Source: Flavobacteriaceae bacterium (GTDB lineage: Bacteria; Bacteroidota; Bacteroidia; Flavobacteriales; Flavobacteriaceae). Taken from it: 64,000 nucleotides of DNA. Both the position numbers and the translations under genes were made by a program. The stretch's first letter is position 1. Every line of letters begins with the position of its first letter. The stretch covers positions 62,001 through 126,000 of the forward strand of contig JABSPK010000004.1 in the NCBI GenBank assembly GCA_013214065.1, read 5' to 3'. This document shows positions 1 to 64,000 of the stretch, one piece after another. The notes beneath the pieces are model-generated. The model ran no database searches and was not told the origin of the DNA. It saw nothing but the letters and a program-made list of their open reading frames with translations.

Positions 1-2
1 TC

Positions 3-50
3 GACCGTATTGCGAACAACTATGTAAAATACGCCAGCTGGTTCAAATAA
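3..50 (+). CDS. 3' end of an unidentified gene (partial)
   Basis: Only the last 15 codons and a TAA stop are inside the window. They read DRIANNYVKYASWFK in frame with the stop at 48-50. The gene lies 32 bp upstream of fabD on the same strand, so the two may be co-transcribed. The tail is too short for family assignment and I do not recognise it. Confidence 0.5.
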   Translation, partial: DRIANNYVKYASWFK

Positions 51-82
51 TTGGCTATTTTAGCCCCTCAAACCAATAGGAA

Positions 83-967
83 ATGAATGCATATGTTTTT
101 CCCGGTCAGGGAGCCCAATTTGTAGGGATGGGATTGGATCTTTATGAAAATCATCCGATCGCCCAAGAGCTGTTCGAAGACGCTAATGATATTCTAGGAT
201 TCTTGATAACCGATACCATGTTCGAGGGTACCCCTGAAGATCTTAAGCAGACCAAGGTGACCCAACCGGCGATTTTCCTGCATTCGGTGATCATGGCGAA
301 AGTCATGGGGGATGCCTTTCGACCCGATATGGTGGCTGGTCATTCCTTGGGGGAGTTTTCCGCCCTGGTCGCGAACGGTACCTTGAACTTTGAAGATGGC
401 CTTTCTTTGGTCGCCAAAAGGGCCATGGCCATGCAGAAGGCTTGCGAAGCGGCCCCGAGTACTATGGCGGCCGTATTGGGACTTGACGACGGGGTCGTTG
501 AGAAGATCTGTTCCGAAACTTCGGGTATCGTAGTTCCTGCGAATTATAATTGTCCGGGCCAATTGGTTATTTCAGGCGAGATCGAAGCAGTCAACACCGC
601 TTGTGAAACGCTCAAGGAAGCAGGTGCAAGACGGGCATTGGTACTACCGGTAGGGGGTGCGTTTCACAGCCCATTGATGGAACCTGCGCGAGAAGAACTG
701 GCGGCGGCGATTTCCGATACCCAATTCAATGAACCCAACTGCCCGATCTATCAAAACGTGACCACCACTGCGGTGTCGAGTTCATCTGAAATCAAAGAGA
801 ACCTGATCGCCCAATTGACCGCTCCTGTGAAATGGACCCAGAGCGTACAGCATATGATAGCCGATGGGGCCAAGCGATTTACTGAAGTCGGTCCGGGCAA
901 GGTGCTACAAGGCTTGGTCCGCAAAATCGATCGTGAGGCGGAAAGCGGTTCAGCTACAGTAGATTAA
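83..967 (+). CDS. fabD: Malonyl-CoA:ACP transacylase FabD
   Basis: This enzyme transfers the malonyl group from CoA to acyl carrier protein, supplying the extender unit for cytosolic type II fatty acid synthesis. The 294-residue length is normal for the family. Visible hallmarks are the N-terminal FPGQGAQ motif (residues 6-12), the nucleophile elbow GHSLG at 86-90 with catalytic Ser88, and the catalytic His195 in GGAFHSPLM. The ATG at 83 places the FPGQG motif at the expected distance from the N-terminus. It stands alone, followed by about 120 bp and then the adhesin gene, so it is probably the last gene of an upstream operon. Assignment is secure. Confidence 0.96.
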   Translation: MNAYVFPGQGAQFVGMGLDLYENHPIAQELFEDANDILGFLITDTMFEGTPEDLKQTKVTQPAIFLHSVIMAKVMGDAFRPDMVAGHSLGEFSALVANGTLNFEDGLSLVAKRAMAMQKACEAAPSTMAAVLGLDDGVVEKICSETSGIVVPANYNCPGQLVISGEIEAVNTACETLKEAGARRALVLPVGGAFHSPLMEPAREELAAAISDTQFNEPNCPIYQNVTTTAVSSSSEIKENLIAQLTAPVKWTQSVQHMIADGAKRFTEVGPGKVLQGLVRKIDREAESGSATVD

Positions 968-1086
968 AACGGTTTGGGGGATTCACGTAGTTTGTCCAAG
1001 AAACGTCGATTTAATCCCTAAAGTTCGTCCGTTCCTACATTTTTTAGTAATATTGAAGCTAGCCAAAATTCAACTGGAGACTTGAT

Positions 1087-4000
1087 TTGAACAACACAAA
1101 ACCGGTGCCCTTTCCATACCCAAAAGCAGTCACTCATATGGGCCGATTTATGATTGGCCTGGCCTTACTATGTGCCACCTGGGTCCAAAGCCAGCAAATT
1201 TCAATTGACGATCCTACGGATGTCAATGAGGGCGACGCCGGAACCGCTACGATCACCTTTTCCGTCACCTTGGATCAAGCCGATATCGTTTTCCCCTTCG
1301 ATGCCGTTACCGTGCAGTATATCATTAGTGGCGGAAATGAAAACGGGACCGGGGGTACGGTTACTTTTCCTGCAGGTTTGACCACCACACAGTTTATCGA
1401 TGTCACCACGAATGGGGATAGTGTTTTCGAAGCGGATGAAGGAGTAGGGGTTACTTTATTTTCGGCAAGTGCCAATGCGTCGATTTTGAAAGCCACTGGC
1501 TCTAGTTCGTTTTTGAACGACGATACGGTGGGCATCAATGTAACGCCGACTACGGGTACGACCGACGAGACAGGAGGCCAAGCGACCTTCACCTTTACCT
1601 TGGACAGTGAGCCTACGGCTGCTGTGACCATACCGATCACGGGCTATGACGGTTCGGAAGGTAGCGGTGCGGCGAGTGTGGAACTCGATAATACGAACTG
1701 GGACACCGGGGTGGACCTGGTGGTTACGGGATTGGACGATGCGATCGTCGACGGCAACGTGGACTATACGCTGACTACGGGTGACCCGACCTCCGGCGAT
1801 GCGAACTATGATGCTTTGGGAGCCGGCGATGTCGACGACCTTACGGTGACCAACATCACGGGCTATGACGGTTCGGAAGGTAGCGGTGCGGCGAGTGTGG
1901 AACTCGATAATACGAACTGGGACACCGGGGTGGACCTGGTGGTTACGGGATTGGACGATGCGATCGTCGACGGCAACGTGGACTATACGCTGACTACGGG
2001 TGACCCGACCTCCGGCGATGCGAACTATGATGCTTTGGGAGCCGGCGATGTCGACGACCTTACGGTGACCAACGACGATGACGATTTAGCAGGTTTTACC
2101 ATTACGGAATCTGACGGGAATACCATAACGTCGGAATCGGGGTCAAGTGATACGGTGTTCGTTGTTTTAGAGTCTGAACCCATAGCTAATGTCACCATAA
2201 ACATTGCTTCCGATAATACCGATGAAGCGACGGTTTCCCCTAGCTCGATTTCGTTCAATGCAGCTAACTTTTCCTCGCCCCAGCCGGTAACCATTACCGG
2301 TGTTGACGACAATCGTGTTGACGGCACCCAGAATTACGACATTACCTTTAGTGTGGATGACGCATCCAGTGATGCCGCTTATGATGTCTTGGCCGATCAA
2401 CAGATAACCGGATCGAATACCGACGATGATACGGCTGTTGTAACAATTGCCGATGTAGCTTCATTTGAAGATGACGGACCGATTACCGTCACCGCTTCTT
2501 TGGATATTGAGGTAGTCGGCGGATTTACCTTGAGGGTATCGACCAACGATGGCTCGGCCACGGTAGCCGATAACGATTACAGTGCGGTAACTAATCGATT
2601 GCTCAATTTCGATGGTGATGCGGGCGAAATGCAGACGTTTACGGTGACCCCGACCGCTGATGAGGTCATCGAGGCCGATGAATCGCTGTCAATCATTATG
2701 GCCGATTTACTTCCGGCGGTAGCCATTGATATTTCAGATACGGCAACGATAACACTTCAGAATGATGATAGTTGTGCCGCAGGTACGAATGCGCCGGTTT
2801 TGGACGTTGCCGAACCCACCATGTTCTGTGATACATTCAATAAGGATTTGGATGATTATGTGGCAACCAATGCCCCGACTGGTGCTGAATTGAAATGGAG
2901 TACTTCAAACACGGGCTTGGACAATGAAAGCAACCATTTACCGTCTAGCGTTGTCAGTGCGGGCGGCACGTATTTCGGGTTCTTTTTTGACGATTTAAAT
3001 GATTGTGTGAGCCCCACCTTGACGGTGACCATTGAAGCCAATCAAACCCCTTCGGCCGGAATTACCACGAATGTATCGGCCTGCAGTGATTCGGATGATG
3101 GGGACAGTGTCGTTGATCTTGATGATCAGATTACGGGGGAGGATGCGGGAGGCTGGATGTTGACCAGCGCACCTGCGGGAGCATCGATTGGTATCAATGC
3201 GAACAACTTGGTCAATTTCAATAATCAACCGGAGGGTAACTATGAATTTACCTACACGACCACAGGTGCTACGGCCCCTTGCGTAAATCAATCAGCTGTT
3301 TTGACCGTGACGGTCATAGATTGTTCGATTCCCTGTGATGCTGGTGATAGTGCACCACAGCTAAATCCGGATCAGCCTACCAATTTCTGCGATGTTTTGG
3401 AGGCCGACTTGAACGACTACGTAACCAATACGGCACCCACAGGAAGTGTCTTGACCTGGAGTACGAGTTCGGATCCCTTACAGATCAGTGCCCATCGTAG
3501 TAGTATGGTAAGTGCACCGGGCACCTATTATGGGTTCTTTTTTGATGATGCCGATACTACCAATAATGTGGATTGTTCGAGTCCGGTACTCGAGATAACC
3601 TTGGTCCTGAACAGTACCCCTAGCGTCAATAGTACCACAGGAGCACTGCGTTGCGGCACGGGTACGGTTGATTTGGAAGCCGAGGCGACTGTTGGGGCCA
3701 CCATTAATTGGTACGACTCCCCAACAAGCGATACCATACTGGGAACGGGAACTACATTTACTACACCCAGTATCGATGCGACCACTTCATTTTATGTCGA
3801 GGCTACCGCGAACGGATGCCCGTCAGCTCGGGTCGAGGTAGTAGCCACGGTGAACTTAGAACCATCAACAGGCACACCAACGGATACCTTTGCATGTACC
3901 GAAGCTGGTGAGGGGGAAGTGACCACCCTGGATCTTGATGAAACCTTGGAAGGTGAAGATAGCGGTGTTTGGTCGATCATAACGGATCCCTCTGGCGGTT

Positions 4001-5130
4001 CGGTCTTAATCGACGCGGAAAATGTTATTGATTTTGCCGGTCTACCCGAAGGGGATTATGTTTTTCGTTTTACCACGGTTGGGGCCGAAGCCCCATGTAC
4101 CGATCAATTTGTTGACGTTACGGTCACGGTAATCGATTGTGTGTTGGATGCCGATAATGATGGCCTGACCGATGAGATCGAGGAAGATCTTGGAACGGAT
4201 CCCAATAATCCGGATACGGATGGGGATGGGATTTTGGATGGACAGGAAGTCACCGATGGTACCGATCCGTTGGATGATTGTGATTCGATCGGAGGGATGG
4301 CCCTACCCGATAGTGATTGCGATGAAGATGGGTTGACTACCGCCGAAGAAGGGGATTTGGGAACGGATCCCGATAATCCGGATACGGATGGAGATGGACT
4401 GCTCGACGGCGACGAAGTGATGGATGGTAGTGACCCCTTGGATCCCTGTGACCCTAACCTTACCGAAGATTGTAATCCGATACCCATTGATCTGTTGGTT
4501 GAAAAGACGGTTGATTTCGATACCCCATTGGTCAATACCAACGTGGTCTTTACCATAACGGTCACCAACCTGACTATGGATCGGGTCATCGACATCACGA
4601 TATCGGATTTGATCGATGATTCCTCCGGCTTTGAATACCTATCACATTTCGCTTCTTCGGGTCTATACGATGTGGGAACCGGAATATGGAGTATCGATGA
4701 AATGCTGGCCGAGGCATCGGTGACTTTGGAACTGACCGTTGTCGTTAGACAGGTCGGTAACCTCCAGAACAGGGCCACACTGATCAGCTCACTACCTTCG
4801 GATTTCGACAGTGCGAACAACATGGCGACGGCAATCCTGACCGTTAGCCAAAGTGAATGTCTGGATTGTGGAACGCTTTGTAACTTATTTTCGCCAAACG
4901 GTGACGGGGTGAACGACTTTTTGGTGCTCAATTGCCCAGAGCTGTACCCCAACAATACCTTCGAGGTTTTCGACCGTTATGGCAATAGCGTTTTCAAAGC
5001 GAACGGATATGATGGAAGATGGGATGGAACCGGGGATAATGGCGAATTGCCCAAAGGGACCTATTTCTATATCCTTGATTTAGGGGATGGGTCGGAAGTA
5101 ACGAAAGGCTGGATTCAGATAATACGATAA
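1087..5130 (+). CDS. Large multidomain T9SS adhesin with Calx-beta-like repeats and CHU_C sorting domain
   Basis: This 1347-residue secreted surface protein is built like flavobacterial gliding/adhesion proteins. After a signal peptide (hydrophobic core about residues 20-32, ending near QSQQ) come Calx-beta-like and related beta-sandwich repeats to about residue 560, Ig-like segments with paired cysteines, thrombospondin type-3-like calcium-binding repeats rich in DxDxDG (about 1021-1130), a DUF11-like domain (about 1132-1254) and a C-terminal CHU_C/T9SS type B sorting domain (about 1261-1347, with SPNGDGVNDF). The sequence contains a perfect 219-bp tandem duplication. The start is uncertain: TTG at 1087 follows GGAGA, but in-frame ATGs at 1138 and 1150 give a more typical signal peptide. 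PorP/SprF and OmpA-type genes follow closely, a common trio for exporting and anchoring type B cargo. The ligand is unknown. Confidence 0.88.
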   Translation: MNNTKPVPFPYPKAVTHMGRFMIGLALLCATWVQSQQISIDDPTDVNEGDAGTATITFSVTLDQADIVFPFDAVTVQYIISGGNENGTGGTVTFPAGLTTTQFIDVTTNGDSVFEADEGVGVTLFSASANASILKATGSSSFLNDDTVGINVTPTTGTTDETGGQATFTFTLDSEPTAAVTIPITGYDGSEGSGAASVELDNTNWDTGVDLVVTGLDDAIVDGNVDYTLTTGDPTSGDANYDALGAGDVDDLTVTNITGYDGSEGSGAASVELDNTNWDTGVDLVVTGLDDAIVDGNVDYTLTTGDPTSGDANYDALGAGDVDDLTVTNDDDDLAGFTITESDGNTITSESGSSDTVFVVLESEPIANVTINIASDNTDEATVSPSSISFNAANFSSPQPVTITGVDDNRVDGTQNYDITFSVDDASSDAAYDVLADQQITGSNTDDDTAVVTIADVASFEDDGPITVTASLDIEVVGGFTLRVSTNDGSATVADNDYSAVTNRLLNFDGDAGEMQTFTVTPTADEVIEADESLSIIMADLLPAVAIDISDTATITLQNDDSCAAGTNAPVLDVAEPTMFCDTFNKDLDDYVATNAPTGAELKWSTSNTGLDNESNHLPSSVVSAGGTYFGFFFDDLNDCVSPTLTVTIEANQTPSAGITTNVSACSDSDDGDSVVDLDDQITGEDAGGWMLTSAPAGASIGINANNLVNFNNQPEGNYEFTYTTTGATAPCVNQSAVLTVTVIDCSIPCDAGDSAPQLNPDQPTNFCDVLEADLNDYVTNTAPTGSVLTWSTSSDPLQISAHRSSMVSAPGTYYGFFFDDADTTNNVDCSSPVLEITLVLNSTPSVNSTTGALRCGTGTVDLEAEATVGATINWYDSPTSDTILGTGTTFTTPSIDATTSFYVEATANGCPSARVEVVATVNLEPSTGTPTDTFACTEAGEGEVTTLDLDETLEGEDSGVWSIITDPSGGSVLIDAENVIDFAGLPEGDYVFRFTTVGAEAPCTDQFVDVTVTVIDCVLDADNDGLTDEIEEDLGTDPNNPDTDGDGILDGQEVTDGTDPLDDCDSIGGMALPDSDCDEDGLTTAEEGDLGTDPDNPDTDGDGLLDGDEVMDGSDPLDPCDPNLTEDCNPIPIDLLVEKTVDFDTPLVNTNVVFTITVTNLTMDRVIDITISDLIDDSSGFEYLSHFASSGLYDVGTGIWSIDEMLAEASVTLELTVVVRQVGNLQNRATLISSLPSDFDSANNMATAILTVSQSECLDCGTLCNLFSPNGDGVNDFLVLNCPELYPNNTFEVFDRYGNSVFKANGYDGRWDGTGDNGELPKGTYFYILDLGDGSEVTKGWIQIIR
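1636..2073 (+). repeat. Perfect tandem duplication, two 219-bp units
   Basis: Units 1636-1854 and 1855-2073 are identical base for base when compared by eye. The unit is 73 codons, so the reading frame is kept. Each unit begins at ITGYDGSEG and ends at DDLTVTN, covering only the second half of a Calx-beta-like domain, so the second copy lacks the usual first strands and the acidic inter-domain linker. Confidence 0.97.
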
Positions 5131-5144
5131 GCAGGAGAATCAGG

Positions 5145-6116
5145 ATGCAAAGTAGGATAAGACATAGTATGGTGGTATTGCTGTTGTTGGCGGGCTTGAC
5201 AAGCGTTGCCCAAAGGGAACCGCAATATACCCAATACATGTACAACATCGGGAGTTTCAATCCTGCCTATGTCGGTACGGTCGAAAGTCCTGAGATAGCG
5301 GCCCTTTACCGCTCTCAATGGATCGATGTGCCAGGAGCCCCGCGAACACTTCGATTTGGCGCGAATATCCCTTTGGCCAATGAAAAAATGGGCTTGGGCT
5401 TTAACGTCGTCAACGACGCCCTTGGTCCTACGACCCAAACCTTTATCGACGTATCCTATTCGTACCAGGTCGTCTTATCGGAAGAGGCATGGCTTTCATT
5501 TGGTGTCAATGCTGGAGGATCCTTATTGAACCTTGACTTTTCAAAGGGGAATTTCCAAAACCCGGGTGAACCCCTGATCACGGGCCAAGATCTCAGTGAC
5601 TTCTACCCAACCATAGGGGCCGGTGCCTTTATGTATTCAACGGATTGGTATTTGGGGATCTCAGTGCCCAACTTTTTGACCGATGGCATTTTCAATGACG
5701 AAGTCGCCACCGTTGTTGACGGAAAGAACCAGTACAACTTTATCGGGGGGTATGTCTTCGAACTATCGGACCGAACCAAATTCAAACCCGCCTTTTTGAT
5801 CAATTATACCGATGGGTTGCCGGTCAATGTCAACCTATCGGCCAACTTTTTATTCTTGGACGCCTTTACCTTGGGTGCGGCCTACCGAATTGATAATGCT
5901 GTGAGTGGACTGGCCGGTTTCCAGATTTCTCCGGGACTGTTTTTGGGCTATTCCTACGATTACAACACCAATGGACTTGGGGAGTTCAGTGGGGGGTCGC
6001 ACGAAGCGATCCTGAAGTTTTATTTAGGTAGGGGAGGCGATTCAGGGGCCTCAAGGGAGCGCAATAAAAAGTTAAAAGGGAAGCCGAAACAAATTGATTC
6101 GCCACGATTTTTTTAA
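5145..6116 (+). CDS. PorP/SprF family type IX secretion membrane protein
   Basis: This 323-residue outer-membrane beta-barrel belongs to the PorP/SprF family, whose members act with the type IX secretion system to translocate and hold specific CHU_C-type (type B) cargo. It has a cleavable signal peptide ending at about VAQR, then the family-typical QYTQYMYN segment followed by NPAYVG, and a C-terminus of alternating hydrophobic strands ending with a basic, disordered tail. It starts 14 bp after the adhesin stop and lies 10 bp before the OmpA-family gene, so the three form one operon. Genome-encoded paralogues usually pair with the adjacent adhesin, so this one probably serves the upstream protein. 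It is not the core gliding SprF unless shown by phylogeny. Confidence 0.93.
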   Translation: MQSRIRHSMVVLLLLAGLTSVAQREPQYTQYMYNIGSFNPAYVGTVESPEIAALYRSQWIDVPGAPRTLRFGANIPLANEKMGLGFNVVNDALGPTTQTFIDVSYSYQVVLSEEAWLSFGVNAGGSLLNLDFSKGNFQNPGEPLITGQDLSDFYPTIGAGAFMYSTDWYLGISVPNFLTDGIFNDEVATVVDGKNQYNFIGGYVFELSDRTKFKPAFLINYTDGLPVNVNLSANFLFLDAFTLGAAYRIDNAVSGLAGFQISPGLFLGYSYDYNTNGLGEFSGGSHEAILKFYLGRGGDSGASRERNKKLKGKPKQIDSPRFF

Positions 6117-6126
6117 TTTCACTTAG

Positions 6127-8064
6127 ATGTCGATACGTTGTAGCATAGCACTTTTTTTCATGGGTCTGACTTTTACGGCTGCCCAAGAGAAGAAATCAAA
6201 AGGTGACGCTTACTTTTTCCAATATGCCTACGAACAGGCCATTGCCGCTTATGAAAAAGATATTGCGAAAGGATATCAGTTGAGTTCGCAACAATATTTG
6301 AACCTTGCTGACAGCTACTTCAACCAAAAGGATTTCGAGAAGGCTAAAACGTATTTTATGGATGTCTTTACCAACGACTCCATCATGGGCAACCATCATT
6401 TCAATAAGATGTTGCAAAGCCTCTCAAAGACTTCGGGCAATGAACAGGTAAATGCCTTTTTGAATACCAAGAAAACCCAGTTGTCCTCCGAATTGATCGA
6501 GAACAGCGAGTTCAACCAAGATGTATTGCATTCGGCCTCTGATTTGGAAGAAATCGAGTTCAGGGTGTTCAATTTGGAGAGTAATAGTCCGCAATCCGAT
6601 TTCTCACCGGCCTTTTTCAATGATCAGTTGCTTTTTACCAGTGGTAGGCCTTTGGGTAAAAAGAAGAGCTATATACCCAGTGGGGAAACCTATTTGGATC
6701 TTTTTTCGGGAAAGATCGATGAGGTGGGCCAAGTAGGCAGCACGGGCATGTTCATCCATGTGAAACAATCGAATTTCCATAAGGCGACCCCCTTTTTTTC
6801 CAAAAAGCTCAATGGGGTCTTCTATGTACTTTCGAACGCGATTGATGGCAAATTGGAATTCGATGACAATGGCAAGAACACCTTGGCCATTGGGTTCCAA
6901 AAACTGAACGGTGATTTTCAATATTTATGGAAAGATCTCAGTACTTCTTTTTATTATCCGTTCTTCGAACCAGAGAGCGAACGCTTGTATTTCGTGGCTG
7001 AATTGGAAGGTGGCTACGGTGGTACCGATATCTACTACGTCAATACCAATGCCGGCCAGATCATGTCGGCACCGGTTAATCTCGGCCCAAGGATCAATTC
7101 TCCCGGTAATGAGATCGCCCCTTATTTTTACGATAATAGCCTCTATTTTTCATCGGATGTTTTTTATGGGATGGGCGGTATGGATGTCTACAAATCCAAT
7201 TTGGATGTCGAGAACCGATTTACCATCCCCATCAACTTGGGTGCACAGATCAATTCCAATAAAGATGATTTTGGCTTTATCATCCGTGACCACGGTGAAG
7301 GATTGCTTGGGTACTTCTCCTCCAACCGCGAAGGCGGTAAGGGCGGTGATGACATCTACGGGTTCATGGTCGATGAAAAACCGGGTATCAAAACCTTGGC
7401 CCTATACGGTAAGGTCATCCAGCCGATCAACAACAGTCCCGTAGAACGTGCCATCGTTCGTTTGAAAGACGCACAAGGCCAGGTATTGAAAGAAGTAGTG
7501 ACCGACGAAGAAGGGGATTATCGTGTCGAGGTGCCTTGGCAAGAGGAGGCCACCCTTGAAGTGGTGAAAGATCGGTTTTCGGTATTTTCCCAAACCTATT
7601 CCGAGATGGCCTTGGAACAATTGCAGGAAATGCCTTCGAATATCGGGTTGACCGATTACAAAGATATCGTTGAGGAAAAAGAGGGCCAAACGGTCATCAA
7701 ACTTCGTAGTTTTTATTTTGATCGTGGTAAATCAAAGATTACCCCGAGTATCGCCATTGAATTGGATAAGGTGGTCGAAGCGGTCAAACTCTTCCCGGAA
7801 GTACAACTGCGTATCGAGACCTACACTGATAGTCGCGGCGGCAGTGCCACCAATTTCAGACTGACCCAAGCACGCTCTGATGCCATCAAAAACTATTTGG
7901 TGAGTCATGGTGTCGCGGCATCCGCTATTCCCTATGCGGTCGGTTTTGGTGAGAAAAACATCCTCAACAACTGCAAAAATGGGGTGTATTGCTTAGAAAT
8001 GCTGCATCGTCAAAACCAACGATCTCTGATCGTCGTTCTAAACGACAACCTTCTTTTTGAGTAA
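6127..8064 (+). CDS. PorE-like OmpA family protein (TPR, PD40 propeller, CarboxypepD_reg, OmpA)
   Basis: This 645-residue periplasmic protein should bind peptidoglycan and help anchor the PorP/SprF-adhesin complex. Domain order matches PorE-type proteins: signal peptide, TPR-like helices (about 25-110, with AYEQAIAAYEKDI), a PD40/WD40-like propeller with YFSS-type repeats (about 150-420), a carboxypeptidase regulatory-like beta domain (about 427-490) and a C-terminal OmpA domain (about 530-645) with the peptidoglycan-binding signature around YTDSRGG and NFRLTQARSDAIKNYL. It ends 1 bp from the stop of the convergent Nramp-like gene, with no room for a dedicated terminator. It is more likely the accessory paralogue that travels with type B adhesins than core PorE. 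Confidence 0.9.
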   Translation: MSIRCSIALFFMGLTFTAAQEKKSKGDAYFFQYAYEQAIAAYEKDIAKGYQLSSQQYLNLADSYFNQKDFEKAKTYFMDVFTNDSIMGNHHFNKMLQSLSKTSGNEQVNAFLNTKKTQLSSELIENSEFNQDVLHSASDLEEIEFRVFNLESNSPQSDFSPAFFNDQLLFTSGRPLGKKKSYIPSGETYLDLFSGKIDEVGQVGSTGMFIHVKQSNFHKATPFFSKKLNGVFYVLSNAIDGKLEFDDNGKNTLAIGFQKLNGDFQYLWKDLSTSFYYPFFEPESERLYFVAELEGGYGGTDIYYVNTNAGQIMSAPVNLGPRINSPGNEIAPYFYDNSLYFSSDVFYGMGGMDVYKSNLDVENRFTIPINLGAQINSNKDDFGFIIRDHGEGLLGYFSSNREGGKGGDDIYGFMVDEKPGIKTLALYGKVIQPINNSPVERAIVRLKDAQGQVLKEVVTDEEGDYRVEVPWQEEATLEVVKDRFSVFSQTYSEMALEQLQEMPSNIGLTDYKDIVEEKEGQTVIKLRSFYFDRGKSKITPSIAIELDKVVEAVKLFPEVQLRIETYTDSRGGSATNFRLTQARSDAIKNYLVSHGVAASAIPYAVGFGEKNILNNCKNGVYCLEMLHRQNQRSLIVVLNDNLLFE

Positions 8065-8065
8065 T

Positions 8066-9316
8066 TCAAACGAAGACGATCCAACAGTAATACAAGGCGA
8101 AGGCCGTTAAGAAGAACATTCCTAGATAGGTCAAGGTTTTCATTCCTTTACCTGGTCGATAGCGTTCTGGAAAGTCGAGGCTCGTCACCGTTTTTAAATT
8201 CATCCATCCGATCAAGGGCGCCATGACGAAGGAAACGAAGGTGGCCAAGGCTACCAGATTGCCCATATTCGCACTGAAAAGGGTGATTACGATCCAATTG
8301 ATTAGGGCCAGCAAAAGGACGGTAACGGCAAAAGCCCAATTTTTGGTGAACCGTTGTGAATCGACGAAGAGTTTGTCCAAAATATCCAGACTGACCCTTG
8401 AAACCGCATCATGGGCGGTCATACAGGTGCTGAACATGGTCGCAAAAGCAGCGATGGCAATCAAGAAATACGCCCATTGCCCAATATGTGAAGTGAACAA
8501 GGTGACCACTTGGTCGGCAAACACCACGGCGTTTCCACTGAGCACGGTTCCCGTTCCGTAAAGGGTCATCCACCCGATGATCAAGAAGAAAACGGCCAAT
8601 AAGGCGGTCAGGAAATACCCTAGGTTGAATTCTTCAAGGGCTTCCTTTACGGTAGGGGGCGCATCCATGGCCTCCAATTTTTCAACGCTCCACATGCTGA
8701 CCCATCCCGAAGCTTCGACGGCCGTCGGCATCCATCCCATTAAAGCGATCAAGAAGAGGATACCCACTTCGTTAAACATCGGAGGGGCCGAGAAATCAGC
8801 TACCGGTGCTACTTGGCCTTGCCAAACCACCAAAATAGTGGTGACGACCAAGGCAACGAAAAGGATTCCGACGACGAACTTCAGCGACAGTTCGAGAAAG
8901 CGATAACGACCGATAATCAATAAGCCGCTGATGAAAGCGAACAAGCCTAAGGAGACCCATCCGATCGAAGCCTGATCTATGGCGAACAAGTTCATGAACA
9001 GTCCGGCGGTAACGACGTATAGGGCCGCCAAAATCGTAAAAATGCTGACCAAAGTAACCAATACATAGAGCCAGAGGTAGGTTTTCCCCAATTCAAGATA
9101 CCCTTGAATGAGCGTCTTTTTGGCGGCATTGGTGTAGCGAACACCAAACTCGAAAAAGGGGTATTTCAAGACATTGGCCAAGACGATAGGAATGATCATA
9201 ATCCACCCGTATTGGGCCCCTGCCTTCGTGGAGAGGACCAGGTGCGAGGTGCCGATCGCCATACTGGCGAACAACAATCCCGGACCAAGATTTTTCAGTA
9301 AAGTTTTGGTTTTCAA
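8066..9316 (-). CDS. Nramp-related membrane transporter lacking canonical metal-site motifs
   Basis: This is a 416-residue polytopic inner-membrane protein with about eleven hydrophobic helices and an N-terminus (GPGLLFASMAIG) that aligns with helix 1 of Nramp/SLC11 divalent-metal transporters. In classical Nramps helix 1 carries DPGN and helix 6 carries MPH, together forming the metal site. Here helix 1 reads MAIGTSHLVLST, and the equivalent of MPH reads GWMPTAVEAS, so the acidic and histidine ligands are absent. This matches a bacterial Nramp-like subfamily often annotated simply as divalent metal transporter, whose substrate is not established. The gene is monocistronic, convergent with the OmpA gene and divergent from the LRR lipoprotein. 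Fold assignment is good; substrate is unknown. Confidence 0.8.
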   Translation of the reverse strand: MKTKTLLKNLGPGLLFASMAIGTSHLVLSTKAGAQYGWIMIIPIVLANVLKYPFFEFGVRYTNAAKKTLIQGYLELGKTYLWLYVLVTLVSIFTILAALYVVTAGLFMNLFAIDQASIGWVSLGLFAFISGLLIIGRYRFLELSLKFVVGILFVALVVTTILVVWQGQVAPVADFSAPPMFNEVGILFLIALMGWMPTAVEASGWVSMWSVEKLEAMDAPPTVKEALEEFNLGYFLTALLAVFFLIIGWMTLYGTGTVLSGNAVVFADQVVTLFTSHIGQWAYFLIAIAAFATMFSTCMTAHDAVSRVSLDILDKLFVDSQRFTKNWAFAVTVLLLALINWIVITLFSANMGNLVALATFVSFVMAPLIGWMNLKTVTSLDFPERYRPGKGMKTLTYLGMFFLTAFALYYCWIVFV

Positions 9317-9350
9317 TCGGCTTCGGTTTTGACATGAAATTTAAGATAAT

Positions 9351-9378
9351 TTGATTCATATGAAAAATCGTATTTTTG
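9351..9378 (+). promoter_or_regulatory. Possible Bacteroidota promoter for the LRR lipoprotein
   Basis: TATTTTTG at 9371-9378 fits the -7 consensus TAnnTTTG, with TTTG at 9351-9354 upstream. The 16-nt spacing is slightly shorter than usual. Transcription would begin almost at the ATG (9386), implying a very short leader. Confidence 0.4.
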
Positions 9379-9385
9379 GGCCGCT

Positions 9386-10051
9386 ATGAAAACAACAATT
9401 TTTGCGCTATTCATGTCGGGCATTTTACTTTGGTCGTGTTCGAATGATGCCTCCGATACCGAAGACCAAATAGTAACCACTCCCACTAATGATGAGCCCG
9501 TTATCGCCATGACGGCCATTCCGGATATCGAATTCGAAAGGAATTTGATTGAATTGGGCTTCGATGATGAAGAAGACGGAATGGTCCGTACTTCGAATAT
9601 ACAAGGGATAAAAGAACTGATATTGAACGATAAGGGCATTTCAAGTTTCGAGGGCATCGAAGATTTCGAGATGCTCGAAAACCTATGGGCCGTCGAAAAT
9701 AACCTGACTACCCTGGATCTCACCTCGAATACCCTTCTCAAATTCGTGTTTGTCGATGACAATGCCCTGACCGAAATCAGAGTACAGGGTTTGGGTATTT
9801 TGGAGAAGATCAGCGCCTCTAGAAACCAATTGACCGCCATTCCGGTTTCAGGCAATGCGGCCTTACAGCTTTTGGTGGTCGATGGCAACCAGATCGAGTC
9901 CATCGATGTGACCAGTAATTTTGATTTGAACAACTTCGATGTAACCGACAACCCGTTGACCTGTATCAAGGTGAATTCGACCCAACTGGAAACCATTCCG
10001 GAAACTTGGGTGAAGGATGATGAGGATAGGTATGCCTTGGATTGTAACTGA
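9386..10051 (+). CDS. Leucine-rich-repeat lipoprotein
   Basis: This 221-residue lipoprotein has a short type II signal peptide with lipobox LLWSC, followed by an acidic, Thr-rich stretch (NDASDTEDQ) that would suit surface display in Bacteroidota. Residues about 55-205 form irregular leucine-rich repeats of roughly 20 residues (LTTLDLTSNTLL, LTAIPVSGNAALQLL, IESIDVTSN), capped by a segment ending with a C-terminal cysteine. Such short LRR lipoproteins are common in flavobacteria; binding partners are generally unknown. The downstream alpha/beta hydrolase begins 15 bp after the stop, suggesting co-transcription. No catalytic motif is visible. Confidence 0.75.
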   Translation: MKTTIFALFMSGILLWSCSNDASDTEDQIVTTPTNDEPVIAMTAIPDIEFERNLIELGFDDEEDGMVRTSNIQGIKELILNDKGISSFEGIEDFEMLENLWAVENNLTTLDLTSNTLLKFVFVDDNALTEIRVQGLGILEKISASRNQLTAIPVSGNAALQLLVVDGNQIESIDVTSNFDLNNFDVTDNPLTCIKVNSTQLETIPETWVKDDEDRYALDCN

Positions 10052-10066
10052 TAAAACATAAGACTT

Positions 10067-11092
10067 GTGAAACGCATATTGAAAGGATTGCTGGTAGGCA
10101 TTGCATTATTGATCGTTGTCTATTTGCTCGGACCCCGGGTCGATCGACCTGATTTGGGTAAAACACTTCCCGAGGTCACTAGTGATCTAGTCGCCCTTGA
10201 AGCCGGTATCGTAGCGGAGGAGAAGGCCACACCCAATATCCGCCCCGATAACCACGCCAGGATCATCTGGGCCGATAGCGTTCCTACAAAGACTCCTTAC
10301 AGTATCGTGTATTTACATGGTTGGTCGGCAAGCCAAGAAGAAGGCGACCCCTTACACCAAGAAACCGCCCGACGCTATGGCTGTAACCTTTACTTGCCCC
10401 GTTTGGCCGGTCATGGGCTGCAGGAAGATGATCCCATGTCGGATCTTACTGCCGATCAAGTTATCGCTTCCGCTAAAGAAGCTATTGCCGTGGCCAAACA
10501 ACTCGGTGATAAGGTCATCGTAATGGCCACCTCTACCGGAGGTACTTTAGCCTTACATTTATCAGGAGGGGATCCCGATATCGCAGCCCTGCTACTGTAT
10601 TCGCCCAATGTGGCGATTTTCGATCCCAGTGCCACACTTTTGGCCAAACCATGGGGCCTACAGATGGCGAAATGGGTCACAGGGAGCGAATACCATGAAT
10701 TCGATACCGATATCGACCTAAAGAACCAATATTGGACGACCCGCTATCGTTTGAAGGCCTTGACCCATTTGCAGGCCATGGTCGATGAGACCATGTTGCC
10801 CGAAACCTTTGAAGCGGTGAAACAACCTGTTTTTTTAGGGTATTTCTATAAAAACGATTCCATCCAAGATAATGTGGTCTCCGTACCGGCCATGTTGACC
10901 ATGTTCGATGAACTAGGCACCCCGACGAATCTGAAGGAAAAGATCGCTTTTCCTGAAGCGGGTGACCATGTCATGACTTCCTACATTACGTCGAAAGACT
11001 TAGAGGGAGTCACCAAAGAAACCAATGAATTTCTTGAAACGGTGTTAAAATTGACTCCAGCACCACCTTCGGTTGCCCCCATATTGGAATAG
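10067..11092 (+). CDS. Membrane-anchored alpha/beta hydrolase
   Basis: This is a 341-residue protein with an N-terminal hydrophobic segment (about residues 5-24) that looks like an uncleaved anchor or signal peptide, followed by an alpha/beta-hydrolase fold. Visible elements are an oxyanion-strand motif VYLHGWSAS and a nucleophile region ATSTGGT that departs from GxSxG (S flanked by T and T), with a plausible late catalytic His in PEAGDHVM. The start codon is GTG at 10067; no in-frame ATG precedes the hydrophobic segment. It resembles monoacylglycerol-lipase/thioesterase-like hydrolases, but the substrate cannot be inferred. It follows the LRR lipoprotein gene by 15 bp. Confidence 0.75.
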   Translation: MKRILKGLLVGIALLIVVYLLGPRVDRPDLGKTLPEVTSDLVALEAGIVAEEKATPNIRPDNHARIIWADSVPTKTPYSIVYLHGWSASQEEGDPLHQETARRYGCNLYLPRLAGHGLQEDDPMSDLTADQVIASAKEAIAVAKQLGDKVIVMATSTGGTLALHLSGGDPDIAALLLYSPNVAIFDPSATLLAKPWGLQMAKWVTGSEYHEFDTDIDLKNQYWTTRYRLKALTHLQAMVDETMLPETFEAVKQPVFLGYFYKNDSIQDNVVSVPAMLTMFDELGTPTNLKEKIAFPEAGDHVMTSYITSKDLEGVTKETNEFLETVLKLTPAPPSVAPILE

Positions 11093-11128
11093 CAAATACC
11101 TTGAAAAGGCATCTCTTTATCATAAAAT

Positions 11129-11167
11129 TGTAAAATAAACTTTACATTTAGTAAAATTAAGTTTACT
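11129..11167. promoter_or_regulatory. Two phased operator-like palindromes
   Basis: TGTAAA-6-TTTACA at 11129-11146 and AGTAAA-6-TTTACT at 11150-11167 are each perfect 6-bp inverted repeats with 6-nt spacers. Their centres are 21 bp apart, two helical turns. They lie 21-59 bp upstream of the membrane-protein/XRE pair and probably bind the small XRE regulator for autoregulation; this is inference from position and symmetry. Confidence 0.7.
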
Positions 11168-11187
11168 TTTACTGCAAAGTGTAGGCT

Positions 11188-11622
11188 ATGAGTGACTATT
11201 GTGAAACCGAACGAAAACGAATCCATCGCTGGGCGAACTTCCAAATCGCCCATTCTTATAAACGTCTAGGGTTATGGGCGGCCTTATGTATCGTGCTACT
11301 GATGATCGGAAAAAAGTTTATCGATGCCCCAGTATGGGTAAAGCCAGTACTGACCAGTAGTTTGATCATCGCCTTGTTGGTGGTTTCTTTGGCCAAGGAA
11401 CGGATTGAGGACGAGTTCGTCAACAGCATTCGCGCCCTATCATATCGTTGGGCTTTTGTTATGGGCGTGTTGTATGCCTTGATACAGCCCTATATCAACT
11501 ATGCCGTTGATTGGGTGTTGGGAGAGACAAATCCTGAGCTTGACCAGGGATTCTTTCCGGTATTGGTCTTTATGTTATTGGTTCAGCTGGCATCGTTCCA
11601 TCAGTTGAAACGGTTGGGTTGA
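11188..11622 (+). CDS. Small four-helix membrane protein paired with an XRE regulator
   Basis: This 144-residue protein has about four hydrophobic segments (near residues 28-46, 53-70, 88-106 and 122-138) and a charged N-terminus. I do not recognise a named family with certainty. Pairs of a short integral membrane protein and a roughly 66-residue XRE regulator are frequent in Bacteroidota and Firmicutes, where the regulator controls the pair. The stop overlaps the start of the regulator (ATGATG region at 11619-11622), so translation is coupled. Two palindromic operator-like sites lie upstream. A sensor or partner role for the membrane protein is inference only. Confidence 0.72.
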   Translation: MSDYCETERKRIHRWANFQIAHSYKRLGLWAALCIVLLMIGKKFIDAPVWVKPVLTSSLIIALLVVSLAKERIEDEFVNSIRALSYRWAFVMGVLYALIQPYINYAVDWVLGETNPELDQGFFPVLVFMLLVQLASFHQLKRLG

Positions 11623-11819
11623 TGTTGCGCAATACCCTTAAAGTGCAACGGGCCATGAAGAACCTGACCCAAGAACAGTTGGCGAAATTGCTCGGGGTGT
11701 CAAGACAGACGATGAATTCCATTGAAAAGAACCGCTATGTGCCATCGACCGAATTGGCATTGAAGCTCTCCAAGGTCTTTGGCGTTTCGGTCAATGACCT
11801 CTTTGAATTGGAGGAATGA
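11619..11819 (+). CDS. XRE-family (Cro/CI-like) small transcriptional regulator
   Basis: This 66-residue protein is essentially a single helix-turn-helix domain. The HTH_3 pattern is clear: LTQEQLAKLLGVSRQTMNSIEKNRYVPSTELALKLSKVFGVSVNDLF, with the recognition helix around SRQTMNSIE. Length and sequence match the compact YozG/YgzD-like regulators that accompany small membrane proteins. It overlaps the upstream membrane-protein gene by 4 bp. The likely target is the pair of TGTAAA/TTTACA-type palindromes upstream of that gene, giving autoregulation. Confidence 0.9.
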   Translation: MMLRNTLKVQRAMKNLTQEQLAKLLGVSRQTMNSIEKNRYVPSTELALKLSKVFGVSVNDLFELEE

Positions 11820-11930
11820 TGGTATGGTACCCAAAAGTGCCATCGCACCGGTTCAGTAGCAGGTTGGGCGACTTGATTTGCCGCGACTTCGCATTTTTCG
11901 TATTATTAGCGATCTATCACAAGACTATCG

Positions 11931-12944
11931 ATGCAATTAGTTGACTTTATCATACAACTCGAAGACGTAAACGCACTCTCGAAGCACGAGCGTTTGGTCT
12001 TGGGTATCATGGAGGCCATCGATGCGGGGAATTTGCCTATTGGGAGTCAATTGCCATCGATCAATAGTATGGTCGAAGAACTGGGTTTTGCCCGAAAGAC
12101 CATCGTAAAGGCTTACGAAGAGCTGAAGGATCGGGGTTTGGTCGAATCGAAGAAGACGAAAGGCTATTTCGTGGTCAGTAACGAGACCAAAGTGTTTTTG
12201 AAAATCGCCCTGTTGATGTATTCCTTCCAGCGGTTCCAACAGGAGTTTTACAATACCCTTCGCGAGCAGTTGGGAGAGAAGGTACAGATCGATGTGTTTT
12301 TCCACCACAACAACATGGATGTGTTCGAGACTATTTTCCTGAACATCCGCGGTAAGTATGGGATGTACGTAGTCGCTCCGATAGAAGCGGATGCGGTCAA
12401 AGAGCTGCTTTCGACCATTCCGCCGGAAAAATTGGTGGTGGTTGACCGATATATTGCCCTGGGCGATGCCTATACGTATATCACCCAGGAGTTCGAACAA
12501 AGTACGTACGTCAATCTAAGCGGTTTGCTCCCCAAGATCCAGAAGTATAATGAAGTCATCCTATTTTTTCGAAACGATCTCGATTATCCAGAGGGGATAT
12601 TGAAGTCGTTCGTGAGGTTTTGCGAAGACCATGGCTTGACCTTTAAGGTCGAAAAGGCCTATCGTGCCAATTCGGTAAAAAAGGGGACTTCGTATTTGTT
12701 CATCAGTGATTCCGATCTTTGGTTGTTGCTTAAGGATTGTCGCAACTCCGATTACCGTATCGGCAAGGATGTGGGCGTTCTTTCGTTCAATGATCATATC
12801 GTCAAGGAAATCGTATCAGGGGGCATTACCACCATATCGACTGATTTCGATCGTATGGCAGCGACTACTGCGGAGCACATCCGTAATATTCAGGCGGTGA
12901 ACACCGTGGTTCCTACCACGCTTATCGAAAGAGACTCCCTGTAA
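11931..12944 (+). CDS. GntR-family regulator with periplasmic-binding-protein-like sensor domain
   Basis: This is a 337-residue transcription factor. Residues about 12-80 are a winged helix of the GntR type (GNLPIGSQLPSINSMVEELGFARKTIVKAYEELKDRGLV). Residues about 88-330 resemble a LacI/periplasmic-binding-protein-like ligand domain (DVGVLSFNDHIVKEIV and GGITTISTDFDRMAATTAEHI are typical). Such hybrids sense sugars or their phosphates in Bacteroidota. It is followed 149 bp later by the susC gene of the alpha-galactoside locus, so it most likely controls that locus in response to galactose or an alpha-galactoside. Ligand and operator are not deducible from sequence alone. Confidence 0.87.
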   Translation: MQLVDFIIQLEDVNALSKHERLVLGIMEAIDAGNLPIGSQLPSINSMVEELGFARKTIVKAYEELKDRGLVESKKTKGYFVVSNETKVFLKIALLMYSFQRFQQEFYNTLREQLGEKVQIDVFFHHNNMDVFETIFLNIRGKYGMYVVAPIEADAVKELLSTIPPEKLVVVDRYIALGDAYTYITQEFEQSTYVNLSGLLPKIQKYNEVILFFRNDLDYPEGILKSFVRFCEDHGLTFKVEKAYRANSVKKGTSYLFISDSDLWLLLKDCRNSDYRIGKDVGVLSFNDHIVKEIVSGGITTISTDFDRMAATTAEHIRNIQAVNTVVPTTLIERDSL

Positions 12945-13011
12945 GGTATTTGCATAATTCTTTTTTTACAACCCATAATTTTAGCGAAGAGTTAAAAAAA
13001 TACCCTTATAA

Positions 13012-13041
13012 TTTGTTTTTAACAATATTTTTATATTTTTG
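13012..13041 (+). promoter_or_regulatory. Predicted promoter of susC
   Basis: TTTG at 13012-13015 and TATTTTTG at 13034-13041 match the Bacteroidota -33 and -7 elements (TTTG, TAnnTTTG) with an 18-nt spacer. The ATG of susC lies 52 bp further downstream, leaving an A-rich leader with no Shine-Dalgarno sequence. Confidence 0.65.
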
Positions 13042-13093
13042 AAAAGTAGCATAGACTATCATAGCACAAAATCATTAACTAAAACTTATTTTT

Positions 13094-16000
13094 ATGGAAC
13101 GAACCTTCCTCCAAAAGCTATTGTTTTTCGGGCCCCTTGTCTTTACCTGCTCGACCATGGCCCAAGAACTAGCGGTTTCAGGAACAGTCTCCGACACCGA
13201 AGGGCCATTGCCCGGGGTCAACATCGTCGAGAAGGGTACCACCAATGGGGTGACCACTGACTTTGATGGAAACTACACGATCTCGGTCGCCAGCGATGCG
13301 GTCTTGGTATTCAGTTATATCGGATACATGACCCAAGAAGTGCCGGTAGCCGGAAACACCCAAATGGACATTGTACTTCAAGTGGATGCCCAAGCCCTCG
13401 ATGAAGTAGTTATCGTTGGTTTCGGTTCACAGGCGAAAGTCGATGTGACGGGTGCCATTTCCCAAATCAAGCAAGAAGAAATCAAACAAATCGTGAATTC
13501 CGACCCGACCAATGCCCTTCAAGGGCGCTTGGCAGGGGTGCAGGTCGAAAGCGGCGGTGGTGAGCCCGGCGCGCGTACCAACGTTATCGTAAGGGGAATC
13601 AGCTCATTGACCAATACCTTTCCGCTATATGTGGTCGATGGGGTGGTGGTCGATGACATTACCTTTTTGAATTCCAAAGACATTGTCGATATCCAAGTAT
13701 TGAAGGATGCGACCTCCGCGGCCATTTACGGTACCCGGGCCGCAAACGGGGTGATCATCGTATCGACCAACCGGGGTAGGGCCAACACGGCCCCGAGGGT
13801 ATCCGTTGATATTCGGGGTGGTTTCAATGCCGTTTCCAAGACCTTGGATTTTCTCAATGGTCCGGAATTCGTGGCTTTTTTGAACCAGCGAAGTATCAAT
13901 GAAGGGCAACCGGCCAATATCGCCGATCCGGGAGTCAACACCGATTTCCAAGATCTTTCATTGAATTCCGGAGCCATTCAGGATTACGGTTTCAATGTCA
14001 GCGGAGGTGGTGAGGATTCGTCCTATTACTTTTCAGCCAACTACTATGATGAAGAAGGGATCGTGATCAGTAGCGAATTCCAGCGCATCAATGCCCGTTT
14101 GAACAGTAGGTTCAAAATCGGGAAATTTACCATTGAGGAGTCCTTTGCTTATAATCAGATCAATAGGGATCAAAACCCTTTTTTTGGCAATAACACCTTC
14201 ACTGCACCGGTAGTGCGTGAATCGGCCCCTGAGAGACTCGGAGGCTTTGAAGCCATCGATTCGAATCTTTTCAACGGATCGGGGGGTACCAATAACTATG
14301 CCTTGGCCCAATTGGTAAAGGATCAAACGACCCAACGCAACATTTTGGGGAACGTGAACGTAAAATATGAAGTGATCGAAGGCTTGACCGTAGGCCTGAA
14401 CATGGGTGTCGATTATCGAAATACCTATATCAACACCTTTCAGCCGACCTTCGACCTTAGCCCGACCGATCAACAAGTCAATTTCAATCCTTTGAACGAC
14501 TTGACCGAAGTACGGGGCGAGATCTTATCGACCAATATCGAACCGACCATTAACTATAAAAAGCGATTTGGCAAACATGACATCGATGTGTTACTCGGTG
14601 GTGCCCGTCAAGAAATCGATAACAATTCCTTGGCCGTATATGCCGAAGGTTTGCCGTCGAACAACATCACCAACATCGCCACCTTCGCCGATCAAATCGT
14701 CAACAGTGGGGGAGGACGTTTCTTGTCCCGTATTTTCTCTGCCTTCGGTAGGGTGAATTATAAATACGATGACAAGTATTTGTTTACCGCCATTGTACGT
14801 CGTGATGCTTCATCGAGGTTCTCCGACGACAACAACAGTATCGTCTTGCCGGCATTCTCTGCGGGTTGGGTGATAAGCAACGAAAGTTGGTGGCCTGAAG
14901 ATTCCTTTTTCAATACCTTCAAAGTACGTGGGGGTTATGGGGAGTTGGCTTCACAGAACATCGGTGATTTCCTTTTCCAATCCGTATTGAATTCCTCATC
15001 GAATGTGAGCTTCAACAATACGACGGCTTCCGGGTTCGCGATCACTTCTTTGGTTGATGAATCGATTTCATTTGAGACCGCCGAATCGACCAGTGTAGGT
15101 ATCGATGCCGCCATGCTCAACAACAGTCTTACCGTCAGTGCCGATTACTACGTGCGTAACAACAATGATGTATTGGCACCGGTATTCGTACCGTCGACTA
15201 CGGGCTCGGCCACTCCGGTAACCCAAAATGCCGCCTCGATCCGGAACTCCGGTTTTGAACTACAAGCGAATTACAACCATGATTCGGGTAGTGACTTTAA
15301 TTTCAATGTCGGTTTGACCTTTGCCACTTTGAGCAATGAACTCACTGATCTACCGAATCCATTGGTCGGTCCATCGATCGATGAAGAGGGCAATAACCCG
15401 AACCGATTTGAGTTGGGGCAACCGATCGGTTTCTTCTTTGGGTTCCAAAATGACGGAATTTACCGAAGCCAAGGCGAAATCGACAGTGATTCCGGTTTGG
15501 CGAACGATCCCGAACGCCGTGCGATCTTGCAGCCCGGTGACTTTAGAAGGGTCGATGTCGATGGTAACGGGATCATCAACAATGACGATCGCGTAAACCT
15601 GGGCTCTCCGGTTCCTGATTTCACTTATGGATTGACCTTTAACGGTACCTATAAGAATTGGGATTTCGGTATGGCCCTCAACGGGGTTCAAGGCAACGAG
15701 ATCTTCAATGCCACGCGTTTCACCGGTACCTTCTTCTTGGATGGTAATAAATTCGGATATGTACGCGATGCTTTTGTTTTAGGACAAAATGAAAACACCA
15801 ATATTCCGAGGGCCTCTTTGCCGAATGCGGCGGGTAACCAGCTTCCTTCCGATTTTTATGTGGAAGATGGATCCTACCTTCGATTGCGTTCATTGGAAAT
15901 CGGATATGACCTGACCAGTGCCCTTGACATTCCATGGGTGTCCAATGCACGGGTTTACTATAACATGCAAAATGTATTCACCATCACCGGATACAGTGGC

Positions 16001-16153
16001 TATGATCCTGAAATCGGATCCACTGCGGCTGGTACCGGCGGCGGATTCTTCGGTTTCCCTGCCCAGACCACACCCATTTTCGGAAGGGGTATCGATTTGC
16101 GTGCGCAACCTAGACCGACGACCTTGTTGCTCGGACTCCAGGTCTCATTTTAA
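13094..16153 (+). CDS. SusC/RagA-family TonB-dependent oligosaccharide transporter
   Basis: This 1019-residue outer-membrane transporter imports an oligosaccharide using TonB energy, in complex with the SusD-like lipoprotein encoded next. It has a signal peptide ending about STMAQE, a carboxypeptidase-D regulatory-like domain (about 28-100, VSGTVSDTEGPLPGVNIVEKG), a plug domain (about 110-230, with the ANGVIIVSTNRG pattern) and a long beta-barrel. Length is typical for SusC. The gene sits between the GntR regulator and susD with alpha-galactosidase, galK and galT downstream, so the expected substrate is an alpha-galactosylated oligosaccharide (raffinose type, melibiose or galactomannan fragments). 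Substrate is inferred from neighbours only. Confidence 0.95.
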   Translation: MERTFLQKLLFFGPLVFTCSTMAQELAVSGTVSDTEGPLPGVNIVEKGTTNGVTTDFDGNYTISVASDAVLVFSYIGYMTQEVPVAGNTQMDIVLQVDAQALDEVVIVGFGSQAKVDVTGAISQIKQEEIKQIVNSDPTNALQGRLAGVQVESGGGEPGARTNVIVRGISSLTNTFPLYVVDGVVVDDITFLNSKDIVDIQVLKDATSAAIYGTRAANGVIIVSTNRGRANTAPRVSVDIRGGFNAVSKTLDFLNGPEFVAFLNQRSINEGQPANIADPGVNTDFQDLSLNSGAIQDYGFNVSGGGEDSSYYFSANYYDEEGIVISSEFQRINARLNSRFKIGKFTIEESFAYNQINRDQNPFFGNNTFTAPVVRESAPERLGGFEAIDSNLFNGSGGTNNYALAQLVKDQTTQRNILGNVNVKYEVIEGLTVGLNMGVDYRNTYINTFQPTFDLSPTDQQVNFNPLNDLTEVRGEILSTNIEPTINYKKRFGKHDIDVLLGGARQEIDNNSLAVYAEGLPSNNITNIATFADQIVNSGGGRFLSRIFSAFGRVNYKYDDKYLFTAIVRRDASSRFSDDNNSIVLPAFSAGWVISNESWWPEDSFFNTFKVRGGYGELASQNIGDFLFQSVLNSSSNVSFNNTTASGFAITSLVDESISFETAESTSVGIDAAMLNNSLTVSADYYVRNNNDVLAPVFVPSTTGSATPVTQNAASIRNSGFELQANYNHDSGSDFNFNVGLTFATLSNELTDLPNPLVGPSIDEEGNNPNRFELGQPIGFFFGFQNDGIYRSQGEIDSDSGLANDPERRAILQPGDFRRVDVDGNGIINNDDRVNLGSPVPDFTYGLTFNGTYKNWDFGMALNGVQGNEIFNATRFTGTFFLDGNKFGYVRDAFVLGQNENTNIPRASLPNAAGNQLPSDFYVEDGSYLRLRSLEIGYDLTSALDIPWVSNARVYYNMQNVFTITGYSGYDPEIGSTAAGTGGGFFGFPAQTTPIFGRGIDLRAQPRPTTLLLGLQVSF

Positions 16154-16167
16154 AAAGCTAATGAATC

Positions 16168-17763
16168 ATGAAAATTAAAGCAATGAAAATCAAGACGAGT
16201 AAAATTTTGATGCTCTTGGTCGTAGCGACCATGCTACTGCCATTGAACGGTTGTGATGAAGATCAATTGCAGATCGCCAATCCGAATACCGTATCGCAAC
16301 TTGACTTCTTCAACAACGAAGCCGATTTCAGGGTAGCGGTTAATGGAATGATCCACCCGATTACCGCTGTGTTCTTCTGGGGCCGTGTGGTTCATACCGG
16401 ACCGCTATTACGCTCAGATGCCTTTAATGTCGTACCCTTTGCCAACAACACCACCCTATCGACCCTTCAAGGGGTGCCTGGGGTCAGTCGTTGGTCGGTC
16501 GATATGTTTCCGCAACTCTATCAGACCATTTTTCGGGCGAATACGATACTGGAAGAGGCCAATGATGAAAACCTTCCGGACGGCAGTGCCCGTGATGAGA
16601 TCCTAGGACAGGCTTATTTTATGCGTGCTTTTGCCAATTGGTATTTGGCGGCCTTTTGGGGAAATGTCCCTTTGGTGTTGAACACACCGGTGACCCAAGA
16701 AGATTTCTTTCCGACCCAAGCCACCCAAGCACAGATGTACGATGCGGTCATCGATGATTTGACCATGGCGGCCAGTATGCTTCCGGCTACCTGGTCAGGA
16801 AACGATGCTGGTCGACCAACAAGTGGTTCGGCACTGGCCTTACGCGGTAAGACCCATCTGTACATCAATAATTTTGCAGAGGCGGCGGCCGATTTGAGGG
16901 CCGTAGTCAACAGTGGGGTGTACGATCTACTGCCAGCGGCCCAATACGATGAGAATTTTACAACGGCCAATGAGAACAACATCGAATCGGTATTCGAATT
17001 ACAGTTCGCCCCTCAAGACAATTTCGTTTGGGGGTCTGATGTGCCGTTGACAGGGTCCCAAAGTAACTTCTATATCGATTATTCACCACCGACGGTAAGT
17101 CTTGATCGTAGCCATTACATCAATCCGCATATCCTTCAGGTTTTTGAGGATAATGGGGATGTAGTGCGACGAAACGCGACCATCGCTTTCGATTACCCTG
17201 GGGCGACCGGGTATGGGGGAGTGCCGTTTTTGGAAGATTTCGCGCCCGATATCGAAGCTGCCCAGGTGGCTGGTGTCGATGCCTTGTTTACCCGTAAGTA
17301 TGCCTTCCTGTTCGCAGGAACCCGTCAAGAACTGCCTGGGTTCGGGCAAACGACCGGAGTGAACTGGCGTTTGATCCGTTATTCGGATGTGCTGTTGATG
17401 CTCGCTGAGGCGGAAAACGCTTTGGGGAATGGTGGAGAAGCTTTGAACTTGGTCAACCAAGTGCGTCAGCGGGCCGAGATCGCCGATTTGCCCGCCGGCC
17501 TCTCGCAAGATGACCTCTTCAACGCCATTGTCGATGAGCGTATCATGGAATTGACCGGTGAAGGCCATCGCTTCTTGGATTTGGTCCGTTGGGGATTGGC
17601 CGATGAGGTTATGGGCCAAGGATCGACCATTGCAGGGGGTAGACATCCGAAATCGTTGGCAGGTGAATCGGCCTTTTTCACGGTAGGTCAAGATGAACTA
17701 CTCTGGATTCCGGTGCCGCAATTGAATGCCAATCCAAATTTGGTACAAAACCCCGGTTATTGA
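16168..17763 (+). CDS. SusD/RagB-family surface glycan-binding lipoprotein
   Basis: This 531-residue SusD-like lipoprotein caps the SusC barrel and captures the sugar. The type II signal peptide ends with LPLNGC (Cys29), followed by acidic DED. The SusD fold is evident from NTILEEANDENL, GQAYFMRAFANWYLAAFWGNVPLV (about 150-173), the TPR-like helices and the C-terminal NQVRQRA...GEGHRFLDLVRWG region, which is diagnostic for RagB/SusD. ATG at 16168 is used; ATG at 16183 is an equally good alternative. It begins 14 bp after susC. A strong hairpin 43 bp after its stop may separate susCD transcript levels from the downstream galactose genes. Confidence 0.95.
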   Translation: MKIKAMKIKTSKILMLLVVATMLLPLNGCDEDQLQIANPNTVSQLDFFNNEADFRVAVNGMIHPITAVFFWGRVVHTGPLLRSDAFNVVPFANNTTLSTLQGVPGVSRWSVDMFPQLYQTIFRANTILEEANDENLPDGSARDEILGQAYFMRAFANWYLAAFWGNVPLVLNTPVTQEDFFPTQATQAQMYDAVIDDLTMAASMLPATWSGNDAGRPTSGSALALRGKTHLYINNFAEAAADLRAVVNSGVYDLLPAAQYDENFTTANENNIESVFELQFAPQDNFVWGSDVPLTGSQSNFYIDYSPPTVSLDRSHYINPHILQVFEDNGDVVRRNATIAFDYPGATGYGGVPFLEDFAPDIEAAQVAGVDALFTRKYAFLFAGTRQELPGFGQTTGVNWRLIRYSDVLLMLAEAENALGNGGEALNLVNQVRQRAEIADLPAGLSQDDLFNAIVDERIMELTGEGHRFLDLVRWGLADEVMGQGSTIAGGRHPKSLAGESAFFTVGQDELLWIPVPQLNANPNLVQNPGY

Positions 17764-17806
17764 TAAAGTTTTAAGTTTGAGTTAGTTTTAAGTTCAGTAA
17801 GTGAGG

Positions 17807-17836
17807 AAAAGGCCAAGATGAAACACTTGGCCTTTT
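17807..17836 (+). terminator. Hairpin between susD and the alpha-galactosidase gene
   Basis: AAAAGGCCAAG and CTTGGCCTTTT form an 11-bp perfect stem with an 8-nt loop. The U-tract is only the end of the stem, so it may act as a partial terminator or RNA stabiliser, allowing more susCD than galactose-gene mRNA. Confidence 0.5.
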
Positions 17837-17908
17837 GGCTAACCGAACCCCTCATGATAACCGTACGACAAACGACTGCCGACAACCCAGCGATAAACGA
17901 ACCGATAC

Positions 17909-19687
17909 ATGAAGCAAGTGCTCAATACGATTTACGATCAGGTACGCTTGAAGTCCAATGCGAACCCCATGGCATGCAAAGTGGAACGCATAGAAGACCA
18001 AAGTGGCGTCTCCATATATGGGCTGAACATCGAAAACGAAACGGAATTTATACCCAAACCCATTGAATTGGAATGGTCGATTCCCGCAGTAGACGTCAAA
18101 GGGGTCTGGAAGCCCACAGCCGATTTTTCAAAACGCATCGAAGCCGACTGGGAGCTCGACTATCACGAATCACGCATCTCCATCGATGCGCCGATCCTAT
18201 CCCTATTCGGGGGTAACGATCAAAATGTGCTGACCTTCTCTTGTTCAAATGCCATCAATAAACTGGAGATGGCGGCCAAATACCGAGAAGAAGACAACAA
18301 ATTTTACTGCAAGATCGTCTTCTTCACCGAGTGCAAATACCCGATCAAGGACTTCAATGTTCGTATCCGACTCGACTATCGACCGCTTCATTTTTCAGAG
18401 GCCATTGCCGATACCGCAGGTTGGTGGGAAAGTTTCGATCATCTAAAACCGGCTTTTGTACCTGCTATAGCCAAGCTACCGCTTTATTCGACTTGGTACC
18501 AATTTCATCAAGACCTCGAACGCGATACCTTGCTCAAGGAATGCGGGCTGGCCAAGGCAATGGGGTTTGAGGCCATCATCATCGATGATGGTTGGCAGAC
18601 CAAAGACAACAACCGGGGCTATGATCATACCGGGGATTGGCGACCAGAGCATTTTGATGATTTTCCCGGACTGGTAAAGGACATCCAAGAGTTGGGTTTA
18701 AAAGTCGGACTTTGGTTTTCGGTGCCTTTTTGTGGGGTAAAGTCGGACGCCTATACAAGGTTCAAAGGTAAATTCTTGACCGAAAACCACCGTTGGGCCC
18801 CTGTTTTCGACCCCAGATATCCGGAGGTGAGGGCGTATTTGACGGGTATTTATGTGAATGCCGTCAAACACTGGAACCTCGATGGCCTGAAATTGGATTT
18901 TATCGATGACTTCAAAGGTTATCCCGATACGGATTTTCGACCGGACCCCGCTCGCGATTACGCTTCGATAAACGAGGCTGTTGACGCCTTATTGACCGGT
19001 GTGAGCACGGCAGTGCGTGAGTTGAAACCCGATATTTTCATCGAATTCCGTCAAAAATATACCGGCCCGGCCATGCGCAAGTACGGCAATATGCTCCGTG
19101 CTTTTGATTGCCCTGGTGATTATGTCATGAACCGGGTGCGCATCGCCGATATCAAAATGCTTTGCGGCTCGACCGCGGTACATTCCGACATGGTCACCTG
19201 GCACTTTGAAGAATCGGTAGAAACCGCCGCTTTGCACTATATGAACACCTTTTTCGGCGTGCCCCAGATATCGGTTATGTTACAGGATGCACCAATGGCC
19301 CATCGCCGGATGATTTCTTTTTACACCCAATATTGGACTCAGAACGCCTCCGTCTTCCTTTCCGGGAAATTTATACCGACGGCCCCATTGGGCAATTATC
19401 CCATACAAAAGGCCAACCTTGATGGAAAATGTATCATTGGGGTATTTGAAGCACGATATTTTGATTTGGATACGACAGCATATCAGATTGATGTATTGAA
19501 TGCCTCGACAAGTGAATCGGTGGTCTTTTTGGCATCCGAAGAGCTGCTTTTCCACCTCCAGGTATATAGTTGTGTGGGGGAGTTGTTGGAAGAACGATTG
19601 CTGGCCGTTGCCCAAGGGATCAACCTTCTTTCAGTACCCAAGGGTGGATTGGTCAAATTGTCGAATGCGAAGCAGGTTTCCAATTGA
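17909..19687 (+). CDS. Alpha-galactosidase, GH36-type
   Basis: This 592-residue glycoside hydrolase probably removes terminal alpha-linked galactose from imported oligosaccharides. The catalytic barrel shows GFEAIIIDDGWQ (about residues 220-231), the nucleophile Asp330 in GLKLDFIDD, and an acid/base candidate at Asp400 or Asp404 in AFDCPGD, all in the order expected for GH36/GH27 clan D enzymes. An N-terminal beta-sandwich (1 to about 170) precedes the barrel. It is shorter than classical 720-residue GH36 enzymes. No signal peptide is visible, so it likely works inside the cell. It is followed 23 bp later by galK and then galT, which strongly supports galactose release. Confidence 0.87.
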   Translation: MKQVLNTIYDQVRLKSNANPMACKVERIEDQSGVSIYGLNIENETEFIPKPIELEWSIPAVDVKGVWKPTADFSKRIEADWELDYHESRISIDAPILSLFGGNDQNVLTFSCSNAINKLEMAAKYREEDNKFYCKIVFFTECKYPIKDFNVRIRLDYRPLHFSEAIADTAGWWESFDHLKPAFVPAIAKLPLYSTWYQFHQDLERDTLLKECGLAKAMGFEAIIIDDGWQTKDNNRGYDHTGDWRPEHFDDFPGLVKDIQELGLKVGLWFSVPFCGVKSDAYTRFKGKFLTENHRWAPVFDPRYPEVRAYLTGIYVNAVKHWNLDGLKLDFIDDFKGYPDTDFRPDPARDYASINEAVDALLTGVSTAVRELKPDIFIEFRQKYTGPAMRKYGNMLRAFDCPGDYVMNRVRIADIKMLCGSTAVHSDMVTWHFEESVETAALHYMNTFFGVPQISVMLQDAPMAHRRMISFYTQYWTQNASVFLSGKFIPTAPLGNYPIQKANLDGKCIIGVFEARYFDLDTTAYQIDVLNASTSESVVFLASEELLFHLQVYSCVGELLEERLLAVAQGINLLSVPKGGLVKLSNAKQVSN

Positions 19688-19710
19688 TTCGATAACCCCT
19701 AATTTTAACT

Positions 19711-20829
19711 ATGGAACAAGCTGCGGATGTTGTCATCAGCTCTCCCGGACGGATCAATCTGATCGGGGAACATCTTGATTATAATGGTGGGCTGGTGTTA
19801 CCTGCCGCCATCGATTTGACCGTCGGGTTACGTCTTTCCAAAAAACCAGGTCGGTTCTGTTCAGTGTATTCAAAGAACTACAATGCCTCCTTTGATATCG
19901 ACCTCGATAAGCTTGAGGTCAGTAATGAGGAATGGCATAATTACTTTTTGGGGGTCGTCTATTTTATCGAGCAGGAATTTCCAGGAAGCGTTGAAGGATT
20001 CGAATGTGAAGTCGAGAGTAATCTGCCTATAGGTTCAGGAGTGAGCTCGTCGGCCGCTTTGGAATGTGGTATCGCCAAAGGATTGGATGCGCTTTTCGGT
20101 ATCGGACTCTCCGATGATCAACTCATTGCCGTGGCCCATCGCGCGGAACATCATTTTGTGGGGACCAAATGTGGTATTATGGATCAGTTTGCCGTTGTCA
20201 AAGGCAAAGAGGATCATCTGATCCAATTGAATTGTTTTGACCGTTCCTTCCACTATGTACCTGCCGCCCTGTCACCCTACGCCATCGTTTTGATGAACTC
20301 CAATGTTTCGCACAACTTGGCTACCAGTGAATATAACTTGAGACGTCAAGAATGTGAAACGGCGTTCGCACTTATGCAACAACAGCATCCTGACCTGAAA
20401 GCTTTGGCGATGATACCACGATCGATCGTTGAGGCGAACAAAGCGAATATGGCCAAGAAACTCTACCAACGGGCACGGTATGTGGTCGAGGAGAACCAAC
20501 GCACCAAAGATGCCAGCAAGGCCTTGGAAGCAGGGGATTTGGTCGGATTCGGCCGTAAATTGTTCGAATCGCATCAGGGCTTGAGTTCCTTGTATGAAGT
20601 CAGTTGTGCTGAACTCGATTTTCTGGTAGCAGAGGCCGAAAAACAACCCGGGGTCATCGGTTCCCGAATGATGGGCGGCGGCTTTGGGGGATGCACGATC
20701 AATATCGTACACCAAGACCATGTCGATGCCTTTATCGCTACCGTTTCGAAACGGTACCTGCAAACTTTTAAACGACAGCCCACCCCCCATATCGTTGCCA
20801 TAGGTGATGGTGTCAGACAACGGAACTAA
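19711..20829 (+). CDS. galK: Galactokinase
   Basis: This GHMP-family kinase phosphorylates alpha-D-galactose at C1 using ATP, the first committed step of the Leloir pathway. The 372-residue protein shows all three family motifs: the galactose-binding signature GRINLIGEHLDYNGG (about 13-27), the ATP-binding PIGSGVSSSAALE (about 105-117) and the C-terminal GGGFGGCT (about 321-328). It sits between the alpha-galactosidase and galT with gaps of 23 and 3 bp, so it is translated from the same mRNA. galE and galM are not in the window and must lie elsewhere if the pathway is complete. Confidence 0.97.
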   Translation: MEQAADVVISSPGRINLIGEHLDYNGGLVLPAAIDLTVGLRLSKKPGRFCSVYSKNYNASFDIDLDKLEVSNEEWHNYFLGVVYFIEQEFPGSVEGFECEVESNLPIGSGVSSSAALECGIAKGLDALFGIGLSDDQLIAVAHRAEHHFVGTKCGIMDQFAVVKGKEDHLIQLNCFDRSFHYVPAALSPYAIVLMNSNVSHNLATSEYNLRRQECETAFALMQQQHPDLKALAMIPRSIVEANKANMAKKLYQRARYVVEENQRTKDASKALEAGDLVGFGRKLFESHQGLSSLYEVSCAELDFLVAEAEKQPGVIGSRMMGGGFGGCTINIVHQDHVDAFIATVSKRYLQTFKRQPTPHIVAIGDGVRQRN

Positions 20830-20832
20830 CTT

Positions 20833-21885
20833 ATGGATACCGAATTTAAAGAACGCCCGCATCGACGCTACAACATTTTGACCGGTGAATGGCTATTGGT
20901 CTCTCCGCATCGTACCAAACGGCCTTGGCAAGGCAAAGTCGAGAAGCTGTCCCTTACCTCAAGACCATCGTATGATCCCGATTGTTATCTATGTCCGGGT
21001 AACCGAAGGGCAAATGGTGCAATCAACGAAGTCTATACGGATACGTTCGCTTTTGACAATGACTTTGGGGCGATAACCTTCGACAGTAGTACGGATTTGT
21101 ATGAAGATGGACTGTTACGTGCACAAGGCGAACAAGGCATCTGCCGTGTCATTTGCTTTTCTCCAGACCATAGTTTGACACTGCCCATGATGTCGGTACC
21201 CGCTATTCAAAAGGTAGTACGGCTATGGAAGCAGGAGTATAGTGATTTGGGTAGCCGCCCTGAAATCAACCACGTGCAGATTTTTGAGAACAAAGGGGAA
21301 TTAATGGGATGTAGTAATCCCCATCCGCACGGTCAGATCTGGGCGCAATCATCGATCCCCGAAGAACCTTTGAAAAAAGGGATACAGCAATTGTCGCATT
21401 TTACCGCTAAGGGCCAAAGTCTTTTGGGTTCTTATCTTGACCAAGAGTTAGCGATGGGTGAACGGATCGTTGCCGAGAATGCGCATTTTGTGGCCATAGT
21501 CCCTTTTTGGGCCGTTTGGCCTTACGAAACGATGATCGTTCCGAAACGCCACATGCAACATATCGGTCAACTCAATCCAGAAGAAGAAGCGGATTTAGCC
21601 GAAATGATCAAAAGGGTCACGACGAAATACGACAACTTGTTCGAAACCTCGTTTCCGTATTCGGCAGGGATCCATCAGGCCCCAACTGACGGCCAACCCC
21701 ACCCGGAATGGCATTTTCATATGGTCTTTTACCCACCCTTATTGCGATCGGCCACGGTAAAAAAATTCATGGTCGGGTATGAACTGTTCGGCAATCCCCA
21801 GCGCGATATTACCGCCGAACAGGCAGCGGATACCTTGAAGATGCTTTCCGAAGTCCATTATCTGAAAAAAGTAAGGAGGTCATGA
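20833..21885 (+). CDS. galT: Galactose-1-phosphate uridylyltransferase
   Basis: This enzyme exchanges galactose-1-phosphate with UDP-glucose to give UDP-galactose and glucose-1-phosphate. The 350-residue protein carries the HIT-like active site with N162-P-H-P-H-G-Q168, where His166 is the expected uridylylated residue, and the zinc-site cysteines in CYLCPGN near residues 54-60. It starts 3 bp after the galK stop and is the last gene of the galactose operon. It is convergent with the HMCES gene, with 25 bp between the stops and no obvious terminator. Confidence 0.97.
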
Positions 21886-21910
21886 GCAAAGATGCTACCT
21901 TGCCTTAGGG

Positions 21911-22666
21911 TCAATACGATATCGAAACTTCTGGATAGGGGACTTTTTCGATGATGGCATCGTGGTTTGAATCAACGGATCTACTGTACAGATCCCGGCT
22001 TACGGGATGGGCCTGTAACGCACCTTCCCATAGATCGTTATCGATGAGGTTTTGGACCTCCTGTTCCCCGTTGCCATCATAAAGCCATTCGTCTTTGTCT
22101 TGCAAATCGATGATGACCGGCCGCCTTTGTTTGTCATTATGGATACTGGCGAACATGGGGGTCGCGGCCTTGGTCAACACGGTAAAGGTGCGTCTACCAT
22201 CGAGCGTGTTCGTATAAATGCCTGCCAGTAACAAAGGGTCGTTGTCTTTACGACTGAAATAAAACGGGACTTTGAAATCGCGGCCTTTTACCTTGACCCT
22301 GGTATTATGGGGTTCGAAGAACCCATCTACCGGAATAAGGCAACGTTGGTGGCGCCAAGCGTGACGATAGATGAAATGGTCGAAAAGTTTTTCCGATTTG
22401 GCATTCAGTCCACCAAAGGTTTTTGGATTCTTAAAGTACTCAGCGAAATCTGCTTGTCGCCGATTCGAGGGCATGATGCCCCACATGTTGGGGGAGAGGT
22501 GATCTGGCCGTTCTTGGGTAATGGACCACATGATCGGGTGCGCCCATCCGTTGGCGTGGAACAGGATGAGTTCAAGGTCATCGGGGATTTCCCCTAATCC
22601 GGCTTCCAAATTCGCCCAACGTTGGATGGAGGCTTTTTTCCGTGATTGTCTGGTATTGTAACACAT
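21911..22666 (-). CDS. HMCES/YedK (SRAP) DNA-protein crosslink protein
   Basis: SRAP-domain proteins protect abasic sites in single-stranded DNA by forming a covalent thiazolidine link through Cys2. I start the gene at ATG 22664-22666 because it places Cys at position 2 (MCYNTRQ), as required after Met removal; the open frame extends upstream but the extension has no homologous look. The resulting 251-residue length is normal. Other active-site elements are the glutamate in PVDGFFEPH and the histidine in FASIHNDKQRRPVII. It is the downstream neighbour of the P1 peptidase gene on the same strand, 38 bp apart, with no evident functional link. Confidence 0.9.
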   Translation of the reverse strand: MCYNTRQSRKKASIQRWANLEAGLGEIPDDLELILFHANGWAHPIMWSITQERPDHLSPNMWGIMPSNRRQADFAEYFKNPKTFGGLNAKSEKLFDHFIYRHAWRHQRCLIPVDGFFEPHNTRVKVKGRDFKVPFYFSRKDNDPLLLAGIYTNTLDGRRTFTVLTKAATPMFASIHNDKQRRPVIIDLQDKDEWLYDGNGEQEVQNLIDNDLWEGALQAHPVSRDLYSRSVDSNHDAIIEKVPYPEVSISY

Positions 22667-22704
22667 GCTGATGACTCGGTCGATGAAGGTTGCGAAACGG
22701 CTGG

Positions 22705-23880
22705 TTATTCGTTGATCCGGTTGTACTTTTTCAAGGTGGCGATCAAAAGATCGTGCGGTATGGCATAGGCGGTATTGCCGTTGATCCCCTCCATGTCCTC
22801 TGCTGCTATCATGGCATTGATGATGGCTTCTTCCACCGCTTGCACCGTGCTTTGAAAGATCCAATTCATCTGGTCGTTCGGAAGGCTTTCGACTTGAACG
22901 ATTTCGTTTCGATCAAAGGCACCTTCATTGGCCGTTGAAAAAGCGATAAAGATATCCCCTGATCCGTTAGCACCTCGGCCACCCACATTGCCGATACCCA
23001 AAGGCACACGCTGCGCCACCCGTTTTAGCTGATGCGGCAGCAATGGGGCATCGGTGGCAACGACAACGATGATCGAACCATCACCCTCTTGCCGATTGGC
23101 CATAGGGGGTTTATTTAGCTTGTAATTCAGGGTATCCCGAAGTTCTTGGCCGACAGGGACGCCAGCTATGGTCAAATTGGATTTAAAACCGAAATTGGCC
23201 TGCACCAAGGCGCCGAGGGTGTAGGTCGAGTCCTTGATTTTGAATTGTCTTGAAGCCGTTCCGGTACCGCCTTTGAATCCCAAGCACATCATTCCCGTAC
23301 CTCCGCCGATATTCCCTTCTTGGATCGCACCGGTCTTGGCATCGGCAATGGCCTCGAGCACATGTTCTTCCTTCACATGAAAACCATAGATGTCGTTCAA
23401 AAACCCGTCGTAGGTTTCGGCGACTACCGGGTAGGTATACCACCAGTCTTCACCGCGGTACCAGTCAGAGTCGACATACCACTTTAAAACCGCCTGGCGA
23501 ACGGTACCCACACTATTGGTATTGGTAATCATTATGGGTGTTTCAAGGAAACCTGATTCGGTGACCCAAGTCGTACCCGTCATTTCGCCATTCCCGTTCA
23601 AACTATACCAATTCGCAAAAACAGGACTGAATTTTTTGGCTTTTCCGCGAGGAAAAATGGCGGTGACCCCGGTACGGATCGGTCCTTTACCTACAATATT
23701 CGACCCTTCCCCTTCGATAATAGTTGCATAGCCCACCTCGAGACCATTCACGTCGGTGATGGCGTTCAATGGACCGGGTTTTCCGAAAAAGGGAATACCC
23801 AGGTCACGTGCCCTGGGTTTTTGGGCCAAGCAATGGGCCGTAGCCAATACGAATAGTAAAAAGATGGTAGTGCGTTTCAT
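22705..23880 (-). CDS. P1-family (DmpA-type) aminopeptidase, secreted
   Basis: Members of the S58/DmpA family are self-cleaving N-terminal nucleophile hydrolases acting on beta-peptides or D-/L-aminopeptides. The 391-residue protein begins with a signal peptide ending near CLAQKPRARDLGIPFFGKPGPLNAITDV, and the family's N-terminal signature GPLNAITDVNGLEVG follows. Inside are GNIGGGTGMMCLGFKGGTGTASR and a likely autocleavage/nucleophile serine in EGDGSIIVVVATDAPLLPHQL. It was probably exported to the periplasm. It is monocistronic or co-transcribed with the HMCES gene. Substrate specificity is not predictable. Confidence 0.9.
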   Translation of the reverse strand: MKRTTIFLLFVLATAHCLAQKPRARDLGIPFFGKPGPLNAITDVNGLEVGYATIIEGEGSNIVGKGPIRTGVTAIFPRGKAKKFSPVFANWYSLNGNGEMTGTTWVTESGFLETPIMITNTNSVGTVRQAVLKWYVDSDWYRGEDWWYTYPVVAETYDGFLNDIYGFHVKEEHVLEAIADAKTGAIQEGNIGGGTGMMCLGFKGGTGTASRQFKIKDSTYTLGALVQANFGFKSNLTIAGVPVGQELRDTLNYKLNKPPMANRQEGDGSIIVVVATDAPLLPHQLKRVAQRVPLGIGNVGGRGANGSGDIFIAFSTANEGAFDRNEIVQVESLPNDQMNWIFQSTVQAVEEAIINAMIAAEDMEGINGNTAYAIPHDLLIATLKKYNRINE

Positions 23881-23954
23881 GGGTTTCGGTGTTTTTGGTG
23901 TTCAGATGCACCAGTAAGCTACCGAAAATCAATAAAACAACAAATCTGCCCGGG

Positions 23955-24398
23955 TCATTTTCGAGAAGTCCACAACATCATAAACCCGATGAACATGAAT
24001 ATGGTAGCCCACGAAAGGGTTTCCATTTCCAGGATCTTGTGCGATGAGAAGGTGATAATACCTAGACCGCACAAGAGATAGGCGCTTGCCAAGTATTTCC
24101 AGATTTCTGACCGGTAAACGAAATAATCAAGGCGTTGGCTTAGGCTCCGACCTAGATGAAGTGCCTTAGGAATATCCTTGGTGTATTCTTCGGTTTGAAC
24201 GCCGGTCCCTTTCGGACGCTCAGTGGGTTGGTTCAAGATTTCTTGGGCTTTTTCCAAGTCTTCCTCCCCTATGGTGATGGTGTAGGTCGTGGGATTACCT
24301 TGATACTTTTTGATAAGGGTACTTAGACCTGCGTTCCTTAATTTTTGTGACGTTAGGATGGCGGTAGTGACGTTGTGGTATGAAATTAGGGCTACCAT
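23955..24398 (-). CDS. DUF2007-domain membrane protein
   Basis: This 147-residue protein combines an N-terminal DUF2007 (putative signal-transducing protein, PII-like fold) domain at about residues 3-65, with TSQKLRNAGLSTLIKKYQGNPTTYTITIGEEDLEKAQEIL, and two C-terminal hydrophobic helices (about 95-115 and 122-143). DUF2007 proteins are small and usually soluble; a two-helix membrane tail is seen in many Bacteroidota versions. Function is unknown. It stands alone between the P1 peptidase and a LamG-like lipoprotein. Confidence 0.75.
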   Translation of the reverse strand: MVALISYHNVTTAILTSQKLRNAGLSTLIKKYQGNPTTYTITIGEEDLEKAQEILNQPTERPKGTGVQTEEYTKDIPKALHLGRSLSQRLDYFVYRSEIWKYLASAYLLCGLGIITFSSHKILEMETLSWATIFMFIGFMMLWTSRK

Positions 24399-24500
24399 GA
24401 TCGTGGTTGTAGGTTTTATAGGTTGAATTTGTAGACGGCAGGAGTCGGTCTATGCTAGAAAATCGTTTGGGGAACAAGGCATAATGGAAGCTAAATCCAC

Positions 24501-25343
24501 TCAATTAGAGGTCGAAATCGCCCATTTTTCAAGCAATTCAGTGACAACTTGATCCAATTCCTCCGGTGTCAATGGAGTATGGAAAGCAATGACCTCATGA
24601 TAACCGAATTGACCGTTTTGTCCATTGCCACTAGAACCGAGAAAGAAAGCATTCGAGAGATCTTTATCGTCGGTCTCGGCATAAAAGAGATGGCGCCCAT
24701 CATTGCCCGGAAGGTCGGCTGCATCAGGATTGACTTTTTCCGTTCCACCATTGAAATACCCTTCGGGCATACTTCCGAACCGTTCGGTGTTTGCCTGTCG
24801 TAGCAGGTAGCGTGATGCATCGCCGAAATCGATAAGGCTGTTCCCGAGTATGGTACTATAACTATCGGATTCGATGATGGTACCGACCAGCAAAAAGGCG
24901 GTTACGTTTTGGCCAAGATCCTCAACCCCCAAGACCCCGTTGAAAAACCCGATGACCTGATCGTTTTCGGCATCGAACACCATACGTTCGGCTTGAGGGA
25001 GTGCCATGACATCACCGATTTCACTTTGCCAACCCGATACGAGCTCACCTTCCAAGGCCAATGCCCCATGGTTTGAAGCATCCAGCCAGAGCAGGACTTT
25101 TCCTGAAATATCGAATCCACTGGGATCATCGGTGTCGGAATCGGAATCGTCGTCGGAATCCATGTCATCATCCGAATCGGGGTCCGTCGGTTCGTCCATT
25201 TCGCCGGTATCTTCGGCCATTTCCTCTTCCACCGGTTCCTCACTGACAATTACGGCTTGGTTATCATCGCTGCCACAAGCGAACAGCAAGACCATAAGGC
25301 TAAGCAGACCCAATACCGCTAATTTGGATTTTAGACCGATCAT
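24501..25343 (-). CDS. LamG-like lipoprotein with acidic Asp/Ser linker
   Basis: I take the start at ATG 25341-25343, giving 280 residues with a normal type II signal peptide and lipobox LLFAC; the longer open frame (to 25442) would place 33 hydrophilic residues before it. After the Cys come acidic segments (EEPVEEEMAED) and a long Asp/Ser run (residues about 55-80) resembling a flexible surface stalk. The rest (about 85-280) looks like a concanavalin/LamG-like sandwich (VLLWLDASNHGAL...YHEVIAFHTPLTPEELDQVVTELLEKW), a fold often used for glycan binding. Ligand unknown. Its neighbours are unrelated small genes. Confidence 0.72.
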   Translation of the reverse strand: MIGLKSKLAVLGLLSLMVLLFACGSDDNQAVIVSEEPVEEEMAEDTGEMDEPTDPDSDDDMDSDDDSDSDTDDPSGFDISGKVLLWLDASNHGALALEGELVSGWQSEIGDVMALPQAERMVFDAENDQVIGFFNGVLGVEDLGQNVTAFLLVGTIIESDSYSTILGNSLIDFGDASRYLLRQANTERFGSMPEGYFNGGTEKVNPDAADLPGNDGRHLFYAETDDKDLSNAFFLGSSGNGQNGQFGYHEVIAFHTPLTPEELDQVVTELLEKWAISTSN

Positions 25344-25548
25344 CAATTGTATGATGTCGCTGTTGGCATTTTTCTTGGCGTAGAATTCGGCGGCTAATCG
25401 AGCATGATCCATAGGGAAAGTTTTAATGATTTGGAACTTCAATTTCGCTTGAATCGTTGAATGGCCATAATGCCATGTAGCCGATGGGTCTGATTATGGT
25501 ATGGACGGGCTTGAAAAGTTAACAAGTGGGAAATGAGGGGGTGTTACA

Positions 25549-25953
25549 TTAAGCAGCCGATTTTCGAAGGATCTTGCGGCCGATCCGAATGCCTAAAAAG
25601 ACTTGGACCGGTACACTAAGTACCCATATGATACGGAACCAGGTAGCTACGGGATTTAAGGGTCCTAATGCGGCGTAAAGATCAATGGCCAGGCCAATGG
25701 CTAAGAAGAACAACGCGATAACCAAGCTGTATTTTTTTGCGATGACCAGCGCTAGAAAAGGCCCGACGGTTCCCCCGATGAAAGCCGAGACCAACATGCC
25801 GATTTGTTGGGGTAAAGTAAAAGGGAGGTTTTCAGGACCCCAATGTATACCAAAACTGTTCCATATTCGAGTCAATAATCCTTGAACGATGAAAACACTT
25901 AGCAATCCTATAAGGATGGCCAGCGCGATTCGAATACCAGGTGTTGTTTTCAT
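25549..25953 (-). CDS. Four-helix membrane protein of unknown function
   Basis: This 134-residue protein has about four hydrophobic helices and a basic C-terminus (RKILRKS). The start at ATG 25951-25953 overlaps the stop of the upstream VOC gene (25950-25952) by the ATGA type, showing translational coupling. The alternative longer start at 25980 would add nine residues inside the VOC coding region. I do not recognise a named family; it resembles small hypothetical integral membrane proteins of flavobacteria. No function is proposed. Confidence 0.68.
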   Translation of the reverse strand: MKTTPGIRIALAILIGLLSVFIVQGLLTRIWNSFGIHWGPENLPFTLPQQIGMLVSAFIGGTVGPFLALVIAKKYSLVIALFFLAIGLAIDLYAALGPLNPVATWFRIIWVLSVPVQVFLGIRIGRKILRKSAA

Positions 25954-26348
25954 TTTGCCTTTAGTTGTAGGAGGTCCCAAAGATTGCCATAAAGGTCCTT
26001 AAAGACGGCAACGGTACCATACGGGGCTTCTTTGGGAGGGCGTTCGAATTCGATCCCCTGGGCCACCATGTCATGGTAATCACGCCAAAAATCGTCCGTA
26101 TTCAAAAACAGAAAGACCCTGCCCCCGGTTTGATTGCCGATGCGGCTTTCTTGTTCAGGTGTGCTGGCTTTGGCCAATAACAGCTTGGTGCCGGATCCGT
26201 TCGGAGGCGAAACTACCACCCATCGCTTGTTCTGCTCGGGCTGATCACCGTCTTCGATCAGTTCAAAGCGCAATTTTTGAGTGTAAAATGCAATAGCTTC
26301 GTCATAATCTCGTACTACTAGGGCCACATGTACGATGGATTGTCGCAT
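25950..26348 (-). CDS. VOC-family (glyoxalase-like) protein
   Basis: This 132-residue protein carries a single vicinal-oxygen-chelate domain: SIVHVALVVRDYDEAIAFYTQKLRFELIED, then AVFKDLYGNLWDLLQ at the C-terminus, which is diagnostic for glyoxalase/bleomycin-resistance folds. His near residue 6 and a glutamate-position replaced by aspartate-rich end suggest a metal-binding site, but the exact reaction cannot be told. ATG at 26346-26348 starts it at MRQSIVHV; the longer frame to 26402 has no homologous appearance. It is coupled to the downstream four-helix membrane protein gene. Confidence 0.82.
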   Translation of the reverse strand: MRQSIVHVALVVRDYDEAIAFYTQKLRFELIEDGDQPEQNKRWVVVSPPNGSGTKLLLAKASTPEQESRIGNQTGGRVFLFLNTDDFWRDYHDMVAQGIEFERPPKEAPYGTVAVFKDLYGNLWDLLQLKAK

Positions 26349-26437
26349 CCGTTTGATTTCGCGTTCGTCGCTAAAAAATACGAATTGTGCGGCGAAGGGC
26401 AAGGAGGCCTCCAGACTTTGGCTTGAAAACGAGCCCT

Positions 26438-27247
26438 TTATTCACAATCGTCGAGCAGGGGCAGGGCGAAGTCGAGCAAGAACTGGTATTTATCGGTATT
26501 ATCGGTTTCACCGATGCTATGCACCAAAGCCGCTTTTTCACCGATACCTAAGTCTTCGTAGGTTTCCATGATGATGTACCCGAAATCAGGGTCGTGGATG
26601 TCGGGATCGTCAGCATCGGTCGAAGAACCCGGTTCTCTTCGGTAAACGAATTGGATCGGTGGCGCGTCAGCCGAAACATCATTCGGGGGGTACCACCAGT
26701 CGGGATCGCCCCAGGTGTTGCCCGGTAGGGCATTGTACATATAGAGCCCTTTGATGCCCGCGGTCCCGTTGTGACTGTATTTCCAACTCAAGATGCTTCC
26801 CCGTGAAGAACCGCCAATGATGATGTTCGAGGTGTCGAAGTTGTACGCTTGGGCATTTGCCATGACCCAGGCGAACATCAATTCGGCATCGTTCCATCCG
26901 GTTTCAACTTCTTCCTGGGTATTGACCGCGGTCAACGATTCCCAGGCGATTACCGAAATTCCAGCCGCATTCAATTCCTCAACGATCGAGTTCGGCATGG
27001 CCGTCGTACCGCCATTGCCGTGGGCATCGAAATAAAGTGGTGTCGGGCAGGCGGAGGCCGCCTTGTAAATATCGACAAATTGTCGGGGATCATCACCGTA
27101 AGCCACGCCTAAGGCCACAAGGCTTTCGGTCGATACCTGTCCGACAGGGTTTTGATCACCTTCCGGTGCTGGGGCGTCGATGGTGTTATCAGATGAACTG
27201 CAGGCTATAAGCAGGCACAGGGGTAGGAGTATCCAAAGGTTTTTCAT
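26438..27247 (-). CDS. Esterase-like lipoprotein (alpha/beta hydrolase)
   Basis: This 269-residue lipoprotein has a type II signal peptide with LLIAC and a nucleophile elbow GGSSRGS in IIIGGSSRGSILSWKYS, placing it in the alpha/beta-hydrolase superfamily close to feruloyl-esterase/dienelactone-hydrolase-like proteins. The oxyanion region is YFDAHGNGGTTAMPN, and a late HSIGETDN may supply the histidine. A substrate is not evident. It is transcribed toward the VOC gene, 89 bp away, and behind it lies the AraC remnant. Confidence 0.74.
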   Translation of the reverse strand: MKNLWILLPLCLLIACSSSDNTIDAPAPEGDQNPVGQVSTESLVALGVAYGDDPRQFVDIYKAASACPTPLYFDAHGNGGTTAMPNSIVEELNAAGISVIAWESLTAVNTQEEVETGWNDAELMFAWVMANAQAYNFDTSNIIIGGSSRGSILSWKYSHNGTAGIKGLYMYNALPGNTWGDPDWWYPPNDVSADAPPIQFVYRREPGSSTDADDPDIHDPDFGYIIMETYEDLGIGEKAALVHSIGETDNTDKYQFLLDFALPLLDDCE

Positions 27248-27434
27248 GGCAGGTGTGTTTTTGTAAGCTTAGACCCGAAAGGCACCCTAAGGTTTAATTA
27301 CGGGCGATTTTGATTGGATTTTGGGAGTCGGGCCGCCCATAGGACAACGGTTTAAAACGAGAATTCGTATGGATGGTAACGGATATGGCTGTAAAGGAGA
27401 ACCCCGAAGCTGGGGGACAGGGTATTCGAAGGAC

Positions 27435-27783
27435 TCAGGTTTTTCGCTTTTTATATTGGGACGGGGTCATGGATGTGTGTTTTTTGAAAATAAGATTGAA
27501 GGAAGACTTTGAGCGGAATCCTGCTTCTTGCGAAAGCGCCTCAAGGGTGAAGAACTGGTATTTCGGGCTTATCCATTAGCGCTTTGACCTTTTCGACCCA
27601 AAAATGGTTGATGTAATAGGATACGTTGCTTTTATGCACGGTATTGATATGGTCGAAAAGTTCTTTATTCGAAACCCCGACGGGGTTCGCGAGTTTGGAA
27701 AGGGAGAATTCAGTATCGGAAAAATGCTGACCTTTTTCCATGATATCGACAAGCCGATCCTCAATTTGTGACCGTTTGGCCAT
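27435..27783 (-). pseudogene. Remnant of an AraC-family regulator (C-terminal DNA-binding domain, frameshifted)
   Basis: Two frames together encode an almost complete AraC HTH domain. The first frame (27783 down to about 27545) reads FSLSKLANPVGVSNKELFDHIN and HFWVEKVKALMDKPEIPV; the second frame (about 27555 down to the TGA at 27435) continues with ALSQEAGFRSKSSFNLIF and KKHTSMTPSQYKKRKT. The shift is a single-base change near 27545-27560. The N-terminal sensor half is missing because the 5' side joins a fragment of another gene. No functional protein is expected. The downstream 187 bp to the esterase-like gene show no other gene. Confidence 0.85.
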
Positions 27784-27791
27784 TGCTTCGG

Positions 27792-27893
27792 ATTTCCATA
27801 TTGATGCGGTCTGATGTAAAAATTATCGAAGTTGTCAGGATCTTGGATTCGGAATTCAACTCCCGGAAGGTTCCTTGATGGATCAACCGCCAT
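27792..27893 (-). pseudogene. Fragment resembling a DUF1080/concanavalin-like domain
   Basis: About 34 codons encode NLPGVEFRIQDPDNFDNFY and IRPHQYGN, which resembles the core of flavobacterial secreted concanavalin-like (DUF1080-type) proteins (FPGVxFRxQDxxNYExFYxRPHQSGNP). The fragment begins right after the stop of the alpha/beta hydrolase at 27900 and runs out of homology just before the AraC remnant. It looks like debris from a deletion joining two genes. Confidence 0.45.
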
Positions 27894-27899
27894 TTGAGT

Positions 27900-28943
27900 T
27901 CATTCAATGGTCGCCAACCATTGCGTCATGGCCTCCAAAAATCCAACGCAGTTCTCGAATTCCAAACCGGTATCCTGGTATTCGTAAAAAGCCCCGGTAT
28001 TCACTTCGGCAAGGTTATGATTGCAATTGGGAAAGGATTTAACCGTCAAGGAAGTATTGGGGGCGATCGTTTTTTCGTAAAGTGCTTTGGTCTTCGTCCA
28101 ATCGACGTTCATATCCTTTTCGCCGAACAGTGCCAATACCGGGCAGTTGATCTTTCTTAGGGTTTTATCAAAATCCTTGATGTACACTTGTAGCCCACTG
28201 GCTTCATCCAAGATTTCGTTTTTGAACTCCTTTTGAAAGGCATAATAGCCCGATTCGGTCACCCCGCCATTCGTAAACCTTAGCCAGAAAGGATCCTTGG
28301 CTAGATGGGATGTGGCTTTCCTATAGGCTTCGTAACTGCCCCCTTCATGGCTGATTCTAGTACCTTCGACCAGTTCCTTTCCGATTTGTTCGATATAGTC
28401 GGAATCATATCCCGCGATCCGTAGGTTCTGTGCGATCAGGTAATTGAAGTTCTCCTTGTCGTCAACACCGCTTACTGAAATCCAAAATCGGATATCGGAA
28501 TAGCGTTCCATAATGATCGGACAAATCCAGCCTGCCCTTGAAATGCCCCATAGACCGATATCCGACGAACCTTCGATTTTCGCTTTTTTAAGGGCGTGTA
28601 TCGCTGCAATGGCCTCATCGGCACTGTTGGCAACAGGTTGGTTGTAATCGAAGGTTCCTTCACTTTTACCACAGCCCATTTTATCCCACATATAGGTAGC
28701 ATATCCGGCTTTAACGAGGGTTCGCCTTACATGTCCCCATGTGTCTTGGGCCACCGCATCAGTGCGGCCGGATCCGTGTACGATTAAAATAATCCCTTTG
28801 GGAGGTTGTACTTGGGGTGCGTTTAAAATTCCATTAAGGGTGACCCCTTCAAAAGAAAATTCAAAAATGCGTTCACCTTGTTGGGCGTTAATGAATGTGA
28901 AACATAACAACGCCAGCAATCGAATGGTTGATTTTGTGATCAT
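27900..28943 (-). CDS. Secreted alpha/beta hydrolase (dienelactone/BAAT-like)
   Basis: This 347-residue protein has a signal peptide (about 1-20) and an alpha/beta-hydrolase fold: oxyanion strand ILIVHGSGRTDAVAQDTWG, nucleophile elbow GLWGISRAGWI (Ser in GISRAG), the acidic residue in PVLALFGEKDMNVDW and the histidine in FPNCNHNLAEV. It belongs with xylan esterase or peptidase S9-like hydrolases of Bacteroidota; substrate unknown. It is followed by degraded gene fragments on the same strand, and preceded by the S41 peptidase gene, 11 bp apart (27900-28943 and 28955-30421), so the two are probably co-transcribed. Confidence 0.82.
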   Translation of the reverse strand: MITKSTIRLLALLCFTFINAQQGERIFEFSFEGVTLNGILNAPQVQPPKGIILIVHGSGRTDAVAQDTWGHVRRTLVKAGYATYMWDKMGCGKSEGTFDYNQPVANSADEAIAAIHALKKAKIEGSSDIGLWGISRAGWICPIIMERYSDIRFWISVSGVDDKENFNYLIAQNLRIAGYDSDYIEQIGKELVEGTRISHEGGSYEAYRKATSHLAKDPFWLRFTNGGVTESGYYAFQKEFKNEILDEASGLQVYIKDFDKTLRKINCPVLALFGEKDMNVDWTKTKALYEKTIAPNTSLTVKSFPNCNHNLAEVNTGAFYEYQDTGLEFENCVGFLEAMTQWLATIE

Positions 28944-28954
28944 GGGGGTATCGT

Positions 28955-30421
28955 TTATTTTGAAGCCCCGGCAATCAAAGCCAGGGTGAATTCCAACTCA
29001 GTGTCTTTTCCCTCATACCTATCCATAGGATTCGGTACAACCTCGAAATCGGGAATCAATCCGCGGCCGTAAGGGATGGCGTTCCTTTCGATATGGTTAT
29101 GGTATTCGATCAGGTTCAAGGTGACCCTTAGTTTACTATTCGGTAAGGTCAGTCTCACTGCATAGCCGCTGGTATTGCCATAGTATGAGCCGCCGGTTTC
29201 CCTGCCGATGAATGTGGCCCGTTGTCTGTCGTGGGCGATGGCGCAAAAATCACTGGTGACCGAAAAACTCATTTCATTGATCAAAACGAACACCTTGCCT
29301 TTGAAAGGATGGGGTCTTGGTGAATGCACGTTTCCTGGTTTGACGAACCCGAAATGGGCCGGAGGGTCCAATACGATTTTCCTGCCTTGCTCGTCTATCG
29401 AGACCAAACTCGTAAAATCCTTCAAGAATCGGGGCTGGTTAAAATAGGGTGCCAATGGGATGCTATCCTGTTCAGGTGCCAATTGGGTTATCATGCGTTC
29501 GTAATAACGAAACGGGCTTTCGGCCAAATAAGAGAACAGATCCACTCCATAAGAGTCGCGTCCTCCACGATTATCACGCAAGTCTAAAATGAGGTTTTGG
29601 GTTTGCTTTGTTTTAAGCGCTTCAAAACTTTGGGCCAAAAACTCAGGGATGCCCTTGTTACTAAAATTCCGTATCGTCATGACCGCCGTTTCACGATCAA
29701 CAAACTTCAGTTCAAAAGCCTTTTTTCGGCTTGCAACCATGGCTTTGTCCAAAACGGCATCGGAAAGTCCCATGACTCTGGCCAAAATTGGTCTTCGGTC
29801 GCCAGGAGCCTGAACTTCCACAGCAAATTGCGGAGTATTAGGAAAATGATAGGAATAGTGGTAATGGAAGTTGGCTGCCAACTTGGCCGATTTATAGGAT
29901 AAGCTGCGTCCATCTGACGGCATCGTTGGTAAAAGCGTGGCATAAATTTCAGCGAACGGCTTACCATTAATGGAAAGGATCTCGCTGCCAGGCGCAATTT
30001 TGGATTCCGGGGTGAAATCTTGTATGGCATAGGCGTGACCATCCGTAATTTGAATGCGTATTGGGAATTTTTTGATGTTGACCTCGGTATGGGCCAAATA
30101 AGCCGATGAAGGGGTGATTTTCGAATGTCCGTTCCCTACCCGGGCAATAATAGCTTTTAAAAAGGTGAAGTATTCCATTTCGGACATAGCTCCGGTCAGC
30201 TCATCCTCCTTTTTTTCAAGATAAGCATCCATAACACCAGCGGTTGTGTAACGGTATAACGAGGGTTGGATGTCATGTAGCGCTTCACGGAGGATGTCGA
30301 AGTCTTCTTTGAGTTTTGTTACCGGGAGTTTTGACTCTTGGTAGACCACTTGTTCTTGGGAAAAACCATGGCCCATCTTCACTAGGAGCGTAATAACAAG
30401 GATAAAAATTGACTTTGGCAT
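28955..30421 (-). CDS. S41-family C-terminal-processing-type peptidase (secreted)
   Basis: This is a 488-residue peptidase starting at ATG 30419-30421; the longer frame to 30520 would add 33 residues before the signal peptide. It has a cleavable signal peptide, a helical N-terminal region (about 25-115), a degenerate PDZ-like part (around GSEILSINGKPFAEI) and a tail-specific protease core with LILDLRDNRGGRDSYG and the catalytic-serine region INEMSFSVTSDF, followed by a FIGRETGGSYYGNTSG loop. S41 peptidases act on periplasmic or extracellular proteins. Its 3' end lies 11 bp before the downstream alpha/beta hydrolase; role not inferable beyond proteolysis. Confidence 0.86.
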   Translation of the reverse strand: MPKSIFILVITLLVKMGHGFSQEQVVYQESKLPVTKLKEDFDILREALHDIQPSLYRYTTAGVMDAYLEKKEDELTGAMSEMEYFTFLKAIIARVGNGHSKITPSSAYLAHTEVNIKKFPIRIQITDGHAYAIQDFTPESKIAPGSEILSINGKPFAEIYATLLPTMPSDGRSLSYKSAKLAANFHYHYSYHFPNTPQFAVEVQAPGDRRPILARVMGLSDAVLDKAMVASRKKAFELKFVDRETAVMTIRNFSNKGIPEFLAQSFEALKTKQTQNLILDLRDNRGGRDSYGVDLFSYLAESPFRYYERMITQLAPEQDSIPLAPYFNQPRFLKDFTSLVSIDEQGRKIVLDPPAHFGFVKPGNVHSPRPHPFKGKVFVLINEMSFSVTSDFCAIAHDRQRATFIGRETGGSYYGNTSGYAVRLTLPNSKLRVTLNLIEYHNHIERNAIPYGRGLIPDFEVVPNPMDRYEGKDTELEFTLALIAGASK

Positions 30422-30566
30422 TTGGGCTGGGATAAATATTCCGGAAAAAATAGCCCCGATTATCCATGAATGAGCCTTATCCCATAGTTTAATCAGTATC
30501 AATGTATACAGGTAAACCATGTGAGTGTCTAACCCATCTGATGGAATGGTTTAGAGGATAGGTCTT

Positions 30567-31901
30567 TTACTCGCCCAATTTTTTCTTTCCGGTTGTAAAG
30601 TCCTTGGTGATGACCGCTCGATCGTATTCTTCACCCAAAGCCGTGTAGGCTACATAGGTCAAGGTATTGCCTTCGATCGTGATGACCTGATAGAACTGGG
30701 TCTGTTCCGCAGCTTTGTCCAAGGTATACCCTTGTGCGGTATAGGCTTTCATTTGTTCCTCATCAAGCTCGTATTGTTTCGGGCCACTGACCGAGGTCAC
30801 GTAAACGGTGCTGAGGTCCTCATCGGAGGTGCTATCGGTCGATCGCACCGGCACATGCCCCCGGGCGTACGTATGGTCATGGCCATTGAGGACCAAGTCG
30901 ACGTTGTATTGGTCGAGTAAGGGTTTCCAATGTTCACGTGCGAATTGGAAATCGCGCCCCTTGGCGGGTGAAAAGACCGAATGGTGACAGGTAATGATGT
31001 TCCATTTGGCCGTTGAATTTTTCAGTTGGGTTTCCAAATAGGCCGTTTGGGCTTCCAATTGGTCGTTCGAGTTCAACACGATGACCCGTATGTCTTGGTA
31101 GTCGACCGTATAGACCGTTTCATGCAAGGCCGCTGGCATGTCGTTTTCGACGGGCAGGGTGAATTGTGGGCGCCATTGGATGGCCAATTGGCGTGCGTCA
31201 CCCCTTGACAGAGATCTAAATTCGTGATTGCCCACAACGGGTATGGCCGTCCATTGGCTGTGTATGAACCCACCTGCCTTGTACCATTCGGCCCATTCTT
31301 GGTCGTGATGGGCATCGTTGATCAGATCACCGGCATGTATTACGAACGATGCATGGGGCGCCGTTTGAAAAGCCAGCCGAATGACACGTGACCAATGCTC
31401 GAGCACGTTGTTCTGGGCATCACCGAAATACACGAATTGGGTCGGGGCGTATTCGGCCTTCGCGGTTTTGAATTGGATCCATTCCGACCAGTGAGATTCG
31501 CCGTCACCAACCCGATACACGTACTGGGTATCGGCTTTCAAGCCCTCAAAAACCACACTGTGGTAATGTACTTCTAGGGAGCTGTTTCCTTTGTACAACC
31601 CTAAATCAAAACTTTCGGTAGTTGCCGCTAGGGTTGCCGCATTGGCCGTAAAGTTCGAATTGACCATAGCCTCGGCGATTTGGGCCACGGCACTATCGAT
31701 ACTGGTGTCGGTTCGCCAGGTTACCGCCCTACTGGTCGCAGGATCGCCCTTGAAGGTAAGTATGATCCGATCCGGATCTTTACTCGGAATTTCCCAGTGG
31801 TGTAACCCTTCGTGCGTATGGCTGTGTTGGGCCGAGAGGGTAAAGGTCAATGCAAGGGCAATACATAAAGTTAGCGGTTTAGCGGTAAGCGAAGCGTTCA
31901 T
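30567..31901 (-). CDS. Purple-acid-type metallophosphoesterase (secreted)
   Basis: This 444-residue enzyme has a signal peptide, an N-terminal fibronectin-like domain typical of purple acid phosphatases (about 25-150, containing IILTFKGDPATSRAVTWRT) and a calcineurin-like catalytic domain with YFGDAQNN, IHAGDLIND, VVGNHEF, CHHSVFSP and NGHDHTYARGH in the correct order for a binuclear metal centre. It should hydrolyse phosphomonoesters outside the cytoplasm, helping phosphate scavenging. Length and motif spacing are normal. It stands between the S41 gene and a beta-lactamase-like gene on the minus strand, without tight coupling; a 228-bp gap precedes it and shows no gene. Confidence 0.93.
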   Translation of the reverse strand: MNASLTAKPLTLCIALALTFTLSAQHSHTHEGLHHWEIPSKDPDRIILTFKGDPATSRAVTWRTDTSIDSAVAQIAEAMVNSNFTANAATLAATTESFDLGLYKGNSSLEVHYHSVVFEGLKADTQYVYRVGDGESHWSEWIQFKTAKAEYAPTQFVYFGDAQNNVLEHWSRVIRLAFQTAPHASFVIHAGDLINDAHHDQEWAEWYKAGGFIHSQWTAIPVVGNHEFRSLSRGDARQLAIQWRPQFTLPVENDMPAALHETVYTVDYQDIRVIVLNSNDQLEAQTAYLETQLKNSTAKWNIITCHHSVFSPAKGRDFQFAREHWKPLLDQYNVDLVLNGHDHTYARGHVPVRSTDSTSDEDLSTVYVTSVSGPKQYELDEEQMKAYTAQGYTLDKAAEQTQFYQVITIEGNTLTYVAYTALGEEYDRAVITKDFTTGKKKLGE

Positions 31902-32129
31902 AGAAAAGGTCTTATGGTGGTGTTTGATCCGATGAAGATACCGCTTCTTTCTAAGTTAGGGGTGGATTTGGCCTTTAAGAATTGGTTAATTACTTCAGCC
32001 TCTTACCCTGCACACCAAAATCCAATGCGCAATGAGCCGGCACAGTGGCAAACCGGACCAATGCAAGTCCATGGTTTTTGCTCGACTTCTTTGGTGTGGG
32101 CACGCCTTAAAACCTTGTTAACCCCCACC

Positions 32130-33182
32130 TTACAGCATCGGGATGATTTCTTTCAATAGCAGATCGAACGGAAGTTTACCGCGCCAGCTTCCATAATTGC
32201 TACCGGTAAAAACAACCGCTGCATTGTAGTCTTTTAGGATCATCATGTATTGGCCACCGTTACCGGAGGCGAAAAGAACCTCCGTCCGTATTCCCTCATA
32301 TTCCAATAGTTCACGGTACCAAAAATACCCGTATTGGGCCGTAGTATATTTCGCGTTTGCCGTTCGTGCGAAGCGGGTAAACGACATTTCGACATCGATA
32401 GGGCAATCGGTCGATTCGGCAAGCCATTGCGGACTGATCAGTTGCTTGCCTTGCCATTTGCCATCATCCAAAACCATTTGGGCGATTTTGAGCATGTCTT
32501 TCGGGGCCATCATAAAGGACCCGGCCGCATAGCCGTTGCCATTCGGGGTGATGTACCAACGATAATCGGTAATCCCCAAGGGGTCGAACAGCCGGGTTTT
32601 GGTAAAATCAACAAGACTGGTATTGGTCGCTTTGGCGATGACGTTCCCCATTAGTTCGGGGGGAATGGAGGAATACGACCAATTCAATCCGGGTCGGTGC
32701 TTCAGGGGGATGTCCATGATATACCCAAACCAATCGTCGGTGTCCCACATTGACGATTCGCAGTCGGGGCCGGATCCGAAGAATTCCTCACAGTCCAGTC
32801 CCGATTTCATTTGCAATAGGTTTTTCACGGTGATGTTCCCCCTTGGATCATCTTTCCATGCGGTGAGGTAGTTTCCAATGGGATCATCGACCGAAAGCAT
32901 GCCTTTTTCGATGGCGATACCGGCCAGCATGCTGGTGATGGATTTAAAGGCAGAGCGAGTATCGTGCAAACTATCCCTTCCGAAACCATTGAAATAAGCT
33001 TCGTATAAGAGGGTTCCATTTTGGGCGACCAAGACCCCATCGATATTCGGATAAGCGTCAGAAGCGATCAAAGCGGTCAGGGCTTCTTTTTCTTTTTCGC
33101 TAGGATGCTGCGCGTTACAACTGAAGATCAATGTGAAGAGGGTGATGGGTAACAAGAGGTGCAGATGGAATCGGACGTTCAT
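32130..33182 (-). CDS. Beta-lactamase class C-like serine hydrolase (lipoprotein-like)
   Basis: This 350-residue secreted enzyme belongs to the beta-lactamase/penicillin-binding-protein superfamily. The SxxK motif SAFK is in TRSAFKSITSMLAG and the YxN-like triad element YSS is in WSYSSIPPELMG; the third KTG-like box is not evident. The N-terminus shows a signal peptide ending in FSCNAQH, with a lipobox-like cysteine. Such proteins are commonly esterases or D-aminopeptidases; resistance is not implied. It is monocistronic on the minus strand. Confidence 0.87.
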   Translation of the reverse strand: MNVRFHLHLLLPITLFTLIFSCNAQHPSEKEKEALTALIASDAYPNIDGVLVAQNGTLLYEAYFNGFGRDSLHDTRSAFKSITSMLAGIAIEKGMLSVDDPIGNYLTAWKDDPRGNITVKNLLQMKSGLDCEEFFGSGPDCESSMWDTDDWFGYIMDIPLKHRPGLNWSYSSIPPELMGNVIAKATNTSLVDFTKTRLFDPLGITDYRWYITPNGNGYAAGSFMMAPKDMLKIAQMVLDDGKWQGKQLISPQWLAESTDCPIDVEMSFTRFARTANAKYTTAQYGYFWYRELLEYEGIRTEVLFASGNGGQYMMILKDYNAAVVFTGSNYGSWRGKLPFDLLLKEIIPML

Positions 33183-33310
33183 GGTTTTTGATTTAACGGC
33201 TATAGGTAAAACTACGCGATTTTTCGAACCCCAATATGATCATCATGGGCAATTAGGGGCATCGTGCCCGATGCTACCACAACAAATACGATTGGTATGT
33301 GCGGATCGAA

Positions 33311-34078
33311 TCATTCTTCGACCATCATATCGATTTCCGAAATGACCTGGGTGCCCAGGGCGCTCAATTCGCTATACTGGCCAACCATGGCATCGATTTG
33401 AAAGGCGGCTAGACTGATGACGTTTCGGTACGGGGCCGATCGGGTGTATTCGATAAATGCGGCATCGATTTCTTGTTGGGTGGTCGCCCGGTTCTTGAGC
33501 GAATCTTGGGGCATAAAAGCCGAAGCCAAGATCAAGGAGCGATCGTATTGGGTCGAAAGGAACCCCTCTTGGTCCACCGTGTAATCGTTGTAGCTCTTTT
33601 CGTTTTCGGCAATGGTCTCGACCATGGCGTGGTATTTGGCCAAAAGGGAATCCAAGGGCGTGTTGTTGATCTTACCGAAATAATCCGAATTCTTCAAGGC
33701 TTCATACCCGCCGACATTGGGTTTGAAGTAGTAATCGGCGAAGGCAAGACCACTGAACATAAAGAGCAGGAGGTTCTGATCTTCGGTTTTGTCCAAGATG
33801 CTGTTGCGTGCCTTTTTACAGAGATCGGCGATGCGTTTGCGGCCTACGGTGATGTCTTCAAGCTGGCGCAGGTCTTCTTGCGTATGCGATTTGATTTTGA
33901 CCAGGTATTCTTTCAGGGCTTTTTCTTCTTTGCGGGCTTCGTTCCAGTTGTTGATCTGCAGTGCGATCAAGATGCCGATAACTACCAGGGCGATCTCTCC
34001 TAGCGCGTACTTGAGGTATTGGGCGGACTTGCCTTCGGACAACAACTTACGGCGAATGGTCGTAAAAAAACGTAGCAT
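33311..34078 (-). CDS. DUF6090-family membrane-anchored protein
   Basis: This 255-residue protein has a charged N-terminus with LLSEGKSAQYLKYALGEIALVVIGILIALQINNWNE, the hallmark of flavobacterial DUF6090 proteins, with one transmembrane helix (about 28-45) and a helical C-terminal domain. Function is unknown; such genes often occur in tandem clusters. Its first codons and upstream 20 bases recur as a 37-bp repeat at 38110-38146, suggesting a former tandem copy on the other side of the toxin array. Confidence 0.87.
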   Translation of the reverse strand: MLRFFTTIRRKLLSEGKSAQYLKYALGEIALVVIGILIALQINNWNEARKEEKALKEYLVKIKSHTQEDLRQLEDITVGRKRIADLCKKARNSILDKTEDQNLLLFMFSGLAFADYYFKPNVGGYEALKNSDYFGKINNTPLDSLLAKYHAMVETIAENEKSYNDYTVDQEGFLSTQYDRSLILASAFMPQDSLKNRATTQQEIDAAFIEYTRSAPYRNVISLAAFQIDAMVGQYSELSALGTQVISEIDMMVEE

Positions 34079-34100
34079 GGTATTAAGATACGAAGAAGTG
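34064..34100. repeat. 37-bp direct repeat, left copy
   Basis: AAAAAAACGTAGCATGG then TATTAAGATACGAAGAAGTG spans the first codons and upstream sequence of the DUF6090 gene (ATG at 34076-34078 on the minus strand). The right copy at 38110-38146 differs at only two positions (TA to CC). The two copies enclose the toxin-immunity array. Confidence 0.85.
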
Positions 34101-34188
34101 GTCGATGAAAGCGTTGGGGCGGCAATTATCAGAAAATGCGGGTGTGGGACCCTAGTTTCATTCCGAATTAAGAATTAAACGAAACGCT

Positions 34189-36054
34189 ATGAAGCATTTT
34201 TATCCAACCCTGGTTGTTTCACTACTACTGCTTTTTTTGGGCTGTGAAGAACCGATGAACGAGCCTGTCTTAGAAGACGGTTCCACTCAAGAACCAGCTT
34301 CCTTGCCAACGACCACCTTCTTTACGGAAACGGTTACCCTTGATGAAATCCCCGAGATAGCGGATATTATCAATGCCCGGGCAGGAAAGGACATGCTTAC
34401 GGGTAAGGGTGCCAATGAGGAAGCCGTTTTCGATATCGAGCATATCGCAAAGGTCATCGATACCCTGAACAATACCTTGTACTCTTTCGGCTTTACTCTT
34501 CCCGATACCCCTAAGACCGTTGTCCATAATCTCGTGGTCGGGGTCGACTCCATAGGGGGGCAATACGCCCCCATCATTTTAAAGTATAGCTCTGATGAGG
34601 CTACCTATGATTCTTGGGCAGAGAGTGGATTCGACTTTGGTCATTTCACCGGTTCGGTGCAGCAACATGCCTTCAGCAGTTATTTCGATGACGGTCTGTT
34701 TTCGAAAACCGATTGTGAGGCGCAATTCGATGCCGTAGGAGATCCGATCCCTTGCAACGAGGATGTCTTTTCTGACGGAAGCGCCGGTGGCGGGTCTGCT
34801 AGTGGGGGCAGTGGATCTGGTAGTGGCAGTAGCGGTGGTTGTGTTTACGACAATACATTCGTTCCATGTGGCGGTTCGCATCAATACACTTTGCATGGAT
34901 CCGATTCTTGTGGGGGCAACGGTGATGGGTCGTATTGGGTGTTGGATGCAAGCTGCCCCAATGGAGGCAGTACCCACATCTTGAAAGGTGTCAACGATGC
35001 GTGTGACGATTGCGAATCGGGTCCATCGGGTGGCGCCGCGATCAACATCGACCTGGCGATGGCCGCTCGCATCTCGCTCTTAGTTGACACATTGGATCTC
35101 GATATTGGTTTGACGCAAGAGCAGATAAGTTTTTTGAACCCGCCTGAAAATTGGCCCCTTTCCGAATTGTTGACGGACTTTTTGAGGGACAATGAGTCGA
35201 GTGAAGAAGCGATCAATGCATCGCACATCACATTAAGGGCATTTCAAAATGACCTTTTGGAAGCACCTTTTGATGAAAGTATTATGGAGGAGGTCTATTG
35301 TTGTAGTCCTCATCTGATTACTAGTTCAACATTGGGATTGAACTACTATAATTACATGGAGGCCCAAGTGGCCATTATAAAATCCCAGTATCCTGAAGGT
35401 CATGAATTTACAGGATGGGATTTGACCAAGATTTATTTTGAGGCCAATTTGGACGCATTACAGCTCGGGCTGGATCTAATAGGCCTGATTCCCGCTTTCG
35501 GTGAAATTGCCGATATCGCAAATGGGGTGATTTACATTATTCGTGACGACGGTAAGAATGCGACCTTGAGTATGGTCTCGGCCATACCTATCGCGGGTTG
35601 GTTTTCTACCGGTACAAAACTTGGTTATAAGGTCGTGAACATCACTTCGGACATTTCAAGTCGCGTCACCTTGAAATGGATCGTCAAGGCCGACGGACTT
35701 ATCGAGTTTGGCAGGTCAAGTCAATTACGAAGGGTGCTGAAAATAACGGACTCTTCATTCCAAGCCCATCATATAATACCTTGGGCCAAAAGAAACCACC
35801 CTGCCGTACAAAAAGCTGCACAATCAAATAGCGCCTTTCACATGAATGAAGCTTTAAACGGAATACCCTTGGATACCTCCATCCATTTAGGCTCGCACCC
35901 GAATTACAGCAACCTTATCCAACAAAGACTTGACGAAATCGACATAAATCAATCACCGGATGAAATTTATGATGATATTTCGGCAATTATTTCTGACGTG
36001 CGTAATGCAATTGGTAATAACCCTGACACTCATATCAATAATTTGGTATTTTAG
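34189..36054 (+). CDS. Surface lipoprotein with C-terminal AHH nuclease (polymorphic toxin)
   Basis: This is a 621-residue lipoprotein ending in a nuclease-like toxin domain. Order: type II signal peptide with lipobox LFLGC, an acidic CEEPMNEP start that fits Bacteroidota surface-export signals; a conserved-looking N-terminal domain (about 30-190); a Gly/Ser-rich stalk followed by a Cys-rich segment (about 195-280); a helical region; a hydrophobic Gly-rich pre-toxin segment (about 425-484, with LIGLIPAFGEIADIANG and SAIPIAGWFSTG); and the AHH domain (about 525-621) with Ala526-His527-His528, NGIPL, His566 and GSHPNYS. AHH is a superfamily of HNH/EndoVII-type DNases used by polymorphic toxins. 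Downstream, after a 3-bp gap, is an Imm11-like immunity gene. Inference: contact-dependent or secreted competition toxin. Delivery route is unknown. Confidence 0.87.
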   Translation: MKHFYPTLVVSLLLLFLGCEEPMNEPVLEDGSTQEPASLPTTTFFTETVTLDEIPEIADIINARAGKDMLTGKGANEEAVFDIEHIAKVIDTLNNTLYSFGFTLPDTPKTVVHNLVVGVDSIGGQYAPIILKYSSDEATYDSWAESGFDFGHFTGSVQQHAFSSYFDDGLFSKTDCEAQFDAVGDPIPCNEDVFSDGSAGGGSASGGSGSGSGSSGGCVYDNTFVPCGGSHQYTLHGSDSCGGNGDGSYWVLDASCPNGGSTHILKGVNDACDDCESGPSGGAAINIDLAMAARISLLVDTLDLDIGLTQEQISFLNPPENWPLSELLTDFLRDNESSEEAINASHITLRAFQNDLLEAPFDESIMEEVYCCSPHLITSSTLGLNYYNYMEAQVAIIKSQYPEGHEFTGWDLTKIYFEANLDALQLGLDLIGLIPAFGEIADIANGVIYIIRDDGKNATLSMVSAIPIAGWFSTGTKLGYKVVNITSDISSRVTLKWIVKADGLIEFGRSSQLRRVLKITDSSFQAHHIIPWAKRNHPAVQKAAQSNSAFHMNEALNGIPLDTSIHLGSHPNYSNLIQQRLDEIDINQSPDEIYDDISAIISDVRNAIGNNPDTHINNLVF

Positions 36055-36057
36055 GAA

Positions 36058-36759
36058 ATGAATTTTTTTGTAATTAGACCTTCGACAGATACAAGGGTTA
36101 TCGGAAATTACCCTCAGGTAGAGGAAGTCATCCACAATTGCCACGTTTGGAATGAACCTAGGTTTATTGAACATTATCAATTCGAACAGGTTCTCGGGGA
36201 AGAACCCATTACTTCAAATGCCCGGCTTTATGATTCTTCCAAACTGACGGATCTTATCAGTGTTAGTGGGATTGGATTTACCAAAAGATTATTGATTTCC
36301 GACAAATTGAAAAACCTCTTGGAAACCCACCGAAGCCATGGGGTCCAATATTTCCCTTCCGACGTCATACAGAATGGGCAAAGACATACTGACTATTGGG
36401 TAATCAATTTCTTTGAGTCTGATGAAGAGCATGTCGATTTTATGGAGTCGCAGGTTGTAGTTCGAGTCCATAATCAAGATGGAGGGACAAGCAAAGAGAA
36501 AAGGGAGATAGACTCTTTGGGTGCGTTTCGAAAATACAAACCTAACAAAGATCGGAAAGAGAAACTTTTCATCGAAGGAGTCTGTCTTAAGAAGGAAACT
36601 CCTTTCGACTTTATTTGCTTACCCTATGTTGAAGGAGGTATAAAATATGTTGTTTCTGAAACCTTAAAGCAAAAAATACTGGCGAATAGTTGTACCGGAG
36701 TAGAATTTATGCCTTTGCACCTGTCGCTAGCAGAATGGCAATTGTCCCAAACGTCATGA
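36058..36759 (+). CDS. Imm11/DUF1629-like immunity protein
   Basis: This 233-residue cytosolic protein is the likely antitoxin of the AHH lipoprotein toxin, whose stop lies 3 bp upstream. It resembles the Imm11/DUF1629 immunity family, with a C-terminal pattern (IKYVVSETLKQKILANSCTGVEFMPL) shared with the second immunity protein here (GYFISERLKDAIEQRRFTGMAFREI). The N-terminus, with PQVEEVIHNCHVW, is nearly repeated in a truncated third gene at 37939. It is the sort of gene found immediately downstream of AHH toxins. Assignment to Imm11 is by pattern, not database search; the immunity role rests on adjacency. Confidence 0.7.
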   Translation: MNFFVIRPSTDTRVIGNYPQVEEVIHNCHVWNEPRFIEHYQFEQVLGEEPITSNARLYDSSKLTDLISVSGIGFTKRLLISDKLKNLLETHRSHGVQYFPSDVIQNGQRHTDYWVINFFESDEEHVDFMESQVVVRVHNQDGGTSKEKREIDSLGAFRKYKPNKDRKEKLFIEGVCLKKETPFDFICLPYVEGGIKYVVSETLKQKILANSCTGVEFMPLHLSLAEWQLSQTS

Positions 36760-36793
36760 ACGCTATCACTAGGGCATCGTTACAAATAAATAG

Positions 36794-37154
36794 GTGGAAG
36801 TGCTTAAGACAACGGGGACAGAACAGCAAGCGCACCATATCATCCCATGGGCATTCAAGGATTCGGATATTGTTCAAAAAGCGGCGAAGTCAAGGAACGC
36901 ATTTCATATGAACGAAGCGTTAAATGGTATACCTTTACCTTCGACCAATCATTTGACCGGGCATAATTCTTTTGGGGGATATAATGATACAGCCTGAGTC
37001 AATATTCTCAACGAACGGACCGGATATTGACAATATGACTCCTGATCAGGCTTATGATTTTTTAAAAGGCCTGGCGGATCATATCAGGGATTTGATCGAA
37101 TCGAACCCTGCCAAGAACTTGGGTGAGATTGCGGATTTAATCAATTATCCCTAA
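36794..37154 (+). pseudogene. Displaced, broken AHH toxin C-terminal cassette
   Basis: Starting at GTG 36794 the frame reads VLKTTGTEQQAHHIIPWAFK, then FHMNEALNGIPL, and HLTGHNSFGGYNDTA before a TGA at 36995-36997. The rest of the domain (DIDNMTPDQAYDFLKGLADH, then IRDLIESNP) continues in the +1 frame to the TAA at 37154. Homology with the intact toxin begins exactly at VLK upstream of AHH, so only the toxin tip is present, with no signal peptide or stalk. A nonsense codon and a frameshift make it inactive. It is the typical orphan cassette of polymorphic toxin loci. Confidence 0.85.
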
Positions 37155-37161
37155 TAACGAA

Positions 37162-37845
37162 ATGAATTATTTTCAGTTAACACATATCGGTGCCAACAGA
37201 AGGGAGACAGGTGTTTCCCCTCAATGCACCGATTCCATATGCATTGGGGATATCCAAAAAATACGGGTGCCCTCGCAAGGCAAGATTCATGATGCCTTTG
37301 CACTTCCTGTTCCCAGACTTGAAAAAAGGGCAAGACCCTCAACGATGTTGAGTGTTGTTGCCGTACCAACTCATTTTCTAGTGGTAAAAAGCCACTTTAT
37401 TGATTTTTTAGAAGGATTTAAAGTTCCCGGTTTTCAAAAATGGAACATAGCCGTCCATCATAAAAAAACCGTGATTCATGACTATAATCTATTCTTGATC
37501 AACAGTTTACTTCACCAGGACATCATAGACTTTGACAAAAGCGAGTTTTGCCTGGGTTCCTTTAAAGATTTTAGGTGGAACGGAGAGAAAATCAACGTCA
37601 CCAATTATGAAAATTATTTAAGCCAACAAGAGATACTTAGGGAAGAAAATTTAAGGTTAAAAACGCTCAAGGTGGTTTTAAACTTCAAAAGTGTCCAAGC
37701 GGATATGTTTCGTATGAACATTACACCCCTTTCTGGTTATTTTATTTCAGAAAGACTTAAGGACGCAATAGAACAAAGGCGGTTTACCGGCATGGCGTTT
37801 CGAGAAATTGAAAGCCTAAAAAAGATTGAAGTCATCAACAAGTAA
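37162..37845 (+). CDS. Second Imm11/DUF1629-like immunity protein
   Basis: This 227-residue intact gene follows the orphan AHH cassette with 7 bp between its ATG and the cassette stop. Its C-terminal part, GYFISERLKDAIEQRRFTGMAFREIESL, aligns with the first immunity protein, and the two share the N-terminal MN[FY]F start, but the middle is strongly diverged, as expected for immunity proteins matched to different toxins. It is AT-rich (18 of 60 bases G+C at 37381-37440). The cognate toxin tip next to it is broken, so its present role is likely cross-protection against relatives' toxins. Confidence 0.7.
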   Translation: MNYFQLTHIGANRRETGVSPQCTDSICIGDIQKIRVPSQGKIHDAFALPVPRLEKRARPSTMLSVVAVPTHFLVVKSHFIDFLEGFKVPGFQKWNIAVHHKKTVIHDYNLFLINSLLHQDIIDFDKSEFCLGSFKDFRWNGEKINVTNYENYLSQQEILREENLRLKTLKVVLNFKSVQADMFRMNITPLSGYFISERLKDAIEQRRFTGMAFREIESLKKIEVINK

Positions 37846-37938
37846 CTTTTCAATTTACAAGAATTGAGTCGGTGAAAGTTATTTTAATTGAGTTCGGGGC
37901 ACTTAAATTTGCTATTCAGACGCTATGACACTACTACA

Positions 37939-38067
37939 ATGAACTATTTTTCAATACAGTTTTGTTTAGATGAAAAAATCCTAGGGAAAATACCTCAAGT
38001 GAAGAACGTAGTCCATAATTGCCATGTATACGATCACCCCGATTTCATTGATAGGTTTATATTTTAA
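37939..38067 (+). pseudogene. Truncated third immunity gene (42 codons)
   Basis: An ATG at 37939 opens a 42-codon frame reading MNYFSIQFCLDEKILGKIPQ then VKNVVHNCHVYDHPDFIDRF. It matches the N-terminus of the first immunity protein closely (PQVEEVIHNCHVWNEPRFIE). It stops at TAA 38065-38067 just where homology should continue, and no further toxin or immunity sequence follows before the right copy of the 37-bp repeat. It is a clear remnant of a third immunity gene, not a functional peptide. Confidence 0.85.
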
Positions 38068-38109
38068 AACCGATTCTTCCTTTCTTTTTCGGTTTGAAGA
38101 AAATGCTTA

Positions 38110-38146
38110 AAAAAAACGTAGCATGGCCTTAAGATACGAAGAAGTG
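38110..38146. repeat. 37-bp direct repeat, right copy
   Basis: AAAAAAACGTAGCATGG then CCTTAAGATACGAAGAAGTG matches the left copy at 34064-34100 in 35 of 37 bases. On the minus strand it encodes only MLRFF followed by a stop, so it is a dead start region of a DUF6090-like gene. It lies 42 bp downstream of the truncated third immunity gene. Confidence 0.85.
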
Positions 38147-38216
38147 ATTTAAGCCCGTACATCGGACAAATCCAAAAAACCATGAAGTAAGAGGTCTGTT
38201 TTCTTGGCTGAAACCC

Positions 38217-39296
38217 TTAAGGTTCCAACGATTTAAGGTATGCCGTCGGGGTCTGGCCGGTCACGTTTTTAAAGACCGCATTAAAACTCGATTTGGAACG
38301 AAACCCCGCTTGCTCATAGACCGCGGCAAGGTTGTAGGTCTTCAATACGTCGGACTTCAACAATTCTTTCACCTTTTCGACCCGGTATCCATTCATATAC
38401 TCCGTAAAGGTCATGCCATAGGTTTCCTGTAACAACAATGAAAGTTGGTTGGAAGGCATTTCCAAGGCCTCGGCAAGATCCGAGGCCCGCAACTCTTGTT
38501 GGGTATACAAGGCTTCGACTTGCATCAAGTGCTCCAGTTTCTCGATTTTCAACTGAAGCGCCGTATTGACCGCACCTTTCGAATCGGACAGCTCGAATCT
38601 GGGAAACAACAACTTCGATTTTGAAAAGCTGACAAATCCCACCCAATAGATATAGAGGGAATTCAGTAAGAGCAAGATCAAATAAAATTCCCCTTTATGT
38701 TGTAAGCCGAAAAGGTTCGCTATGATCTGATGTCCCATGTTCACTGCGATGAAAATGAAATACACCGTAGTGAACCGTATGATCCAGTCCCAATTTTGAA
38801 CGGCCTTTTTGCCCCCTTTGACCTTAGGGCGTTCTTTGTTGTACCGTACCAAGGCATAGCCTATGAGTATTAGGCTGAAGCCCAGGTACACGAATTCATT
38901 GTAGTTGAAAAAACCGGTTTGGTACACCCGATAAAACAGCTGTTCATCACCGCCCAAATGCATGTTGACATACCAATAGGTCCTTAAAATCGCATAAGCG
39001 AGGGCAGGTACGAAGAGCAACAATTTCAAGTCGAACTTCGGTCGGTCCTTGCTCAAGATCAAACGGTCAAGGTACATGAAAAAGCCGGTTGCGATAAGGT
39101 ATTTGTAGGGGAAGGGTAAGGAACTGATCGGGAGGTCACCGATGGTCTCGATCCCCATATAGGTCAAAAAATAAATGAGATTGAAATAGGAAAGGGAAAA
39201 AAGGAACAAGAGGTAAAACCAGAATGCCGCCCTATTCTCCCTTTTGATACGAAAGAGGTAGAGGCAGAGGGTGAACCCTTGCACGGCCCCAAGCAA
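38217..39296 (-). CDS. AraC-family regulator with N-terminal membrane sensor
   Basis: This 359-residue protein has about seven hydrophobic helices (residues 1 to about 235) and a C-terminal AraC DNA-binding domain (about 250-359) with the two HTH segments LRASDLAEALEMPSNQLSLLLQETYGMTFTEYMNGYRV and AAVYEQAGFRSKSSFNAVFKNVTGQTPTAYL. The type is common in flavobacteria and not functionally defined. The assigned start is a TTG at 39294-39296, but the open frame continues upstream with a hydrophobic helix and no ATG; an ATG at 39364-39366 opens a 14-codon frame in another phase, so an indel or unusual start near 39320-39360 is possible. It is monocistronic. Confidence 0.83.
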   Translation of the reverse strand: MLGAVQGFTLCLYLFRIKRENRAAFWFYLLFLFSLSYFNLIYFLTYMGIETIGDLPISSLPFPYKYLIATGFFMYLDRLILSKDRPKFDLKLLLFVPALAYAILRTYWYVNMHLGGDEQLFYRVYQTGFFNYNEFVYLGFSLILIGYALVRYNKERPKVKGGKKAVQNWDWIIRFTTVYFIFIAVNMGHQIIANLFGLQHKGEFYLILLLLNSLYIYWVGFVSFSKSKLLFPRFELSDSKGAVNTALQLKIEKLEHLMQVEALYTQQELRASDLAEALEMPSNQLSLLLQETYGMTFTEYMNGYRVEKVKELLKSDVLKTYNLAAVYEQAGFRSKSSFNAVFKNVTGQTPTAYLKSLEP

Positions 39297-39474
39297 AACG
39301 ATAATTAGGATGAAAAGCAGACTAATGGCGACCTGGTTTTGGGTTGATAACGGGCAGTGTGTTCATTTACGAGGTGAAAATACGATTTTTGGGGATGTCA
39401 CTAACCCTCATGAAGCATCACTTCATGACACCGGGGCTCGCCTCATAAGCTTTCATAGTAAATAAGGGAAAACA

Positions 39475-39502
39475 AAAAACCAGTGCAATCGCACTGGTTT
39501 TT
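39475..39502 (-). terminator. Intrinsic terminator of the tRNA operon
   Basis: AAAAACCAGTGC and GCACTGGTTTTT pair perfectly around an AATC loop. On the minus strand the stem is followed by TTTTTTGTT, so it ends transcription of the tRNA-Gly/tRNA-Leu unit just upstream. Confidence 0.8.
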
Positions 39503-39511
39503 AGCTTTTCG

Positions 39512-39595
39512 TACTCGAGGCGGGACTTGAACCCGCACGGGCAAATGCCCACAGGATTTTAAGTCCGGCGTGTCTACCAATTCCACCACTCGAGC
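39512..39595 (-). tRNA. tRNA-Leu (anticodon UAA)
   Basis: The 84-nt sequence folds as a class II tRNA with a 7-bp acceptor stem (GCTCGAG with CTCGAGT), D-loop TGGTGGAATTGGTAGACA, anticodon loop CTTAAAA with UAA, a long variable arm and T-loop GGTTCAAGTCC. CCA is not encoded. It is the second gene of a tRNA-Gly/tRNA-Leu operon and is followed by a terminator. Confidence 0.96.
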
Positions 39596-39650
39596 CATTG
39601 GACTTATCAAAAAAAAACTCCACCCGTGTGGACTGAGCGGAGTCATGTCG

Positions 39651-39723
39651 AGCGAAAAACGGGATTCGAACCCGCGACCTCCACCTTGGCAAGGTGATGC
39701 TCTACCAACTGAGCTATTTTCGC
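39651..39723 (-). tRNA. tRNA-Gly (anticodon GCC)
   Basis: The 73-nt sequence has acceptor GCGAAAA with TTTTCGC, D-arm AGCTCAGTTGGTAGAGC, anticodon loop TTGGCAA (GCC) and T-loop GGTTCGAATCC. CCA is not encoded. It is the first gene of the operon, 29 bp downstream of a strong promoter start region. Confidence 0.96.
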
Positions 39724-39759
39724 ATAAGAATGAACATACACTTCTTAAAAGTGCGGACG

Positions 39760-39788
39760 CAAAGTTAACATATTTCTTTAAAATCAAA
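39760..39788 (-). promoter_or_regulatory. Promoter of the tRNA-Gly/tRNA-Leu operon
   Basis: On the minus strand TTTG (39785-39788) and TAACTTTG (39760-39767) match the Bacteroidota -33/-7 consensus with exactly 17 nt between them. Transcription would start about 30 nt before tRNA-Gly. The operon is therefore independent of mutS upstream. Confidence 0.78.
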
Positions 39789-39812
39789 AGAATTTCGCAA
39801 ACGAAAATTCGC

Positions 39813-42431
39813 TTAAGAGCTGGCCTTTTTTTTGCGGTCCAAAAGGCGTTTGATTTCGTTGAGTTTCATCAAGGCCTCGACCGGGGTGAGGGTATCGATA
39901 TCTAAATGGAGGATTTCTTCCTTGATCTCTTCCAACAACGGGTCGTCTAAATGGAAGAAACTCAGTTGCATTTCGTTTTGGGCCGCCTGTAGGCTATCAG
40001 CGATTTTCTCCCCACTATGCGACTGTTCCAACTTCTTCAACATTTTACCCGCTTTTTGGATGACATGTTGCGGCATGCCCGCCATTTTGGCCACATGGAT
40101 CCCGAAGCTATGTTCGCTGCCGCCGGCGACCAATTTGCGCATAAATAACACACGGTCTTTTAATTCCTTAACGGCCACATTGTAGTTTTTGATACGCGCG
40201 AACGATTGGGTCATATCGTTCAATTCGTGATAGTGCGTGGCGAAAAGCGTTTTCGGTTTGCTGGGGTGTTCGTGTAGGTATTCGGCAATCGCCCAGGCAA
40301 TGGAGATGCCATCATAAGTGCTGGTGCCGCGACCGATTTCATCGAGCAATACCAGACTGCGGTCTGAAAGGTTGTTCAAAATCGAAGCCGTTTCGTTCAT
40401 TTCGACCATAAAGGTCGATTCGCCCATAGAGATGTTGTCACTGGCCCCGACGCGGGTAAACAATTTATCGACCACCCCGATCCTGGCCGATTCGGCTGGT
40501 ACGAAACTGCCCATTTGGGCTAATATGACGATTAATGCGGTTTGTCGTAAGATCGCTGATTTTCCACTCATATTGGGCCCGGTGATCATGATGAGCTGTT
40601 GCTCTTCGCGATTCAGCTTGAGGTCGTTTGCGATATACGCTTCGCCAAGAGGCAATTGTTTCTCTATGACCGGATGCCGCCCACTGACGATTTCGAGTGC
40701 CGTGCCCTCATCGATGGTAGGCCGGCAATAGCTATTTTCTTGTGCCAATTGGGCGAACCCACAGAGGCAGTCGAGCTTGGCGATGCGTTGGGCATTGCCT
40801 TGCACGGCTTGGATATGTGACTGCATCCAAACCAGGAGCTGTTCGAACAATTGTTGCTCCAGACTTAAGATGCGTTCTTCGGCCCCCAAGATCTTGGCTT
40901 CGTATTCTTTGAGTTCTTCGGTGATATACCGCTCGGCGTTCACCAGGGTCTGCTTGCGGATCCACGATTCGGGCACCTTGTCTTTATGGGTGTTGCGCAC
41001 TTCGATATAATACCCGAAGACATTGTTCGAAGCGATTTTCAACGAACTGATTCCAGTGGTCTCCGTTTCTCGGGCCAACATGCGGTCGAGATAGTCTTTG
41101 CTTGAAAAGGCCAGCTGGCGTAATTCGTCCAACTCTTCCGAATAGCCTTCGGCGATGGTGGTGCCTTTTCCGATCTGCACGGGCGCCGATTCATCGAGCC
41201 GTTCCTTGATTTTGCTACGAAGGTCCTCACAGGCATGCAGTGCCGAGCCTAAATGTTGTAAGGCTTCATTATCGGCCGCCATGGCCCACTCCTTGATCGG
41301 TACGACCGCTTCGAGCGAGTTTTTCAATTGGACGACCTCTTTCGGGCTGATCCGGCCCGTAGCGATTTTGGCGGTCAAGCGTTCGAGGTCGCCCATTTTC
41401 TTGATGCCTTCGCGAATGCGATGCAACAAGGCGTTTTCCTTTTGCAGGAAAGAGACGATCTCAAGCCGTTCGATAATGGGGTCCTTCAATTTCAACGGTA
41501 GGGCCAACCAACGTTTCAACAGCCGCCCACCCATGGGTGAGATCGTTTTATCGATTACCTCCAAAAGGGTCACGGCATTGACGTGGTTCGAGTGGTATAG
41601 TTCGAGGTTGCGCACCGTGAAACGATCCATCCAAACATAATGTTCATCGGCTATGCGTTGGATTTTGTTGACATGCTGTAGTTGGCGGTGCTGGGTTTCA
41701 GACAGGTAATGCAATACGGCCCCCGAAGCGATAATGCCCTGTTCGAGCTTAGCGACACCGTACCCTTGTAGTGATTTCACATTGAAATGCCCGGTCAATC
41801 GTTCAAGGGCATAATCTTCTTGATAGACCCAATCTTCAAGGTAAAAGGTATGGTAGGCCTGTCCGAAAAGCTCGGTGAACTCCTTGCGGTGGTCTTTGGA
41901 GACCAAGACCTCATTGGGCCCGAAGTTCTGTAGCAGTTTGTCTAATTGTTCGGCACTGCCTTCGGCAGTTAGGAATTCGCCGGTCGAAATATCCAAAAAG
42001 GCGACGCCCAGTTGCTTACGTCCAAAATGGACGGCCGCTAGAAAATTGTTCCTTTTGGCTTGGAGGATATCATCGTTCAAGGCGACACCCGGTGTAACAA
42101 GCTCGGTAACCCCCCGTTTGACGATGCTTTTGGTCTGTTTTGGGTCTTCAAGTTGATCACAGATGGCCACGCGTTGCCCGGCTTTGACCAATTTGGGTAA
42201 ATAAGTATTCAACGAGTGGTGCGGAAAGCCCGCCAATTCGGTCTGGTCGCCCCCGTTGTTGCGGTGGGTAAGTACAATGCCCAAAATTTGCGCCGCCTTT
42301 ACCGCATCTTCACCGAACGTTTCGTAAAAATCGCCTACACGAAACAACAACAAGGCATCGGGATGCTTGGTCTTGATCGCATTGTACTGCTTCATCAAAG
42401 GGGTGACTTTCTTTGTCTTAGTGCCAGCCAA
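39813..42431 (-). CDS. mutS: DNA mismatch repair ATPase MutS
   Basis: MutS recognises mismatches and recruits MutL. The 872-residue length is typical. Hallmarks are the N-terminal mismatch-binding segment with Phe-X-Glu in [13 protein letters not shown] (about residues 30-42), the connector and lever domains, the P-loop GPNMSGKS near residue 617, the [12 protein letters not shown] and [16 protein letters not shown] (Walker B/ D-loop) motifs and the THYHEL helix. A C-terminal helical tail follows. It is transcribed toward the tRNA operon, whose own promoter lies just after its stop, and away from the plus-strand RNA methyltransferase gene. Identity is secure. Confidence 0.98.
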
Positions 42432-42520
42432 ATCGAATACGTGTATTTTTGTCGAAAATAAAAAGTTGTACAGGGTCTCTATGCCATTGTTGATATTTCG
42501 GGCCCAAAAGTGGATAAATT

Positions 42521-43069
42521 ATGCGGAAGCTGGCCAATAGCGAGTTGGATCGATTGAATACGGAAGAATTCAAAAAAGCCGACAAAACCCCCTTGATCAT
42601 TATTTTGGACAATATTCGGAGTTTGAACAACATCGGTTCCGTCTTTCGTACCGCCGATGCCTTTCTGGTTCAAAAAATCTACCTCTGCGGCATCACCGCT
42701 ACACCACCCCATAAAGACATTCGCAAAACTGCCTTGGGGGCGACCGAAAGCGTAGCATGGCAATATCGTGAAAACACCCTGTCGTTGGTGCACGCCCTGC
42801 AGGCCGATGGGGTAAAGGTCTTGGCCATCGAACAGGCCGAAGGGGCCCAAATGCTCCATGATTTCGAGCCAAAACCGGGCCAACCCTACGCCATTGTGTT
42901 CGGTAACGAGGTCAAAGGTGTCGCCCAAGACGTGGTGTCTGCCTGTGATGGGGTGATCGAGATCCCCCAGTTCGGTACCAAGCATTCGTTGAACATTTCA
43001 GTAAGTACCGGAGTGGTGGTTTGGGATGTTTGGACGAAGCTTGACAAGCTCCAAAAAAAAAGCCCTTGA
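42521..43069 (+). CDS. SpoU/TrmH-family RNA methyltransferase
   Basis: This 182-residue SPOUT-class methyltransferase likely 2'-O-methylates a tRNA or rRNA nucleotide. The core motifs are visible: IILDNIRSLNNIGSVFRTADAF (motif 1), YAIVFGNEVKGVAQDV (motif 2) and IPQFGTKHSLNISVSTGVVVWDV (motif 3, trefoil-knot with SAM site). It has only the catalytic domain, lacking the extra RNA-binding domain of longer homologues. It is divergent from mutS and convergent with the folK fusion. Target RNA is not determined. Confidence 0.91.
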   Translation: MRKLANSELDRLNTEEFKKADKTPLIIILDNIRSLNNIGSVFRTADAFLVQKIYLCGITATPPHKDIRKTALGATESVAWQYRENTLSLVHALQADGVKVLAIEQAEGAQMLHDFEPKPGQPYAIVFGNEVKGVAQDVVSACDGVIEIPQFGTKHSLNISVSTGVVVWDVWTKLDKLQKKSP

Positions 43070-43084
43070 AGTGAATCAAGGGCT
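43053..43084 (-). terminator. Intrinsic terminator of the folK-kinase transcript
   Basis: AGCCCTTGA and TCAAGGGCT form a 9-bp stem with a 6-nt loop at 43061-43084; on the minus strand it is followed by a T-run (A-run 43053-43060 on the plus strand). It lies about 95 bp after the folK-kinase stop and overlaps the 3' end of the RNA methyltransferase gene. Confidence 0.8.
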
Positions 43085-43177
43085 AAACATATAGTTTGAG
43101 TTAGTTAGTTTCTGTCTTAGCAGGGTGCTAATAAAATAAAACCTTTCTTGATATCCAAATAAATCCTAAAAATTATC

Positions 43178-44323
43178 TTAACGGGATAGTTCCAGGATTT
43201 TGGCACCCAAGATGTCGAGAAGTGCGGTATAATCTTCAATCCGTCCTACGAAATCCTTATTTTCCATGTCGATGATCAAGCTGTTCTTTTGGGGCAGGGT
43301 ACGCATGAATTCCATATACCCTGAGTGGATGCTGTCGAGATAGTCGGCACTGATCGATTGTTCGTAGTCACGCCCTCTTTTTTGGATGTTCCGGAGCAAC
43401 TGCGGTGTACGTTGGTAGAGGTACACGTAGATATCGGGTTTGCGCACTTCCTTGTACATGAAATTGAACATGCGGCGGTATAAGTCGAACTCTTCGGTCT
43501 GTAAGGTGATCTGGGCGAAGATCAAGGATTTATAGATGTCGTAATCGCTCACCATAAAGTTCTTAAAGAGGTCGAATTGTGAGGTGTCGTCGGTAAATTG
43601 CTGGTAACGGTCCGCCAAGAACGACATTTCCAACGGAAAGGCATAGCGCGATTGGTCTTCATAGAATTTGGGCAAGAACGGATTGTCGGCAAATCGTTCC
43701 AAAACCAGTTTAGCGTTGAATTCTTCGGCGATTCGCCCGGCCAAGGTCGATTTTCCGGCACCGATATTCCCTTCAATGGCCAAAAAAGGACAGGATGCGA
43801 AAAGTTCGGTGCGCCCACTATGGAGCTTAAGATCCGTTTTGATCAGGTCGTTCGATTCGCGTAACTGTTGCAATAAGTTCCTCGTGTCTTTTTTTAGGAT
43901 GGGATGGTAGTGCTGCGGAGCGATGTCGGCCAGGGGTTTGAGAACGAAATCGCGTTGGTGCAAGCCGGGGTGGGGTACCGTTAAGAGATCCGTCTGCAAG
44001 ACCGAATCTCCATAATACAATATATCCAAATCGATGGGTCGTGCCTCATAGCCGGAACCCGGGGTGCGACCGCGTCCCATACGCGATTCGATCTGCAATA
44101 GACGCGCTAGGAGTTCTGAAGGGGAGAGGGTGGTTTCGACGCCACAACAAGCATTGAGGAAATCGGCCCCTTCGAAACCCATGGCACGACTTTCATACAC
44201 CTTGGAAATGGAAAGGAGGGAACCACAGTCCCCTGCTATTTCGAACAGGGCCTTTTGTAACGACCAATGCCGGTCGCCCATATTACTTCCCAACGAAATA
44301 TATGTAACAATTTTGCCACTCAT
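43178..44323 (-). CDS. folK: Fused HPPK (FolK)-deoxynucleoside kinase
   Basis: This 381-residue protein joins two enzymes. Residues 1 to about 160 are HPPK, which pyrophosphorylates 6-hydroxymethyl-dihydropterin in folate synthesis (ISLGSNMGDR and the RPIDLDILYYGD motif). Residues about 180-381 are a deoxynucleoside-kinase-type P-loop enzyme (FLAIEGNIGAGKSTLAGRI near the start, then KNFMVSDYDIYKSLIFAQITL and QKRGRDYEQSI, the ERS-like LID), which salvages deoxynucleosides. The start at ATG 44321-44323 begins right before the HPPK beta strand. The fusion occurs in several Bacteroidota and links folate and nucleotide metabolism. A terminator ends it downstream. Confidence 0.93.
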   Translation of the reverse strand: MSGKIVTYISLGSNMGDRHWSLQKALFEIAGDCGSLLSISKVYESRAMGFEGADFLNACCGVETTLSPSELLARLLQIESRMGRGRTPGSGYEARPIDLDILYYGDSVLQTDLLTVPHPGLHQRDFVLKPLADIAPQHYHPILKKDTRNLLQQLRESNDLIKTDLKLHSGRTELFASCPFLAIEGNIGAGKSTLAGRIAEEFNAKLVLERFADNPFLPKFYEDQSRYAFPLEMSFLADRYQQFTDDTSQFDLFKNFMVSDYDIYKSLIFAQITLQTEEFDLYRRMFNFMYKEVRKPDIYVYLYQRTPQLLRNIQKRGRDYEQSISADYLDSIHSGYMEFMRTLPQKNSLIIDMENKDFVGRIEDYTALLDILGAKILELSR

Positions 44324-44364
44324 ACTACTAACTGGCAAAGTACGTAAAAGATAGGCACATTGGT

Positions 44365-44372
44365 TATCTTTG
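44365..44372 (+). promoter_or_regulatory. -7 element of the sppA promoter
   Basis: TATCTTTG matches TAnnTTTG exactly and lies 25 bp before the sppA ATG, with no clear -33 TTTG at the usual distance. Confidence 0.45.
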
Positions 44373-44397
44373 CAACTTTACAAAATGTAGCTACAGC

Positions 44398-46170
44398 ATG
44401 AAGTTTTTGCGAAATTTATTGGCGTCGATATTGGGAAGTATGATCGCATTCGGCATTCTGTTCGTCTGCTTTTACCTCTTGCTGATCATTTCAGCGGCAA
44501 TGATCGGGTCGAGTGATGGCGGGGTGACCGTACGCGGTAATTCGATCCTGCGGATCAGCTTTACCGAACCCATCAGCGATTATGTGGGAAGTACCGATTC
44601 GGATCCTTTTGGTGGACTATTCGAAGAAGGACAGGGGTTAGACGACATCCTTCACGCCTTGAAGGTCGCGAAAAGCGATTCACGCATCGAAGGGATCAGC
44701 ATCGAGACCAGTTACTTGTTGGCCGGGATCGCCCAATCACAAGAAATCCGAAGGGCCTTGCAAGACTTCAAAGACACTGGGAAATTCGTGTATGCCTATT
44801 CCGATTTCTATTCACAGAAAGACTATTACGTGGCCAGTGTGGCCGATGAAGTGTATCTGAACCCGCAAGGGGTGCTTGATTTCAAAGGGTTGGCGACCGA
44901 AGTGCTCTACTATAAAGACTTACAAGAAAAAACAGGGGTCAAAATGGAGGTGGTACGTCACGGCAAGTATAAAAGTGCGGTAGAACCTTTTTTAGCGAAT
45001 GAAATGAGTGCCGAAAACCGTTCGCAGATCAAGGAACTGATCGGTTCGGTCTGGCAATCGATGTTGGAGGATATCGCCGGTGACCGCGAATTGACCGTCG
45101 ATGAACTGAACCGCATAGCGGATACCTTAGGGGGACGTACCCCGGATCTTGCCGTCGCTTCCGGATTGATTGACCAAGTCGGTTACTTTGATGAATACGA
45201 AGCTCATTTACGTGAGACCATGGGGCAATCCGAAGATAGCAAGTTGACCTATATCGGTCTTTCCGATTATGTGACGGCGGCAAAAAATCGAGGGCGTCGC
45301 TCCGGAAAGGACAAAATTGCCGTAATCTACGCCCAAGGGGAGATTTACTATGGAGAGGGCGATCGTCAGTATATCGGCCAAGGCATGATGGTCAGGGCGT
45401 TGAAAAAGGCACGTGACAACGACAATACCAAAGCCGTGGTCCTGCGGGTGAATTCGCCAGGGGGCAGTTCACTGACTTCCGATATCATTTGGCGCGAAGT
45501 GGCCTTGACCGCTGAGGTGAAGCCCGTGGTCGTTTCGTTCGGGAACGTTGCCGCCTCGGGAGGTTATTACATCGCGGTGGGTGCCGATAAGATTTTCGCC
45601 GAACCGACCACCATCACAGGGTCGATCGGTGTTTTCGGAACCATACCCAACATCAGTGAATTGGCCGGCAATATAGGCGTGAACGCCGAACAGGTGGGTA
45701 CCAATGAAAATTCGATCGATTATTCGGTGTTCGAGCCAATGACCGATCGTTTTAGGGAACAGATTTTAGAAGGCATCGAACAAACCTACGATACCTTTTT
45801 AGAGCGGGTGGCCGACGGCCGTAACATGACCAAGGAAGAAGTCAACGAAATCGCCCAAGGACGGGTTTGGAGTGGGGTAGAAGCCCAGCAACTCGGACTC
45901 GTAGATGAATTGGGTAATTTGGATGACGCCATCGAGGCGGCCGCTGAATTGGCCGAATTGGGTGACTACGGCATCCGGAAATACCCGAGATACCGATCGG
46001 ACTTCGAAAAGTTGATGGATGATCTCGGTGGGGCCAAAGCTAAAATTGGTAGCGACCTCATCAAAGAAGAAATCGGCGAGGAAACCTATGAAACCCTAAA
46101 ACAGCTGAAGACGATGACCGAACGAAAAGGGATACAGGCACGCATGCCCTTTGTGTTGAACATCAAATAA
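44398..46170 (+). CDS. sppA: Signal peptide peptidase SppA (67K type)
   Basis: This 590-residue membrane-anchored serine protease of family S49 degrades released signal peptides. An N-terminal transmembrane helix (about 8-32) is followed by tandem ClpP-like domains. The catalytic dyad is Lys192 in GKYKSAVEPF and Ser387 in NVAASGGYY, the same arrangement as K209/S409 of the long E. coli enzyme. Start ATG at 44398 gives the expected N-terminal anchor. The queuosine transporter gene starts 4 bp after the stop, so they are co-transcribed. Confidence 0.95.
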   Translation: MKFLRNLLASILGSMIAFGILFVCFYLLLIISAAMIGSSDGGVTVRGNSILRISFTEPISDYVGSTDSDPFGGLFEEGQGLDDILHALKVAKSDSRIEGISIETSYLLAGIAQSQEIRRALQDFKDTGKFVYAYSDFYSQKDYYVASVADEVYLNPQGVLDFKGLATEVLYYKDLQEKTGVKMEVVRHGKYKSAVEPFLANEMSAENRSQIKELIGSVWQSMLEDIAGDRELTVDELNRIADTLGGRTPDLAVASGLIDQVGYFDEYEAHLRETMGQSEDSKLTYIGLSDYVTAAKNRGRRSGKDKIAVIYAQGEIYYGEGDRQYIGQGMMVRALKKARDNDNTKAVVLRVNSPGGSSLTSDIIWREVALTAEVKPVVVSFGNVAASGGYYIAVGADKIFAEPTTITGSIGVFGTIPNISELAGNIGVNAEQVGTNENSIDYSVFEPMTDRFREQILEGIEQTYDTFLERVADGRNMTKEEVNEIAQGRVWSGVEAQQLGLVDELGNLDDAIEAAAELAELGDYGIRKYPRYRSDFEKLMDDLGGAKAKIGSDLIKEEIGEETYETLKQLKTMTERKGIQARMPFVLNIK

Positions 46171-46174
46171 CCCC

Positions 46175-46882
46175 ATGAGTCCGAAGGACAAGAAGACCGC
46201 TTTTTCGATCTACCTCTATCTCGGGGCGCTGTTCATCACCTCTTTGGTAGTATCGAACCTGATTTTCCAAAAGTTTTTCTACTGGAATCCCTTCGGGGAG
46301 GTCACCGTTTTCGGGGCACCTTTATTCGAGGTTTCGGTAGGTATTTTACCGTATCCGATTACCTTTTTGATTACTGATTTGATTTCGGAGATTTTCGGGA
46401 AGAAAAAAGCCAACCAAGTAGTGGTCGCGGGCATCTTTGCCTCTTTTTTCTCTTTGGCCATCGTGTACACCGCATCTGCCGTACCGGCCACCGATTGGTC
46501 ACCTGTAGATAGCGGCCTGTTCAAGCAGGTTTTCGGAAATACGATAGTTGCGGTCTTTGCCTCGATGATGGCCTATCTGTTGGCCCAGTTCGTCGATATC
46601 CAGATCTACCATTTCTGGAAAAGGGTGACCAAAGGGCGCTATTTATGGTTGCGGAACAACTTTTCGACCTTTTCGTCACAGTTCATCGATACCTTTACCG
46701 TGGTCCTGCTATTGTGCGCTTTTGGGGAAATTCCCTGGGAACTTTTTTATGGTTTGGTGATCAGTGGCTTTATTTTTAAGATTTTTATTGCATTCCTTGA
46801 CACCCCTTTGCTGTATCTTTTCGTATATCTAATACGAAGACGTTTTAACCTAAAGGTCGGTGAGGAAATCGTATTGGAATAA
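46175..46882 (+). CDS. yhhQ: Queuosine precursor transporter (YhhQ/DUF165)
   Basis: This 235-residue inner-membrane protein has about six hydrophobic helices and belongs to the DUF165/YhhQ family, which imports queuosine precursors (preQ0/preQ1). Recognisable elements are FGAPLFEVSVGILPYPITFLITDLISEIFG near the N-terminus and NNFSTFSSQFIDTFTVVLL in the middle. The 4-bp gap to sppA upstream suggests one mRNA; a functional link is not apparent. Downstream AsmA-like gene begins 32 bp later. Confidence 0.92.
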   Translation: MSPKDKKTAFSIYLYLGALFITSLVVSNLIFQKFFYWNPFGEVTVFGAPLFEVSVGILPYPITFLITDLISEIFGKKKANQVVVAGIFASFFSLAIVYTASAVPATDWSPVDSGLFKQVFGNTIVAVFASMMAYLLAQFVDIQIYHFWKRVTKGRYLWLRNNFSTFSSQFIDTFTVVLLLCAFGEIPWELFYGLVISGFIFKIFIAFLDTPLLYLFVYLIRRRFNLKVGEEIVLE

Positions 46883-46914
46883 CGCCCCATCACCTTTGCC
46901 CCAAAATCCGAACA

Positions 46915-49608
46915 ATGCGCAAAAGAATCCTTAGAATCCTAGGGGCCTTATTGGGCCTTATCCTAGTCCTATTGGTGGCCCTTCCTTTCTTTTTGGAAGA
47001 CAAACTTGCCGAGGTCATCAAGACCAAAGTGAATCAAAATATCAATGCGACCTTTGATTTCGAACAGGCCGAGATCAGTTTGATCAAGGACTTTCCGAAC
47101 GCCTATGTCGACCTACAGGGGGTGCGCTTGGTAAACCACGCCCCATTTGCCGGTGATACCTTGTTCGCTGCCGACGATATCGCTTTGGAACTTTCTTTCG
47201 GTCAGTTGTTCAAAGCTGCCGATGACCCCATACAAATCAAAGAATTCGTGGTCAACCGACCCTATTTGAATATCGTAATCGATTCTTTGGAACGGGCGAA
47301 TTATGATATCACGAAGACCGGGAGTGAAGAAGAAACAAGCTCAGAGGAAACAACCTCAGGGTTCCAGTTGGATGTGAAACATTACGAACTGCAACAAGCC
47401 CGCTTGCGCTATGGGGATCAAGGAACGGGCATGGTGCTCGAGATCGACGATATGGTACATATCGGTAACGGTGACCTGGCGTTGGATCGATCTACCTTAT
47501 CTACGCATACAGAGGCGATGGTGTCCTTTGTAATGGATAGCGTCACCTATCTCAATGCCCAAGCCGTTACCTTAGATGCCGACATCGGTATCGACCTGCC
47601 GCAAAGCAAGTATTCCTTTAAAGAAAATAAGGCGCTCATCAATCAGTTGCCCTTGGTGTTCGATGGGTATGTGCAATTGCTTGAAAGGGGCCAAGAGGTA
47701 CAACTTAGTTTTGAAACCCCGACTTCGGATTTCAAGAACTTTTTGGCGGTGCTTCCAGAAACCTACTCCAAAGACCTAGCCGAGGTTCGGACTTCTGGGA
47801 AATTCGAAGTGGTAGGAACGGTTTCCGGAATATCCGACGAAACCCGGGTACCACATTTCGACATCAACCTCATGGCCGATAATGCCTCGTTCAAATATCC
47901 TGATCTGCCCAAGGCGGTGACCGATGTGGCCCTAGTAGCCAAGATCGCCAATAGTACGGGCCTGCTAGAGGATACTTTCGTCAAGGTCGATCGATTGGGC
48001 TTTCGAATCGATGAGGACGTTTTCAAGTTGAAGGCCTCCATTCAAAAATTATTGGGAAACCCTCTGGTGGACTTTGAAGCCGACGGGCGCATCGATTTGG
48101 CCAAGATCTCACAGGCGTATCCCTTGCCCGATTCCTACGATTTGACCGGCCAATTACAGGCCGATATCCGTTCCTCTTTCGATATGGCGGCTTTGGATGA
48201 ACAGGCTTATGAGCGGACTTCGACCCAAGGGGAAGTGCAGTTGCAAGACTTTCGCTACGGATCGGAAGCATTGACGCATCCTGTGATGATCGATAAGGCC
48301 GCCCTTTCATTTACGCCGACCGTGGTACGCTTAAACGATTTTGAAGGCCGCACCGGAGCGTCGGATTTCAAGGCGTACGGAACGGTAAGCAATATGCTCG
48401 GGTATCTATTCAACAAAGAAGACCTCAAAGGCGAATTTACCCTAAGCTCCAATCAATTTACGGTTGACGATTTCATGGTCGAAGATAGTTCGACCGAAAC
48501 TGCGGAAGCATCCACGGAACCGGGGTCGCGCGTCAAACTTCCGGCTTTCTTGGATTGCACGATTCAAGCCAGCGCCACAAGAGTGACCTATGACGATTTG
48601 ACCCTCGACAATGTACAAGGTCGGTTGCGTATCAAAGATGAGACCGCGACCTTAGAGAACGTATCCTCTTCCATATTCGGGGGCCAATTGGGATTGAACG
48701 GGAATGTCGCCACCAAGGCAGAAACCGGAACCTTCGATATGGCCTTGAATTTCGATGCCGTCGAAATCGCCGAATCGTTCAAATCCCTGAAATTGTTCAA
48801 GGCCTTGGCTCCTATTGCCAATGCCCTACAAGGTCGAATGAATACCGAAATCCGTTTGTCTGGGAACCTTAATGACGATTTGACCCCCAACCTTGCTTCA
48901 TTGACCGGTGATGTGCTCGCCCAATTGTTGGCTACGAAAGTAAGTTCGCAGAACACGCCACTTCTGGCCTCGCTGGACCAAAATTTGAGTTTCGTGGATT
49001 TGGAAAAGTGGAACCTCAAAGATCTTAAAGCCGCACTTGAATTTGAAGACAGCAAAGTCAAGGTGAAGCCCCTGACCTTTGCCTATGAAGAGCTAACGTT
49101 TACGCTCGATGGTTCGCATACCTTTGCCAACGAATTGGCCTATCGGGTCAAGGTTGACGTACCGGCTGAATATTTGGGAAACGAAGTACAGGGGTTGATT
49201 GCCCAAATCGGCGATGATGACCTACAAGGCCTGACCATTCCGGTAACCGCAACGATTGGGGGAAATTACTCCGATCCGAAGGTCCAAAGTGATTTCACTA
49301 GCGGAGTAGGTGAATTAACGAAACAGTTGGTCGAGATCCAAAAGCGGAAATTAGTTGCCCAAGGAAGCGATGCGGTCAAAGACCTTTTAGGCGATGTTTT
49401 GGGGAATGCATCCGATAGCACCAAGACGGATTCCACCACCACTTCGGGAAATGCGGTAGGGAAAGTGCTTGGAGGACTGCTTGGGGAAGGGAAATCCGAT
49501 TCCATCCCAAAAGATTCTACCCAAGGCAATGAGGTCAAGGATGCTGCCAAAAGCATTTTAGGCGGGCTACTCGGTAAAAAGAAGAAGAAAAAGGACTCGG
49601 TGGACTGA
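46915..49608 (+). CDS. AsmA-like envelope protein
   Basis: This 897-residue protein has an N-terminal transmembrane helix (about 5-27) followed by a DUF748/AsmA-type domain (LVALPFFLEDKLAEVIKTKVNQNINATFDFEQAEISLIKDFPNAYVDLQGVRL) and long beta-rich repeats; the C-terminus has a Ser/Thr/Lys tail ending with a Lys-rich run. AsmA-like proteins of Gram-negative bacteria span the periplasm and are thought to help phospholipid transport or outer-membrane assembly. It follows the queuosine transporter by 32 bp. Family assignment is good, exact role unknown. Confidence 0.88.
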   Translation: MRKRILRILGALLGLILVLLVALPFFLEDKLAEVIKTKVNQNINATFDFEQAEISLIKDFPNAYVDLQGVRLVNHAPFAGDTLFAADDIALELSFGQLFKAADDPIQIKEFVVNRPYLNIVIDSLERANYDITKTGSEEETSSEETTSGFQLDVKHYELQQARLRYGDQGTGMVLEIDDMVHIGNGDLALDRSTLSTHTEAMVSFVMDSVTYLNAQAVTLDADIGIDLPQSKYSFKENKALINQLPLVFDGYVQLLERGQEVQLSFETPTSDFKNFLAVLPETYSKDLAEVRTSGKFEVVGTVSGISDETRVPHFDINLMADNASFKYPDLPKAVTDVALVAKIANSTGLLEDTFVKVDRLGFRIDEDVFKLKASIQKLLGNPLVDFEADGRIDLAKISQAYPLPDSYDLTGQLQADIRSSFDMAALDEQAYERTSTQGEVQLQDFRYGSEALTHPVMIDKAALSFTPTVVRLNDFEGRTGASDFKAYGTVSNMLGYLFNKEDLKGEFTLSSNQFTVDDFMVEDSSTETAEASTEPGSRVKLPAFLDCTIQASATRVTYDDLTLDNVQGRLRIKDETATLENVSSSIFGGQLGLNGNVATKAETGTFDMALNFDAVEIAESFKSLKLFKALAPIANALQGRMNTEIRLSGNLNDDLTPNLASLTGDVLAQLLATKVSSQNTPLLASLDQNLSFVDLEKWNLKDLKAALEFEDSKVKVKPLTFAYEELTFTLDGSHTFANELAYRVKVDVPAEYLGNEVQGLIAQIGDDDLQGLTIPVTATIGGNYSDPKVQSDFTSGVGELTKQLVEIQKRKLVAQGSDAVKDLLGDVLGNASDSTKTDSTTTSGNAVGKVLGGLLGEGKSDSIPKDSTQGNEVKDAAKSILGGLLGKKKKKKDSVD

Positions 49609-49696
49609 CCGCGGTCAACCAGGGGCTCATTTCGTTCAACAGTCCGACAAGTAGCTCAAATTCAAAGGTTTGAATTATTTTTCGTATCTTACTACA

Positions 49697-49837
49697 ATGG
49701 GATTACCAGAAGAATTTTATCAAATCTTGATTTCGATCATACTCATTAGTGCCCTCATGGTCGGGGTCCACTTCATGACCAGGGGTAGTCGTAATTTCAG
49801 GAGTAGCCGAAATAAAAAGGCCAAAAGACCTTTTTAG
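49697..49837 (+). CDS. 46-residue single-helix membrane peptide
   Basis: An ATG at 49697 gives 46 codons ending at TAG 49837. The product has one hydrophobic helix (about residues 9-27, LISIILISALMVGVHF) with an acidic start and a very basic Arg/Lys-rich tail (RNKKAKRPF). It lies 88 bp after the AsmA-like gene and ends just before the convergent DUF2797 gene. It is too short for most gene callers; reading frame, hydrophobicity pattern and charge distribution support it as real, but I cannot name a family. Confidence 0.55.
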   Translation: MGLPEEFYQILISIILISALMVGVHFMTRGSRNFRSSRNKKAKRPF

Positions 49838-49855
49838 ACCAATACCGCTTGGTCT
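49814..49855. terminator. Possible convergent-gene terminator hairpins
   Basis: AAAAAGG-8-CCTTTTT (49814-49835) and AGACCAA-6-TTGGTCT (49836-49855) form adjacent 7-bp hairpins between the convergent small ORF and the DUF2797 gene. Neither has a long T-tail, so function is uncertain. Confidence 0.35.
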
Positions 49856-49857
49856 GA

Positions 49858-50652
49858 CTAGTTGATGTCGATGCCGACATACAAGCCTTCGTTCGCCCGC
49901 ACGTTAAAAACCGTTTGGTCTTCAAAAATCAAGTATTGCCCTTTGATTCCTTTTAAGACCCCTTCGTAGGATGGGGTTTTCTGCAAGTTCAGACTTTTTA
50001 CTTTTTCAGGATACTGCAGCACCGGGAATTCGATTTCGGTTTCTTTACTTTCGTTGATGAAATAGTCGATGGTCTCTTCAGGGATATAGGGTTTGAGTTT
50101 CTCGCGCCAGGCTTTCAAATCGACATCCTCAATATCGTTTTTAAGCATTTTCTGCCAACTTGTTTTATCGCTCACATGGGCTTTTAAGGCCACTTCCGTG
50201 ATTCCGGCCAAGTATCGGTTGGGCACTTCGACGATTTCGATGGCCTCGTGTGCCCCTTGGTCGATCCAACGTGTGGGCACCTGGGCCTTTCGTGTTACAC
50301 CCACTTTTACATTGCTGCTGTTCGCCAAATAGACGATATGGGGTTGCAATTGCATCCGCTTTTCATAGTCGAGATTGCGATCTTCCTTATCGAGATGCGC
50401 CGTGCTCAGTTCCGGTCTCATGATCCAATCGCCGGCCAAGGGGGTTTCAAAAAAACACTTGCGGTCGAACCCCTGACGGTAAATAGGGTTGTTCTCGCCA
50501 CAGTTCAAACATTGGTATTTGATGAATGAAATCGACAGCCGCTTGTTCAGCGCCTGGTTCATATTGATGAAATCATTGTCGAATACCAGGTAGTATTGGA
50601 TCGGTTGCCCCCATTCAGTGCGCATTTTGCGCAAGACGCCTTCGAATAGCAT
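49858..50652 (-). CDS. DUF2797-family protein
   Basis: This 264-residue protein matches DUF2797: N-terminal LRKMRTEWGQPIQYYLVF, a CxxC near residue 49 (YQCLNCGENNPIYRQGFDRKC, a putative zinc-binding region), and a middle section with NVKVGVTRKAQVPTRWIDQGAHEAIEI that resembles a nuclease/GIY-YIG-like core. The function is not known. The gene is divergent from the GH3-family gene: 7 bp separate it from the annotated start region there, or 70 bp if the GH3 gene begins at 50723. Confidence 0.88.
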   Translation of the reverse strand: MLFEGVLRKMRTEWGQPIQYYLVFDNDFINMNQALNKRLSISFIKYQCLNCGENNPIYRQGFDRKCFFETPLAGDWIMRPELSTAHLDKEDRNLDYEKRMQLQPHIVYLANSSNVKVGVTRKAQVPTRWIDQGAHEAIEIVEVPNRYLAGITEVALKAHVSDKTSWQKMLKNDIEDVDLKAWREKLKPYIPEETIDYFINESKETEIEFPVLQYPEKVKSLNLQKTPSYEGVLKGIKGQYLIFEDQTVFNVRANEGLYVGIDIN

Positions 50653-50722
50653 AGGTTAGGTGAGTTTGAACGAAATTGAAATAAAAGTTATTTTAGCTAA
50701 AAGCCAACTAAAGATACCGAAA

Positions 50723-52249
50723 ATGCAGATACCGTTGTTTAACTCCATAGCCTCATGGTTGCTAAAAAAACGGTACCATCAAATTGAGCTTTTCCTCAAG
50801 TATCCGGCCGATGTTCAAGACGAACTGTTGCGGCAATTGATCTATGTCGCCAAACATACCGAAATCGGCAAAAAGTACGGCTTTGATTCCATACCGGATT
50901 ATGCCACCTTCGCGTCAAGGGTGCCGATAGTTAATTATGAAGGGGTGGCCGAGCTGATTGAAAAAACACGTCGCGGCGAACAAAACCTGTTCTGGCCTTC
51001 CCCGATAAAGTGGTTCGCGAAGAGCAGTGGAACCACTAACGCGAAAAGCAAGTTCATACCCGTAAGCTCCGAAGCTTTGGAAGATTGCCACTATAAGTCG
51101 GGAAAGGATTTGCTATGCCTGTATTTGAACAACAACGAGAATTCACAGTTGTTTACGGGCAAAAGCCTTCGGTTAGGGGGTAGCAAAGAGTTGTACGAGG
51201 ACAATGGAACGTTTTTCGGTGACCTTTCGGCCATACTGATCGACAATATGCCATTATGGGCCGAATACAGCAGCACGCCAAGCAGCAAGGTCTCCTTGAT
51301 GAGCGAATGGGAATCGAAGCTGGCAGCGATCATTGAGGAAAGCATCAAGGAAAACGTGACCAGCCTAGCCGGAGTACCCTCATGGATGCTGGTCTTGCTC
51401 AACAACGTACTCGAAAAAACAGGGAAGAACCATTTGTTCGAAGTCTGGGAGAATCTTGAGGTTTATTTTCACGGGGGAGTGAGTTTCGCCCCTTATCGAG
51501 ATCAATACCGCAAGCTCTTGCCCCGAAAACGATTCAACTATTATGAAACCTATAATGCCTCTGAAGGGTTCTTTGCGATCCAAGATCGAAACAATTCGGA
51601 AGACCTGTTACTGATGCTCGATTATGGCATTTTCTATGAGTTCATCCCCATGGAGGAATTCGGATCGGCGGATCCCAAAGCGATTCCGATCTGGGAAGTC
51701 CGAACCGGAAAGAACTACGCCGTGGTCATAACGACCAATGCCGGATTATGGCGTTATATGATCGGTGATACCGTTCGATTCACCTCAATTGATCCGTATC
51801 GTATTCGAATTACGGGCCGTACCAAACACCACATCAATGCGTTCGGTGAAGAATTGATCATCGAAAATGCCGAAGAGGCCTTAAAACAAGTCTGTAAAAA
51901 AACGGGATCCGAGATCAAAGACTATACTGCTGCACCGGTATTCATGAACGGGAGCGAAAAAGGCTCACACGAGTGGATCATCGAATTCAGGACCCCACCG
52001 GATGACATTGCCTACTTTACCGAATTTTTGGATAATGCCCTGAAATCACTGAACTCCGATTATGAGGCCAAACGTTATAACAATACGACCTTAAAGATGC
52101 CCATGGTACATCAGGCGCGGCCCAATCTGTTCTACGATTGGTTGAAGACCAAGAACAAATTGGGAGGGCAACACAAAGTGCCACGACTTTCCAACGAACG
52201 GGAACATTTGGAAGAATTGCTACATCTAAATGCACATTCCGTACAGTAA
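50723..52249 (+). CDS. GH3 auxin-responsive-promoter-family acyl-acid amido synthetase-like protein
   Basis: This 508-residue protein belongs to the GH3 superfamily of adenylate-forming enzymes; plant members conjugate amino acids to hormones, while bacterial roles are mostly unknown. Signatures are FAKSSGTTNAKSKFIPVS (ATP-binding P-loop) and YNASEGFFAIQD (ATP motif) and the GLWRYMIGDTVRFTS strand. I use ATG 50723 (MQIPLFNSIASWLLKKR), the start typical of Bacteroidota homologues, rather than the longer frame from 50660. It is divergent from the DUF2797 gene. Confidence 0.88.
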   Translation: MQIPLFNSIASWLLKKRYHQIELFLKYPADVQDELLRQLIYVAKHTEIGKKYGFDSIPDYATFASRVPIVNYEGVAELIEKTRRGEQNLFWPSPIKWFAKSSGTTNAKSKFIPVSSEALEDCHYKSGKDLLCLYLNNNENSQLFTGKSLRLGGSKELYEDNGTFFGDLSAILIDNMPLWAEYSSTPSSKVSLMSEWESKLAAIIEESIKENVTSLAGVPSWMLVLLNNVLEKTGKNHLFEVWENLEVYFHGGVSFAPYRDQYRKLLPRKRFNYYETYNASEGFFAIQDRNNSEDLLLMLDYGIFYEFIPMEEFGSADPKAIPIWEVRTGKNYAVVITTNAGLWRYMIGDTVRFTSIDPYRIRITGRTKHHINAFGEELIIENAEEALKQVCKKTGSEIKDYTAAPVFMNGSEKGSHEWIIEFRTPPDDIAYFTEFLDNALKSLNSDYEAKRYNNTTLKMPMVHQARPNLFYDWLKTKNKLGGQHKVPRLSNEREHLEELLHLNAHSVQ

Positions 52250-52405
52250 ATACCCCTTCTTATACAATTCCCCAAAATTTCACGAAAACGTTTTCGTAAT
52301 TTTTGACGGTTTATCGAAAGAAAATTCGAATTGAACCAATATTTTGGTTTATCCGACGTTTTGTTAACACCTTTAAACCACCAAAAACTTACATTCAACA
52401 CGATT

Positions 52406-52945
52406 ATGGCACAAAAACTTGTTGTTTTATCCGACATGTGGGGCGTTAAGAAAGGCCTCTGGATTACCTCTTATTTTGGTTACCTGCAACAGTATTATGA
52501 CATTACGTTCTATGACTGTCAGCAATTGGCCAATATCAATGAATTGGTCAATACCAAAGAGAATTTGCATAAGGCTTTCGTGGATGGTGGTATTGCGACC
52601 GCAGCCGCACATTTGCTGCGTAAAGAAACCGAAGCCAGTCATTATTTAGCCTTTAGTACCGGAGGAACCATTGCCTGGAAAGCGGCATTGATGGGACTTC
52701 CGATGAAGTCGTTGACCGCCGTTTCACCAACGCGTATCCGCATGGAATCGCAGAAACCCGATTGCGAAATGAACCTGATTTTTGGCGGCAACGATGCGTT
52801 CAAACCCGATACCAATTGGGAGAGCCGACTAGGGGTCGATTTGGAAGTCATCCCTAATTTCGGTCACGAACTCTATTCTGACGAAAAGATTATCGGTGAT
52901 GTATGTATGGATCTTTTGAACAAAGTGACCCGCAAAGCCGTTTGA
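52406..52945 (+). CDS. Small alpha/beta-hydrolase-like protein
   Basis: This 179-residue protein looks like a compact, atypical alpha/beta hydrolase: strand KLVVLSDMWG, a nucleophile-like elbow YLAFSTGGTIAWKAAL (Ser in FSTGG) and a late His in IPNFGHELYS, with GGNDAF as the acidic element. The ATG at 52406 is chosen because the preceding 25 codons look like leader. It has no signal peptide. Substrate unknown. It ends before a strong bidirectional terminator and is convergent with clpX. Confidence 0.7.
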   Translation: MAQKLVVLSDMWGVKKGLWITSYFGYLQQYYDITFYDCQQLANINELVNTKENLHKAFVDGGIATAAAHLLRKETEASHYLAFSTGGTIAWKAALMGLPMKSLTAVSPTRIRMESQKPDCEMNLIFGGNDAFKPDTNWESRLGVDLEVIPNFGHELYSDEKIIGDVCMDLLNKVTRKAV

Positions 52946-52961
52946 TAGCATAGCACCAAAT

Positions 52962-52989
52962 AAAAAAGGGAGCATTCGCTCCCTTTTTT
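52962..52989. terminator. Bidirectional intrinsic terminator
   Basis: AAAAAAGGGAGC and GCTCCCTTTTTT flank an ATTC loop between the convergent hydrolase-like gene and clpX. T/A-runs on both sides make it work for both strands. Confidence 0.9.
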
Positions 52990-53006
52990 ATGCATTGAAG
53001 TTTGAT

Positions 53007-54242
53007 CTAAGAGACCGCTTTCAATTTCTTGATGGTTTCATGCGAAAGTTTTTCCTCGGCATAGGCCTTTGAAACCTTGAATTCTTTTTCCTCACCACTG
53101 GGCATGGTGAACATTGCGTCGGTAAATACGGCCTCACATAGTGAGCGTAGCCCCCTGGCCCCTAATTTATATTCGACCGCCTTGTCAACGATGTAGTTCA
53201 AGGCCTGTTCGGTAATACTAAACGAAATATCGTCCATCGCGAACAGTTTCTCATATTGCTTGATGATCGCGTTCTTGGGTTCGGTGAGAATCGCCCGAAG
53301 TGTTTTCTTGTCTAGGGGGTTCATGTGGGTCAGCACAGGAAGACGACCGATGATTTCAGGGATCAATCCGAATTCTTTCAAGTCTTTCGGAATGATATAC
53401 TGTAAGATGTTCTCACTGTCCAGATTGTCTTCGGCTTTAGAAGCGCTATACCCGACCGCTTGCATGTTCAAGCGCTTGGTAATGATGCGTTCGATGCCGT
53501 CGAAGGCACCCCCGGCCACAAAAAGGATATTTTCGGTATTGACTTCGATGAATTTTTGATCAGGATGCTTTCGTCCCCCTTTGGGCGGTACGTTGACAAC
53601 GGTTCCTTCCAACAACTTCAGCAGTCCTTGCTGTACCCCTTCACCGGAAACGTCACGTGTAATCGATGGATTGTCGCTTTTACGGGCGATTTTGTCGATC
53701 TCATCGATGAAAACGATACCTCGTTCGGCCTTTTCCAAATTGTAATCGGCGGCTTGAAGCAAACGGGTCAAGATACTCTCGACATCCTCACCGACGTAAC
53801 CTGCTTCGGTCAGCACCGTCGCATCGACGATCGCCAAAGGTACGTTCAACATGCGGGCGATGGTTTTCGCCATCAAGGTCTTACCGGTTCCGGTCTGCCC
53901 GACCATGACGATATTACTCTTTTGGATCTCAATATCGTCTTCCTTGCCTTTGGGCTGAAGCAATCGTTTATAATGATTGTAAACCGCGACCGACATCACC
54001 TTCTTCGTCCGTTCTTGGCCGATGATAAAGGTATCGAGAAACGATTTGATCTCCATGGGTTTGCGCAGCACCAGTTCTGAAGACAAATCATTGTTCTTAG
54101 ACTGTTTCGATTCTTCAGCGACTATACTGTGGGCTTGTTCGATGCATCGATCGCAAATATGGGCATCGAGGCCTGCGATCAATAAATTGGTCTCAGATTT
54201 CTTTCGCCCGCAAAATGAGCATTCCAAGTTTTCTTTTGCCAT
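53007..54242 (-). CDS. clpX: ClpX, ATP-dependent unfoldase subunit of ClpXP
   Basis: ClpX unfolds proteins and threads them into ClpP. The 411-residue protein has the N-terminal zinc-binding domain (Cys8, Cys11, Cys30, Cys33), Walker A GQTGTGKT at 115-122, Walker [11 protein letters not shown], the [27 protein letters not shown] segment and the IGF-like loop region ([11 protein letters not shown] region). It is downstream of clpP and tig on the minus strand (103 bp after clpP). Identity secure. Confidence 0.98.
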
Positions 54243-54344
54243 ACTGCTTCCTATAAACGGCCTTCAAGGTTACATAACGTAAAAAACGGACATTTGGTGT
54301 TCGTTGTTTCCCTAAAGGTGTTCGTGTTAAGGGTTAGTTCGCGA

Positions 54345-55025
54345 TTAGGAACGATCCCTTACCAAAATCTCGTCGATCATCCCATAGGATTTGGCTTCAT
54401 CGGCCTTCATCCAATAGTCGCGATCACTGTCTTCATATACTTTATCATAGGTCTGCCCTGAATGGTTCGCTATAATATGGTAAAGCTCTTCTTTCAGTTT
54501 CAATATTTCCTTGGCCGTGATTTCGATATCACTGGCTTGGCCCTGGGCCCCGCCCATGGGTTGGTGGATCATCACCCTTGAATGGGTCAGCCCACTTCGT
54601 TTACCAGGTTCACCGGCGCAAAGCAATACGGCTGCCATCGAAGCTGCGATACCGGTACAAATGGTAGCTACATCGGGTTTGATGAACTGCATGGTATCGT
54701 AAATGCCCAAACCGGCATATACGCTTCCACCGGGGGAGTTGATGTATATCGAAATGTCTTTGGAGGCATCGGTACTTTCCAAGAACAACAACTGCGCCTG
54801 CACGATGTTGGCTACTTGGTCATTGATACCCGTACCCATAAAAATGATGCGGTCCATCATCAATCGTGAAAAAACATCGAAAACGGCAATGTTCATTTGA
54901 CGTTCTTCGATAATGTTCGGTGTCATGTTCACCGGTAGCATGCTGCTCACGATTTGATCGTAATACATGCTGTTTATGCCCTGATGCTGGGTAGCGAATT
55001 TTTTGAATTCTTTTCCGTAATCCAT
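54345..55025 (-). CDS. clpP: ClpP, proteolytic subunit of ClpXP
   Basis: This 226-residue serine protease forms the degradation chamber. Catalytic triad positions are Ser129 in GIAASMAAV, His154 in MIHQPMGG and Asp203 in DSDRDYWM (numbering from ATG 55023-55025, MDYGKEFKKF, the start used by related flavobacteria). It is preceded by tig with a terminator in the 84-bp gap, and followed by clpX. Confidence 0.97.
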   Translation of the reverse strand: MDYGKEFKKFATQHQGINSMYYDQIVSSMLPVNMTPNIIEERQMNIAVFDVFSRLMMDRIIFMGTGINDQVANIVQAQLLFLESTDASKDISIYINSPGGSVYAGLGIYDTMQFIKPDVATICTGIAASMAAVLLCAGEPGKRSGLTHSRVMIHQPMGGAQGQASDIEITAKEILKLKEELYHIIANHSGQTYDKVYEDSDRDYWMKADEAKSYGMIDEILVRDRS

Positions 55026-55049
55026 AGGATTTGAAGCACTTATTTTAAA

Positions 55050-55086
55050 CAAAAAACGGTTCTGGAACCCAAAATTCCAGAACCGT
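55050..55086 (-). terminator. Terminator between tig and clpP
   Basis: ACGGTTCTGGAA and TTCCAGAACCGT form a 12-bp perfect stem; on the minus strand the stem is followed by a six-base T-run. Most tig transcripts should end here, so clpPX need read-through or their own promoter. Confidence 0.88.
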
Positions 55087-55109
55087 AAAGATAAACATAT
55101 TTTAGGATG

Positions 55110-56432
55110 CTATCCGTAGACTTCCTTGACGAAGTTCTCGTAGCTGATTTCCTTGACCTTAAGGTTGCCTTTTTCTTTGTACAGGTTGAGCAATTTTTGG
55201 CTCATCAATTGTTCCGACATCCTTTTGACTTCTTCTTGGTTGCCCATTACGCGGGTGGCGATGGTCTCCAATTCTTCTTCTTTTGGGTCAAGATGGCCGT
55301 ATTGCGCCATTTGCGACTTGATAAACCCTTTGGCGAACTCCTTCAACTCGTCGAATTGGACCTGCAGGTCATTTTCTTTGATCAACTTGCCTTCGATCAG
55401 TTGGTAGCGCAATCCTTTTTCCGATTTTTCGAATTCCTCAACGGCCTGCTCTTCGGTCAATGGGTTCTCTCCGCTGATTTGGATCCATTTCTTCAAAAAG
55501 GTAGACGGTAGATCGAACTTGGTATCCGAAATCAACTTTTCGGTAATGTCGTTCAGCAATTTTTGATCGGACTGTTGTTCGAATTGTTTTTCGGAATCCT
55601 CCTTGATCTTTTCGCGCATTTCCTTTTCAGAGCTTACGGCATCCTTTCCGAAAAGTTTATCGAAGAGCTCCTGGTCTAGAACGGCGGCTTCCCTTTCATT
55701 GATCTCGTCGATGGTGAAGGTTACCTCGATGTTCAACTTTTCCGCTTTTTCGCGATTAATGCCCAAGGCTGAAGCCAGTAGGTATTCTTCTTTGAACAAG
55801 CCCTTGGTCTTCACCGTGACCGAGTCACCCGATTGTTTGCCCAAGAAGGCATCCAAAGCCTTTTTGGCTTTGACTTTATCCAATTCAAGGGTGGTTTTAT
55901 TATCGATTTCCTCCGCCTCGTTCTTGAAGGTCCCGGTCAATTCGAAACCTTTTTCCACGGTACTTTTCGAAACGATTTTACCGTATTGTTTCTTGATGCG
56001 GTCGACCTGCTCATCGATCATCTTCTTGTCGGCCACGATTTTATAGTGGGTAATTGATTTGCGGGTTTTGACCTGTACGTCGAATTCCGGGGCCAGGCCC
56101 AATTCGAATTCAAAATCAAGGTTGTCGTTATCCCAATCGAAGTTTTCCTGTTGCTTGGGGAGTGGATTGCCCAAAACGTCCAATTTCTCTTCCGTAAGGT
56201 ATTTGTTCAGGTTGTCTTGAAGCAATTTGTTCACCTCGTCGACCAATACCGCTTTACCGTATTGTTTTTTGATCAAGCCCATAGGAACCTGGCCCTTACG
56301 GAATCCGGGGATATTGGCTTTTTTTCGATAATCGTTAAGAATGGTATTTACCTTTTCCTCATAATCGTCCTTCGTAATCGCTACTTTGACCACTGCATTC
56401 AACGCATCGATCTGCTCTTTCGTAATATTCAT
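55110..56432 (-). CDS. tig: Trigger factor (ribosome-associated chaperone)
   Basis: Trigger factor binds nascent chains at the exit tunnel. The 440-residue protein begins at ATG 56430-56432 (MNITKEQIDALNA). It has the ribosome-binding domain with YRKKANIPGFRKGQVPMGLIKKQYG (the expected FRxGxxP loop), a degenerate PPIase-like middle domain and a helical C-terminus. The N-terminal extension open to 56468 has no family support. It leads the tig-clpP-clpX cluster, an order also seen in E. coli. Confidence 0.96.
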   Translation of the reverse strand: MNITKEQIDALNAVVKVAITKDDYEEKVNTILNDYRKKANIPGFRKGQVPMGLIKKQYGKAVLVDEVNKLLQDNLNKYLTEEKLDVLGNPLPKQQENFDWDNDNLDFEFELGLAPEFDVQVKTRKSITHYKIVADKKMIDEQVDRIKKQYGKIVSKSTVEKGFELTGTFKNEAEEIDNKTTLELDKVKAKKALDAFLGKQSGDSVTVKTKGLFKEEYLLASALGINREKAEKLNIEVTFTIDEINEREAAVLDQELFDKLFGKDAVSSEKEMREKIKEDSEKQFEQQSDQKLLNDITEKLISDTKFDLPSTFLKKWIQISGENPLTEEQAVEEFEKSEKGLRYQLIEGKLIKENDLQVQFDELKEFAKGFIKSQMAQYGHLDPKEEELETIATRVMGNQEEVKRMSEQLMSQKLLNLYKEKGNLKVKEISYENFVKEVYG

Positions 56433-56527
56433 CAATACTGCAATTTGCTTTTCTAAAATGGGACGCAAAAGTACTACAATTTAGTTTGCGTACCAAGTTT
56501 TCAAACAATTGAAAATCAAAACGAACG

Positions 56528-56878
56528 CTACTTCTTTTTGTCTTCTTTAAGTAGGCCGAAAAACAGCGACTGCAGGAGTGAGAGTGATAAACTGAAAACG
56601 ATGGCCCAGAGCAGTCCGTCGACTTGGAAACCCGAAATGAAATAGTCGGCAAGCAAGATGATCAGGGCGTTGATGACCAAAAGGAAGAGTCCTAAAGTCA
56701 GGATGGTCACCGGCAGGGTTAAGATCACCATGATCGGTTTGACCAAAAGGTTCAATAAACTGAGTACAACGGCCACGATTATCGCCGTTACGTACGAATC
56801 GACACCGACACCTGGCAGCAATTGGGCCAAGATGACAACGGCCAGGGCGCTCAATAAAATTCGAAATAGTAGTTTCAT
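56528..56878 (-). CDS. Phage-holin-family four-helix membrane protein
   Basis: This 116-residue protein has four hydrophobic helices, matching PF04020-type small membrane proteins (LLSALAVVILAQLLPGVGVDSYVTAIIVAVVLSLLNLLVKPIMVILTLPVTILTLGLFLLVINALIILLADY pattern of the family, broken into LNLLVKPIMVILTLPVTILTLG). These are annotated as phage-holin superfamily IV, but in Bacteroidota they are core genes without a phage. A short Lys tail (KEDKKK) follows. It lies between tig and the GDSL lipoprotein on the minus strand. Confidence 0.87.
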   Translation of the reverse strand: MKLLFRILLSALAVVILAQLLPGVGVDSYVTAIIVAVVLSLLNLLVKPIMVILTLPVTILTLGLFLLVINALIILLADYFISGFQVDGLLWAIVFSLSLSLLQSLFFGLLKEDKKK

Positions 56879-56883
56879 AACAT

Positions 56884-56909
56884 AAAAAAAGCACCGCGAA
56901 CGGTGCTTT
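56884..56909 (-). terminator. Intrinsic terminator of the GDSL lipoprotein gene
   Basis: AAAGCACCG and CGGTGCTTT pair around CGAA; on the minus strand a seven-base T-run follows. It ends just before the start codon of the small holin-like gene. Confidence 0.8.
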
Positions 56910-56929
56910 AAAATACGATTATTTTTAGA

Positions 56930-58435
56930 CTATTCGATATAGAGTCCGGTAAAGTCCAATGGGTTTACCCCGGGTAGGTTCGAACCATAGCGGGCGTTGA
57001 TGGCCTCGACAAAGGCATTGGCCAAGATCGCATATCCACGTGGTGAGGGGTGTACCCCGTCCAACGAGAATCCGCCTCCTGTACCGAAGGTGGTAGTTAC
57101 CGAACTACCATCGGCCAAAGGAAATCCATTCTCACGAATTCCATCGAAAAGGGCGTTCGTATCAACGAATGCAAGATTGTATTGTGCTGCCAAAGCCGCA
57201 ATGGCTTGGTTATAAGCTTCCAAAGCGTTGTTCGCTGCCATTTGCTCTTGTGGTGTCAAGACCCAATTGTCAGCCAAGGGTACCGCCACACCATTGATGG
57301 AGGTCGGGTCCATTGGGTTGGCCAAAGTGCCGATAAACGAGCTGGCCGGCAAGACGATCAAATCGTCAGGGGTCGATAAACGCATATTGATCAAGGCCGG
57401 ATTGAAAGCGGTCAAATCGGTCAAATCCTCGTCGAGTAAAACAACAGGGTTGGAATCACCGGCGGCAAAGCTGATGGTGCGTTGGGCCACTTCTTCGGCT
57501 GAAATCAAATTCAACGCTTGTAATTGTGCCAATCCACCATTGTATGCGGCATAGGCCCCGTTCAACAAATCGGCGGTCGCCTGATCCAATGGAACAGGGT
57601 TGTAAGGTACTGTGGTCAAGAACGGAATGCTTCCTACATCAGGCAAGTTGGCAATAACCCCACCGGCACCTCCGGCTGTCATGGTCTGAAGCACCGCATC
57701 AATAGATCCGGCAACCACATTGGGGTCTGAAATATCGGATCCGCCATAAGTGGAAGGGTCCAGGTTTCCGGTTTGGTCGACCCCGGAACCTCCAGAACCA
57801 ACATAACCGAGTACGTCGTTATTACCGATCCACAGCATGAAGAACGAAGGACTTTGTGCAGCAGCGTCGCCGAGTACCGTGGAGTTGGAATCTGAAGCGA
57901 ATCGCGCGAAGTACGGATTGGCCAACCCGGCTGCGACACCGGCAACGTTACCATAACCAGGTGCTAAAAGATGGTAGCTTTTCGCTCCGGGTACCCCCAT
58001 ATTATTAAAAGCTCCTGACAATACATTGGATACCTCGGTCGCCCCTTGACCCGCTACCGGTACCGGTGCAGGTGAACCTGAAGCGAAGGACAGGATCAAT
58101 CGATTGCCCGATATCGGGGTACCCCCAAGGGTCAACCCTCCGAGATTATCGGCCATCAAAGGCTGGGTAAAGGCACCACCACCCGCCAAAGCGAAGTTGG
58201 AAGCCAACATATTGGGCAAGGAAGCCTCTTGCCCTGCGATGAACAAGGCGTTATCTGAAAAGCCCGCGGTCAGTGAATTACCAAGGGCAACGAAATTCGA
58301 GAAGTTTGCAGAACCACTTGTAAACGTTATGGGATCGTCCATCATCCCACCATTATCGACGATGACATCGTCGTCATCCGAACAAGAAACAAGAACAAGC
58401 CCCGTCATCAAAAGAAGGGCAGGGAACTTTTTCAT
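56930..58435 (-). CDS. SGNH/GDSL-family lipoprotein hydrolase with GNSL variant
   Basis: This 501-residue lipoprotein has a type II signal peptide (LVLVSCSDDDD, acidic after Cys) and an SGNH fold: block I GNSLTAGFSD, block III GNNDVLGYV and block V DGVHPSPRGYA with the catalytic Asp/His. The classical GDSL motif is GNSL here, as in several flavobacterial homologues. The middle contains Asn/Asp/Gly-rich segments typical of secreted proteins. The leader contains the 13-mer AACTAACTCAAAC (minus strand) 9 bp before the ATG. Substrate unknown (probably carbohydrate or lipid ester). Confidence 0.9.
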   Translation of the reverse strand: MKKFPALLLMTGLVLVSCSDDDDVIVDNGGMMDDPITFTSGSANFSNFVALGNSLTAGFSDNALFIAGQEASLPNMLASNFALAGGGAFTQPLMADNLGGLTLGGTPISGNRLILSFASGSPAPVPVAGQGATEVSNVLSGAFNNMGVPGAKSYHLLAPGYGNVAGVAAGLANPYFARFASDSNSTVLGDAAAQSPSFFMLWIGNNDVLGYVGSGGSGVDQTGNLDPSTYGGSDISDPNVVAGSIDAVLQTMTAGGAGGVIANLPDVGSIPFLTTVPYNPVPLDQATADLLNGAYAAYNGGLAQLQALNLISAEEVAQRTISFAAGDSNPVVLLDEDLTDLTAFNPALINMRLSTPDDLIVLPASSFIGTLANPMDPTSINGVAVPLADNWVLTPQEQMAANNALEAYNQAIAALAAQYNLAFVDTNALFDGIRENGFPLADGSSVTTTFGTGGGFSLDGVHPSPRGYAILANAFVEAINARYGSNLPGVNPLDFTGLYIE

Positions 58436-58565
58436 ATCAAAAGTGTTTGAGTTAGTTTGAGTAAATAAATCGTTATTCCAGTGCTACCAAATCTAGAGGA
58501 AAATTGTCATACATACAATAAAAGGGACAAAAAAATTATGCATGCATAATAAATTAGCCCTTAAA

Positions 58566-59333
58566 TTACGAAAGTAGAAATTCCATTGACTTGTCGAAGA
58601 ACGATTTGGGATTTTCGGCATGTACCCAATGGCCTGCCTTAGGAACCGTGTCGATTTGGGCATTTGGGAAGTGTCTGTAGATGCCTTCATAATCGTTCGG
58701 AAGGATGTATTCGGAACGTTCACCCCTTAAAAACAAGGTCGGCCCATCGAAACTATCCGTACTGCCGATGTTTTCACCGACTTCGTCCATGCGGTAGCGT
58801 AAAACATCCAGATTGAAACGCAAGGCCAATCGACCTTTTTCTTTCCAGTACAGGTTCTTCAACAAAAACTGCCGTATCCCGATGTTTGAGAGCCGTTGTG
58901 ACAGGCGTTGATCGGCGGTAGAACGGCTATCTACACTGTCGATATCCATGGCGACCAAGGCATCGATGATTTCTTGATGGTGTGGAGGATAGTATTTGGG
59001 GGCGATATCGGCAACGATCAAGCGGTCGACCATCTTGCCGCGGTTACAAGCGAACTCCATAGCTGTTTTACCGCCCATCGAATGCCCTATGATGCTTGCT
59101 TTTAATAGCTTATGATGCTGTAAGTAGGTCAAAAGGTCGTTTGCCAAAAAGCCATAATCGAAGTCTTCGGAATGAAAACTTTTCCCGTGGTTGCGCTGGT
59201 CCATCAGATGGACTTCGAACCCTTTCTCCGCATATTGGTTGCCCAAGGTCTTCCAGTTGTCCGACATCCCCAGAAAACCATGTAATACCAGTAGGGGTTT
59301 ACCTTCCCCCAAAACCTTTGCATGCAGTATCAT
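58566..59333 (-). CDS. Alpha/beta fold hydrolase (YbfF-like)
   Basis: This is a 255-residue cytosolic hydrolase: oxyanion-side HGFLGMSDNWKTLG, nucleophile elbow GHSMGGKTAMEFA and late PKAGHWVHAENP with catalytic His. It resembles YbfF-type esterases active on short acyl-CoA or esters. Its start codon overlaps the stop of pdxJ by 4 bp (59330-59333), so the two are translated together. Substrate not inferable. Confidence 0.9.
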   Translation of the reverse strand: MILHAKVLGEGKPLLVLHGFLGMSDNWKTLGNQYAEKGFEVHLMDQRNHGKSFHSEDFDYGFLANDLLTYLQHHKLLKASIIGHSMGGKTAMEFACNRGKMVDRLIVADIAPKYYPPHHQEIIDALVAMDIDSVDSRSTADQRLSQRLSNIGIRQFLLKNLYWKEKGRLALRFNLDVLRYRMDEVGENIGSTDSFDGPTLFLRGERSEYILPNDYEGIYRHFPNAQIDTVPKAGHWVHAENPKSFFDKSMEFLLS

Positions 59334-60046
59334 GGGCGTAACCGGTGTAAATACATTGAAATGACATTCTCAAGACCTAGGTAAATGGATTCACAGATCA
59401 AGGCATGACCGATCGAGACCTCCAATAAATGGGGAACCTTGTCCTTGAAAAAGGCGATGTTGTCAAGACTGAGGTCATGGCCCGCATTGACACCCATGCC
59501 CAATTCATGTGCCAACTGGGCCGCTTGGGCAAAGGGAGCCACACTATCAAAATCACCTTCGGCATAACCTACTGCAAATGACTCCGTATACAATTCGATA
59601 CGGTCGGTACCGGTAGCTGCGGCACCTTCTATCATGGGAAGTACCGGATCGATGAAAATGGAGGTGCGAATGCCCGCCTCTTTGAACGTTTTGATCACAT
59701 TGACCAAAAAGCTGCGATGGGCTATGGTATCCCAGCCTGCATTCGAAGTCAGGGCATCTACCGCATCGGGCACCAGGGTCACTTGGGTCGGGCGTACTGA
59801 CAAGACCAAGTCGACGAAACTATCGATGGGATTGCCTTCGATATTGTATTCGGTGGTCACAACGGACTTCAAATCACGGGCATCGGCGTACTTGATATGT
59901 CGCTCATCGGGCCTAGGGTGGATGGTGATCCCCTCCGCTCCGAAACCCTCAATGTCGCGGGTTGCCGTGATCAAATTCGGTACGTTGCCACCCCTGGCGT
60001 TTCGCAAGGTGGCCAATTTATTGATGTTGACGCTTAATTTCGTCAT
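59330..60046 (-). CDS. pdxJ: Pyridoxine 5'-phosphate synthase
   Basis: PdxJ condenses 3-amino-2-oxopropyl phosphate with deoxyxylulose-5-phosphate in vitamin B6 synthesis. The 238-residue TIM-barrel protein has NINKLATLRNARGG and HPRPDERHI (active-site residues), VTLVPD, and GVNAGHDLSLDN near the C-terminus. The stop overlaps the start of the downstream alpha/beta hydrolase by 4 bp, implying co-translation. Identity secure. Confidence 0.97.
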   Translation of the reverse strand: MTKLSVNINKLATLRNARGGNVPNLITATRDIEGFGAEGITIHPRPDERHIKYADARDLKSVVTTEYNIEGNPIDSFVDLVLSVRPTQVTLVPDAVDALTSNAGWDTIAHRSFLVNVIKTFKEAGIRTSIFIDPVLPMIEGAAATGTDRIELYTESFAVGYAEGDFDSVAPFAQAAQLAHELGMGVNAGHDLSLDNIAFFKDKVPHLLEVSIGHALICESIYLGLENVISMYLHRLRP

Positions 60047-60132
60047 CGCTTTCTTCGATTAAGCCGTAAAAATACAAAATGGGCACACCTTTTGCGAGGG
60101 ATTAATTTGTAATTTGCAACCCGTATTACGTT

Positions 60133-60789
60133 ATGCACATTCAAAATCACATCCTCGACTCGATTCCCGTATTTGAAGTGTCTGAACCGTTGGAAAAAGT
60201 CATCCAATTTTTCGATGAGTCCACTTTTTCGCATATCGCGGTCACGGAAAACGGTTTTTTCCTAGGCTTGTTGACAGCCGAGGACCTGGCTTGCTTTGAA
60301 GCCGAAAAGACCATTGAGGAATTCCGCTACGAGCTGGAATCTTTTTTTGTGACTACCGAAACCTCATGGCTCGATGTCTTGGAAAAGTTCGCAAGGAACG
60401 AAGCGAACCTATTGCCCGTTTTGAACGATTCGAACCGTGTGATGGGGTATTACGATTTAAATGACATCGTGGCCCTTTTCATCGGCACTCCCTTTTTTAC
60501 CGAACCCGGGGGCATCGTGGTCGTGGCCAAGGGGATCAAGGACTACTCGTTCAGTGAGATTTCGCAAATCGTAGAGAGTAACAATAGCCGCCTTATCGGG
60601 GCTTTTATTACCGAAAGTCAAAACGACGTCGTACAGATTACCGTCAAAATCGGTGGTAGTAACCTGAATGAGGTGATCCAGACGTTTCGTCGTTACAACT
60701 ACACCATTCTTTTCGGGAATAACGACGATCAGTTCATCGAAGACTTAAAACAACGATCGGACTATTTGGATAAATACCTAAATGTCTGA
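60133..60789 (+). CDS. CBS-domain protein
   Basis: This 218-residue protein carries paired CBS motifs (about residues 10-125), with FSHIAVTENGFFLGLLTAEDLACF and LLPVLNDSNRVMGYYDLNDIVALF. These domains bind adenine nucleotides and regulate linked activities. The C-terminal part (about 135-218) has an ACT-like pattern (GGIVVVAKGIKDYSFSEISQIVESNNSRLIGAF). It overlaps the NAD kinase start by 8 bp, so the two are coupled. Actual ligand unknown. Confidence 0.87.
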   Translation: MHIQNHILDSIPVFEVSEPLEKVIQFFDESTFSHIAVTENGFFLGLLTAEDLACFEAEKTIEEFRYELESFFVTTETSWLDVLEKFARNEANLLPVLNDSNRVMGYYDLNDIVALFIGTPFFTEPGGIVVVAKGIKDYSFSEISQIVESNNSRLIGAFITESQNDVVQITVKIGGSNLNEVIQTFRRYNYTILFGNNDDQFIEDLKQRSDYLDKYLNV

Positions 60790-61672
60790 GATGAAGGTCG
60801 CGATCTTTGGTCAGGTTTTGATGGAACAAGACGTTCCTTTCGTCTTGGAATTGCTCGAAGAATTGGCTAAAGTAGGGGCAGAGGTCCATATTCTCACTGA
60901 CTTCAAGGAAAAGATTACCGGTCAACACGAATTCATCGAGACCGGCACTTTCGATATGCACCATGGACTTGACGATTCTTTTGATTTGTTCATCAGTTTT
61001 GGGGGTGACGGAACTATGCTGCGCGCCGTTGCCTATGTCAAGGACTATGGCATCCCCATCGTTGGGGTCAATACCGGTCGATTGGGCTTTCTGTCTACCT
61101 TCAAAAAAGAAGATGTCCGTAAAGTAGTTACTGAATTTATCAATGGCGCTTTTACCATTGAAGAGCGGAGTTTGGTCGAAATCCTTATGGAAGATGGCGA
61201 TAATGGATTCGGACCACTGAATTTCGCCCTAAATGAAATTACCGTCAGCAGAAAGGATACCACTTCGATGATCACCGTTGAAACCTATTTGAATGATGAG
61301 TACTTAACCAATTATTGGGCCGATGGCCTCATCATTTCGACCCCGACCGGATCGACCGGTTATTCGTTGAGTTGTGGTGGGCCCGTAATAGCACCCACGG
61401 CAAAAGCACTGGTGTTGACCCCCATCGCCCCGCATAACCTCAATGCACGTCCGTTGGTGATCGATCATGATACCAAAATACGCCTTAAGGTCTCGGGCCG
61501 CGAAGAGCATCATTTGGTTTCCTTGGATTCGCGTATCGCAACGATTCCCAACGGGAAAGAACTCTTGATCCAAAAAGCTGATTTTAGCATTAAAATGATC
61601 GAATACAAGTCGGAAAGCTTTCTCAAGACCCTCCGTAACAAACTCCTCTGGGGCGAAGACCGCCGCAATTGA
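60782..61672 (+). CDS. nadK: NAD kinase
   Basis: NAD kinase phosphorylates NAD to NADP. The 296-residue protein has the GGDGT motif at residues 74-78, the NTGRLGFL motif after it, and the PTGSTGYSLSCGGP region that binds the NAD ribose/phosphate. Length is normal. It overlaps the CBS-protein gene by 8 bp (ATG 60782; alternative ATG at 60791). Together they may form one translational unit. Confidence 0.97.
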   Translation: MSEMKVAIFGQVLMEQDVPFVLELLEELAKVGAEVHILTDFKEKITGQHEFIETGTFDMHHGLDDSFDLFISFGGDGTMLRAVAYVKDYGIPIVGVNTGRLGFLSTFKKEDVRKVVTEFINGAFTIEERSLVEILMEDGDNGFGPLNFALNEITVSRKDTTSMITVETYLNDEYLTNYWADGLIISTPTGSTGYSLSCGGPVIAPTAKALVLTPIAPHNLNARPLVIDHDTKIRLKVSGREEHHLVSLDSRIATIPNGKELLIQKADFSIKMIEYKSESFLKTLRNKLLWGEDRRN

Positions 61673-61775
61673 TCGTTAAACAATAAATACGGTCATTTCC
61701 AGTTTTACAAAGAGAACATTATATAGCGGCCGAATTCCATTTTAGGTATTGTTTTTGCTATAGCAGCACGAAAAT

Positions 61776-62462
61776 ATGAGGAGAACATTCATACTGGTAG
61801 TTTTATTGGCAAGTTTTGGGCTTCAGGCACAAACCTATGAAATCGGGTTGTTTGCCGGAGGTGCGAACGGAATCGGTGATGTGGGGCGAACCAATTTCAT
61901 TTTACCGTCGAACCTCGCCTTTGGGGGGGTCTTTAAATGGAACCGCAGCAAGCGCTACGCATGGCGGGCCAGTGTGTATCGGGGTGACCTTTCGTTCAAG
62001 GACTCCCAATCCGGCTTCGCTTCAAGGCAGCAGCGCGACTATGAAATAGACAATACGATCTTGGAGTTTTCTGCTGGACTCGAATTCAACTTCGTCGAAT
62101 ACAACCTGCACAAGCTTGGTCCTGCCTTTACCCCATACCTTTATACCGGGGTAACCTATTTTAGATACGATTTTAACTATTTTGATGCCCAACAGGTACA
62201 GAGTATTAACCAAAAAGATGGTAGTTTCGCGATTCCAATGACCATTGGGGCGAAATATCGCCTGAGCCAGTTTTTCATCTTAGGTGCTGAAATTGGCGCT
62301 CGATACACTTTTACCGATAATTTGGATGGAAGTAATCCAGAAGGTTCTAACTTTGAGCAATTTAGATTTGGAAATGTGTTTAGTGACGATTGGTACGTGT
62401 TCTCGGGTATAACCCTCACCTATACCTTTGGGCGCAAGCCATGTCAGGATTGTTTCGAATGA
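61776..62462 (+). CDS. DUF6089-family outer-membrane beta-barrel protein
   Basis: This 228-residue protein has a signal peptide (ending QAQT) and alternating beta-strands with terminal aromatic residues, matching DUF6089 (YEIGLFAGGANGIGDVG and FILGAEIGARYTFTDNLDG). It is a small outer-membrane barrel of unknown function found next to uppS-bamA in many Bacteroidota. Its stop is 1 bp before the uppS start, so the two are translated together. Confidence 0.87.
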   Translation: MRRTFILVVLLASFGLQAQTYEIGLFAGGANGIGDVGRTNFILPSNLAFGGVFKWNRSKRYAWRASVYRGDLSFKDSQSGFASRQQRDYEIDNTILEFSAGLEFNFVEYNLHKLGPAFTPYLYTGVTYFRYDFNYFDAQQVQSINQKDGSFAIPMTIGAKYRLSQFFILGAEIGARYTFTDNLDGSNPEGSNFEQFRFGNVFSDDWYVFSGITLTYTFGRKPCQDCFE

Positions 62463-62463
62463 C

Positions 62464-63204
62464 ATGAACAGCCTTACCGACATCAACGAAGAAAGAATGC
62501 CGAGGCATATCGCCATCATTATGGATGGCAATGGCCGTTGGGCGAAGCAACGCGGCAAACTTCGTGTTTTCGGGCATGAGAACGGGGTCAAGGCCGTACG
62601 CCAAACCGTCGAGAACTGTGCCCGTCTGCGCGTGGGTTATCTTACCCTTTATGCCTTTTCGACCGAAAACTGGAACCGCCCCAAACTGGAGGTCGATACC
62701 TTAATGCGCCTTTTGGTCACCTCGCTGCGAAAAGAACTGAAGACGCTGAACGAGAACAACATCAAGTTGAATGCTATAGGAAACATCGACTCCTTACCTG
62801 CAAAGGCTTCCCAAGAGTTGAAAGAGGTCATCGCGAAAACGGCGACCAACTCCGGAACCACCTTGACACTGGCCTTGAGTTACGGTGCTAGGGAAGAGCT
62901 GCGGTCGGCTGTTAAGGCTATCAGTACCAAAGTTAAAAATAATATAATTTCACCTGGGGATATTGACGATACCATTATTAATACTCATCTTTACACGCAT
63001 GACCTGCCCGATGTGGACTTGCTTATTCGAACAAGTGGTGAACATAGAATAAGCAATTTTTTATTATGGCAGATCGCATACGCTGAATTATATTTTATTG
63101 ACGTATTTTGGCCCGATTTTAGTGAGCAACATTTGGTAGACGCGATTATCAATTACCAGAATAGAGAACGACGATTTGGAAAAACAAGCGAACAACTCCA
63201 TTAA
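62464..63204 (+). CDS. uppS: Isoprenyl (undecaprenyl) diphosphate synthase
   Basis: UppS makes the C55 carrier lipid for peptidoglycan. The 246-residue cis-prenyltransferase starts at ATG 62464 (MNSLTDINEE). Hallmarks are HIAIIMDGNGRWA with catalytic Asp21, TLYAFSTENW, and DLLIRTSGEHRISNFLLWQIAYAELYF near the C-terminus. The bamA frame begins inside its 3' end. Identity secure. Confidence 0.97.
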   Translation: MNSLTDINEERMPRHIAIIMDGNGRWAKQRGKLRVFGHENGVKAVRQTVENCARLRVGYLTLYAFSTENWNRPKLEVDTLMRLLVTSLRKELKTLNENNIKLNAIGNIDSLPAKASQELKEVIAKTATNSGTTLTLALSYGAREELRSAVKAISTKVKNNIISPGDIDDTIINTHLYTHDLPDVDLLIRTSGEHRISNFLLWQIAYAELYFIDVFWPDFSEQHLVDAIINYQNRERRFGKTSEQLH

Positions 63205-64000
63205 AGGCTTAACAAAGGCAACTTCATATTTTAGACTTCTACTCCTTCTTTTAATCATTGTCCAAGCAACTTACGCACAGGAAACCTCCTATGACGCTGG
63301 AAAGAAGTATATTTTAGGAGGACTTGAAGTTACCGGTCTTCAAAGTTACAATGAGCAAACCGTAAAGACATATACCGGCTTGAGGGTGGGGCAGCCCATT
63401 ACCATACCGGGTGAGGAAATCAGCGCCGTAATCAAAAAATTATGGGGTCTCGAACTCTTCAGCGATGTCTCTATGTACCAGACCAAGGTCGAGGGCGATA
63501 AGATCTTTCTTGAATTGAACATCCTCGAACGGCCTACCTTATCCAATGTCACCGTTTATGGGGTCAAGAAGCGTAAGGTTCAGGGTATCCTCGATGATAC
63601 GGATTTGAAAAAAGGCAAAAAAATCACTGAAAGTCTTATTGCGAACACCAAAGGCTATTTGGAAAACAAATACCGCAAACAAGGGTATTTGAATACCCGG
63701 GTCACCATAGCGACGGCCAAGGATACCTCAGGTACGAACTCCGAAAGTATGGTCATCAACGTCAACAAGGGCGACAAGGTGAAAATCAAAAGCATTACGT
63801 TCGAAGGCAACGATAAGTTATCTGCCAAACGCTTGCGTAAGGCGATGAAGAATACCAAGAAAAAGAAGTTCTACCGCTTTTGGAAGAAATCGAAGTACAT
63901 CGAGGCCGACTACGAAGAAGATCTGTCGAATCTCGTCGATGCCTATGCCGAACGTGGGTATCGTGATGCCCGGATCTTATCGGACACTTTCGTCAAGATC
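63176..64000 (+). CDS. bamA: BamA outer-membrane protein assembly factor (5' part)
   Basis: The frame from TTG 63176 gives a signal peptide (core LLLLLLIIVQATYA, cleavage before QE) and the first POTRA domains (ILGGLEVTGLQSYNEQTVKTYTGLRVGQPITIPGEEI and VNKGDKVKIKSITFEGNDKLSAKRLRKAMK). It starts 29 bp inside uppS. No ATG exists in frame before the hydrophobic core; TTG, which gives MEKQANNSIKGL, is the best start. The gene continues past the window edge. uppS-bamA order is conserved in Bacteroidota. Confidence 0.9.
   Translation, partial: MEKQANNSIKGLTKATSYFRLLLLLLIIVQATYAQETSYDAGKKYILGGLEVTGLQSYNEQTVKTYTGLRVGQPITIPGEEISAVIKKLWGLELFSDVSMYQTKVEGDKIFLELNILERPTLSNVTVYGVKKRKVQGILDDTDLKKGKKITESLIANTKGYLENKYRKQGYLNTRVTIATAKDTSGTNSESMVINVNKGDKVKIKSITFEGNDKLSAKRLRKAMKNTKKKKFYRFWKKSKYIEADYEEDLSNLVDAYAERGYRDARILSDTFVKI

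What the first reader, a model, noticed from the sequence alone, without database searches (positions are those of the whole stretch)
34189..36759. Lipoprotein-anchored AHH nuclease toxin with adjacent immunity gene
Sequence shows a lipobox, an acidic post-Cys stretch typical of surface-exposed Bacteroidota lipoproteins, a Ser/Gly and Cys-rich stalk, a hydrophobic pre-toxin segment and a C-terminal AHH nuclease, followed 3 bp later by an Imm11-like gene. Known polymorphic toxins with AHH tips are usually Rhs, T6SS, T9SS or CDI cargo; a surface lipoprotein carrier is unusual, and how the nuclease would be released and enter a rival is open. This is my best candidate for an undescribed competition system.
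Basis: partly seen in the sequence, partly recalled or inferred. Interest (0 to 1): 0.8.

Follow-up and report, generated by a model that had tools for sequence, protein, structure and literature searches.

The report
Surface-lipoprotein toxin with swappable warheads
A Flavobacteriaceae-type genome carries a lipid-anchored protein ending in a DNA-cutting warhead next to its antidote gene, and it belongs to a large, barely described family in which the same surface anchor carries dozens of unrelated warheads, pointing to a weapon system between neighbouring bacteria.

Summary
ORF 34189-36054 is a 621-aa lipoprotein with a C-terminal AHH nuclease (PF14412, E=7e-15); 3 bp later lies an Imm11 gene (E=4.6e-7). 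The N-domain has no Pfam or NCBIfam match, yet occurs in 64 of 397 sampled genomes of the family. Among 79 homologues the C-termini form 31 clusters; close paralogues have near-identical N-domains with unrelated tips. Carriers show the Bacteroidota surface-export signal (acidic at +4 in 60/64); partner lipoproteins lack it (3/28). Nuclease tips pair with cytoplasmic partners and a hydrophobic pre-toxin segment; envelope-acting tips pair with exported partners. No T6SS was found in the genome. So: a polymorphic toxin on a surface-lipoprotein carrier, mechanistically like myxobacterial SitA. It is not wholly undescribed: a 2025 study reports lipobox, 'cystatin-like' polymorphic toxins that are probably this family. 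This member's own export signal is atypical; toxicity, surface exposure and entry route are inferred.

The parts
34189..36054 (+). Carrier toxin gene, 621 aa: lipoprotein signal, N-domain, stalk, pre-toxin segment, AHH tip
   Evidence: ORF; PF14412 E=7e-15
34189..34245 (+). Type II signal peptide and lipid-attachment Cys19 (LFLGC), followed by EEPMN (acidic at +2 and +3, no K-(D/E)2 motif)
   Evidence: Sequence; family comparison
34321..34692 (+). Conserved N-domain (residues 45-168), order b-a-b-b-b-b-a-b, no Pfam or NCBIfam match; shared by 79 carriers
   Evidence: HMM, AlphaFold2 pLDDT mostly >90
34771..35043 (+). Gly/Ser-rich and Cys-rich stalk (residues 195-285), low-confidence structure; Cys189 just before it is an invariant alignment column
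   Evidence: Sequence; A4 conservation
35422..35658 (+). Hydrophobic pre-toxin segment (residues 412-490, LDLIGLIPAFGEIADIANGV...), also found in Rhs-type toxins L048 and L049
35719..36051 (+). AHH nuclease tip (residues 511-621); AHH motif at 35764-35772; 39.5% G+C against 48% for the N-domain
36058..36759 (+). Imm11 immunity gene 1, 233 aa, no signal peptide
   Evidence: PF07791 E=4.6e-7; N-terminus test
36797..37154 (+). Orphan AHH-tip remnant: 36797-36994 in one frame, 36984-37154 in another, no own start; 62% and 58% identical over the aligned 60 and 40 residues to the intact L034 tip
37162..37845 (+). Imm11 immunity gene 2, 227 aa, 40% identical to the immunity protein next to the L034 tip

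Best explanation
This is a polymorphic toxin/immunity locus whose carrier is an outer-membrane lipoprotein. Shown by sequence: lipobox, conserved N-domain, stalk, hydrophobic pre-toxin segment and AHH nuclease tip, an Imm11 gene 3 bp downstream, and a displaced older cassette (broken tip plus Imm11) behind it. Shown by comparison: the N-domain is constant while tips are swapped freely, with nuclease tips paired to cytoplasmic partner proteins and envelope-acting tips to exported ones. Inferred: the lipoprotein is flipped to the cell surface by the Bacteroidota lipoprotein export pathway and reaches a neighbour by contact or on outer-membrane vesicles; the N-domain and stalk act as the display/escort part; the pre-toxin segment helps the nuclease cross the inner membrane; the nuclease cuts DNA or RNA of related cells lacking Imm11, which binds the tip in the cytoplasm of the producer. 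My estimates: identity as a polymorphic toxin about 0.9; surface display for the family about 0.85, for this member about 0.6; vesicle or contact delivery about 0.4.
For: AHH and Imm11 matches over curated cut-offs. N-domain in 64/397 sampled family genomes, 56/237 genera. 31 clusters of C-termini in 79 carriers, including AHH, WHH/colicin DNase, Tae4, GH19, SprT-like, DUF6973. Same-genome paralogues: L113/L114 N 97%, C 2%; L101/L103 93%/11%; L033 (AHH)/L100 (HExxH tip) 78-79%/12%. 61/79 carriers have a same-strand ORF starting within -30..+80 bp, 0/79 on the opposite strand; one partner is PoNi (E=4.8e-26), the immunity family of the PoNe DNase toxins (PMC6688995). Orphan cassette. Export signal: acidic at +4 in 60/64 carriers, 3/28 partner lipoproteins, 12% of 42 other putative lipoproteins. 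Partner N-termini fall into two groups, 12 cytoplasmic and 45 exported; pre-toxin hydrophobicity tracks this (Fisher p=1.8e-4, Mann-Whitney p=5e-5). Same pre-toxin+AHH+Imm11-like module on an Rhs carrier. No T6SS sheath gene found in the genome.
Against: The window protein's own post-Cys sequence (CEEPMN) is not the canonical export motif; it is one of only 4/64 carriers without an acidic residue at +4. No toxicity, localisation or interaction data. The fold of the N-domain matches nothing strongly. Only one genome of this genus is held, so strain-level tip swapping was not seen directly. The localisation/hydrophobicity association counts related proteins separately, and its thresholds were chosen after seeing the data.
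Confidence: 0.8

Rival explanations
1. Surface scavenging enzyme: the lipoprotein is a nutrient-harvesting nuclease, as many Bacteroidota surface lipoproteins are hydrolases, and Imm11 is incidental.
For: Export-signal lipoproteins in this phylum are often hydrolases (PMC6222051); zincin and GH19-like tips exist in the family.
Against: Scavenging enzymes need no cytoplasmic antidote and no orphan tip/Imm cassettes, and would not share one carrier with Tae4, a PoNi-paired tip, WHH and AHH tips.
Confidence: 0.06
2. Cargo of a known injection or secretion machine (T6SS, T9SS, CDI, Rhs) that happens to have a lipobox.
For: All 44 tested carrier genomes have T9SS-tail proteins; a similar tip module rides on Rhs proteins in relatives.
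Against: No VipB in 44 carrier genomes; Bacteroidota TssC in only 8/44 and not in this genome; no T9SS tail, PAAR, Rhs or TANFOR match in the protein.
Confidence: 0.1
3. SitA-like delivery by bulk outer-membrane exchange between touching cells, rather than vesicles or receptor-mediated uptake from the surface.
For: Same architecture: lipoprotein, conserved escort domain, variable nuclease C-terminus, adjacent immunity gene (PMC5562445, PMC8546572).
Against: Surface display would not be needed for bulk exchange, yet the family conserves an export signal. TraA/TraB were not searched for here.
Confidence: 0.2
4. The locus is a decaying relic with no present function.
For: The downstream cassette is frame-broken and the export signal of this member is atypical.
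Against: The 621-aa frame is intact with all AHH motif residues, and both Imm11 genes are intact; broken orphan tips with intact immunity genes are common behind active polymorphic toxins (general knowledge).
Confidence: 0.08

Closest known systems
Lipobox polymorphic toxins with an N-terminal cystatin-like domain (eLife 2025, PMC12419801)
   Same: Lipobox, small N-domain, many C-terminal toxin tips including VanY-like and papain-like ones, each with an immunity gene; proposed there as a new packaging/deployment system.
   Different: That paper lists mainly lipid- and envelope-acting tips; its sequences could not be compared here, and the cystatin-like fold is only weakly supported by our model. 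Nuclease tips with pre-toxin segments, the export signal, the two classes of partner and the orphan cassette are not mentioned in the passages read.
SitA toxins of myxobacteria (PMC5562445, PMC8546572)
   Same: Outer-membrane lipoproteins with conserved N-terminal escort domains, polymorphic nuclease C-termini (SitA1 has a WHH domain) and adjacent immunity genes.
   Different: Different phylum; SitA homologues were reported only in Myxococcales and depend on TraA/B outer-membrane exchange; SitA tips target the cytoplasm, whereas this family also carries envelope-acting tips.
AHH/Imm11 polymorphic toxin cassettes (Biol Direct 2012, PMC3482391)
   Same: Tox-AHH with Imm11, a pairing already listed for Bacteroidetes.
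   Different: Export routes listed there for Tox-AHH are T2SS, T5SS, T6SS, T7SS and TcdB/TcaC, not an export-signal lipoprotein.
Bacteroidales BSAP toxins (PMC12853789)
   Same: Antibacterial surface lipoproteins targeted by a lipoprotein export signal.
   Different: MACPF pore-formers with receptor-binding C-terminal domains, not swappable enzyme tips.
TANFOR polymorphic toxins of Bacteroidetes (PMC7073777)
   Same: Bacteroidota N-domain with AHH, WHH, PoNe and other tips and adjacent immunity genes.
   Different: Large proteins with a TANFOR domain and a proposed T9SS link; no TANFOR match here.
Amoebophilus APD1/APD2 and Neisseria MafB (PMC3482391, section 37)
   Same: Lineage-specific anchoring N-domains with variable C-termini; APD proteins have a lipobox.
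   Different: APD effectors are predicted to act on a eukaryotic host; MafB relies on a separate lipoprotein, MafA.

Membership tests
Polymorphic toxin system | Conserved N-terminal region with unrelated C-terminal tips | tested here: met
   N-domain 71-97% identical with C-terminal 120 residues 2-37% identical in the ten closest pairs; 31 tip clusters
Polymorphic toxin system | Immunity gene directly downstream | tested here: met
   Imm11 3 bp downstream; 61/79 carriers have a close same-strand partner ORF
Polymorphic toxin system | Orphan tip/immunity cassettes downstream | tested here: met
   36797-37845 matches the L034 tip/immunity pair
Polymorphic toxin system | Tip toxic and neutralised by the cognate immunity protein | not testable with these tools
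   Needs expression in a laboratory strain
AHH nuclease (PF14412) | Profile match and AHH, N, H, H, Y residues | tested here: met
   E=7e-15; alignment
AHH nuclease (PF14412) | Nuclease activity | not testable with these tools
   No biochemical data
Imm11 (PF07791) | Profile match over the curated cut-off | tested here: met
   29.8 and 25.9 bits against a cut-off of 22.1
Lipoprotein export signal (LES) surface lipoproteins | K-(D/E)2 or Q-A-(D/E)2, or S-(D/E)2-type acidic motif just after the lipid Cys | tested here: inconclusive
   Met for the family (acidic at +4 in 60/64) but the window protein has CEEPMN
SitA | Lipobox and polymorphic nuclease C-terminus | tested here: met
SitA | SitA escort-domain homology and TraA/B-dependent transfer | not tested
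   No SitA sequence was compared and TraA/B was not searched; the paper reports SitA homologues only in Myxococcales
Lipobox cystatin-like polymorphic toxins (2025) | N-terminal domain of cystatin-like fold | tested here: inconclusive
   Element order b-a-b-b-b-b fits; best VIA rows are monellin (Z 4.9, rmsd 3.9, 75 aligned), a DUF2874 protein (Z 4.7) and cystatin F (Z 4.6), below the reliable range; no Foldseek match at E<=0.001
Lipobox cystatin-like polymorphic toxins (2025) | Sequence identity with the published N-domain set | not testable with these tools
T9SS cargo | C-terminal T9SS sorting domain (TIGR04183) | tested here: not met
   No NCBIfam match at E<=1
TANFOR polymorphic toxin | N-terminal TANFOR domain (TIGR02542) | tested here: not met
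   No NCBIfam match at E<=1; presence of TIGR02542 in this NCBIfam copy was assumed
T6SS effector | T6SS in the genome | tested here: not met
   No VipB and no Bacteroidota TssC in this 99.3% complete genome

The most novel reading that the evidence does not exclude
A T6SS-independent, surface-lipoprotein delivery class widespread in Flavobacteriaceae, in which one escort N-domain and the lipoprotein export signal bring any warhead to the envelope of a rival, and a removable pre-toxin module decides whether the warhead stops in the periplasm or enters the cytoplasm, with the matching immunity protein placed in the corresponding compartment.
Probability: 0.45. Interest if true: 0.8.

Novelty: new variant of a known kind. 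Interest (0 to 1): 0.6.

Why it matters
If right, many flavobacteria (about one sampled genome in six of this family) display polymorphic toxins as surface lipoproteins, which would make the phylum's lipoprotein export pathway a weapon-delivery route and give Bacteroidota a counterpart of the myxobacterial SitA system. The paired pattern (export signal on toxin but not on partner; cytoplasmic partner with pre-toxin segment, exported partner without) makes the entry route testable by comparing natural paralogues, such as the AHH and HExxH carriers L033 and L100 of one genome, whose N-domains are 78% identical.

Tried and rejected
First genome-contig scan with the whole protein found nothing; the 17-row alignment was too divergent for a scan; a 4-row alignment gave five relatives with record titles, among them Algibacter and Confluentibacter. 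PDB sequence searches with the N-domain profile and the AHH tip gave no useful match. Foldseek with the full model and with the N-domain model gave no match at E<=0.001; VIA rows for the full model were dominated by helices. PADLOC (anti-phage defence) gave no match. Considered and rejected: T6SS effector, T9SS cargo, TANFOR toxin, Rhs/CDI carrier, defence gene, scavenging nuclease. A first reading of the orphan remnant used a wrong frame offset and was replaced. The orphan tip was only read in separate pieces.

Full report
What is there. The window holds an intact 621-codon gene at 34189-36054 on the + strand. Its product begins with a type II signal peptide ending LFLGC (Cys19), followed by EEPMNEPVLEDG, then a folded N-domain (residues 45-168), a Gly/Ser- and Cys-rich stretch, a helical part, a hydrophobic pre-toxin segment (412-490) and a C-terminal AHH nuclease domain (PF14412, 55.4 bits, E=7e-15, cut-off 22.3). 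The residues given for Tox-AHH in PMC3482391 are all present. Three bases after the stop starts a 233-aa Imm11 gene (E=4.6e-7, over the cut-off). The AHH-Imm11 pairing is already listed for Bacteroidetes in PMC3482391.

Directly behind the Imm11 gene lies a second cassette. 36797-36994 reads EVLKTTGTEQQAHHIIPWA... without a start codon; it breaks frame and its end is read in another frame to 37154. The two pieces are 62% and 58% identical (over 60 and 40 aligned residues) to the intact tip of a related carrier, L034, and the following gene 37162-37845 is 40% identical to the immunity protein next to that tip, while the first Imm11 is only 24% identical to it. The window thus keeps the remains of a displaced toxin allele with its antidote, the usual trace of serial tip replacement. 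Tip and Imm genes have 39-40% G+C against 48% for the N-domain. No other AHH or Imm11 match exists in the genome.

The carrier family. The N-domain has no Pfam or NCBIfam match in any of 69 carriers scanned. A profile finds it in 64 of 397 sampled genomes of the same family and 56 of 237 genera; in a phylum-wide sample all matches lie in the same family, order or class. Relatives with record titles include Algibacter and Confluentibacter. I collected 79 carriers. Their last 160 residues form 31 BLAST clusters with Pfam matches to AHH, SprT-like, DUF6973, Tae4, DUF4056, GH19, WHH and colicin DNase. The most telling pairs share a genome: N-domains 97% identical with C-termini 2% (L113/L114), 93% and 11% (L101/L103), 79% and 12% (L033 with AHH, L100 with a HExxH tip); of 53 pairs with N-domain identity of 35% or more, 49 have C-terminal identity below 25%.

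Partner genes. 61 of 79 carriers have a same-strand ORF of at least 80 aa starting within -30 to +80 bp of the stop; none has one on the opposite strand. A few of these belong to carriers that look frame-broken, where the downstream ORF is probably the carrier's own remainder; four such cases were left out of the next test. One partner is PoNi (E=4.8e-26), the immunity family of the PoNe DNase toxins (PMC6688995), behind a carrier whose tip looks like a restriction-endonuclease fold by eye. In 57 usable pairs the partner's N-terminus falls into two groups: 45 with a signal peptide or lipobox, 12 without. The 12 include all four AHH carriers, the WHH carrier and the PoNi partner; Tae4, GH19 and DUF6973 tips have exported partners. 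Carriers with cytoplasmic partners have a more hydrophobic segment before the tip (19-residue mean hydropathy of at least 1.4 in 9/12 against 7/45, Fisher p=1.8e-4; Mann-Whitney p=5e-5). Three thresholds were tried and relatives are not independent, so this is a strong lead rather than proof. The pre-toxin segment with AHH and an Imm11-like neighbour also occurs on an Rhs protein (L048), so the module moves between carriers.

Surface export. After the lipid-bearing Cys the family consensus is Q-K-(D/E)-(D/E), the Capnocytophaga lipoprotein export signal QKDDE (PMC5080379). Position +4 is acidic in 60/64 carriers, 3/28 partner lipoproteins (p=3e-15) and 12% of 42 other putative lipoproteins in the same stretches. 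Toxin outside, antidote inside the envelope is the arrangement expected of a weapon. In Bacteroides this type of signal also drives packing into outer-membrane vesicles (PMC6222051). The window protein itself has CEEPMN, acidic at +2 and +3 only, so its surface exposure is less certain than that of its relatives.

Delivery. The genome, 99.3% complete, has no T6SS sheath gene of either type tested; Bacteroidota TssC is in 8 of 44 carrier genomes and VipB in none. T9SS-tail proteins are in all 44, but the window protein has no such tail. I therefore favour surface display followed by contact or vesicle delivery, with the pre-toxin segment helping the nuclease into the cytoplasm. This step is inferred.

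Structure. AlphaFold2 with 75 family rows gives the N-domain with pLDDT mostly over 90 and the order b-a-b-b-b-b-a-b. Foldseek finds nothing at E<=0.001. The best second-look rows are monellin, a Bacteroides DUF2874 protein and cystatin F at Z 4.6-4.9, compatible with a cystatin-like fold but within the range of chance arrangements. This matters because PMC12419801 reports lipobox polymorphic toxins with an N-terminal cystatin-like domain and tips including a VanY-like and a papain-like one, both of which I see by motif in this family. I think it likely (about 0.65, my judgement) that this is the same carrier class, but could not compare sequences.

Verdict. The finding is real and is a polymorphic toxin/immunity locus on a lipoprotein carrier. 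It works like SitA of myxobacteria (PMC5562445, PMC8546572) but is not shown to be a member of that family. The carrier class was probably noted in 2025. New here, as far as I could find, are the nuclease branch with pre-toxin segment, the export-signal contrast between toxin and antidote, the two classes of partner, the prevalence, and the orphan cassette.

Noticed in passing
L044:9583-11679 (G000:C21, same genome): A second carrier of the same N-domain family in this genome, with an unrelated HExxH (zincin-like) tip and an exported partner gene (11679-12152).
   Followed up: partly
L131:431-3234: Carrier with a restriction-endonuclease-like tip followed by a PoNi immunity gene (E=4.8e-26), an independent sign that carriers bear DNase toxins.
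   Followed up: partly
L048:8806-14277: Rhs-repeat protein with the same pre-toxin segment, an AHH tip and an Imm11-like neighbour: the same cassette on a different carrier.
   Followed up: partly
L041, L125, L126, L142: Carrier frames that stop early, the downstream ORF looking like the carrier's own remainder: apparently frame-broken or mis-sequenced carriers.
   Followed up: no
L046:4655-5194 and other partner genes: DUF6705 (PF20448) matches 7 of 58 partner proteins, suggesting that this family of unknown function is an exported immunity protein.
   Followed up: no
window 34753-34755 (Cys189): A cysteine just after the N-domain (GDPIPC in the window) is an invariant column in an alignment of 69 carriers, perhaps a disulfide or processing feature at the domain-stalk junction.
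   Followed up: no
window 39511-39723: tRNA-Leu and tRNA-Gly genes about 1.7 kb downstream of the second cassette; a possible integration site, not examined.
   Followed up: no
window 33311-34078: The upstream neighbour, on the opposite strand, is a DUF6090 protein (E=1.5e-12); there is no SitB-like co-directional gene directly before the toxin.
   Followed up: no
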